A DNA stretch of 64,000 nt from Siniperca chuatsi (lineage: Eukaryota; Chordata; Actinopteri; Centrarchiformes; Sinipercidae): assembly GCF_020085105.1 (NCBI RefSeq), contig NC_058045.1, positions 11,355,833-11,419,832 of the forward strand, in the 5' to 3' direction. Shown one piece after another: positions 1 to 64,000 of this stretch. The position numbers were made by a program, and so were the translations under genes. Within the stretch, counting starts at the first letter, position 1, and each line of letters opens with the position of its first letter. The notes under the pieces were generated by a model. That model saw only the letters and a program-made list of their open reading frames with translations, was not told the origin of the DNA and did not search any database.

Positions 1-1273
1 TGTCTCCCTTGAATGACACAAGTGCCTTTTCCCCCCCTTCTTTTTCTTTTTCTCTGTCTCTTAAAGGCTAGATCACAGCTGCTAATAATAAGCTCACATT
101 GCATTTGTGTTTGTTAGATCAGATGTTTGGTTCAAGGACATCATGACAGTACAAACTAATCAGCCTCCCAACTGGCATTTACCAATGTCCTGTTTTTTTT
201 TTTTTTTTTAGAGATTGGTGATAACAAGTAGAACAGGACGTAACTGGTGATGTAGTGTGACGGCATAGATATAATGGTATTTTGCCATTTAGTATGTCCT
301 CTGCGCTCCAGTTGAGCAATTTCCAACACACTGAGTCATAGTTCACTGTGTTCCTTTAGGCAAAGTCCTACCTAACACTGTTTGTGCTTGTGACTCTCAC
401 TCACATGAAGGGTTTGCCAGGTTTAGGTAATGAAATGATTAGGCTCTGTAATTATCTTGAATATGATACAGGAGAGTTCTATGGTTGTATTGTTAGGCCT
501 TCATTTAATCCAGTACAACAGGTATATTCTACTGTAAATACTACCTTTTGTAAAACTTGTAATACTGTGCAGAGAGGCACAATTCAACTCCCCTCCAGAC
601 ATGTTTTAAGACATTTCACAATACTCTTCAAATAATAATTTGTGTCTGATGTGGTTTTCCTACAAAAAAGTTAACTTAGTTAAAGATTCTTAAAATGACA
701 TCCACCCCTTCTCCCACTTTGAAAAATAATGAATGTGAAGACAACCTTCTATTGTCAAACTGCACATATATCATTCTGCACAGTGAAGGTCAAACATCCA
801 AATGAGGAAACAATAATACAAAACACATTTTTGAGTGAAAGGCAACTTTAAGTCTCAACAGCAACCGAACATTTTAACTAGGGAGGTATTTATTGCAGGG
901 CTGTTGTATTGCAGTACATTTTGGAGATGTTTCTCTTTTTTGTATCACTCAGTGGGTATCTGTATCTGAGAACTAGGCCAGGGCAGTGTAAACATCTGTC
1001 TCAGTCCAGTGCTTGCTGCCTGTTGAGAGCCATGACAGATGGAAAGGGAGCGTATGGCTCAAACACTTCCATCTTTGACCGTACCGGCAGTTGTCTTCCC
1101 AAAATAGCCTGCACTCCACGGCCTTATATGTGCAGGCCTCCAGCGTGCGCCTGAGGAGGCATCATGTATCTAGGCCACACAATACGGGCTGCAGGCTCAT
1201 TGTTGCTGCTTGCCAGCAGGCCTATCACTGCCACAGGGACGAGGCCTCTCTTTCTGCCTAGGGACAGCTCACC
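1..1273. other. Upstream flank of fbxl22, no gene seen
   Basis: No open frame here resembles a protein I know. The stretch holds a poly(T) run near 190-210 and AT-rich sequence, then becomes GC-richer after about 960. The last 200 bases presumably include the promoter and 5' UTR of fbxl22. In human the neighbour on this side is USP3, so part of this could be its 3' UTR, but nothing in the sequence proves that. Confidence 0.5.
1099..1131 (+). promoter_or_regulatory. Two CArG-like sites upstream of fbxl22
   Basis: CCAAAATAGC at 1099-1108 and CCTTATATGT at 1122-1131 each differ by one or two bases from the serum response factor consensus CC(A/T)6GG. They lie 140-175 bases before the start codon. 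FBXL22 is known as a cardiac and skeletal muscle gene, so SRF control is plausible, and the second site could also serve as a TATA-like element. This is inference from short motifs. Confidence 0.3.
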
Positions 1274-1611
1274 ATGCATCTCACCCAGCTCAACCGCGAA
1301 TGTCTCCTCCACCTTTTCTCCTTCCTGGACAAGGACAGCCGGAGGAGTTTGTCCCTTACCTGTCATCAGCTGCATGAGGTCTTCCTAGACCCCTGCCTCT
1401 GGAATCTGCTCCACTTCAGCTCCCCATGTCAGCTGAGGAGGGACAACTTTGTGCTGGGACCCTCATTGCGCTACTTGACTATTTGCTGGTACTCCAGCAG
1501 GGTCCTGCAAGTGTGTAACATTGAGGACTGGTTGAAGAGCTCGTTTCAGAAGGACATCTGCAGTAAACATGAAAGCCTGGTCAGCACTTTCCTGGCCCAT
1601 GTCTGCCACAT
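1274..1611 (+). CDS. fbxl22: fbxl22 coding exon 1 (F-box)
   Basis: Encodes residues 1-112 plus two bases of codon 113. It includes the whole F-box and the conserved CWYSSRV and [10 protein letters not shown] segments. The donor is CACAT|gtgagtgt. Reading through the donor would stop at once after a Met, which supports splicing here. Confidence 0.92.
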
Positions 1612-4600
1612 GTGAGTGTTTGTGTGTGGTTATCCCCTGCCTTGTCGTGTATTTTGGAATGACAGCTGAAGAAATATTTTTTTCTAATGGTCAGTGAAGA
1701 GATAGACCAATAGAGGGTGTACAAAACAACACTGGTACTTTAAGCATATTGTAATATAATCTATATCAGTGGCTTTTTGGCTTGTGACCCCTTAAACAAA
1801 ACAATTGTGACTTGTCGTAACCCATGTATATAGGTTGGAAATAACTTTTTGAGTTCTCAAGAAGTAAATTATCATGTGATTCACAAGAATAAAGTTTAAA
1901 TTAAATTAGAAGCTAACATGAGTAGCTTTAAGTCTTTTCCCCGTAGCTGTTTTTCACAAGATGATGCTAAAATATATTAGCATTGAGCCCGAGGTTTCAC
2001 AGTTTTGTGTTACACATGAACATTCAAACTTTTTTGTCTTAAAAAACTTAATTACTTTTGGTCAGATGTGTACATAATTTCCAGTATCATTCACACCCAC
2101 CACAGGGGAACAAAATTGTTTTCATTTAGAGGCACATGTGAACTGAAACTGCCATGTTTAGCTGTAGGCAGCAGGGAACAAAATCATTAGAAACACATGG
2201 TGTATCCGGAGCTGGCTATAGAGACAAAAAAAAATTATACATCTGCGGGACAGAAGACTTATTCTATTAACTAACATAACTGTGGTCAGATATCAAATTA
2301 TATTTATTGAATGATGTGACAGTTGGATTTGATAGGCCACTAAAACGTAGCTGTATTGGCTTTTGGCCTTGTGTGCGTGGCTGGCTGCATGCAGGAATCA
2401 GCCTGGAGAGGCATAATGAGGTCTCTGGATAATTTCTTCAAGGCAGCCAGTAATAACCGTTGATGTGAGGGAGCCTGGCCACCGCAGCTGGCCAGGGACA
2501 AGAGGAGGGAAGAGGGGCTGGCTCACTGGCTCAGTGTATGACCCTGTGAGGATTTCCTGTATTGTGAAATTTGAGACGCAAGACATGAGCGCTGTGAGAC
2601 CAGTCAAAACTAGAACCACCTACTTTGTCTGGGTCCTGTGTTTCAACGCCCTTAAGGCACACTCATTGCATACTGATAAACCCTCCCAAATTGTCTAAGG
2701 GAGAGGAAAGCAAGTGCACGTGACAAAGTGGGAGGGGACGCAGGGAAGCTGTGGGGGTGATAAAGAGTGATTTGGCTGCAGACCCTCCCAGTCAGCTGCA
2801 GACTGGAGATTTACGCAGGCAGGTGGAGCCTACAATTGGCTCTTTGTTGCTGTCAGAGGAATGAACATGTGCGTCTGTCTCTGCCTGCCTCTTCCTGGAT
2901 AAGACTCCGAGCAAACTCTGACGCCAAGCTCATGTCTGTCTTTTTATCTGCATGGAAAAAACCATAAAATACAGCATGTCTTTGGGCCTCTTTATAGTGT
3001 CGTTTCCAGTGTAATGCTCCTCTAATGCCAGATTAAATCAATGATCAAGAACTGAGTTTTGAATTTTGATTATCTTGAGGTCACAGTATTAGAATTATAT
3101 AACATGAATTAACATGCTCAACATGCCATGTAGTGTGGGTTGCACAGTGGGTGGCAGAAGAAGCTTTGGCATGAGGCTTTTAAAATAAATATTTCTTAGT
3201 AGTTTCATTCCAAAAAATTGATATGCACCGTTTGAATAAATTGATGCTTTTTCCCTCAAAACAAGTGCAACCACGTCTTGGGTCACTATTTAAGTTATAA
3301 GTTAAGACAGCTGCTTTTGAAAATATTCACTACTAAATTTAGATAGTTTAAGATGTCCAAAATCTGTCTAGCATTTTTGAAACAAACCAAAGCAGCTGAA
3401 TGTTAAATGTACATCTTAGTTCCTTTTAGATTTCACTGGATAATTTGACAAGACAAAATAACAGTTAGGAAACCAAACAGGTCATTAGAGAGATGATTAC
3501 AGGTTAGCGGTGTGGTGTTCTGCTTGTGCTCAGCTAAGACCAGACTGCCCTCCATGCTGTTTGTTTTTAGTGAACTACATCATGTCTCAAACCTAAATGG
3601 AAAGAAGGAAACACTGCAGACATTTTTGTGGCATACAGTACAGATGGATAGATAGGTACATGAGCAAAAATCAAAGGTATGAAGTATGATGAAAAACCAC
3701 AATAACAGCACACTAGATTATTCTTGTGTTGTAAATGCCACATTGTGATTTGTTGTATTTTGTCTCACATTCCAAAGAGCTGCAACTGTACTAGAAACAG
3801 AAGATATCAGTGGAATAAACCTGCTGCGGGGCAAAAACATTAGTATCTTGCAAAACAATGAACAAGGCAGGACACAAACAAAAACAGCCCAGATGAGAAA
3901 TTCCTTCTACATACTGTATGTAGCTGCTTGTTTTTTTTAATAGTGGTGGTTGCGTTCTCTGACAACCAACTTGCTCTTATAATTGATCAAAATGTAATTT
4001 CTTACTATTTTGAAAAGAAAAAAAGTTTCAGATTTTAATGTTAAAGCCTTAATAGTAGCTGCTGCATTCCTGTAATTAGTAAAAGTTGGGAAATATTGAT
4101 GGAAAACTATTTTATAATAGGGCAAATAAAGAAAGCCACCAAAAGGATGAGTTTACCACCACAAGAGGTGTTATGAGCCAGTTCCCTGATGTGCCTAAAA
4201 TTAAACATTACTAAATGTGTGTATGTGTGTGTGTGTGTGCGTGTGTGCGCGCTTGTGGGCATTTGTGTGTAAGAAAGTAATTTTTAAATGAGGACAGATT
4301 AAGACAAAGTGGCATGCATAATTTTAATTTCAATGATAATTTTATGCTTTGGTAGAAAAAACAACACACACACACAAATATCTGCTCAAAGAGAGGAAGG
4401 TGCATGAGAGGATGGATCATGTAACAAAGGTTGATGTAGTTTTTATTCCTACTGTACCGTCTATGCTGAGACACACTAACTGAAGTCATTAGAAACGACT
4501 GAATCTCTAAATGCTTTGAGCTCTTGTTATTCTATCACCCCACCTCCTCTCTCTTTTTTTGGTTAATGTCAATACCGTGCAATCACATTCACTGATAAAG

Positions 4601-5755
4601 CCCCACATTGGCCCATGCAACAATGTGACGGGGCACGTGGATTGACTGTGTTATTCCATGTTCAGAGGTTACTGGGACAGTACCCTCAGTACTTGCAGGA
4701 AAGTGGAATATGTTTGGCTCACATGTGGTGGTAAGTGGTAAGATTATGTAAGTGTTTATGTAATCTGTATCAGTGAACGTGAATGACATCCTCGATCCGT
4801 TGCCATCAAAGTGTCTGTCTGCCAGCTCTATACTGCCGGCCTGCCAGTAGGTTGCAGTGCTCTCCTGATACTGGCTGGAAACATGCAGTAAACACATGCA
4901 TTTAACAGCAACAATTCACATTCGTTTTTAGAAGTCATTCCTGCAAAAGGCATGAGAAAATGTATTTTTATCATGCTATAGTTCATCAAACATCCTGTAA
5001 TTGTTCTGTGCAATAGCACCATACTCCATTTACTCACAAAAGCTTTTTAGAGGACAGAAACGCATATTCCCAGTGGGACAGTGTGTAGAAATAGCTTGGT
5101 CTAGGTATAAAACTCCTCTATCGTTAAACAGATCATGTTTCTGCCCCTCTGTGGTGTTGTTTACATCTCATTTACATATGGCTCAGATCAGGCCCCCCAT
5201 CTATACGCTCTCCTCTGTTATCTGATTCTATTCAAGAGACCTGAAGTGTATTCATCAGAAAATAAGCATACACACCAAACAAAATTGCTTACTAGTCCTT
5301 CTACAAACAAACTAATCCCTGCCAGTCTTATCCTGGTTATACTCCAACACATGTGTGGAAACCTGTCATTAGTTAATGATGTTACTGACTGCTGTCTGTG
5401 CCACAGGTGTCCCAACCTGCTCTCGCTGACCCTGTCTGGCTGTGGACACATCACTGACCAGGATGTGATCTCCATGCTGCAGAGCTGCAGGAAGCTGCGC
5501 CGCCTCCACCTGGAGAACTGCGTCCGCATCACCAACTGCAGCCTGGAGGGTGTGGCGGCTCATGGAGACAGTCTGGAGGAGGTAAAGGTGGACTTCTGCA
5601 GGAACATCACTCAGGGTGGGCTGCAGGCTGTCAGAGAGAAGAGGCCGGGCGTCCAGCTGAGTGCAGAGAGGAGCGCTGATATGATCCCAGACAGCAAGCC
5701 TGAGGAGAAGGTGCCGCTCAGGAGGACACTGCAGAAGGTCCTGCAGTTCTCCTGA
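1274..5755 (+). CDS. fbxl22: F-box and leucine-rich protein 22 (two coding exons)
   Basis: Coding exons 1274-1611 and 5407-5755 join to 228 codons plus stop. The intron is phase 2: exon 1 ends AT|gtgagt and exon 2 follows ccacag, so codon 113 is a rebuilt ATG. The F-box is at residues 1-45, beginning [20 protein letters not shown], almost the same as remembered mammalian FBXL22. Residues about 114-190 carry leucine-rich repeats with the pattern [17 protein letters not shown], then [14 protein letters not shown] and [12 protein letters not shown]22 is the substrate receptor of an SCF (SKP1-CUL1-F-box) ubiquitin ligase at the sarcomere Z-disc, with alpha-actinin and filamin C reported as targets. 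The ATG is chosen because the protein family starts exactly here. Length matches the family (about 229 aa in human). Confidence 0.93.
1612..5406 (+). other. fbxl22 intron 1
   Basis: A 3.8 kb phase 2 intron with no second gene. The part near 1750-2220 contains a phrase (ggcttgtgaccccttaaa) typical of dispersed fish repeats. A TG-rich microsatellite lies at 4216-4252. GC-rich sequence at 2390-2960 has no convincing open frame. Confidence 0.7.
4216..4252. repeat. TG/CG microsatellite
   Basis: Imperfect alternating (TG)n with TA and CG interruptions, inside the fbxl22 intron. Confidence 0.85.
5407..5755 (+). CDS. fbxl22: fbxl22 coding exon 2 (leucine-rich repeats)
   Basis: Begins with one base completing codon 113 after the acceptor ctgtgccacag, and ends at TGA 5753-5755. 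It encodes the leucine-rich repeats and a tail with [13 protein letters not shown], which matches the remembered mammalian SAAMIPD segment. GC content is well above the surrounding intron, as expected for a coding exon. Confidence 0.92.
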
Positions 5756-5925
5756 TGGAAATGTTTTCACATCCTTTCGGACCACAAGGAAGAGCATTTC
5801 TGTAACTCATCATTTAGGGACTTGACTTGTTCTGATTTGTATCTGTATTTAATACAAGTGTTTTTGCACCCTTTTTTTATACCTTTTTATACAACACATG
5901 TTGAATATGAGTCTTCCCTACAAAG
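5756..5925 (+). other. Probable fbxl22 3' UTR
   Basis: AT-rich sequence after the stop codon. No perfect AATAAA occurs before the transposon-like DNA at 5930. The first perfect copy is near 6199-6204, past that DNA, so the true 3' end is unclear. Confidence 0.4.
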
Positions 5926-5927
5926 GG

Positions 5928-6135
5928 CCAATCCCAATACACCCCTTTCTCCTACCACTTAGCCCTACCCCTCCATTTTGCGCGTTTACGTGTAGGGGTA
6001 GGGTGTCCCAATCCTTGTTGAGATCGAGGGGATGGGCAAAGTGCTAGGGCTATATGGCCCTCCAAACAGAGCTTTTTCAGAGGCACACTCCAAACCGAGT
6101 GTTACGAGACATCACCCAGAATGCCTTGTGATTCA
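5928..6135. repeat. Transposon relic with CCCTACCCCT fold-back
   Basis: Starts with a CCAATCCCAATACACCCC phrase that I associate with short DNA transposons common in fish. CCCTACCCCT at 5963-5972 pairs perfectly with AGGGGTAGGG at 5994-6003. No matching right end is visible, so the copy is probably cut short. The class (hAT-like?) is uncertain. Confidence 0.4.
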
Positions 6136-6615
6136 TGGGCAAGATGGCAACTGCTCCAGGCAACAAAAGAAAACCACAAATGTAAGTATTTTCTTCATAA
6201 ATAAAGATTAAAAAAATGATGATAACCATCGGATCATCTTAGTTTAATGTTGTTTCAATGTATTATAAACCTTTTCTTTATAACAACCATAACAAAAAAA
6301 TGGCTAGTTGTGTATGTTGCTAGTATGCTCATGTCTCTAGCTAAATAGCTAACATAATACCATTGTTTTAAGGCTGATTTGTGTATGACAGCGCCGCATT
6401 TTGACTTATTTTACTTTGATGGCATATGATGCCTGAAATTTAACCAGCATTTCCCGATTTGCTGCTGACGCACGCAAAAACATGCCTATAGCCCACGCAA
6501 GAGAAATCACCACAGCTGAAGACGGTATTGTGAGATGTCCCGGCAACAAACTTGTCACGTCTGTTTACAATGCCATCGGACACTACTGATGACATATCAG
6601 GATCTTGAAAGTCCT

Positions 6616-6767
6616 GTCTAGATGGTAACCCTGGATTTGCGAAAACTCTCGTGAGATTTAGTTTAAGCAAACAAAACTACTTAGTTAGATTTAGGAATGC
6701 GCACAATGAAGAAACAACACGTACCAATCTTGCGAGAGTTTTGCAAATCCAGGGTTACCATCTAGAC
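6616..6767. repeat. Near-perfect 35 bp inverted repeat, 81 bp loop
   Basis: The left arm 6616-6651 and right arm 6733-6767 are reverse complements except for one extra G in the left arm. Both contain the core GGATTTGC/GCAAATCC and the outer tip GTCTAGATGG/CCATCTAGAC. Transcribed from either strand it would fold into a long hairpin. It is most simply a miniature inverted-repeat element or its tips. Confidence 0.85.
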
Positions 6768-6927
6768 ACAACCGGTCTTGAAGAGTTGTCCCATAGAGAG
6801 GCGAAGTCCCTCCCCATATGGTGTCCCCCGGTAGTCAACAGCAAGTGGCAAATCATTTTTTTATTCCGTTTGAATTGTGTCATGAATTACACATATGATG
6901 TTTGTCAATTTAAAAGATAATTTTGCA

Positions 6928-7334
6928 AGTCAAGAAAGTCGTAGTTTGTCGTAGTACCATTTAGTTTTGTGTGAAACCACTCAGTGAACTACATTTCTCG
7001 CTCGCACAATATACATCACCAGCCAACATGGGCGTCCCTTGTAACGTTAGCTTACCTGATGTGTTTCATCCAGCAACTTCTGCTCCTTTTATCAGCCAGG
7101 AAGCGAAGGAATAATAAGCAAGACCCATAGCTCGTATGACTAAATCCGGTACTTTAGTAGTTTTTACATCCATGTACGAAACACATAGGCATTGTAGCTT
7201 CAGTGGCTCTGGCCACTTGTGGAGTGAGAAAGTCATGACGCCACTTGCGCAACTTTCAGATGTGTAGTCTTTCTTATTATGTATCACAGTCTTATACTTC
7301 AACAGTTTTACGACAAACTGCGACTTGCATGACT
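6928..7334. repeat. MITE-like element with 25 bp inverted ends
   Basis: Arms at 6928-6952 and 7310-7334 are reverse complements at 22 of 25 positions, with core ACGACAAACT. The 357 bases between them show no recognisable protein. The spacing and arm length suit a non-autonomous DNA transposon. I could not find clear target-site duplications. Confidence 0.55.
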
Positions 7335-7344
7335 CCTTTTCAGT

Positions 7345-9189
7345 TTGAAAGGTCACAACACATTTTTTTTATATTGACTGTTATTTTTACTTATTGTATG
7401 TGTTTTTTTTTACTGTGTATGTAAAAACATAAACTTAAACTTATTTATTAAATGTGTAAAAGACAATTTTCCATCACAGTTTTTCTAAATGTGAATCTGA
7501 ATCTTTATAATGATGACTCATGTTAATTAGATCTGTTACAATATTAAGATTTATATAATTTCCTATAATGGTGTTTAGTAGCAGCTAAAAACATTATTAA
7601 GAAAAATGCTTATTTGGTGCTGCAATTCAAGAACAAACTTAAATACAGTATATGGACATGATTCTATGTAGAACCACCTCTCTCAGCATCATCATGCAAA
7701 ATGTTTTGGGCTAAAATGCATTCAGTAACAATATAGTATATCTGAGCAGGCTTACTGAAAACTACAATGCAACACACAGTGGTAACAAAAGAAAGCCCCC
7801 ATGGGTGGGGGGGGGATAGTATATCATGTACTGTTTTAATATACAGTAGTGTGCTGTTTTCCAACAAAGAACTAACTCTAACTTTTGCACATAGAAACAG
7901 AGGCTCAGGCCAGACAACAAATGCTATTTTATTTACTATAAAGAAATATGGCTTAATAGCAAAGTGCTTGCCAGGATAGACCGGTAAGAGTTATGAGTTC
8001 CAGGTGGGGAGACTCCAGAGGCACATCCGGCTGCCTACAGCACTCCAATACAATAACAGGACTCTGCTCTAGACATGTAACAACACGACTGTATCAAAGC
8101 CTCACTCCTCTGCTTGTTTCCATCAGGGGCAGTTTTTTTATTTTTATGGTTGTATGATTTCAAAAAAAGACAGTCTTGAAAGACCTGTTGCCCAGATGTG
8201 TGTCCTTAAAAGCATTGCCTTTTGCTGTGCAAACTATTAAGTCTGAGGTAGCTGCAGCCTTTTTGTTACCTCACTAAAACTGATATAAGTTACAGTGTAT
8301 GACTCCTCATTTATACAGCTCCTTCAGTCTATGAATTATCAATAAAGTATCCAAGTCCGGCCTTCACTCTAGCAGAAGCCAGGGAAAAGTAGAAATTTGC
8401 ACCTGAACAAAAGGCCAGTTTGTGTCTGAAAAGAGCGGCTACTATGTTGAATATCATCCTATTATACTGTGAGAGCAAGTCACACTCTGAGCTGTACAAC
8501 TGTTTTCTCTCTGTGTGATTTGATCTTTAAATTATTGTGCTGAACCACAAACACATAACAGGGAAATTCACAGTATCTGCTATTCAGATCTCAAACATTT
8601 CATGAAATGCAATGGTTGGTTTTATTTTGCTGTACAAAGGACACTTCATGAGAAAGGTGGTGCATTGAAAATCATCCAAGATCAAATGTGGACACCCACA
8701 TGTCTCCACCATAGACTGTGAAGGGGTTCAAACTTGTTTAAGAGGTGAAACAGACTGGGTTTGGGGATTGGGGCTAACTATGTTTTCAAACAGACCACAC
8801 TTTGCAATTATATCCCTCCTTTATGAGAACAGTCTGCTAGATGGTTCATGGTTAAACGTGCTTAAGTAGAATATTGTGCCAACAGATTTCTGGTTCATCA
8901 TCAGTCAAGATGAAACCTTTTATCTTTATGACCTGCTCCAGAAGACATGTTGGGGGGGACAATTACAGACTTGTTTGAATAACCTAAGGAGTGTTTCAGC
9001 TGAAACACTGTAGAATGTCACATTGCCGGTTTTTGCCTTTTGGTTTTATATTATGTAACTCTACCACTGAGAATTGAGATCATGAAATTGTTTAGATTTT
9101 GCATCCACTTGTTTACTCATATGCTTTCCATAATACTTGAGCCAAATAACCCACCCAGCAGGTTCAAGTCTCTGGAAGAGGCACATCAT
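7345..9189. other. Intergenic DNA, no gene seen
   Basis: AT-rich sequence with no open frame resembling a known protein and no strong repeat apart from short homopolymer runs (poly-G near 7806-7815). Confidence 0.6.
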
Positions 9190-9720
9190 CAGTGATGGAA
9201 GAGGTATTCAGATGTTTTACTGAAGTAAAAGTAACAAAACCAACATGTAAAAATATTCATGCATAAGTATTATCAGAAAAATGTATTTATTTTAAAAGTA
9301 TCAAAAATAAAAGTACTCAGAATGGCCTCAGTCATTAATTTATTATACTACCATAAATGTATTATATTGTTATATTATTGGATTATTAATACTGATGCAT
9401 TCATGTATACGTAGCATTTTGATTTTGCAGCTGGTTGAGGTGGAGCTAATTTTAACTCTTTTTTTATATGTTTGGGTATTATAATCTGTAAAAATGTATC
9501 ATATTTTATAAACTCAACATATGTTTTATTTGTAAAATCTTAATTTTCAAAGTAACTGTAGCTGTCAAATAAATATAGTGAAGTAAAAAGTACAGTATTT
9601 GTCTGTGAAAAGTAGTGAAAGAGAAGTACACAGCAGAATGAAATGGAAAAGCTCAAGTACAGTACAAGTACCTCAAAATTGTTAGTAAGGTACTTGAGTG
9701 TACTTTATTTATCACTACTG
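9190..9720 (+). mobile_element. Short transposon, CAGTGRTGGAAG family, copy 1
   Basis: Starts CAGTGATGGAAGAGGTATTC with the following ACTGAAGTAAAAGTA motif, and ends TTATCACTACTG, roughly the inverse of the start. The same start or end occurs at three other places in this window. Many AGTAC and AAGTAC steps lie inside. It carries no coding capacity, so it is a non-autonomous DNA element; hAT affiliation is likely but not shown. Confidence 0.7.
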
Positions 9721-9889
9721 TACTTCAAGTGAGAAATCTCACAACAAAATCAAGGCTCAGCTTCAGATTCTGCATGAATGAATAGAGAAGGGACTCTGCA
9801 GACTCTGGGCCCCACTGGCAGGTGGCTGGACACATCTGAACCAAATGAACAGCAAGATTTCAATTCTGTTCTCCTGACAGAAAATTGCG

Positions 9890-10030
9890 TAAAAGGCTAA
9901 TTCCAAGGGATTGATTAAATTTGTTACTCTTGCTCGATTAGAATAACAAATTTCATTAAAAATATCAGCCAAGGGGAAACAGCTAACTCTAATCATTTTA
10001 ATTAGCTGCTCTGCTCTTGACAAGTGGCAT
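9890..10030. other. Homeodomain-motif-rich block
   Basis: Between two transposons lies a stretch with several ATTA/TAAT cores (GATTGATTAAAT, TCGATTAGAATAA, TAATCATTTTAATTAG). It looks like conserved non-coding sequence, but conservation cannot be judged from one genome. Confidence 0.2.
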
Positions 10031-10204
10031 CATGTGGAGAGATGAGAGACTTTGATGTTAATGATGTGGCATTTTTTTTGCATTTAGTTTGGAAGTTAAG
10101 ATGCTTATTACATTTTAATGTGAATCACAAAAGACAAAAAAGTAAGTCTATATTTTAATAATTCATTTGTTAGTATAATTTCTATCTCTAATTTCTAATT
10201 TTAA

Positions 10205-11453
10205 CCTCCTAAATCCCGAGCTTTGATTTTGTATGCATTTTTAATTTATCCTAGCTATTTGGGATTAGTAGGACCTGATAAGTATAACAACTAAGCATTG
10301 TCTTTGAACAAGTAGTAAGAAGTAGTTTTTGAAAAAATGATGTCCTCATATGGGGTCAATGGGTTTATTTTACTGTATAACACAATAAAATCACCAGTGT
10401 ATAACAAAGTATAAAACTGGTTATTTCAATGACTGAACATGGACACTTTTGCAAAAACAATATCACAAACAATGCAACACATCTAAAAGCCTTGTGATTT
10501 GTTCAATATTTTGTAACTCTGTATAAATCTTCCTTGCTCAACACCACAAACTATGTCCTTTTTGTCTTTTCCATACTCCAAACTAGGAATGTTCTTTTTG
10601 TCTGTAGGAACAGTCTGTCACACCAATGGTCTGTGTGAAATGATGCGAAACACTTATTTCACTATATAACACAATAAAGTCACCAGTGTGTAACAATGTA
10701 GAAATCCTGAAAAAAACTGAACATGGCTTCTGCAAAAACAAAATCAGAAACAATACAACACATCTAAAATTGATTTGTTCAACGTTTTGTAACTCTGTAT
10801 AAATGTTACTTTCTCCACACTACAAACTAGGAATGTTCTCTTTGTCTTTCCATACTCCAGAATGTCCTTTTTGACAGAGAAACATGCCCTGAAAATGTAT
10901 CACATACGAATAAAAAATAAAATCAATGTAGACTAATTTGTACCACATGCAATAACTATTTATACTTTTGTAAACTGTTGGTTTCTTCCCAAATCTTCCC
11001 AAGCTATGTTTCTTTACTTTTACACCTTCACTTTGCATGAAGAATTATGAACGTAACAATAATATAATGATTATAAAGTCCCAATGTCCCCAAACGAGTA
11101 CTTCCTAATTAGCAGCGTCCTAGCTTGGTACTATTGCTAAAATTTATCAAATTTGTATGCCATATCAAACTACAAATGTTATTAAGCATAAATGAACAAG
11201 TTTCAACCACAAAATCTGATGAGGTTTTGTACCTTTTCCACTTTTATCTCGGTCCTGGCCGTAGAATGTTTTGACGGAGATCTCCGCCATCTTGTTTTTA
11301 CACTGATAGTGTATTGTGCTTTTTCTACCACCAGATGACAAGCTAGAGTGTCTACTAATGAGGACAACAGGTCTAAGTTAAGCAGAATGAAGTATAAAGT
11401 GCAGCAAACCCACAATGTAATGTCCTCATATTAACATGCAGGGTCTCAGGAGG
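10205..11453. mobile_element. piggyBac-like non-autonomous element with TTAA target sites
   Basis: TTAA lies on both sides (10201-10204 and 11454-11457). The ends are inverted: CCTCCTAAATCCC on the left, and GGGTCTCAGGAGG on the right, whose complement reads CCTCCTGAGACCC. TTAA duplication plus a CCY start is the hallmark of the piggyBac superfamily. No transposase frame remains in 1.25 kb. The interior has two tandem copies of a roughly 280 base unit. Confidence 0.72.
10368..10861. repeat. Tandem pair of ~280 bp units inside the TTAA element
   Basis: The first unit (about 10368-10577) and second unit (about 10649-10861) share, in the same order, TATAACACAATAAA, ATCACCAGTGT or GTCACCAGTGT, ACTGAACATGG, CAACACATCTAAAA, TTTTGTAACTCTGTATAAAT and TCTTTTCCATACTCC or TCTTTCCATACTCC. 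They have diverged by substitutions and small gaps, so the duplication is old. Confidence 0.8.
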
Positions 11454-11457
11454 TTAA

Positions 11458-13857
11458 AATTTATTATGCTAAACCAGGTTACTGGCAGGTGACAGTAGCA
11501 TATTAAAAGCAAAATAATCTGTTACAAGAAAAGTTACAAGGACTTTTTTGTATTTCTCTGAAGCCATTTAGAAAGTCTGCGCTCTTAACTCCTTTGCCAC
11601 CCAATGATACTGTTTATTTTAGTTCCTTAGCTTTCACCGAATTACTTCCAAAAGCCATGGTTTGAATGGAAATTTAAACTGGTGGAAATGCTCCTGTACA
11701 ATGGCAATGTGGTTTTCAACAGCTTCACAACAACTGTGTCTCATTAGAGGTTCACTGTTTTTCAACCTAGAACTTATAAGAGCACTCTGCCGATTGAGCA
11801 TTGCACTCTTGTAACATTGTCAGAAGTCACGGTGGTCAATTTAAAAAAAGGGGGATTGAAATCGATGCAGCAGAACCAGAGATAGCCTATCGTCTTTTTA
11901 ATTCCACACATTCTTCTTTCTTGTCAAAACCTGGCACCTACATTATCCACAATGCAACTCGACAGCCAACTGCTCATTTGGAGAATCTGGTGTGTTATGC
12001 TAGTAGTGGCTAACGTAGCCTGAGCCACTAGCCTCAAGCAGAGATGGGTTGGAGTGGGCTACTGAGGTCTGGTAAGGTCACTTCTTTCAAACTCCACACA
12101 CCCAGATTTTTTTTTTTTTTCATTTTCAAACTTGTAGTCTTCCCCAACCGATGCAATTTATCAGATTTCACACAGCTTCCTCTGGAGCCACAGAAGACTT
12201 AAGTTTGCACAATTTTTTCCACATATGCAGTAGTACTTCCCAAGACCTGCAAAAAGACTTTGATGTGTAAATTCCCCTTTACTAAAATGTAGTTTCCCAT
12301 CATTTAGAATTGTGCATTGGACCACAATAACCAGTAACGTTACCTTTAACTTCGAGAAACATTCTGCTGCTGCCTCCCAGTGGGTTTAAACACCGTCCAA
12401 TGAGTCACTTGTTATGCAATCTTCAAAAACTATAACGATTCAGCCTTTTAAAAACAGGAAATTCACAGTAATGCCTGACATACCTTTGTATGTCCTCCTG
12501 CAAACCATGCATAAACCATGCTGTCTATCAGGTTTTAGTCACTTTATTTTGCACCTCCTGCTTCTGGGGTGGATGTAGTCAAGAGAAACAAATCTAATAG
12601 AAAGTGTACTCAAAAACAGTTTTATCAGGGTTTTTGAAAATAGAAAGCTGTCCTATAGCCTGTTTTTAAGCTCCTTGTGAAGCTACACTAGAGTAATTAT
12701 TATCAGTAAGGCTTTACTATACATACACCAATTTACATAGCACAACTTTAAATTATGGTAAACAACATTTTAGTTGGCTGGATTGAAAAGTTAATGTATC
12801 CGCTAATAGAATGTCAACAGAGAGTTAATGATATTATGATTGGATTTAAACAATTAAATATGTACATGCTATACACAGAAAAGAACAACATGTAGGCTAG
12901 TCTGCATCCTGCCATTAGCAGAGCATGTCACCTATATAATATACAGTATACAGTAGATGCTCTCAGGAGCGTGTTATCTTAAGAATTCATGCTGGGAGAA
13001 GGCCTTTGTGGAGTTAGTAGCTGTGGGCCTTTCCCCTGTGTGAAATATGAGCTGATAAAGACAGGATGCTGGGGGTAATAGAGGGAGGGGGACTCAAGCA
13101 ATGGAGGTAAAAGGGAAAGGGTAGCCATATGAGCCCTGAAACCTGAAATCAGCAGTTTCCTGACAGCCTTATAAGGTCAGCCATGGGAGGCATTTCCAGT
13201 ATCCACCCACTGATTACTCACCCATGGAGGGGTGGCAGAAGGGGGGAAGGAAAAGGAAAAGAGGGAGGGTTTGAGTTTTTTGAGTATTATGTGTGTTTGT
13301 GAGTCCGTGACAGAGTGCTCGTCAGGGCCAGACTCAGGGAGGGGCTTTGTTGAGAGGACATCCGAGTCTCGGTGTGATATTAGATGCAGAGTCATTTGGC
13401 TTCAGCGACTAATCAACCCAAAGCTTTATGTTGTAAGAATCTGGGTTATAAGTTGTAACCTAAAACTCTAAACTCTTCACTGCGGATGAGTAATGCAGTC
13501 TAGACAGTGGAAGTATGTGTTATCTTCTCTTGTATGAGACACAAAAGGCATAAATAGGTTGTAGATTCTACCTCTGTTATCACATGTAAATATAAGCAAT
13601 AAGCAATAAGCAATATAAGCAATGTGCACATTTACATCTTGAGCTGATCAGATAATGCTAGCAAAGTCTTTGTCAAGTGTAAAAGCAAACAAGACATGTT
13701 GAGACTAGAGTCAGATCTGATTTTGGAAAACCACTTATGATATCAAAACTATTTTTCCTTCATATGATCCCTTTTTGACGCCATTTTGTAATTGTGAATA
13801 GGTTATTCCACAGTTGAAGTCCGGTATGTCTCTTCTGTACCACTATGTTAATATTTC
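11458..13857. other. Intergenic DNA, no gene seen
   Basis: Nothing coding is recognised. It contains a poly(T) run near 12107-12120 and a short AAGCAAT repeat cluster at about 13596-13622. Confidence 0.6.
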
Positions 13858-13858
13858 T

Positions 13859-14373
13859 CAGTGATTGAATGTAATTAAGTACATTTATTCAAGCAAACAA
13901 TTACAATTTAGAGGAACTTATACTTTACTTACTCCACTACATTTCAGTGGGAAATATTGTACTTTTTACTCAACTACATTTATGTGATAACTGTAGTTAT
14001 ATTGCAGATAAAGATTTTACACAAAAACATATGATCATTTTGTAAAGTATGCTAAATTGTTACAGATTTAATTACCCAAGGATATATAAAGTAGTTAAAA
14101 TTAGATTCACCTTCACCAGTTGAGCTATTAAAATGCAGCTCAGACATCAGTGCAACCATAATAATTAAATAACACTCACAGGGGCAGTTTTTCTGCTTAA
14201 AGAGTACTTTTACATTTGATTCTAAAAGTACATGTTGCTGATAATACTGCACTTTCATACTTCACCTAAGTAAGATTTTCAATGCAGGACTTTGACTTGT
14301 AATTAAGTATTTTTACATTGTGTTATTGTTACTTTTACTTAAGTAAAAGATCCAAATACTTCTTCCACCACTC
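13859..14373 (-). mobile_element. Short transposon, CAGTGRTGGAAG family, copy 2
   Basis: Reverse orientation. The right edge reads AAATACTTCTTCCACCACTC, the complement of the family start, and the left edge CAGTGATTGAATG matches the family end. TACTTTACTTACTCCACTAC and TTACTTTTACTTAAGTAAAAG are typical interior phrases. No coding capacity. Confidence 0.7.
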
Positions 14374-16894
14374 CTATTTCTCCAACCTGCTGAAATTTTT
14401 TACAGAATGTCACAGTGTAGATGCAGCTGTATTTCTCTCTGCCAAAGAAAGATGTTTGGATGAGCCCACATGAACATGGAATGTAGATGAATCATGTCTG
14501 TTATCTGGATAACAGAAGCATGAAGTGAGAAATGTAAACATATCTGAACCTGAGAACATCAGAACTCCCTATCAGCATTTGATGGCTGAAATACTGCCCC
14601 TTAAGTCTCATTTTATATGACGTTTTGGTGCTGTGCTTGCTGCACATGTGTACTTCAGTGCTTGTATGTGCTATTTTGCACCTTCTCTTGTAGGTGTGAG
14701 TCTGTCTTCAGGGACCAGTCTGCACATGGAGAGACCAGTTTGATAGTGTAGCAGAGCTTTGAAGCCCCTCCCTTGTCCTAGGATACTTTATTCTCCATGT
14801 TTCCTGCTGGAGTAACTCAAAGGCTCCTTGCCTGAAGCCTCGGCCCTTTGGTGGCTCTCTGGAGTCTGCCTTGTAGCTGAGGCTGAGTGTAGACACATAT
14901 AATCCTAGGTATGGTGATTCAAATCCAGGATACACACAGGATTATATTTATATTTTAAAATTGAGAGTAAGAGTAAGAAAAATTAAAATTGCTTTTTTTT
15001 TGGCAACACTGTACATTCAAGTCTGTCTGGTTTCATTACCTAAACCTGAGAGCTAAGATTTGTCTTTTTCTCTGCAAACACATACTGATATTGTGCAAGG
15101 TGTTGAAATGAGACGGGTCACGCAGCAGAGAAGGAGATGGAAGAGGGAAAAGGCGATGATGTAGAGCAGCATCCTTGCAGGGGGAAGCGGAAGGCCAGCT
15201 CAAGGACACATAGAGTCCAGACAATGTTTGTCATAACATGACAGCCAAAAAAGAAATGGCACAGCAGCCACATCACAGACGGAGGTTTGACTCAGTCACT
15301 GACAGTCTCTCACCTCCCACTTTCACACGCTGGGAAACTGCATCGAGATTGTGAGCTTTATACTGAATGTACACTCTGTCCTTAAGCTAAATTTGAAATA
15401 TTTGCTGGTGAAAGAGTGAAATGAAGATACTATATTGAAATTCATTGCAGATTTAGTTTTTCTTCCACATGCAGCATTGCGGCATTGTGCAGACTCAGTT
15501 TCCACGTATTCTTTTCGTGCTGCTTCCTTCCTGTCACCCATAAATCATCATGTAACATGTCTGACTAAAAAGGGAGGTCTTAAGTAATCTAATCGCCACA
15601 CTAAAGGCATCCAGAGATAAATGGCTGTTTTCATTTTCTCATTGTCTATATTCAGAGCTCGAATGTCTCTCAGTTTATTATGCTGCAGATTAAAACAGAT
15701 TTACAGGTTATTGGAAATTTGTTCCAAAACGTGATGTGAGGTAAATACAGCCACTTACTTTTGCTGTTATTTTATCATTTCAAATTCAACTGTTCCAGAT
15801 TATGTTATTGACAGGCAGCAGAAAGCTCCAGAAATCAACCTATTTTCATAACAATATGTATTTATGCACACATTTCTCTTTCTCCCTCGATACTTTCAGT
15901 ATGATCTAATAATTCCAAATTTGATTTCCCTGTGGTTCTTAGCTAACTTGTTTTGGCCCGAGGCACACAGGAAATAGGAGGGAAGAGCACACAGAAGTGG
16001 GGCTACTGCTCCCCTGTGAGCCAGAGGATGGGTCTATTTGTGGAGCTATTTCTGTTTCCGTCTGTCAGAGCATCCACAAAGACTGCCGAGCTCCGGCCAG
16101 AGCACATGTGAGGGAGTAACTGGAGCACTAAAGGGGAAGACAGTGAAGACACTGATGATGCTCCTTGGCTGGGCTTCAGGCAAGGACAGAATCAAACGCA
16201 GCGCAGAGATGTGAAGTAACACACTGAGCTGATATCGTACACCGAGTGCTGTTTGCTTGTTCCCCATGTGGTCTGGTAATTAGACAGGCAGTATGAGGGC
16301 CCTCTGTGTTGGCTGTCGATCACAGCCTCTACAGAGAGGCTGCATACTTGGACCAGGCTGCCTATCCAACTGGTCACACTCTGCATGGGATGTAGGAGGA
16401 CAGCCAGCCTCCTCTGACGTTAGCATGGATGGAGGACAGAGCAGCAGATGACATGTGCAAATAGGAGTGGGAGGCTGAATGAAGCATGCTTGTGAGTCAC
16501 AGCATGGGCACATGAGTGCACTACTTATAATGACAAGCTTTCAGCTTGAGTTCAACATGCGTTCACTCTTTTGTTGTTAGCGCTCACATTGCAGGGGGAA
16601 CATGGATGGAAAGGATTAGAAACACAGAGAGCAGTAATGAGTTTCTAACCTTGGTGAACGCAGCAGCATCAGGTTGATCTTCTTAAGCTCACTGTCTCTA
16701 ATATGTTCTGTTAGAGCTCAGTGTTGAACATGTGTGCTCACTGTTTAGTGGCAAAGGTTAATTACCTCCATATTTAATGTACAGACTTCTAAACCTGGAT
16801 GTGAACTAATGGAATCTCTACTGGTCTAACAAGCTTTGGTTTGCTCAGCCAGATCATGTCATCAGAGAGTCATTATCATCGTTCAAGTCGTCTT
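14374..16894. other. Intergenic DNA, no gene seen
   Basis: Some GC-richer patches (14700-14900, 16000-16500) give open frames on the minus strand, but they lack protein-like composition, known domains or paired splice sites. I see nothing to call. Confidence 0.55.
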
Positions 16895-17589
16895 TAGGGG
16901 TGGAAGAAGTATTCAGATCCCTTACTTAGTAAAAATAGCAATATAACAATGCAAAAACAGAAGTCCTGCATTCAAAATCAAATCATACAAGCTGGTCAAG
17001 GTGGAGCTGATTTGAATTACTCTATAATATGTTGTGTTGGACAGTTTAACCTGAAAAAACTTCAATCTTATGAAGCCATTTCTTGCTGTAATTGAGTCCT
17101 AAAACCTTATTTTGCAGAGCAGTAAAGTATTTCGAACTGTTTTGAATTTAAATCAACTTGTTAAAAAATTTCTAGAAATGAGTGTCTGCATCTTGAAACA
17201 GGAAAGAATAAAGCAGGTTGATGCACTGAAATTATGAAAAAGTGAAATTTAGAAAATTCTTGAAACAAACTGATTGGCATTGAAAACAGGCTGAAATATT
17301 CCTACTACACTGGCAGATTTTTTTTCACTTTTTTATAAGAAAATAGAATTTTATGGACTTGATTCCACACTAAAATTTTGACGGGGAGATTTTTGTCAGT
17401 GAACAATGCATCATATTTTAGAAGCTGATCAAACGTTTTGTATGAAAATAATGTGCAAAAAATAGTAACTATAGCTAGGCATGGGATGATATGAAATGTT
17501 CATGTCACCATTTTCCTGGCCAAAAGTACCTCAAAACTGTCCTTAAGTACAGAACTTGAGCGAAAGCTCTTAGTTACTTTCCACTACTG
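16895..17589 (+). mobile_element. Short transposon, CAGTGRTGGAAG family, copy 3
   Basis: Begins AGGGGTGGAAGAAGTATTCA and GATCCCTTACTTAGTAAAAA, and ends ACTTTCCACTACTGG. It is the longest of the four copies, with interior sequence not shared by copies 1 and 4. Non-autonomous. Confidence 0.68.
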
Positions 17590-18394
17590 GTCATGTTCAT
17601 TGAACATCAGAGCAACCAGACGTAACTCATAGAGAACCTTGGGACCTCTGACCTCATTCACATGATTTCCTGGATGATACATCGCTCAGCTGTGACATTT
17701 TAGCTCGCTCTCTGTAAATGTTTTAGACAATGAATTCTCTGACAGGTCAGGGTAGACCTCACATTTCACGCGTGTCTTGTTACATTCTTCTGAAAGGGCG
17801 ATGCCAAAGGTCTGGTCATGTGCGGTAAGAATAGCTGGCAGGTCTTTCTTGTCAATACCTTCCTGCAGAAGCTCAGTGGAATGAATAGGGACTTACTTTT
17901 GCCCCAAATTATATAGCACACTATTGTATTTCAATAATTGTTCACCAAAGACATGGTGGAAAAAGAAGTCACATGATTTTAAAAACTGGCAAAACTGAAG
18001 GCATGTGAACTTTCCTTGTGGGTTGACTGAAATTATACAGACATTTGTGTCAACATTCAAGAGTTCTTCCTAGCATAGTGTTACTCACTTAGTACATTTA
18101 AGACATCATTTCAGTAAACAAATGTCTAGTCATGCTGACAGGTGTTGTTGTAATTTGAATCCACAGATTAATTAATGACATGCCACTGTTTGCTTACACT
18201 TTCACTAATGAGAGCTTTGTAGTCTTTTTTAGTCACAGTTAAATGAGTCTGTACAAGTATACCTTGTATGCAAAACCTTTTTTTCTAGATACTTATAGTC
18301 ATTGTTTTCATGTATGACCAGAAACTGACCTGGGATTCAGAATTATCATGTTATATCTTGTCTGTTTAATATGTAAAAAAGCTAAAGTGTAAAA

Positions 18395-18706
18395 ATTACA
18401 ATTTGTAGTTTTACAGGTTATGTGTAGGACTATTACTTGGCTGGGAGCACTAACTCCCTTGAGTTGCCGCTGGTTGACTGGCCAAAAAATAGTCTGACAC
18501 ATAACTTGAAGGCAGATTTTGTAACCTGCGAACTGAGCCAGACTAGCTGTTTCCACCTGTTTCAAGTCTTTAAGCTAAGCTAAGCTAACCAGCCACTGGC
18601 GGTAGCTATACATATTTACCATGCAGACATGAAAGTGGCATCAATCTAACTCTCAGCAAGAAAGCAATTAAGCACATTTCCCAAAATGTCAAACTATTCC
18701 TCTAAA
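18395..18706 (-). mobile_element. MITE, AAAGGAATAGTTTGACATTTT family, partial copy
   Basis: The right edge CCCAAAATGTCAAACTATTC is the complement of the family terminus. The interior has AGCTAAGCTAAGCTAACCAGC, TGGCATCAATCTAACTCTC and GGCTGGGAGCACTAACTCCC, all shared with the copies in dapk2. The other end is missing. Confidence 0.65.
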
Positions 18707-21700
18707 TACAATATACACATGGAAACCTGCTAAATAAGATAGCTGTTTGTCAGTAAAATTCAATGTGATGATTCTAGCAGAAGCTTGATAAGATCTTCAT
18801 TTATCTCATAATCTTAGACTTGACAAACAACAATATACACTAAATCAGCAATTGAGTCAGTGACTTAACATTTTTATCTGAACCTTTACATGTATGTGTA
18901 TGTATGAGAGTTAAGTCACAGCAGAAGGAATTAATGTCAGTCAGAGCGCATGTTTTCATAAGAGACGAACAGAAAAGCTCTACTGAGGCTAAGGACAGTG
19001 AGAGGTCACTGTGTGTTAAGCACCAGCAAGTGCACAGTCGCTTTACTTCTCAAGTGTTTCCATATCAGGTGCAAGAGAGAAGTTGTTAAACTACACAGCA
19101 TCATTTGTCATTTGGGTTTGTTTTTTTTTCTGGCTGTGCATCTTGCATTCCTCTTTAAGGAGTTCATTATTCAGTTGTAAACCTCCATTTTGACATAAAT
19201 CTGTAAATGAGATTCCTTAAAAAATGAGATTTCATCATTTCAGGTTCCGTTATTAGTCTTTGTTAAGTGGAAACAGAGGGTTTTGAATCCAAATTTCCAT
19301 TCAAAAATACACACTAACCCACTAATTGCTCTTAAAAGCATTTGGGACGCTAGTACAAACACACTAATGCACATGACTCCACACATTCATTTACAAGCAC
19401 GTATACACACAAATGTACACAAACCCATTGACCTGCTGAAAGCCCATCCCCCACTCTCTGTTTCTCTAGAGAAGAAATACCAGCTCCTCGGCTCCTCGGC
19501 TCCTTGGCTCAGCCATCTGTGACATCCTGAACCTACTGATCTTGGGACCGTGGAAATGCAGACCGTAAATTAGCCTAAAACATTAGGCCATAACCTGTCC
19601 ATTTTCACACTCAATGTGCTTAGCTATGTTTTGAGGCCTTTCCCCTTCATTCACGCCCCTTTACCACCATACGTGTGTGAGGTACGTTCCACTACGTAAA
19701 AACTTTGTTAGTTTCCATTACATCATGTACCCTCCTTACATAATTATATGGTTTCCTGCATGCTCCTAATATGACCTACATATCCTAAATATTGAACACT
19801 GCTGTTGTCCTTTACTAAAATTACACTTAAGTTTTTCTCTATTGTATTATAATGTGTTTTGATATTTCATGGTCTTGTTAACAAAAGGGAAATACAATCA
19901 TGATTGCAGATATTTATCTCAGAGGAAGTTGAGAAGCTGTATCTGGAAAAAAGTAACCCACAGTCTCACTACATGGTCACGTTTTATTGACTAAATGAAA
20001 ATACCACAGAGAGGATGGACTTAACTCGGGTGAACTCCAGCCAACACAGTATGAAATCACCAGTAGAAGTAAATTTACATGCACGAAAACATAATAAGGA
20101 AAATTTTGTGCTTTATGGGAACAGAAAACATATAATTCAAAAGTCCCGGGGCGTACAGCTAAGGAAGATTTAGTGCTGGATAAATGGTTGTAATGTTCAG
20201 TGTCCTTGACTGGCTTAGTTTGTGGCTATACATAATTAGCTGTGTGACCATTAAACTGTTTAACCAGGATCCTGCTGAGCTGAGCTCCAACCAATGCTGC
20301 GTGAATTCAGACCTCCTTGGAAAGTTAATGGGCCATGGGGGAGGTTTGAGCTAAAATTAGATAACAGAGTTTCATCCTGACTATGAGATTTGTCAAAATC
20401 CACAGAATCACCCCCCACCCCATCACCACTACTTTTTAGGCTGGTAGCAGATTAATTTGTGTTTGACCTAGTTAATGTCTCTGGAGAAATGGAGGAGTAA
20501 ACACACACAACTGCTCCTCTCCAGAAAAATGTGGAATTTTCCACATTTTCCACACCCAGTCTACAGGCCATGCTAGTGTCCACAAAGGAGAATGGGGAGA
20601 ATATTTTTGGCTTGTCATTTACTATAGGGTTTATATTGTCAAATTGTTTTTCAATTCACAATGGCCAATGTTGTAAGACCCTGAAATGGGTGCAAAACAT
20701 CAACAAAAACATTTGTTCTCTGAAATAAGCATTAGCACCCTCTTACATTCCCCTTATCTGAAATGTTCTTAAATCCTGTCCTTTTGTTTTAATACCTTCC
20801 TTTACCGTCTTTATAAATACAGTAAGTGTCCTGTAAGCATGTGACTGGTGTAGGCTGTGTATTATGAACATAACATCTAACTTCTGCTCAAATATTTACA
20901 TTAACATTAAAGCCAGTGGGACAGGATTATGGCGATTCCCATTATTAAGTAAACACTGTTTAGTTGTTATATCCATTCATCCTTCCAGAATTAATCAGAA
21001 GATATAATTTGGTGTAATTAATTTGGATCTCCCACCACACGATTGAAAATAGAAAAAGAACACCAGACATTTTGACATCTCATAATGGGAACAGCACAGG
21101 TAATCATTAATAGAATGAATCTTGGCTGCATTCCATTAAGGTGTGGCTGTTCCAGGGTCCTGGTGTTGTGCATGCTGTCGCACTGTCAAATGACACTTAA
21201 TGGAGCCATTGTTTAAGCTCAAGCAGGAAATGTCATAGTAGGAAAAGTACAGGTGTTACTAATAACATTAACGAGGGTGCCGTCCTATTCAAGTGTCCCA
21301 ATAAGCCATGACAGTGTGATAGTGAGCCAGCATGCACAATACAAGGACCCTGAAACTAAAGCAGCTAAATGGAATTCAGCCATTATTAATTGTATTTTCT
21401 ACACCTGTGCATTTTCTACTGTGACATATCAAAATGTGAAAAGGTCCATTTGGGGGTGCTTGTTTCAGGGTTCTGAACTGTGTCTAAAATCACTCCCTCA
21501 TTAACTCATTCACTACTCCATATACAGTATAATAGACACTCCTGCTACTCCTAGCTCACTCTGTGGTGAGCAGTAAATTGAGACTTTGGAAACTTAAATC
21601 ATAAATCATCAACAATTTGCCATTGACAATAATTGATACATGCCATGGACACAGTCACAGTAAGGAAAAAGCCAGGGCTGGATGATTCAGACAGCAATTT

Positions 21701-22230
21701 CTGCTGTAACTGCCACTAGCTAATATCATAATAAGAAGACATTTTTATGTCATCTTTATTTAGACTACATTTCCAAGCCTGTGACCCCATATTTAGGTCA
21801 TAAAGGTCTTGTGACCTGAGAAACTATGTGTTTTAGGAGACTAGACTTGCACAAAACCTCAGTGGGATAGCGATGGATACAAAAAGATCTATGAAATTAC
21901 AATACAAGGAGCACCCACACACTAGAATCACAGCTCCCTTTAATTGATTGGTGACAGAAAAAACCCTGTGGCACACTGAAGCTCATGTCATATTTGTTCT
22001 CTTCATCAGCCTCATGCTGTCTTTATTTAACAACAGAAGATTCACACTTTTCAACTTTTTAAAACTTAGACTGTACAGAATGCACTCAAAAATGCCAATT
22101 GCAAGAAAGGCTGTGAATCATGCTTTCCTTTGCATGCTGAATTTTCAGATCAAATACTAGGAGTAGAGGCTTTATTCTATGATGTTATTATGCTGAAGAT
22201 CACATGGATGTGTGAAGGATGCAGCTGTTT
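18707..22230. other. Intergenic DNA, no gene seen
   Basis: No protein-like frame. A stretch at about 20930-21200 is rich in TAATTA and ATTAAT cores and, by its look, could be conserved regulatory DNA, but this cannot be tested here. Confidence 0.5.
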
Positions 22231-22234
22231 GCAC

Positions 22235-22255
22235 GTGTGTGTGTGTGTGTGTGTG
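22235..22255. repeat. (GT)n microsatellite
   Basis: Perfect GT run of about ten units, 100 bases before the larger compound tract. Confidence 0.9.
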
Positions 22256-22350
22256 AAGATCACTAAAGGAATAAAGAAAAGGAGTGTAAAAATGTGAGAA
22301 AGGGCAGAGAGGGGGCAGGAACAGGATTAGTGTGTGCAGAGTGATAGAAG

Positions 22351-22352
<2 letters not shown>

Positions 22353-22420
<68 letters not shown>
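22353..22420. repeat. Compound (GT)n-(GA)n microsatellite
   Basis: About 14 GT units run directly into 20 perfect GA units, with more GA after 22440. The first half can adopt Z-DNA and the second is a polypurine tract able to form a triplex. Confidence 0.95.
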
Positions 22421-22422
<2 letters not shown>

Positions 22423-22950
22423 AAGTTGGGGGTAGGGGAGTGAGAGAGAGAGTGTCACGTGTATGCCAGAATAAGCACAGAGCTGCACCGGGGCGATCTC
22501 TGGACACAGCAGCAGCAGCAAGTCAGACCTTCAGTCCCTCAGGTCCTTCATGCTCCTTCCACATGTACTTTCTGTAGCAACCACACTTTGACACCTGTCC
22601 TCCCCCTCGCCGTGTCTAACCTCACCCCCCAGGCTTTTCTCTTGCTCTCCAGCTCTCTCATGAGAATCGTCCACCTCATACAAACCACTAACTCAAATCA
22701 GAACCATTTTGTTGCAATAATTCATTATTATTCCCACTCCACCGGTAAACATTTTCCCATGAAGGTAGATGATTTTCAATGACTTCATCTCTGCATACTC
22801 AGTGCACATGCTCTTGTGCAGGATGGCTTTACTGTAAATGTATGTTGTTGACATTTGAAAGCCATTACATGTGTACTGCCTCATTTCAGCTCATGCATAA
22901 GAGCAGGTCCAGTCGGTGTCCTCTGGCTAAGTATAGGGTACAGTCATCAC

Positions 22951-23400
22951 TTAAAGGGACTGTTCACCCCAAAATTTAAAAATACATATTTTTTCCAATT
23001 ACCTGTAGTGCTATTTATCCATCTACATTGTTTTGGTGTGAGTTGCCGAGTTTTGGCCATAGAGACAGACCTCCATGGACCTTGTTGTGAGCAGTTTCTT
23101 GTAGGATCGGTAGAAAGAAAATAGATCATATAATACTGCTCACAACAAATCTGTGGATTATCTTGAGTAACCGGGTCATGATTTCTGGAAAGAGACATTG
23201 CTAGTTTTTCAAATGTATTTTTGTGGCGCTTTGAGCACCACAAGCCGAGTGCCATATGGTCCCATTATATAAAAAAAAATGCAGACATCTCACACCAAAA
23301 CAATCTAGATGGATAAATAGCACTACAGGTAAGAGGAAAAATATGTATGTATGTATGTATGTATGTATTTTTGAGTTTGGAGTGAACTGTCCCTTTAAAG
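22951..23400. mobile_element. MITE with TTAAAGGGACTGTTCACCCC ends
   Basis: The left end TTAAAGGGACTGTTCACCCC matches the complement of the right end GGAGTGAACTGTCCCTTTAAAG (18 of about 20 positions). The element is 450 bases, has no coding capacity, and holds an ATGT microsatellite at 23343-23368. The phrase TAGTGCTATTTATCCATCTA recurs in inverse form at 23304-23325, so the inner ends are also mirrored. Confidence 0.8.
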
Positions 23401-24184
23401 TGCCATCTTGGTGTTTCTGTTTCAAAGGATGTGGTGGAGGAGAAGCTAGCTCCTCTCTGTGGCCCCTGTTGAATCTCAGCACTGCTCTTCAGAAGAAGGC
23501 TGGAGAGATGCCAGGTACTTTTTTTTACCACTTTAAAAAGATTGGGCGGACATCCAAACAAAAGAGCTGTAGTCCTAATGTGGGCCTCACAATGTTATGC
23601 AAGTGTATGACTGCAGCAGCAGGAGTATAATAAAAAAAACAACGATAAAGCCCACGTTGAAGCTTTTCTGTTCCTATTGGTAAGGAAAGCAGAAACCTCA
23701 CACCTGAGGCAGGGCCAAGGACATGTGTTAGCCACAAACAACCCCCGCTATTAAAGATCTGTTCTGGATGGAAATTTCTGAGGACTGGCTCTTTAACCGC
23801 ACTGTAAAGTAACTCTGAATGGGTGACTAATGCATGTGTGCTACTCAGCTACAGCAGTGAGGTGTGACTATGAGGCATCTCAAGGTGAAACTGCTATCTG
23901 ACATTCTGCCTCCTGGATAAGGGCACTGTGCTCCCTGTCAGCTCACACAGCAACCCAGACGAACATTATTAGTGACATTCAGCATAACTCTGAACATTGT
24001 TGGCTTCACTGGCGATAAAGAATATAATGTACAGATGAAAATGACATGTTCAGATGCTCTGCAACATTTTTATTCTGCATAATTATCTGTTATTTAGTTG
24101 AAAATAACAGTGAAATGTACTTTCCCTGCTACATATTTTGAATGTAATGCAAACATTTGCTTCTCAAATGTGAGCATTTGCTGC

Positions 24185-24400
24185 TTTACTTTGTCTTAAC
24201 AATGTAGTAAATTGATTTTTGGGGGTTTTGGACCGTTAGTAGGAGAAGGATGACTTCACCTTTGACTCTAGGATGGACATTGTGAAAACATTTTCTACTG
24301 TTTTCTGATGTTTTATAGACTAAACAATTAATCGAGAAAATAATCGGCAGATTAATTGATTGTAAAAAAGAATAGTTAGTTAGTTGATGCCCTGATAGCA
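24185..24400. repeat. Dispersed fish repeat (AATTAATCGAGAAAATAATC type)
   Basis: Contains TTTTCTGATGTTTTATAGAC, then AACAATTAATCGAGAAAATA and ATCGGCAGATTAATTGAT, a set of phrases I recognise as a highly repeated fish element. The class is not clear. A decayed relative may lie at about 34800-34900. Confidence 0.55.
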
Positions 24401-26866
24401 AGTCCAGAACCTAATTACATTGCACAGTTCCTGTGTGTCTGTTAGTTATTGCCATATTTATTCCTAGAAACGTGTCTCTAAAGCAGAAGGACCCAGAGAG
24501 TTACAAAAAAATAGCAGAGAATAAAAAATGATTGTGATGATTTTTGAATAGTTTAAACAATTAGCTTAGCTTCTTTTTTTTTTATTTCCAAAACTAATAA
24601 ACTGAAACTGCCTGAACACTTTGGTGTCAAATTACACAACCAAGCACAAGCTGGCATTGCATGATTTGGGGATATCGTAATTCAAGAGGCATACGAATTC
24701 ATCATTCATTCCCAAACTTCATGAAACTGATCAAGTGAAGTAATGTAGACAGAATACATTTAACAAAATAAACTTCATGATAATAAACAAACAAAAGCTA
24801 TCTCAGGTTACCCTGTGCATTTGAGGCTTACAGTAGTCCTAAAATAATGGCTTTTATCTTCAAACCTCTGGGAGTAGACGTCTGTGTTGCTGTAAGAGCA
24901 GGCCTGTGAGGAAGTTTCGGGTCAAGACTCTGTGCAAGCCCTATGATCATCTGCTCCTCTCCAAGTGAGGTTTGATGGTTGCCTACTAAGAAATTATCAG
25001 CCCATTTTGCATCACTTCAAGATAGGATCTCACACTAAAACGCCTACATAATGATCCCATAAAAGTGCTAGCAGAGGGAGCGTGGGTAGTTCTACATTGG
25101 ACATAGATTTGGCGGCTAGCCTGTTGTCAGCAATCTCCAATAGCTCTCCACAGGGAGCCTCAAGTAAAGACTTGATCAACCTCTCAAGAAGTGTCTGTAT
25201 CATGTCTACATGTAATGACTACCCAATTATGTGCTTATTTCATGCCACATGATCACAACCCTCAGATGAATCTCTAAGTGTGAGGAGAGCAGTCCACACT
25301 TGTGTGAGGTTCACTTTTTTGATTCCTGCATTCCTGTTTTTTTTTAAATCTCAGAAATGCCCTTATGTAACCCTAACCTTCGCATTAAGATTGTATTACA
25401 CTGCTGCTAGCTCAAAATGTTACATCATCTGATGTCAATATGAACACATTTGCTGACGGCAAAGATAAGCTGCAATAACCATGAATCACAAGAGAATACA
25501 GTCTATCTTAAAAGGCCTCTCTGACGTGGAAACCAATACTGAAAAGCCAGTTTCTGTGAAATGCGTATTGGCAGAAGTTCCAGCCGAGTGAAGGAATTAT
25601 TCAATGTGCTGCGCAGGCAATGCTTGTGGTGAGCTCACAGTCCTCTGCATCATGCGTAGTCCTCCTCATCTGTGCGTGGAGAGCGCAGGCTGGAGCACTT
25701 ACATAACCCAGATAAAATATACCCCAGTCACATGTAACGTTCAGCCCTGCAGATAGATATCCCACTGTCGCTTGAGCTGCTCTGGCAGCCGTTCAGACGT
25801 TAGAGAGAGTATAAACACACACACACACACGCACACAGCCACAAAAGATTTGACAGTGCTTCACTGCCAGACATTCTCAACTGCCTGCATGTGAACTGTG
25901 TGTGGAATATGGTCAGGGAGCTTTCTCTCTGAGTGAAGCGCATGTGACTGAATGGAGCTGGACCAGGGAGAAGCCACAAACGGAGAGGGAGGGTACATGA
26001 CGGGGTGCCGGAAGTCCAACCCCAGTATCACACACACACACTGCTGCAGCGTGCCCACACTACGTGCAGTCATATTTCTGGTGTGTGGGTGGGGTTAACT
26101 CCGCAGAACTAGCATTTACTGTAACAGGATGACATATCTGGAGGAGTGAGCTGCACAATAGTGAGAAGTGGAAGACACGTTTTCTAACCAAGATTAACAA
26201 GAGTTACAGTGTCCAGACTCAGTGAAGCTTTGCCCTAAATTATGCAAGAAACACTTGTGTAGACTTGTGTCGATTCAGCCCATGATGATTTCAGGTTTTC
26301 TGTCATGTGGAACATATGTGGAGATCATTATGAAGCAAGGGCATTTGGTGTGTTTTGTGTGCTGAAAACGTTGAGGCTGAGATCCAAGCTACAAAGTTCT
26401 GTTTTAGCTAGACTGATGAGTGCAATAAGGTTTTAATCCTTTGCAGAGGCAGACATGCTCAATTTATTTCAAAAGACGAGAGGTGACTTGAAGCAGCTGG
26501 TCCAAGGCCTTAAACTTTGCAGGAAAAAAGATGTTATTACAAAGCTATAAATCACTGCAAAGACTGAATATTCTGTACCAACATCTATTGTGTCCATTCA
26601 GTGCATGTGTCTTTAAGGTCTGATCCACACTGTCGTCATAGCTCACATGTTTGTCTTTATTTTTGTGTTCCCCACAGCGGCTTTACTTGTCGTTAACACA
26701 GTTCTGAACATTCCAGTCGGTCTTCTCCTCCCTCCTAGCTCAAACCAAAACCTGTGCCTGGGTAACACTCTGTCTATTAGTGGTGAGCAGTTATAATGTG
26801 AACAATGCTGTGGAAAGCCTGCTGATTGGTGTCCCAATTTAGAGACACACTGCACGGTGTAAAGCC

Positions 26867-26905
<39 letters not shown>

Positions 26906-29030
26906 ACACGTCACTATAGGTCCAGATTTGGGTACAGGACAGCATATGGCCCAAAGCCAGGGTACACCGAGCTGAGTCATATACACAGCTCATTGCAGGG
27001 GACAGCTGCTAGTAAGACGAGACACACACAAACATGTTCCTGTGCCAGCAGCACCCAAACACTCTCACATATACACCTGTATCCACTTGCAGCAGACTTG
27101 CAGGTAAGAATACGTTCTCTCACTTTACAGCATGCATGTAAAACGAGGGTCAACTGAGGCTATCAATGAGCGCTCCACACTCCAGTGAATATTTTCATTG
27201 GCTAGCTATTGTATTAGACACGTCACCCTGTCTGAAAATGAGAAACAGATTTTGCAATGTCTCAAACTGTAAATTCTTTACACATGCATGAAACCCTCAA
27301 CAGGCCACAGGGCTTCCAAACTTTCTCTGTCCATAGGGTGAGGTGTGGCGCTGATGCTCACCCACGCACACGTGCTGCTAAAAGTAAGGGTTAAGGCAGA
27401 TGTTCAATGTATGCCCTATAATAAAGTGGACGTGAGGCCCTGATTTGGCTTTTATTTTTTATGAATGAGAGCGGGAGACATCCAGTCTCTGTGGGATACA
27501 GAATCAGCCAGCCTCTCTGACAAATTGAAAATCACAGTGCCAGTTTGTGTTGTGTGACTCATCTCAGATGCTGACAGGAGAATGCACAGATAAAAGAGTT
27601 CCCTTTGTGAGGAGATTGCAAAATTGCTGCTGTTGTTCTTTATGTTGATGACAAATTGCAGCACAACCAAGAGCCAGATTATTGTTAATACATAAACTTT
27701 CCCAGAGATCACACAGAAGATTTACTTAAACATTCAGAACAATCTGCGGTTTAACAATTAAAAACACTTTCACCAAAAGACACTGGAGTAGCTCTGCTAA
27801 TCTGTTACTTATATAAATACAGACACTGTTTTCTCTACCTTTTAAACTGTATCTGGGCAGTTTGTAGTAGTGCATATATGTGCATGAAATATCTCTTTGA
27901 TCCAATAAAAAATTGTAGATGTCTGTTTCCTGTGCTTTGAAGTGGATGTGATGTACTCTCCACAGCGACATGGAAGACTTGAAGACAAAAAAAGGAAATG
28001 AGAATTGCTGGGAATCTGTCAGAAGCTCTCAGTCGTCACAAAGTCTGGGGTCGTTGGAGGATATGGGCCTGGGGAGCAGAAGGACGGGAGACTGATTATG
28101 TTTAAAAGATTGCGGCGTTTTACAGGACAAAATTCAACATGAGTGGCTCGCTATACCAGCAGGCGTGTCACCTCGACCGGCTTTATGGGTGCTCTGGTGT
28201 CTGTGGAGTGCATTCTTCACGGCAGGATGTTATTAAAGGCACAGCAGCAAAGAGTAAACCCACCATTAGGACCCTGGGCTGCTGGTGCCCTTGTCCTGCC
28301 TGCTCCTCACTTTGACAGCAACACATAAAACAAAAGTAGCCACATTCGCTCCTCTATGATCACTTGACCACAAAATGCTCTTAGAGTCTAATTACCATGA
28401 TACAGGCTCATTTTAGAAAGCACAGAAGACAGTCCAAGAAGTCCTTCTGCATTTTATGTCAGACAGAATTGCACCCAGTCTTTGGCTAAACATCTCACAT
28501 TGCTTTTTCACATATGACCTGTTTGCTCTGCAGATACAAGGGAAAGAAATGTGTTGTTTTAAATTCTGTTTGTCCTTGTTGTCAATTGAGGGAGATGAGG
28601 AGAGGAGGCTGGTTATGCTTTTAGAGTGGGTGTTTCCCAAACGCATGTGATCACGTTTGCTGTGAGAGGGTTCGTGACTCACTGGCTCCAGGCTCAGGAT
28701 CCTCGTCTGGCCTCTGACAGAGTGCTCCCTAATAACACCCTCTCAGGCAGTCAAACAGAGGTCTTGTGAGTCATGCTTTTATTGTCACTGTGTCCACATC
28801 AAACAAAAAAAGATTTAGATTGAACACACTCTGCATGTCTATTGCACCTTCTATTACAACTAGTTTTGCTTGTGAAACGATTTACGTATTAGGGTTTAAA
28901 GGCTGGAACTTGTAAAGATGAGCAATATGAAATAAAGATGAATTCATCTGATCATAATTCATATTAATTTATTACTCACATTTTAGAGAATGCTCATGAC
29001 TCATATACATGCAAATTGAGAGGTGAACTT
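24401..29030. other. Intergenic DNA, no gene seen
   Basis: Contains CA microsatellites at 25814-25837 and 26868-26909. A minus-strand frame near 26650-26990 is only the translation of the CA repeat and its flanks. No splice-supported exon was found. Confidence 0.55.
26868..26909. repeat. (CA)n microsatellite
   Basis: About 20 CA units with one interruption. Confidence 0.92.
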
Positions 29031-29381
29031 CAGTTGTAGAAAGTAACTAAGTACATTTTTGCCCAAAGCTATAGATATGAGTTACTTTTTACATACAGAA
29101 CATATGATCACTTTTTAAATTGTGATGCACTAATAGATTAAACTACCCAAAAGTATTTAAAGCAGTTCAAAGTAGCTCCACCTTGGCCAACTACATTACT
29201 AATCACATTAATGTGTTAACAATAATGATCCAATACTATAATAGTATAGTAACATTGACATGTTATATCACATTCTGCCTAATGAGTATTTTTATTTTTT
29301 ATACTTTAAGTACGTTGTTGTTTGTTGAGTATTTTTGGTGTGGTATTGCTACTTTTACTATCTAAACGTTCTCCACCACTT
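29031..29381 (-). mobile_element. Short transposon, CAGTGRTGGAAG family, copy 4
   Basis: The left edge CAGTTGTAGAAAGTAACTAAGTAC and right edge CGTTCTCCACCACTTA match the family ends in inverted order. It is the shortest copy, and lies about 250 bases before the CpG-rich start of the ciart-like gene. Confidence 0.68.
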
Positions 29382-29639
29382 ATACTAAATTTAGGGAAAC
29401 GACTAGAGCAGACAATCCGTGTTCAAATGTAGTCTGCTGAAGTGTCCTTGGGCAAACTCTTACATGAACCATCACAATTGTTGCTGAAACTGCTGACGGC
29501 GCCTTTACTGCTCGGCTTACTGACATGCCACAAGCCAGGCATCATCGTCCAGATGATATAATGAGGAAGAATGCCTGTAGAATGACCAAACTAGCCCTGG
29601 ATTGACTTTTTCGCCCCAGCTGCTGAAATGAAACCGATC

Positions 29640-29961
29640 CGCGTGTCCACGTGTTTGTGGCATTTCCATGTCATTTGCATATGTAAACCGTGCTCGCCTA
29701 TCGCGCCGCGGCTGCACGAAGAGAAGAAGCCGATTTGTCAGTCGGAGGCGTTTGAGGAGCAAATGGGAGAGCCGGTCCCCGCTAATCCCGCCCTCCCAGA
29801 CACGTTGCCTTGGGAGAAGCAACACGGGCCGATCGCTGGCTGTACCGTCCCCCCACTCACACACCGCACGTCCAGCACATCAGCTGCTCTCTGCCCGACA
29901 GTCCTGCTGGATTTACCGCCGAACAACGGGAGAGTTTAACCAGCCGCTCCATCCTGGGAAG
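29640..29961 (+). promoter_or_regulatory. Probable CpG-rich promoter and untranslated exon 1 of the ciart-like gene
   Basis: Sharply CpG-rich in an AT-rich setting, for example CGCCTATCGCGCCGCGGC near 29696. It ends with a good donor, CTGGGAAG|GTAGGTTA (exon end 29961). It holds an E-box CACGTG (29648-29653), an octamer ATTTGCAT (29673-29680) and an E'-like CACGTT (29801-29806). Frames that are open through the donor reach a stop within a few codons of the next exon, so this exon is untranslated or carries only an upstream frame. The start of transcription is unknown. Confidence 0.55.
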
Positions 29962-30718
29962 GTAGGTTACCCTCGCTGATCCGCATCTCACCTTAATCAT
30001 CAGACCATCCTGATAAACATCAGTGATTATAAATGTGTGGAGGTAATTTTATTTCTAAAATCATCCACAGGAATTCGACTCAGACATGATGATGGCAAAT
30101 AAGCAAACAGTTTGTGTCGAAGGATTAATGATATAATATGACAGATAAAGGCGTGACAGTGATAATCATTCCTGTCTGCGTTTGTGGTTTTATATAATCC
30201 AACAGTGCATGCTGCCAAATTTACTATGACTGATGAGGAAGTCTATTGTGTCTGTTACCCAACTGATTTCAAACCTGCATTTAGGCGGATAGATCGAAAC
30301 ACTCACTTTGTAATTTTATGATTTTTCTCTTGGGAAAGATAGTGATGTTTGATCTCTGGAAGAGGGGATTATTCTCATATAATTCATGTTTATCACCGTT
30401 TTTTTTTGTGTGTATATGTGAAGTGGTGGGCATCTCTATTCATGTGCCCCACCTACACAGGTAGATGGAGACGTGGAGATCAAAGGCTATCTGAGTATGA
30501 GTGTATTTTATCAAAGAAATGTGTGTCATAAAAGCATATCTGTAACTAGAAGCTGTTATCAGTAGTGCAGCAGCAATTTAAATTTCTCTCTGAATCACTG
30601 AAATACTGCAGGCCTATGTGATGCATTCAAAGGCCCTGGACTGTGGTAGTGTGCATTGTTTTATGACAGAAATCAAATTAATGCTAAAATGAAGTCATGG
30701 CACTCACTTTATACCATA

Positions 30719-30724
<6 letters not shown>

Positions 30725-30781
<57 letters not shown>
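30725..30781. repeat. (AT)n microsatellite
   Basis: About 27 perfect AT units, followed by 60 bases of degenerate AT-rich sequence, inside presumed intron 1 of the ciart-like gene. Confidence 0.95.
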
Positions 30782-30784
<3 letters not shown>

Positions 30785-31544
30785 AAATAAATAATATTGA
30801 TAATATAATAAATAATATATAATATATACAAAGTTTGATAACTTTGCACTCGCAGATGTCCTGAGTTCTATTAGATAATATATATATTATATAGAGTTAT
30901 ACATTTAGTTATACATATTAGACCTTTGTGTATTACTTTATACTTGTGTGATGTTGTTACATTAATAAAGCACCATCTGGTAGAAGATACATATTAGTTT
31001 AATCAAATCTTTGATTCCAGACATCTTGAATCTTGATACTGTATAATTTCAAGCTCTCAGTATTTGCATATAAAATACACTCAGCATTTTATTACAGCTG
31101 TTACCCCCTGTTGTGTGGTTGCCCGGCCACTACACAAACATTTTCTTTGCACACTGTTTTGTTTTCACTAAAACTGGTCAACTGTGGTCTCTCCTTCCCA
31201 GGAGCCATATTATAACCTGAATTTTTTTTTTTTTTATTTGGTCTTTTCTGTGTTATGTTAGAGCTGGTAAAATCAGTAAATCTCTGCTCCACCCTCCTCT
31301 GTAACAATAACATCAGACCTAGGGAGCAATTAACTTTCCGACCCTCAAACTTCACAGGAGACAGGAGACATGCCAGGTGTTAACCACTCAAAACCAAAAA
31401 TAATCCTTGTACCTAAAATGCTGTTCTCACTTCCTTTATCTACTAACCGCTGATTAAACATAAAGATCCCACAAGCAATTAAGCATCTGTGCAGATCATT
31501 TTTATTCACGAGGCATTCTTTGTGTCAGTCACTCATTTTGAACC

Positions 31545-31546
<2 letters not shown>

Positions 31547-31586
<40 letters not shown>
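31547..31586. repeat. (CA)n microsatellite
   Basis: Perfect run of about 20 CA units in presumed intron 1 of the ciart-like gene. Confidence 0.95.
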
Positions 31587-31587
<1 letters not shown>

Positions 31588-32279
31588 GTGTCACATGTGT
31601 TGATGGGAGATCTGCAGTCTGAGGCACTGGTCGTCATGGTGGCAGACCCCTGCCCCCTTTGAATAAACATGCCAACAATGTTTATGAATGATTGTGCTGG
31701 TAGCAGCTGGCAGGCTTGCTGATACAGCCTGAATGGCGAAAATTACTCCAGCTGGCTGATTGTAAAATGGCGAATTTTTTTTTTTCTTGTGTGACGTCAT
31801 GATGTGGAGATTTATAATGACAATACTTGTAAGAGACAAAGATTAAAGTCCTTGAGTGCTTGAGGGCTTTGCAGGATCATTGTGGACACTAGGATGTTTG
31901 GTGTTTGCTTTTGATGGTGGCTAGCCCGTGTTTACTGGCTCAGGTGTTGCATCTGCAAAACAAACAGGTCATTGTGGTCTCAACAACTGTGGTCTCACTG
32001 CCACCATCTGCTCAGAGTGCTCTGCTGTGTCTCTACCTTTATTCATGCCTGCTTGGTTAGAGGTGCAGGGTTTTCACCTGCAGTGTTTGCCCAAGAACAC
32101 TTCAATAGGATATTTTGGCTGTTGTTGCATATATTTAAACTGTTATATGGCTCGAATTTGTTACTTTTTAGCTACAGTTGTCTACTTCTCATCTTCATCA
32201 CTGTGCTACCTACTGCTTTTTACGCTTTGCTGTATTGTTGAATTATAGTAACCGTGACTTTCTGTCTGTCAGGTCAGTG

Positions 32280-32297
32280 ATGGTCAGTGCTAGCTAG
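32280..32297 (+). other. Five-codon upstream frame before the ciart-like start
   Basis: ATG GTC AGT GCT AGC TAG lies 16 bases before the main ATG and after the acceptor at 32272, so it would be present in the mRNA. It may lower or tune translation of the main frame. Confidence 0.5.
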
Positions 32298-32312
32298 AGC
32301 CTGCAGCCGAGG

Positions 32313-32732
32313 ATGTCTGCTACAGATTCGGACAACTCCATTGACTGGCTGGCTAGTGACAATAAGGACAATGAGAGCGAACAGGAGTCTGACTGTACCA
32401 AAAAGCACAGCCAGACAGAGGCTCCTCAATCCCCCAGCACCCCGCCACACCTGGGCCCGTCTGACAGCAACTGCCGCCAGTGCAGCGAGGTGAAGGAGGG
32501 CATCAGTAACTGGAGCAAGGTCAGGGAGGCCTCCAGTCGGGGATCTCCCCCCAGCTGCACGGAGACATGGGACAGCGCCACTGGACTGTGTCGAACGCAA
32601 CAAGGAGAAAAAACGAATGGCAAAAACACTCAGCAAGCACTGAAGAGACCTCACAGCTCCACAGAGGAGGGGTGCGAGGAACGGCAGGTCATTACCAATG
32701 TGTCAGAGAAAAACCGAATTTTCAGCAGCAAG
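32313..32732 (+). CDS. ciart: ciart-like coding exon 1
   Basis: Residues 1-140, starting MSATDSDNSIDWLASD; phase 0 donor AGCAAG|gtgagc. The acceptor of this exon is at 32272 (tctgtctgtcag), leaving 40 bases of 5' UTR here. The segment is low-complexity, acidic and Ser/Thr-rich, with a KRPHSS patch that may act in nuclear import. Confidence 0.85.
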
Positions 32733-35700
32733 GTGAGCACCTCAGTGATAAATATATGTCAGTTACCCACAGGAGGTGGTTGACAGTGTCAGCAAAACTA
32801 GAGCATGCCCTATCATCTAGATTGGCTCCCCTGCTGGTTTTACAGAGTGCCTAATGCATGACATTTTCCAGTAAAGATGACACTCCCATACAACTTTATA
32901 AGCAGAATTAGTCATGCTTTTCTGAAGAACTAGAGTCATTCTATCATAACAGAACAGTAGGGAGTGTTAAGGTGTTATCTAAATCATGTTGAGCAACTTT
33001 TATAATAAAATGAACAGCAGTATGTGGAAGCCAGTTTGATATCAGATTTGAACAGGATTTGAACATGTTTTGACAGAGATATCACCTACAAACTAATCTA
33101 TTTTGATTTTCAGTGCATGGAGCTACAATGCTACATTCATCCACTGTCATCTATCTTGAATGGCCTTCGTTCAGGGAGATACAGAGGACGTAAGTCGCAC
33201 ATTTAATATCTTTTCTGTTTTTGTCTTCAGAAGAATCACAGTAGATTCATACTATTAAACACAACCGTTTCCTACACCTCTGTCTCTCTGTCTGTCTCTG
33301 CTCCTGTTTTTCTTGTGTCTCAGAGAAAACAATAGACTGGATAGACAGCGTGCCACTCTATGGAATATGTGTCCCTGAGATTTGAGAGTGTGATTTCTGA
33401 AACATGTATTGTTGTAGGACTATCAAGTAACCACAAGTATTTCCTGTGTGTGTGTGTGTGTGTGTGTGTGTCTATCTTTTAGAATGGAGCTAATTTGGGG
33501 TAAAGGTTCACTGTTTCAAAATGTCCCTTTTAAGAGTTAAATGTTATTTTTATAGTTGTGAAAAAGCAATGTCACACTTCAGACTTCCTTGTAAATTAGC
33601 TGCTTGGCCGAGGCGAATGAGAACATACTGTACCACAGTCTCCAGTAAAGCAGCTGCTGTTTGTGAGTCGTCTGATAGGCATTATAAGGGTCTCTGGAAG
33701 GTATCGCCATGTTCAGACAGGATCTGAAAACTGCCTCATTTGGGATCTTTGTCAAACCCAAACCTTGTGTGACCCAACACTTCCTGGCCACAGAGGAGGA
33801 GTTCCCTAACACACACACATTTCACACAACCCATATGCTCCACAGACTCAGCCCTGCTGTCAACACAGTTCCTGTGGCTCATAGTACAACTTTCTTCTTT
33901 TCCAGGACTCAGCAGTTTCCAGGAGAGTGTGGCCATGGACAGGATTCAGAGGATCATGGGTGTCCTGCAGAACCCTTGCATGGGGTAAGTGTCCTCAGCA
34001 TGGCCCACATACTGTTATACATGAATCTTAATCAATCAAATAAATTTTATATGGCTACATTTATATAGCTCTTTATTCCAAAGCGCTGTATAAGGATTTT
34101 GCCATTCATTCAACCATTTATGCTTCCTCTGATCAGATTCAATACAATAGCTAGAAATTGGGTTTGCTGTCTGTGGATCAAAATGGTCTACAACATGTCT
34201 GGCTCACAGCAGGTTGCACTGCGAGGAGCTGCTACCCCCACACATTCAGGATAAATTTACTGCAGAAATGGCTGGCTCTCACTGTAGCTGGGCATCTTGT
34301 TAAAAATGTATCAAGCTCCACTGTGGGAGCAGCACAGTTGTGTCTGCTTGATTAGCTCTCCACTGGCCAGATGGTATAATGAAGGATGGTATCAGCCCTC
34401 TAAAGGAGAAAGTCTTAGTCCCTGTAATACAATCATTTTTTAAATGTTTTGATAGTTTACATTTGTTTTACATCATAAAATAGCAAATTTTATGGTATAA
34501 ATAAGAATACTTTCTAATAAAATGTATATGACAATATACAGTATAACATTTCTGAAAAATGTACATATAGAATAATAAACTGATGTCATGCGCCATTTAC
34601 TTGACATTTTAATAGACAGAAAACTAATGCAACTAATAATTATGTTCTTTATTGATTCATCACTCGGAATTTATTAATTTTGTCTATAAAATGAGTCCAA
34701 TATGATGTCTTCAAATTGCTTGCTTTGTCTGACCAACAGTCAAAAACCTAATGGGATTTCATTTACATTGATAAAAAAAAAACAGATCATATTTGAGAAG
34801 TTGGAACCAGTGATTATCAATTATCAAAACTGTTGTCAAGCTATTTTCTGTTGATTGAGTAACCAAACGATAAAAATAATCATTTGAGCGCTAAATTGGA
34901 CAACAAAATTTTATAGAATAATAACACATCATGATCATATCACCACAATGTGATTCCACTGAAAGTCTATAAATGAAATAGCAACTTCATGTACCATTTT
35001 CTTCTGAATTTAAAGCTGCACTACTGGTACCTGTATGGGAAGCAAAGTCTGTCTTGTCTTTGTATCAAGGTATACTAATATCAAATAAAGTGCTGCTAAG
35101 TTTGGCACAGACTAATTGGAGCCCTCGCCCACCAGCTGCTGCCTTCATATGGGAGACAAAGAGTGGGTGTGGCAGCCTCCCTGCAGACAGCCAGGGCAGA
35201 GGCTGGAAGGTGGACTAAACCCCTCCTTCCCTCCCTCCGCCACTCCCTGTGCCTGCTATGTGTTGCCAGCTGGCAGCCCCTGCAGCAACACAATGGTAGA
35301 TAGGATCAAAGTGACTTTTTTAGCAGTCACTGTTGCGGATAATCTTTCACATGAATTTAACATGCTCTGAATGGAGTATAGCAGAAAGGTCCTGATTATA
35401 TGACATGGGCTAATCCCCTAAACCCAACCCACCATCTGATTTTGATGGGTGGGAGTTAATGGGAAGTTGCTCTCTGCTGCCCAACTCCAATGATAACTGC
35501 GTCACCATGACTAGTTTATGTTCATAATGACGCTATTGGAAGACCGTTGTGGCGTTGGTGTTTATATTTAGAGGCGAGCAGAACTGTTATACATCAGGCC
35601 ACATGCAAGCTCAAAACATGTGAGAAATGTACTTAAGACAATTTCCCCTCCACACATAGAGCACAGTCTCTGCTAAGTGAGTGTATATGTTCACTCACTG

Positions 35701-37267
35701 TTCAAGATTGCTTATTTCCTGTGTGAGCTTGATGGAGAGATAAGATTTCAGAGAAGAGGTTGGCAAGATACTTGATAGATTACTCAGATTCACGCATGAT
35801 GGCATGAGTAAATATTTTTCTTTCTCTCTCCCTGTTTCTTTCTCTCCACCTCTCCATCTTTTACCTTTTCAGGGAGAAATATATTAATATCATTCTCAAA
35901 ATGGAGGAAATGCTGAAGAGCTGGTTTCCTAATGTAAAACTCCAAGACCAACTCGCTGTCACCCAGACAGAGGAAGCCGTTCCTACCAAGAAACTGAAGG
36001 TAAAGTTAAAAAAAAAAGCAGAACTGTTGTGTAAGAACTCTTCAGTTAGACAAGGCCTGCTGCCAATAACCTATGGTGATGACGCAGTGAAAGAGGGACT
36101 AAAATATCTATTATTATTTAATCACAGGTCTGGGACAGGGAAGGGAGGATTAAAAGCTATTTTTGCTGAGGTATTACTGTAGTCTCAGGTTTGCTAAGAA
36201 CAATGACAGAGGAGAAAAGATAATCTTGGAGGATTGTCCCTAAAGGGATAAGAAAGGTCAGAATACTCTGGAACATTCCTTTGCATTTAATTGGTGAGGA
36301 TTTATTTCTGTGGCTAATCCTGACACACCCTCCAATAAACAGGAATTTCATGTACCATTTTATTTTCAGTCACCACAAAGAAGCTGTTTTGCACTTATAT
36401 AACTGGTCATAATGTTAGTTAAAGCTGCTATAATCAGTATTTTTATATTAACAATGGATGAAATTAATATTCATAATGTGAAAGGGGTCGCTCATCGTGA
36501 CAAATCCACAGAGAATTATCACCCAATTCTGTAGTTCTTAGCTCTACAGAGCATTTTAGTTTCTTTCAGCTCATTGTTTTGGTGTTACAGCAGCAACTTT
36601 ACTGTTTTGGTTCAGCCTCATTGCTCTCATCAGTGTTGTTTGCAGCCACAGCAGGCACATGTTTTCAGTGATAATGCTCCAATAAACCCAGTGTACACTT
36701 CCTGCCCAGCATCAAACAGCAGACTGATTAGGTTAGCACCTAGCTAGTGAACATAATGGAACAGTTAGCTGCTAAAGAGCCTGATGTTTTTCTCAGGAGT
36801 TGTGGGAGACCATTGTCCCTGAATAATAAGCTACAAAATAAATTAAATTAAACTGTGTCCTTCTTTCCCAACAGCTATCTCCAATGAGCACCACTGCAGC
36901 CGTGAGCCCCGTCACCATAAGTGATCTCCCAGCCGGCGCCAAAGCCCTGAGAGTCACCGACCTCACTCCTCCTGGAGCCTACTCCGCCAGTAACGTGAAG
37001 TGGCTCCACACATCACCCATCTGCTCCCCCACAGCAGAGCAGGCCCAGGCTGGCCCCAGGCACCTGCTGTCCCCCAGAGACAGAGACCTAACGCAGGACA
37101 ACTCTGTGTCCTCCAGCACAGACAGCCACACTAAGACAGACTTGGTGCCCAGAGGCCCTCCGCCTGGCAAAATCAACGCGCCCTGTCTAGAGAGGCTCCT
37201 TAAGTCGACAGAAAGCATCATCACCCGCAAGGGGACGGGGGGTTTGATGGACAGCAGCTGGTCCTAG
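32313..37267 (+). CDS. ciart: CIART/CHRONO-like circadian repressor (five coding exons)
   Basis: Exons 32313-32732, 33114-33189, 33906-33984, 35873-35999 and 36875-37267 join to 364 codons plus stop, with intron phases 0, 1, 2, 0. The diagnostic core is residues 141-215: CMELQCYIHPLSSILNGLRS, then LSSFQESVAMDRIQRIMGVL, then MEEMLKSWFP. Remembered mammalian CIART has nearly the same LSSFQQSVAMDRIQRIVGVL segment. A second match is VKWLHTSPIC near residue 280. The N-terminal 140 residues are Ser/Glu-rich and look disordered. CIART binds BMAL1 and represses CLOCK:BMAL1 transcription in the nucleus. Human CIART is 385 aa. Teleosts can carry more than one ciart copy, and which one this is cannot be told here. 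Confidence 0.9.
33114..33189 (+). CDS. ciart: ciart-like coding exon 2
   Basis: 76 bases between ttgattttcag and GGAC|gtaagt. It encodes CMELQCYIHPLSSILNGLRS plus GRYRG, the start of the conserved helical core. Too short for a simple frame scan; found from the family pattern and splice sites. Confidence 0.88.
33445..33471. repeat. (GT)n microsatellite
   Basis: About 13 GT units in intron 2 of the ciart-like gene. Confidence 0.92.
33906..33984 (+). CDS. ciart: ciart-like coding exon 3
   Basis: 79 bases from tcttttccag to ATGGG|gtaagt. It encodes the most conserved part of the family, LSSFQESVAMDRIQRIMGVL followed by QNPCM (residues 167-191). Confidence 0.92.
34020..34110. repeat. LINE/SINE tail-like fragment
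   Basis: ATTTATATAGCTCTTTATTC followed by CAAAGCGCTGTATAAGG is a phrase seen at the 3' ends of many fish retroposons. Only the short tail is present. Confidence 0.4.
35873..35999 (+). CDS. ciart: ciart-like coding exon 4
   Basis: 127 bases preceded by a long pyrimidine tract (tttctctctccctg...ttttcag) and followed by CTGAAG|gtaaag. Encodes EKYINIILKMEEMLKSWFPN (residues 193-212) and on to KKLK at 234. Mammalian CIART has the matching MLKTWFP. Confidence 0.9.
36420..36810. repeat. Dispersed fish repeat in ciart-like intron 4
   Basis: Phrases such as TTTGGTTCAGCCTCATTGCT, ATAATGCTCCAATAAACCCA and CTGATTAGGTTAGCACCTAG recall an abundant percomorph repeat. It ends about 60 bases before exon 5. 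Class unknown. Confidence 0.5.
36875..37267 (+). CDS. ciart: ciart-like coding exon 5 and stop
   Basis: Follows tctttcccaacag and ends with TAG at 37265-37267. Encodes residues 235-364, with VKWLHTSPIC near residue 280, matching mammalian WIHTTPIC, and a Pro/Ser-rich remainder. GC content rises sharply, as expected for coding sequence. Confidence 0.88.
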   Translation, partial: LSPMSTTAAVSPVTISDLPAGAKALRVTDLTPPGAYSASNVKWLHTSPICSPTAEQAQAGPRHLLSPRDRDLTQDNSVSSSTDSHTKTDLVPRGPPPGKINAPCLERLLKSTESIITRKGTGGLMDSSWS

Positions 37268-38390
37268 TCCACACAGAGGACTGCGTGTCCAGCTATAAGC
37301 ACCGCACCACCCAGCCTAGCCTTGCCCACCCTGCTGGGAGTCAGTCAGCTTGCTTAGCCCATTCCAGCCTTCGGGGGAGACGGGAGCATTAAAAAGGGAC
37401 GTCAAAGATTCCTCTTTAATGTGGAAGGAGTGAACATGTTGTACTCTCTGTAGGGGAATGTGCCCTCTGACATGACAAGTGTCTGCTTTAGTTCCCTTTT
37501 GTTGACTTATCTTTGTTTTTTGTTTGCACTCTTGAATAGTGTGTGTGAGAGTGGGAAAGATAGATTTCACATGGCTTGTAGATGCAATAATACAGTTTGA
37601 GTATCTGTGAAACTGCTATTATGCCTGAAAGGGAAAGAATTGCAAGAGTAGTTTGTGCTGGAAGGGAGTATTTCAGATATCCAGACATGTCAGTGGTCTA
37701 CATATTGTTGTGCTGAAAATGTGGGTGAAATGTGATGTTACTACCCCCCCCATGACTCCACTCTTAAGTTTATTGATGTGACTGTTACTCATTTGTATAC
37801 TTTATAAATAAGTCTTTTGGTACAACTGTTCTACCTCAGTGGGCACCACGTCACAGTTAGTGAGTAGGAATGTGAACGCTACGCTAAAAATCTGGACACC
37901 TCACCAGATCTGCAGTGAGCCACCGACAGCGAGGTTTGCAGGACGAATCGTTCTGCTTGTACAAACAGAGGATGCTCTCTCCATGGGGATGCTCTTGTGG
38001 TTTGACTGGTGCCATTGTAAAGAATGTCAACTACAGATTTCTTTTTTGAGTCTCCCAGTAGAAGGCTAACAGTGCCTGTAAGCCGGTTTGATAGAGAGAG
38101 AATTGTTCAGAATACCTGCTCCTCTGTGGGATGTACAAATCAGGAATTCTCATTCTCCTGCCATTTTCCTGTATCGAGTAAATTATTCAGATCTTGCCAA
38201 CTACTTTCTGCGGTGGAGTAGAACAATTCTTTTATTTTGCCACAGAACTGGACAGTATGGTAGACCAGCAGAGAGGGACAAGGTATTTCTCTGTGTAGAT
38301 CTTACAGAAAGGTTGTTGATTTACCCTGAAAAGTGGCCTTTATAGTGTGAAATTTTATACTTTCAAAATAAATGTGGTTATATTTGTTTG
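37268..38390 (+). other. Probable 3' UTR of the ciart-like gene
   Basis: About 1.1 kb after the stop with no other gene signal, ending at the AATAAA described next. Confidence 0.6.
38367..38372 (+). terminator. Candidate polyadenylation signal, ciart-like gene
   Basis: AATAAA followed within 20 bases by GT/T-rich sequence (TGTGGTTATATTTGTTTG), the usual arrangement of a cleavage site. Confidence 0.6.
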
Positions 38391-38399
38391 ATGCAAAAT

Positions 38400-41300
38400 G
38401 GCTACAGATTGTTTTATTGTGAATTTTCTTAATACAGGCTGATAGAAGTTAAATGAAAAACCTTAAATGCAGAGAATCAGCAATTGTCTGGGTTTTGGGG
38501 GTTTTTTTGCTCTTAAATTTCCCCAAAAGAAGCTTTACTGTTTAATGAAACATTTTCCAAATTGATTTTGTCACAATTATATTATATATCCCTTTCTTCT
38601 AATGTTCTTCAGCTCCTTCACCTTTATGTTGAGTGAAATATTCAGAACCACTTTGCAATAACACAAAAAGGCTTATTTTAAAGGGTAAGACACAGTGGGA
38701 AAGACCAACTGTCTTCAGGAATCTGAAATAGCTCTTTGTAAGTCTCAACTAGCTCAATTAAGTATCAAGAACCCCAAAGAAAGGTTGCTATCTGATTTAT
38801 ATCACAGTTATAGGATGAGTCAACTGGGAACACTCAAAGGGAGCTCACTTCCAGAAGGAATAATAAGATTTATTGTTTGTAAGGCAGGATGTAATTTTCA
38901 GTACTTCAGTTCTGCTGTACAGACGAAGTGAAATTTCTGCTTTCACAGAAGTGCAGTGAAATGTACCAGCTCAGTATCACTTCACATTTCTCAGAAAGTG
39001 TTGCTGGCGCGGAGAGAGAAGGTGTTGTTTTTTTCCGTACGTACACTTATCTGCTTTCACATGCCTGTAAAGCCGACAGCAGAGTTAAAACTATGTAAAC
39101 CGCCTGTACGACACAGAAATTGACAACTCATGTAATGATATTGATAGAAGTAATGATAGATATATGAGCATCAATTTCAGTAAATAAAAAGACATCACAG
39201 GAATGCCTTAGCATGTGTAAAATATCAGGCAGATTTGAAAATTCTGCAAATTGTTTCAGAAAATGAGAAGATTATGATTGTGCTGTATTACCTTTTAGTA
39301 GAAGTTAAATGTACTTTCTAAAGTTCTGTGTGATACAAGACACAATTTTCTACTCCTACTGCCTGGAGCTGTGCAGAAACTACACCAACACTGGCAACAG
39401 ACACAGTATTACTGCTAACACGACTTGTGTCACCAAATCTAAAACTGAATACTGCCATCTATAGATGAAAAGGTAAACATCATGAGTTCGTCCTATGTTG
39501 CTTTGCAAGCAGAATCTCTATAGGTTTATCCTTCATGGAAAAAAGCACTGTGGTTAACACAGCGTGTCATGAAAGCAGGTTTCTTCTTTTTCTTATTCTC
39601 ATTTGGAAAATACGCATTCATGAAAACTGCAATATAATTCTGCTTTGGAGTCACTTTTATTTGTTAAAGGCAACCTTGGTGAATTAGAACATTTTTGTGA
39701 AACCACTATGATACCCCAACTATGGATTCAGTTTCAGTCAGTTTGCCAGTATGCCAGACCCATTTTATTCTCTTCTGTTGGCCTGTTTTGGTAAGAACAT
39801 AGTGCGTTCACAGAGGGTGAAAACAGAAGTTTGTGGGAGTACTGTGGCCTGGAAAACAATCTGTCAGGAAGTTAAAGAGAAAAAAAAATGGTAGAGGTCT
39901 ACCTTTTTTTTTTTTGAATCTGAATTACTCAGTATAGTCACATGTCTCTTTTTCCAAATCAAAAGGGGTGATTGGCAGGAGGTAAAGGGGTCAATTACCC
40001 AAACTGCATTATTTCAGCGTTGCCGCCCCAGATACCATCTCCCAGGGCAAGGCTAATGGTCTGGACTCACATGCACAGACAACCTGACAGCATCAATGTC
40101 CAGAGACATCTGGTACAGAGCTGCCTCGCACTCACCCTGAAAAGGGAAGCTGTTATGAATGTAAGGAAGAGCTGCATCAACAAAAAGGCACCTTTCTCAT
40201 AGAGTTGGACCAAATTACATTGTGCAGTTATAAGGCTGCCAGTGGTGAACATGTGATGTGCTGGGAAATTTCATGGAAAACAGAAGGGCAAGGTATATAA
40301 ATGTAATCAAAAAAGGCAATTAAGATACTTTATTTCAGGTGCATTTCACAACAAAAATGTGAGGCCGTGAATGGCTACAAAGACATGTACTAAAAATAAT
40401 ATTTTTTGGAGGATACTTCTCATATTTTGTCTTTTTAAAAATACTTTAATTATGAAAGGTATTCAAATAAGGAATGTTCTGCATTACTGCCGGCTTGAGA
40501 CCCTAAAGAAGACAATTCACAAGTGCACAGAAAAACCAGCAAGTGTCAGAATACCTCATATGTGATAATGAATTAGATGTTCATTTGCTCAATTATGTGT
40601 TCAACTGTATAAGTGGTACCAGAATTACCTGGTAATATTATATACCAAGACAAGAAATCATATTGCTTTCCATTTTAAAGGTTCACAGAGGTTATACTTT
40701 ACAAAACTGATTGATGTCCGAGTTTTTTGTCCAGGCGATGTGTGGGCAAAACTACAAAGACTAATTATTACTGGAAGAGAAGAGATGGGAGCCTTTTGTT
40801 GGAAGCATTCAAAGGCAAGTGGGAGAGAAAAAAAGGGAGGAAGATAGGTCCATGGTTCCAGCTGCAAAAAGCCGGAAGGAATAATAAATAGGGCTTCATT
40901 CTCTCCAGCTACCCTTTCATTGTAAATTGGCCTTGATTTGAGCTCCAGCTGAGTGTGAAATGACAAGGAGGTGTATTGAATCAGAGCCAAGGTGGCTATG
41001 CTTCACTCTGCTGCAGTGATTTATATGTACAGTATCTATGTACTTCATTTTTCAAGTCTTCCCAGATAATTGCAGCATCTCCTCTATCTCATCTGTAAAG
41101 CAACAGTTAGAAGCAGTTTGTGTTAACGCTCACAATGGATGTAGTCTTTAATCCTGCAATTTTAAAAGGCAGTCACAACTACAGTCATCACAAATATTGC
41201 ATAATTGTATGCTGTGACCAAAACAGATTTGCTATCAGCAAGTTGGAACCTGCTAGCATCTCAGATCCAGACAGAGATTAATTACTCTGTCATTAACTCC

Positions 41301-43734
41301 CAAATTTCAAATGTCAGATACTTGAGCGAGAATTAAGGCATAAACCTTAAAGGTCACTCAAGTTTTTGGACATGAAATCAAGGCCAATTAATTCACTTGA
41401 AAAATCAAAGCCATTACATCTGCTCCTTTGCTGAGGAGTCCTTCAAAAAAAAAAAGAAAAAGAAAAACGCTTGTTTTGTCGATAATTTACAGGTTGTTAC
41501 AGCAGCAGGAGATGTGAGGAAGAACAGCATGTTTCAGAACATTCTGCAACTTCAGACATTTTGATCAGATCCCCAGAAAGCAAGGGATGGACTCATTATG
41601 TTATTATGAACTGTACAGCTGATTCATTCACGCCCTACTGAGATAATGGTCTCATCTGTCAGAGGACTGAGCACCTTTAATTAAGAGAACTGTGAACCCA
41701 AAATATCCCCTGCTCAATTATTAGAAGAGCAGTTTATACAAATGATGAAACAGCCACTGCAATCCATTGCTGCTTTTCACTGGTCAATCAAAACGCTGAG
41801 CACTTTGCATAAACACTGGGGAGGTCTGGTCAGTCATTGTCTCAGCTTTGTTTCATCACAGGAACAAGCAATTTTTATGGGACAACAAATGTATTTCTTT
41901 AGCTTGTTATTTATCATATATAATTTAATTCCACTGTATATTGATGTGGATAAATCAATGCTGTATAAGGGAGGCTGCTTCCTGATATTGCAGTGGGAAT
42001 ATTCTGGAGCCAAACGACCACCAAGTGCATTGGTCACTGATACAGACAGTGGCCTCTGCAATTCAGTATAGTGCAATTGATTTTGCTGCCTCCAACAGGT
42101 TATCTTCAGCCCTTTTAAGTGGAAGAACAATGTTCAAAGAGCACTGTTGCCATTCTGCGTGGGTTTTACCAGCAGCATTGATTTTGAATATTTCTTCAGA
42201 TATCAGGTTTTTGATATTTCAAACAGCAAAAAACAAATGGTGAATGGTACTTGCACAGGAAAGTGACGTGAATGACGTGAAAGGTTTGAACATAAAAGAT
42301 AAATCATACCTAATCAGTTGTTGAGGAGACTATTTTATAGGGGTGACAAACGCTGCACAGAGCATGTTCAGAGCAGAAATGATGAGGGTCATTAATGAGA
42401 TAATAAACAGATAATAAACATTTAATCCAAGTGAATTCATGAATGATAACCATTCAACAATATGTTGACATGGACTTTAAAAATAAACGATTAAATTCAG
42501 AACACTTGCTCGCTATGTTCTCAAAATGTGATCATTTGTCACTTATTTAACATGTTACACAAACTCCATTTGTCATAGGTTGATTTTTATGCACTTTTTT
42601 GAGATGTGTACCGTCAGTGCCTCAGAGACCAATTATGTGAGCGAGGTATCATCAAGCCCTCACACCAAAACTATCCACATGTTGCCAGCTAATTACCTAT
42701 ACTTACTCTTGTAGCAGAGGAGCAGAAGTGATTCTTGGAGGCTATTGAGCTGCCTGGAAGATGCAAATTATGTTATAAAAGAACAAACAAGAAACATTTT
42801 AGCCCACTGCATTTGGGAATTCTCACATCCCTTTGGTTGTATATAAACTCCATATGGACCTTAATGTCTTAAACCAGTGGGAATATTTGGATGTATGGAC
42901 CACAACCCCTTCAACCTCCACCTCAAACAATCAGATAGCCAATTCTTTCCTGACAAGAATAGGCCTGTAAAAATGTTCTCAATCTAGGATAATCATTGTG
43001 AACTATCCATATTAATTAAGAATAATAATATTGCTTTTAAAATGAGGCTATAACTGTCTGCCACATAAATTGGTGGCCCATTTTGAAGCTTTGTCAGATT
43101 TGCAGTTGCTCTTATAGCTGCAAAACACAACTTTGATGAAAAGGTCAACCAATCAAATGACAGGCTTGGGGCGTACTACTCATCCTCAGTATCCCAATGA
43201 GCAACACCCATCACCTCCCTTTTGTCTAATCATGCAGGTACTGTACTGGGGAAACAGGTTGCGAAGGAGATCACTAACAAAGACATGCTACTCAGTGACA
43301 TATCAAGAACACAGAGCCTAAATATGGCCACTCTTCATTTAGTCTCATTTCCAAGAATAGAGGACAGACTGTGCTCTTGTAGGTATGAATAATGGAAGCA
43401 GCCTCCTGGAGCCCATTTCCAGGGAGTGATCATCATGCTCAAGTATGGCCTAATGATCACACAGATAAAGTGAGAGGCTGGCATTCATGATTAATGCCCT
43501 CAGGTCTGTCTCCAGAGTTACACAGCCTCCGCTGTCAGGTCTTCTGGCGGTTCTGTTCACTGAACACACCGCACCAGATGCTCACCGAAAATATGATGCA
43601 CTATGAATCACCGGAGTCAAAAGATGTGTTGTTGACATTTGTCACGGCGCACACAACTAGCTGTAATATCAGACATATAATGAATACAATTACTACACAA
43701 AACGAATAGGTAATTCATGCAATATTCATGTAGC
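38400..43734. other. Intergenic DNA, no gene seen
   Basis: No protein-like frame on either strand. The part at about 40640-42240 is less repeat-like and has many TAATTA/ATTAAT cores (for example GAGATTAATTACTCTGTC near 41272), so it may hold regulatory elements, but that is only an impression. Confidence 0.5.
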
Positions 43735-44262
43735 ATATCTGGACATCCAGACTAAGACCAAACTGCTTGTCAATCAAGCAGTAGTTCTGTCCTCATCCCT
43801 CTTTGGTGCTGAAAGCTGGACTACCTACAGCAGACACATCAAAGCCCTGGAACAATATCATCAGCAATCCCTATGGAAGATCCTCAGGACCAACTGGGAA
43901 GACAGGCGAACAAACATCAGCATCCTGGAGGAAGCTAACCCACCAAGTATCTCCACAACTATCACTTGACACCAGCTGTGATGGACAGGCCTCATAATCC
44001 GTATGCCAAACTCCTGTCCCCCAAAACAGGCCCTCTATGGCCAATTTAGGGAGGGGAAGCTCACCCAGCGGAGACAAAAAAAGCAGTATAGGGATAACCT
44101 CATATCCCACCTGAGGAAATGCTGCTTCAGCCTCAACTACTGACCACACTGCAATAGACCCTGTGGATCCAGGATTGGCCTCTGTAGCCATCTGAAGACC
44201 CACAAATAATCCATTTCACCAACAGTAGGACAATCATACTCGACTGCGAGTGATCACTGATG
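43735..44262 (+). pseudogene. Degenerate LINE fragment: C-terminal end of a reverse-transcriptase protein
   Basis: One plus-strand frame from about 43758 can be followed for about 150 codons, broken by four internal stops. It reads SSLFGAESWTTYSRHIKALE, HQQSLWKILRTNWEDRRTNI, QALYGQFREGKLTQRRQKKQ and CGSRIGLCSHLKTHK. This is the pattern of the C-terminal region found after the reverse-transcriptase domain in several fish LINEs: a YGxESWT motif, a basic GKRxQGRxxKR-type stretch, then a final half zinc finger with SRIGLxSHLxxH. The 3' end is CTCGACTGCGAGTGATCACT followed by GATGATGATGATGA, a simple-repeat tail as in non-LTR insertions. The 5' part is absent, consistent with 5' truncation on insertion. 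The copy is dead. Confidence 0.78.
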
Positions 44263-46036
44263 AGATGATGATGATGAGGGTTGATTGTTGTCCATTCAGA
44301 ACAAAAGGTAGGCTACTATTAGAGAGCTAAACCGTAGCATTTTTGGACTTACAGTTGGAGATTGAATCTATATTTTAAGGAGGGATTTTTGTTTTTGATT
44401 TTTGTCTGCATGCTTTGATAATGATATTTTTTTCTCATGTTTTTAAGCCATGGTTCATTTGCACACAATAATATAAACAATCCTTGGTCCATGAACATGG
44501 TGAATTATCATGTGTTTTTTTTTTGTATACCTTTACTTTTGCATATTTGGCATTCTTTTCTGTAACAAATCATTTCTTTTACATCTAATACTGACCTTAC
44601 TCTGGATGTCTTGTTATGCCCACTAGGTGGCACCATTGTTAAAGAAAACAAATATCACTGGAAAGCTACTTTCCTGACCAAAGTTTAATTCTTCAACAAT
44701 AAGGTAACTTACCAATGCAATGATCTCAACGTCTCAACAGGGTGGGAACATTAGAATTCACTTTCAGCAAAAGCCCAACACTGCCATAAAAGCAGTAATT
44801 TTCAACATATGTATTATGAGTGTGCTTACATCAGGCTGTCTTTTAGTGCCTGTGATGCCTTGAAGGATTTTAAGAGTCACCATGGTGCCTCACACTTCAG
44901 ATTTACCTGCAGGTAATTTACAGTAACATTCTTACAGAGGAGAGTCATTGGATTATGCCTGCTTCATGCAAACCACATTACATATTGCAGTGTGGCCTCC
45001 TGACACATCTTTGGTCAAAAACTGCTTCAAAGACATCTGTATCTCTTTCAATGATGATCATGGTTTAGTGTTACACATGTGTAGCATAGATTTCTGACAG
45101 CACTCCTTATTTGTCTGCGTGAACGGCCCATCCATCAGATCATCCCACCGTAAATCTGCTGGAATCCCATGATCCCATAACCCTGTCGTTGGTCGACCAT
45201 AGAATTGATCCCAACATACCAGCTGTAACTCTGTTACATGAGATGCTTCAGACCTAACTGTAACGGCTGACTGGAAGGCATGTCATTTCACTCTCTGGCA
45301 ATGACAAAGCTACAAAGGACTCAGCTCATATTTCAGTGAGACATGGCTGAAATATTTACAGTCACTAGCCTGGAGATAGACTCCATCAGGCTGGATACAG
45401 ACAAATGACCCGAGCATGCTTTAAATGTTTTCTCTTATTTCATCTTATGCCAGTAACTCACAGGTTGTCATTAATTAGAAACATACTGCTGTAGAATTAG
45501 AGAGTCACTGTGTATGCTCCAATAAGGACTTGAGAAATATAAAGTCAACAGTGTGTTGTCCATTTCACCCCGACAGCTGTGTATAAAGCTTTTTGCACTG
45601 ATCATCAAGTTTTTTATTTCAGTCGTACAGGCTGAAGTAAACAAAAACATTTTCACCTTATTGTAAGAATAATATTTATTGAAAGAAGACATTAGTACAT
45701 GCCAATTTTAATTATGTATAACAGGGGAACAGTAGCTCAACAGACTTTTCCCAATCTACTGTGGATAATGTGTATTACATGTATCTGCTGTCTGTGTGTA
45801 TTTATTTAAATCTAAAGATGAAATCACAAAAATGCAATTTTTCATGTAGATCAAAGTTTACTGACCCCACTGAGGGAGACATTTTTTTTCTCCACATTAT
45901 TTCTTGTGAAGACTTCTTGTGAAGGCAGGCACTCCACCTATTTTACTCGCAAAGGTCAGTTTACTCATCATGAGGAGGAGTACTACTGGAGGAGCTTTGT
46001 CATTTGTACTTATTTTGATGTCTATACTGAATAGCT
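44263..46036. other. Intergenic DNA, no gene seen
   Basis: AT-rich, no recognised protein or repeat. Confidence 0.5.
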
Positions 46037-46098
46037 TAAGATAAGATAAGATTAACTTTATTGATCCCCACATTGGGGAAATTCACTTGTTACAGCAG
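46037..46098 (-). repeat. Non-LTR retroposon 3' tail, reverse orientation
   Basis: AAGATAAGATAAGATTAACT, then TTTATTGATCCCCACATTGG and GGAAATTCAC. Tails of this form mark 3' ends of Rex-type LINEs in fish. Only the tail is recognised. Confidence 0.5.
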
Positions 46099-46282
46099 TT
46101 CAAGAGTCAAAAGTAGAGGAAAAGAGTGATTGAGTGATAAATAAATAGTATTATATTAAAATATTGCCCTGTAAATTGAATAATTGGACAGAGATTGGAT
46201 TGCAAAGAATACAAGCAGGAATTGCACAGGATAGTAGCAAAGTCTAAATATAAGGGATATATACTGTATATATAAAGGATAT

Positions 46283-46283
46283 G

Positions 46284-46316
<33 letters not shown>

Positions 46317-46317
46317 G
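46283..46317. repeat. (TA)n(CA)n microsatellite
   Basis: TATATA run turning into about nine CA units. Confidence 0.9.
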
Positions 46318-47302
46318 TAATATATGATATGATGTAAATACATAAAATATAAATGTGTATTGTTTATAAATAACAATAACATAAATTAATAATAAATAAT
46401 ACAGTGTATATATATATAATAATATTATATATAATATTATTATATCCTGTTTTATCTTTTTTATATTCTGCTTTGTTAATCAAGTAAAAAGTCTGAAAAA
46501 TGACAAAAAAACAGGGTTGCCTTTGCTTGGGTTTGGAGAATTTTAACAGAAAGCCTGTGTTACAAACTCAGGGCATAGGACATATGCAATACTGTGTATG
46601 AAATAGCTTGTGCTGAACATTAAGTAATTCCGTACTGGGATACTGAAGCACAAACAGGCTTACAGATTTCCAACTGACCCACTTGTAGATTATGATGCCT
46701 CTCTTACCATCTGTGTGGAACTGGCCTACATTGTGTCACTGCCAAAAATGTATTTAGTTCAGGTCAAAGTATCCCTCCAATCTCTTTCAGCCCAACTGGG
46801 CCCAAACAACATAGCTGTTGTGAAACTAAATAATTGACCAGTGGCCAGTTGAAAAATCATTAGATGTGCACATCACAATTTGTGCTTGTTGATGTTCAGA
46901 GAATTAATAATGTACTTATTGTCAAGGGCTTTTACAGTCTTATTTTGGTTTGACAGGGACATTGGCTTGGGGCATCACATTGTACAAAGCCCAGTTGTAG
47001 AGACATCATCACACAAGACCATTTTCATGGTTGTCTTTGGGGTTCATCTCGATGCTGATACACTTTTCAAACTTCTAGACCAACATGTGGTCATAATCAC
47101 ACCTTTGCATTGAGATCGCAGTTAAAGAGACCATTTATTAATAGAATAAAAGAAAAGAAAATAATAATAAAAGAACATGGAAAAGGTTTGATAGCACTGC
47201 CTTATATCCAAGAATCATGGGATGTTCTCATTTTTACATTGTGATGGAGTCATTGATTTTCACTTTATAGAAACTCACAAAGAAAACAATCAAGTTAATT
47301 AA

Positions 47303-47308
47303 TTTATT
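47303..47308 (-). terminator. Candidate polyadenylation signal for dapk2
   Basis: AATAAA on the minus strand, about 930 bases past the canonical dapk2 stop. Another lies near 47134. Which is used is unknown. Confidence 0.35.
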
Positions 47309-48240
47309 AAACAAAATTTCAATTTACAATACATACAAGTGAACAGAAAAAAATGTATGCGAATGCTCCTTTTAATGAGCTAAGATGCAATTAAACTGAA
47401 ATTAAGACATTTGGTTGAAATGTGTATATATCTCCGCCATAAATACATCCATATATATAAGGTTCTAATTTCTTTAAAAACTTAAACTGTGAAATTGTTT
47501 ATATATAAAGTATTTATAAACTGTCTTTATGTATAATAAGATTAAATGCAATTATTGTCCCATTGGACACAAGTAATTTACAGTAATTCAAAATATCCTA
47601 TGTTAAATACAGTATACAGACAGCTCTGCATGGTTTACAGGCTTCAGGTAAGTTATTCTGAAGTGGTAAATGAATTAACGGTAAACTGTTTGTTTACACA
47701 GACATTGCTGTATGCTGTATGTAAACATTTGGTTATGAAGATCTGCTACCATCTTGTTACCCTGCAGTGCTAAACCTTTTTATCTGTCAATGCTTTGGAC
47801 AGGACACCTCTTTTAAATCCCTGCATGCAGTCTGCACAATAAAATGAAAAGAATCTAACTCTCTGTCAACACTCGGGTATGAAACAACAGCTGAGGGACT
47901 TTTAAGACTGCAGTTATTAGAGGAAGCTGCCTACTTTCTTGTGTGTGTGTTGTGTGTATCTCAGTTCCTGTCAACAATAATCCAGTTATATCTTCTTATG
48001 CCAGAAAAAAAAATCTAGAAATGGCAGAATGCTATCCAACATACAGCAGATGCTGGTTTTGTGGGTCACCAAGACAAACAAAGTTGCCTTGACCAATGAA
48101 AATGCTGCATTTACAGCAGTCAATCAAACAGCTGATCCTTTATGACAAGTAACAGCAGCAAAGCCTGTGTCAAAAAGGTGCAAAGTCACTGTTGTGCAAC
48201 CGGAACATCGCTGACCGACACGTGACACTGGTTGTTGCTC

Positions 48241-61995
<13,755 letters not shown>

Positions 61996-63030
61996 GCCAG
62001 GTGTCTTCATTGATGTAGTTTATCTTCTTGATAAGCACCACCAAAGCCTGTCTTCTTCCCTTTCTCCACCAGTCCAATCCTGCTAATACAAAGAGGTGTT
62101 CCTGTTGATTTCTGACTGGAACGATGAAAATGTTTACTACATGTTCCAGCTTGCTGTATAGCATTCCATCTCAGAGTTGTACCTACTTTCAACAGTCTGT
62201 TGAGAAAGCCTCAACACTATGTACTAAAAAGTACACCTAGTCTGTCTTTCAGTTGTCTAAATACAGATTATTGGATTTAAAATTTAATATTGTACAACTC
62301 ATTCAGCTGTGCCAAACTGGGCAGTATAACAGTGTTTAGTTTGTGTGATTATAACAGGATTACAAATGAAAAGAAAAGAGCATTTTGAGTAATTAGGTCA
62401 GGATATCTGTGAAATTTGTTCCTGTTGTGAAACGTTTTGGCTGGTAAAAAGGCTGACATTGAAAAAGCATACACTTTGTAACTATTAAAAATAAAAATGT
62501 TTTACTGTTATGAAATAGAATAGTAATTGATTGTGCACTATAAAGGGTGAACACTTACGTACATTTGTGAAAACAAAAAGCTGTTCACAAACTGAAATAC
62601 CACAAACATCCTATCTGGTCAGTTTCATGTCACATTTGATATGGCTCTACAAACTAACTGCAACCAAACCGTATGGCTTACCTTCTGTCAGATGCAGAGC
62701 TGATGATAAACTTGCATCGGTTCCCCCGTCTCCTACAGCTGGTCTGGTCTCATGGTTACAGATCAGACTCAAAACTACTTGTTTAGTGTCTCTGTTGTTT
62801 TCTGTTACTTATGGCAGCACCATCAGGCTTTTGTGTCTGCAGAAGTCCCTCCCCCTGATGGCTCTATTATGAAAGTGCAGCATGAGAGAGGCAGGCTATC
62901 AATAAAGATGACCGGCATGTCTGGTGTTTATTCTGAACAAGCATATAAGGAACGGAGCATTACTACAGCGAGCAGTTTTTTTCTGCTTCTTACAGTATGA
63001 ACACCCACAGACGAGACAGAACACACTGAG
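61996..63030. other. dapk2 upstream region, no other gene seen
   Basis: Expected to hold the dapk2 5' UTR and possibly its promoter, but no CpG-rich block, TATA box or clear upstream exon can be pointed to. Open frames at 62531-63000 on the plus strand do not resemble proteins. Confidence 0.45.
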
Positions 63031-63036
63031 TCATTG

Positions 63037-63042
63037 TTTATT
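63037..63042 (-). terminator. Candidate polyadenylation signal of a neighbouring minus-strand gene
   Basis: AATAAA on the minus strand followed by GT-rich sequence (CAGTGTGTTCTGTC and CGTCTGTGGGTGTT), a good cleavage-site layout. The DNA from here to 64000 is AT-rich, lacks frames and could be a 3' UTR. In human the gene beside the DAPK2 start on the same strand is CIAO2A, but nothing here identifies it. Confidence 0.4.
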
Positions 63043-64000
63043 GAATTTGTCTTTTAACTGGTATTGCAAAAACATACAGTGCCGTGCAGTACTTAATTCT
63101 GTAACATAAAAGTGTTGCACTTTTCATCATTAAATGATACAGATTAAGAATGAACAAGATGCCATAGAGATTTACATACAAAAAAGTGAAGTGCCCAATA
63201 ATATTCTGAATGCAACTTGTCAATACACTTGTGCAACATTGCTGGGAAAAGCCAAAGAAATGAAAGAGAAAAGACAGAAAGGAAAGAAAAGATGATAACA
63301 TTAAATGTAGCTTATTCAATGTGAAAATTAAGAAAACAAATGTACGCAAACTAGCTGCAGAACAGAAGCTGTGTATTGCAATATGAGCAAACATTTAAAA
63401 CTACTGTATGAGCCCTTTGACAAAGTGAGCGGACCAAAGAAAACTTAAACCGATCAAGCTTGGAGATTTTGATCTTTAGAGAGGCCTGCTCTCATGAAGA
63501 AAAACTAATTCGATTTCTAATTACACAGGCCTTTTTTCATTCACATTCACATTCCATCATCAAAACAACCATAATTGAGGTGGTCCAACAAAAAAGTAAT
63601 GATGCCATGGCTGACAATACTGCAGCAGAATAAAGGTTGTCAATTCTGTAATTAACAGCAAATACATTGTTGTAAACAGCTCAAAGTAAAATAAAAAAGA
63701 AAGGTAATTAAAAGTTATAACAAACTGTAAACAATATATCAGCACACAAGAGAAGGGTTAAGAGAGAAAAACTCTATTGTAGATTCGCATTTAATCTGTT
63801 TTACACTGTTGATTGACCAAATTTAAACATGGTTTCTTTCTCAACAAGTTTTGATGTGTGGAATATCAACTTTTTCATACCAGTAAATTGTAAAACAGGT
63901 GTAGTAGAGAATATTTTACTAAAGCGTAAACCGTCATCTGTACATACCTGTATGTGGAAGACAGAAACAAGTTGCTATACATGTCTAGCAAACTCCTGAA
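63043..64000 (-). other. Possible 3' UTR of an off-window gene
   Basis: No coding frame of note; AT-rich, without recognised repeats. Assigned only because of the well-formed poly(A) signal at its minus-strand end. Confidence 0.3.

Follow-up and report, generated by a model that had tools for sequence, protein, structure and literature searches.

A ciart gene of Siniperca chuatsi linked to ca12 and dapk2 probably belongs to an old CHRONO line other than the one kept by humans

Main finding

In this study, we analysed a window of 64,000 nucleotides of Siniperca chuatsi, on the chromosome called C4 below. We consider it highly probable that the window carries an intact CIART gene of a second vertebrate line, linked to ca12 and dapk2 and older than the split of ray-finned and lobe-finned fishes, that the teleost doubling raised the number of such genes to four, and that the product is a CLOCK:BMAL1 repressor. 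The window copy probably belongs to an old duplicate line, other than the line kept by humans. The split of this ca12/dapk2-linked (15q22-type) line from the human-type (1q21-type) line most likely took place in the early vertebrate genome doublings.

Structure of the window gene and its neighbours

The features of the window are as follows.

1262 to 5752, forward strand: fbxl22, left neighbour, with the F-box exon in 1262-1612 and the LRR exon at about 5408-5752
29636 to 29652, forward strand: tandem E-box-like element GATCCGCGTGTCCACGT in the promoter, overlapping a canonical CACGTG at 29648-29653
29640 to 29961, forward strand: CpG-dense stretch resembling a promoter, together with a probable non-coding exon 1, placed by sequence and CpG count
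32313 to 32732, forward strand: coding exon 1, encoding the N-terminal part and its SIDWLASD motif
33114 to 33189, forward strand: coding exon 2, initial part of the core, CMELQCYIHPLSSILNGLRSGRYRG
33906 to 33984, forward strand: coding exon 3, core, LSSFQESVAMDRIQRIMGVLQNPCMG
35873 to 35999, forward strand: coding exon 4, end of the core (MLKSWFP), then the KKLK basic cluster
36875 to 37267, forward strand: coding exon 5, which holds the stop and encodes the C-terminal part, WLHTSPIC being residues 277-284
37268 to 38390, forward strand: 3' untranslated region (probable extent), with AATAAA at 38367
50517 to 62019, reverse strand: dapk2, right neighbour, tail-to-tail with ciart, with exon pieces in common with chromosome C1

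The original prediction was a ciart/CHRONO-like gene, with both core peptides, between fbxl22 and dapk2, and this was confirmed by splicing, by the PF15673 match and by the neighbours. GT-AG splicing gives a CDS at 32313-37267 of 364 aa plus stop, with the frame unbroken, and the diagnostic peptides LSSFQESVAMDRIQRIMGVL and MLKSWFP lie in coding exons 3 and 4, respectively. The five predicted exons correspond to the five coding exons, to which we add the probable non-coding exon, ended by a putative splice donor GTAGGT at 29962. The predicted span of 29640-38390 agrees with the CpG-dense promoter-like start, this non-coding exon and the AATAAA at 38367, which was the only one in the scan downstream of the stop codon, from 37268 to about 38500. 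Residues 110-287 of the protein matched Pfam PF15673 (Ciart) with an E value of 2.6e-40 and 139 bits (cut-off 27), and Ciart was the sole Pfam family listed at E <= 1.

The name fbxl22 was given from domains and position: the Pfam F-box-like match reached 29.4 bits (above the cut-off), and the LRR_6 match 22 bits (below the cut-off). The 115-aa LRR piece had 8 matches genome-wide, one of them full-length, and this one was the window site itself. The best PDB sequence match of the window kinase was DAPK2, with 477.2 bits versus 462.4 for DAPK1 and 453.4 for DAPK3. The F-box and LRR domains and the top score of DAPK2 thus bear out the two predicted neighbours.

The window protein resembles mammalian CIART (CHRONO, Gm129) in the Pfam Ciart core, LSSFQ.SVAMDRIQRI.GVLQ.P.MG, WFP and W[IL]HT[TS]PIC. 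However, its N-terminus and tail are different, and the gene lies beside ca12, fbxl22 and dapk2, not beside CA14, MRPS21 and PRPF3 as in human.

Four ciart loci and their pairing

The PF15673 search of the 718.8-Mb Siniperca chuatsi genome found four ciart loci, on C4 (the window), C1, C9 and C17. All four have open reading frames, five coding exons and identical intron phases of 0,1,2,0. A pseudogene was ruled out because the frames are open in all four copies, and retroposition was ruled out because the introns are kept; the same phases in the four loci are further evidence against retroposition. The Ciart profile scores were 168.9 bits for C9, 139 for C4 and 133 for C1.

A core of 72 columns was aligned gap-free in the four fish sequences and a provisional human CIART sequence, checked by its length (385) and by the published NLS at 59-71. 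Among the fish, the identities over these 72 columns were 59 for C4-C1, 53 for C9-C17, 45 for C4-C9, 41 for C1-C9, 39 for C4-C17 and 37 for C1-C17. The provisional human core was identical in 45/72 columns to the window gene and in 58/72 to C9. C4 was nearer to C1 than to C9 in 1993 of 2000 column resamplings, and FastTree gave the C4-C1 pairing a support of 1.000 (an unrooted tree of five sequences, in which the root is not placed by the tree).

On C4 as on C1, ciart and dapk2 are tail-to-tail neighbours, and the genome search with the 115-aa LRR query found no fbxl22 match on C1. The C9-C17 pairing rests on sequence, each side retaining different 1q21-type neighbours; no flanking duplicate common to both was found in 40 kb of C9 and 11.5 kb of C17. 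The C9 and C17 genes share with the window gene the five coding exons, the phases and the column of a basic cluster, and C9 also shares a promoter element. In contrast, they have other neighbours, the core identity between the two types is 37-45/72, and C17 is without the W-x-H-x-x-P-I motif.

Linkage of the two types

Human CIART lies at 1q21 beside CA14, MRPS21 and PRPF3. Beside the C9 ciart gene lie a carbonic anhydrase, a CID exon assigned to rprd2, and exons for PRP3 and PWI assigned to prpf3. On C17, a Ribosomal_S21 gene (mrps21) lies about 5 kb upstream of ciart; rprd2, prpf3, the CA14-type gene and mrps21 correspond to neighbours at human 1q21. No carbonic anhydrase match was found on C17, and no mrps21 match in the 40 kb of C9 examined.

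Carbonic anhydrase genes occur near the ciart genes of C4 and C9. The C4 one, at a distance of 60 kb, is of the CA12 type (287.9 bits to CA12 versus 245.1 to CA14), and the C9 one, at 15 kb, is of the CA14 type (239.5 bits versus 217.8 to CA12). The C4 and C9 ciart segments share another duplicated gene pair, ca12/ca14. The prediction that CA14/CA12 is a pair shared by both regions therefore held, each member being linked to one ciart type. An argument from APH1A/APH1B was dropped because a single Aph-1 gene was found in the genome, on C1 at 4.51 Mb. Tropomyosin matches (genes unnamed) were present on all four ciart chromosomes, and on seven contigs in total at E <= 1e-6.

Origin of the window gene

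Since each carbonic anhydrase is closer to its own mammalian namesake, the CA12/CA14 pair is older than the fish-tetrapod split. With a CA12-type gene near C4 and a CA14-type gene near C9, the ca-ciart block was most likely duplicated before that split. This dating of the ciart duplication rests on linkage and on CA12/CA14, with sequences from one fish genome and the provisional human CIART. In the teleost doubling, each of the two ciart lines would then have given two copies, and the copying of each line would account for the four ciart genes of Siniperca chuatsi. The view that the window gene is an ohnolog of CIART, not a simple orthologue, is supported by the C4-C1 pairing and the ca12/ca14 linkage.

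If a translocation had brought the simple orthologue of human CIART to this place, the match of the window gene to the Ciart family would be expected. We rejected this, and consider it very improbable, because C9 already holds the 1q21-type order rprd2-prpf3-ciart-ca14, and its ciart scores 168.9 versus 139 bits with the Ciart profile. The gene is just as hard to see as a copy that a 1q21-type ciart gave rise to recently, whether in teleosts or in a single lineage, and we found nothing in favour of such a copy. A place inside the teleost 1q21-type ciart genes had been named beforehand as the sign of such an origin or of a translocation; within this genome the window copy joins the dapk2-linked C1, apart from the two separate 1q21-type genes (C9 and C17), so this placement does not hold. 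Because its partner is C1 and neither of the 1q21-type genes, we rejected a recent duplicate as well.

A duplication in the ray-finned stem, after the lobe-fin split and before the teleost doubling, with a chance landing near ca12 and dapk2, is improbable to a lesser degree. The 2 x 2 pattern of the four genes points only to an age greater than the teleost doubling, which such an event would satisfy. However, ca12 is 60 kb away and its closest relative ca14 is 15 kb from the C9 ciart, the introns and phases are retained, and the C4-C9 identity (45/72) is lower than that of C9 with the provisional human CIART (58/72) in 2000 of 2000 column resamplings. We therefore prefer the old duplication of a ca-ciart block.

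Relation to earlier work

In 2014, CHRONO was described as mammal-only in PMC3988004, and the companion paper called it unique to the vertebrate genome (PMC3988006). Zebrafish ciarta and ciartb are both named in PMC5397488, and ciartb in PMC11884735; these papers put the number of CIART genes in fish at two or more. Among the matches listed, the literature on fish ciart names the gene and does not sort the copies by origin. The main text of a spotted gar clock-gene survey (PMC6723592) has no word starting with ciart or chrono, the listing for a salmon clock-gene paper (PMC7575087) does not show ciart, and our search found no paper that connects ciart to the term "ohnolog", nor any on ciart and whole genome duplication in salmon.

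If our reading is true, there were two CHRONO genes in the clock of the vertebrate ancestor, and mammals run on half the set. The two lines would also be a natural experiment, in which the core and W-x-H-x-x-P-I survive in both, and the human NLS and the N-terminus do not. The fish labels "ciart", "ciarta" and "ciartb" may mix two non-orthologous genes.

Proposed function of the protein

CIART/CHRONO has a helix-rich middle domain (human residues 111-196) between flexible ends. By sequence, the window gene keeps the core, WLHTSPIC, the basic cluster and the promoter E-box, and we believe that its product is most likely a nuclear CLOCK:BMAL1 repressor, by analogy with the mammalian protein. WLHTSPIC at residues 277-284 matches WIHTTPIC at 260-267 of the provisional human sequence. 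According to PMC7177903, human CHRONO residues 111-264 repress, and repression is lost with two residues fewer. By sequence, the motif that crosses this border of the mapped minimal repressor is kept in the window protein.

The NLS of human CIART is PGPIRCRHRSKVS (PMC11599456), and the window protein does not contain this peptide. It has a basic cluster of the classical type, K[KR]x[KR], at residue 231, which falls in the same alignment column in all four fish proteins; the provisional human CIART has no K[KR]x[KR] at this column and has KRSR elsewhere, at 95.

We speculate that CLOCK:BMAL1 could switch on the window gene via its promoter E-box, and that the protein would enter the nucleus, perhaps via the KKLK cluster. 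Its helical core with the WLHTSPIC extension may then bind the BMAL1 C-terminus and exclude CBP, and repression of E-box genes would add one extra delayed negative-feedback arm. BMAL1 binding, repression and rhythmic expression are here inferred by carrying over mammalian experiments. Mouse Chrono is a BMAL1 target (PMC3988004). CIPC, PER and CRY repress the same complex, CLOCK:BMAL1 (PMC7177903 and PMC3988006), and are functional parallels only.

The gene might instead be an ohnolog with a lost or changed clock role, for example with another partner or a non-clock function. Compared with the 1q21-type, the protein differs at its N-terminus (SIDWLASD) and over most of its C-terminus, and the human NLS peptide is missing, which would fit such a change. 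Nevertheless, we regard a changed role as unlikely, given the retained core, WLHTSPIC, basic cluster and promoter E-box. Beyond the repressor function that we favour, we give an even chance to a fuller reading: a second CHRONO line from the early vertebrate doublings was lost toward mammals, and in fishes it continues to repress CLOCK:BMAL1. This line would have SIDWLASD as an N-terminal motif of its own, and its classical-type NLS would have given way to a non-classical signal in mammalian CHRONO. Fishes would then have up to four CHRONO proteins, among which C17, without W-x-H-x-x-P-I, may have ceded repression.

Promoter region

The whole window contains 8 CACGTG sites, and the one at 29648 lies inside the CpG-dense stretch. 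The CpG count around the E-box element was matched or exceeded in 5 of 1272 window stretches. On C1, the E-box stretch was not unusually CpG-rich, its count being reached by 104/3579 and 559/3579 stretches. With up to 3 mismatches, the 17-mer from the C9 ciart promoter was found only in C9 itself and in the window (2 mismatches) among the 315.5 kb scanned, 20 kb of which is N. The shared element of C4 and C9 has opposite orientations relative to the respective ciart genes.

Four ciart Loci in Two Pairs

Read from the sequence, the window gene has five coding exons, its introns are all bounded by GT-AG, and the open frame runs to 364 codons; both CIART peptides quoted in the original prediction were found in it. 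Pfam Ciart (PF15673) was the sole family listed for its protein (139 bits; cut-off 27), which together with the exon reading bears out the claim of a five-exon ciart-like gene. The genome (718.8 Mb, 65 contigs; the window is C4:11355833-11419832) was searched with the same profile, and 14 places matched at E up to 10. Twelve of them made up four loci, on chromosomes C4 (the window), C1, C9 and C17, with three exons apiece, and the cut-off was exceeded by 5 of the 12. The weak places at C17:17.65 Mb (E 4.1) and C19:12.03 Mb (E 8.0) were taken as chance. Read exon by exon, the C1, C9 and C17 genes each have five coding exons and an open frame, the intron phases 0,1,2,0 are common to all four genes, and the Ciart scores of these three proteins were 133, 168.9 and 138.3 bits, respectively.

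Over the 72 columns of the conserved core, the identities were 59 for C4-C1, 53 for C9-C17, 45 for C4-C9, 39 for C4-C17, 41 for C1-C9 and 37 for C1-C17. The N-terminus MS[AT][TS]DSD[NY]SIDWLASD and the tail motifs KWLHTSPICS and CLERLL are common to C4 and C1 and absent from C9 and C17. The comparisons with human CIART used a working sequence that was matched to PMC7177903 and PMC11599456 by its length of 385 and its NLS PGPIRCRHRSKVS at 59-71. The core identities to this working sequence were 58/72 (C9), 48/72 (C17), 45/72 (C4) and 44/72 (C1). When the core columns were resampled 2000 times, human-C9 identity exceeded C4-C9 identity in all 2000, C9-C17 exceeded C4-C9 in 1895, and human-C9 exceeded C9-C17 in only 1684. 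In FastTree, C4+C1 formed a separate group (support 1.000) on a long branch, of length 0.49 for the core, and C9+C17 grouped with support 0.894 (core) and 0.937 (whole alignment). This tree holds five sequences without an outgroup and does not itself fix the root, which midpoint rooting by hand placed on the C4+C1 branch. The original prediction had proposed an ohnolog of CIART rather than a simple orthologue, to be set against a copy from inside the teleost 1q21-type genes, the line with human-CIART-like neighbours; within this genome the window copy lies outside that group, pairing with C1 and not with C9 or C17.

Linkage and Age of the Duplication

Near C9 ciart we found exons assigned to rprd2 (CID domain) and to prpf3 (PRP3 and PWI), together with a carbonic anhydrase; the names rest on domains and known sequences, and the genome's four PRP3 matches are all at this locus. 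The order rprd2-prpf3-ciart-ca14 on C9 is also that of human 1q21. A Ribosomal_S21 exon (mrps21) lies within 8 kb upstream of C17 ciart, and MRPS21 is a neighbour of human CIART as well. The C17 upstream stretch gave no convincing coding match to the C9 flank (best E 0.04). C9 and C17 ciart look like partners of the teleost doubling that kept different neighbours, a pairing that rests on sequence because the stretches compared showed no flanking gene duplicated on both.

The carbonic anhydrase search matched 70 places in the genome. The gene at C4:11.3238-11.3286 Mb, outside the window and 60 kb left of its ciart, scored (joined exons) 287.9 bits with CA12, 245.1 with CA14 and 198.7 with CA9, and the gene 15 kb from C9 ciart scored 239.5 bits with CA14 and 217.8 with CA12. 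Each is nearer its mammalian namesake; therefore, the CA12/CA14 split predates the fish-tetrapod split. The CA14/CA12 pair invoked by the original prediction is thus divided between the two lines, with ciart adjoining a CA12-type gene on C4 and a CA14-type gene on C9. A later ciart copy could have landed by chance beside the right paralogue, but this is unlikely. The genome-wide search gave no carbonic anhydrase match on C17, and the C1 match, at 13.7 Mb, is 10 Mb from C1 ciart.

In human, TPM1 lies at 15q22 and TPM3 at 1q21. Tropomyosin matches (E up to 1e-6) were found on seven contigs (C1, C4, C6, C9, C13, C17 and C18), all four ciart chromosomes among them. Because the fish genes were identified by search match and not by gene name, and lie 0.65 Mb (C4) up to 20 Mb (C1) from ciart, they support kinship at the chromosome level only. 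The genome gave a single Aph-1 gene, at C1:4509980-4514748 (4.51 Mb) on the chromosome of C1 ciart, which leaves the APH1A/APH1B pair of the original prediction out of the argument; the other vertebrate type seems to be absent from the genome or to have been missed. The evidence of this one genome supports the ohnolog reading well: there are two ciart lines, both doubled again, and each is linked to a different member of a gene pair that had been duplicated earlier.

PMC3988004 states that Chrono is confined to mammals. Zebrafish ciarta and ciartb appear together in one expression study (PMC5397488) and ciartb in another (PMC11884735), and the passages on these genes say nothing about their origin. 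Among the papers listed, as far as their available text goes, we found no description of a second CIART line; gene-tree databases may already hold such a clade.

Neighbourhood and Promoter of the C4 and C1 Copies

On C1, dapk2 exon matches (3.130-3.141 Mb, +) and ciart (3.215-3.232 Mb, -) stand tail to tail as in the window, with a gap of about 74 kb (C1:3141000-3215000) versus 13 kb. The fbxl22 piece gave one full match (C4) and seven weak partial matches in the genome, none of them on C1. The C1 stretch read around ciart spans 200 kb, 20 kb of it N. Between fbxl22 and ciart in the window, the stretches 9191-9617 and 13935-14372 are inverted, about 4.3-5 kb apart and 71-79% complementary in four pieces; they may be two old mobile elements in inverted arrangement.

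In the putative promoter of the window ciart, CACGTG occurs at 29648; the whole window has eight copies. A 17-bp tandem E-box-like element in the C9 promoter (C9:13021044-13021060) recurs at window 29636-29652 with 2 mismatches, in the opposite orientation relative to the gene. At up to 3 mismatches, it was found elsewhere only in the window promoter (315.5 kb searched, 20 kb of it N). Both places are very CpG-rich, their CpG counts being reached in 5/1272 stretches (C4) and 3/792 (C9). Upstream of the C1 and C17 genes there are canonical E-boxes, but the 17-bp element is missing; the CpG counts at these E-box stretches were reached in 3/223 and 13/223 (C17), and in 104/3579 and 559/3579 (C1, less unusual).

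Protein Motifs and Likely Function

All four fish proteins align at a basic cluster of the classical type, K[KR]x[KR], which lies close to the junction of exons 4 and 5:

about 35988-35999, + strand, K[KR]x[KR] cluster, residues 231-234 of the window protein (alignment)

The working human sequence differs in lacking it at this column, with KRSR elsewhere, at 95. PMC11599456 reports that no classical NLS is predicted by the available tools in human CHRONO. The cluster may act as an NLS in fish.

PMC7177903 reports that human CIART residues 111-264 repress CLOCK:BMAL1 and that a version two residues shorter (ending at 262, by our own subtraction) does not. The border falls within WIHTTPIC, residues 260-267 of the working human sequence. 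Its counterpart is WLHTSPIC at 277-284 of the window protein, identical in C1, and WVHVAPIL in C9. Together with the mammalian experiments, these motif and promoter features suggest that the window ciart would be driven via its E-box and that its protein would be a nuclear repressor binding the BMAL1 C-terminus. The C17 protein (C17:10801079-10802963) showed no W-x-H-x-x-P-I motif at this border in the alignment, and its core is more diverged (AIDRLQRILGILQ); for these two reasons, C17 ciart may have lost or changed repression.
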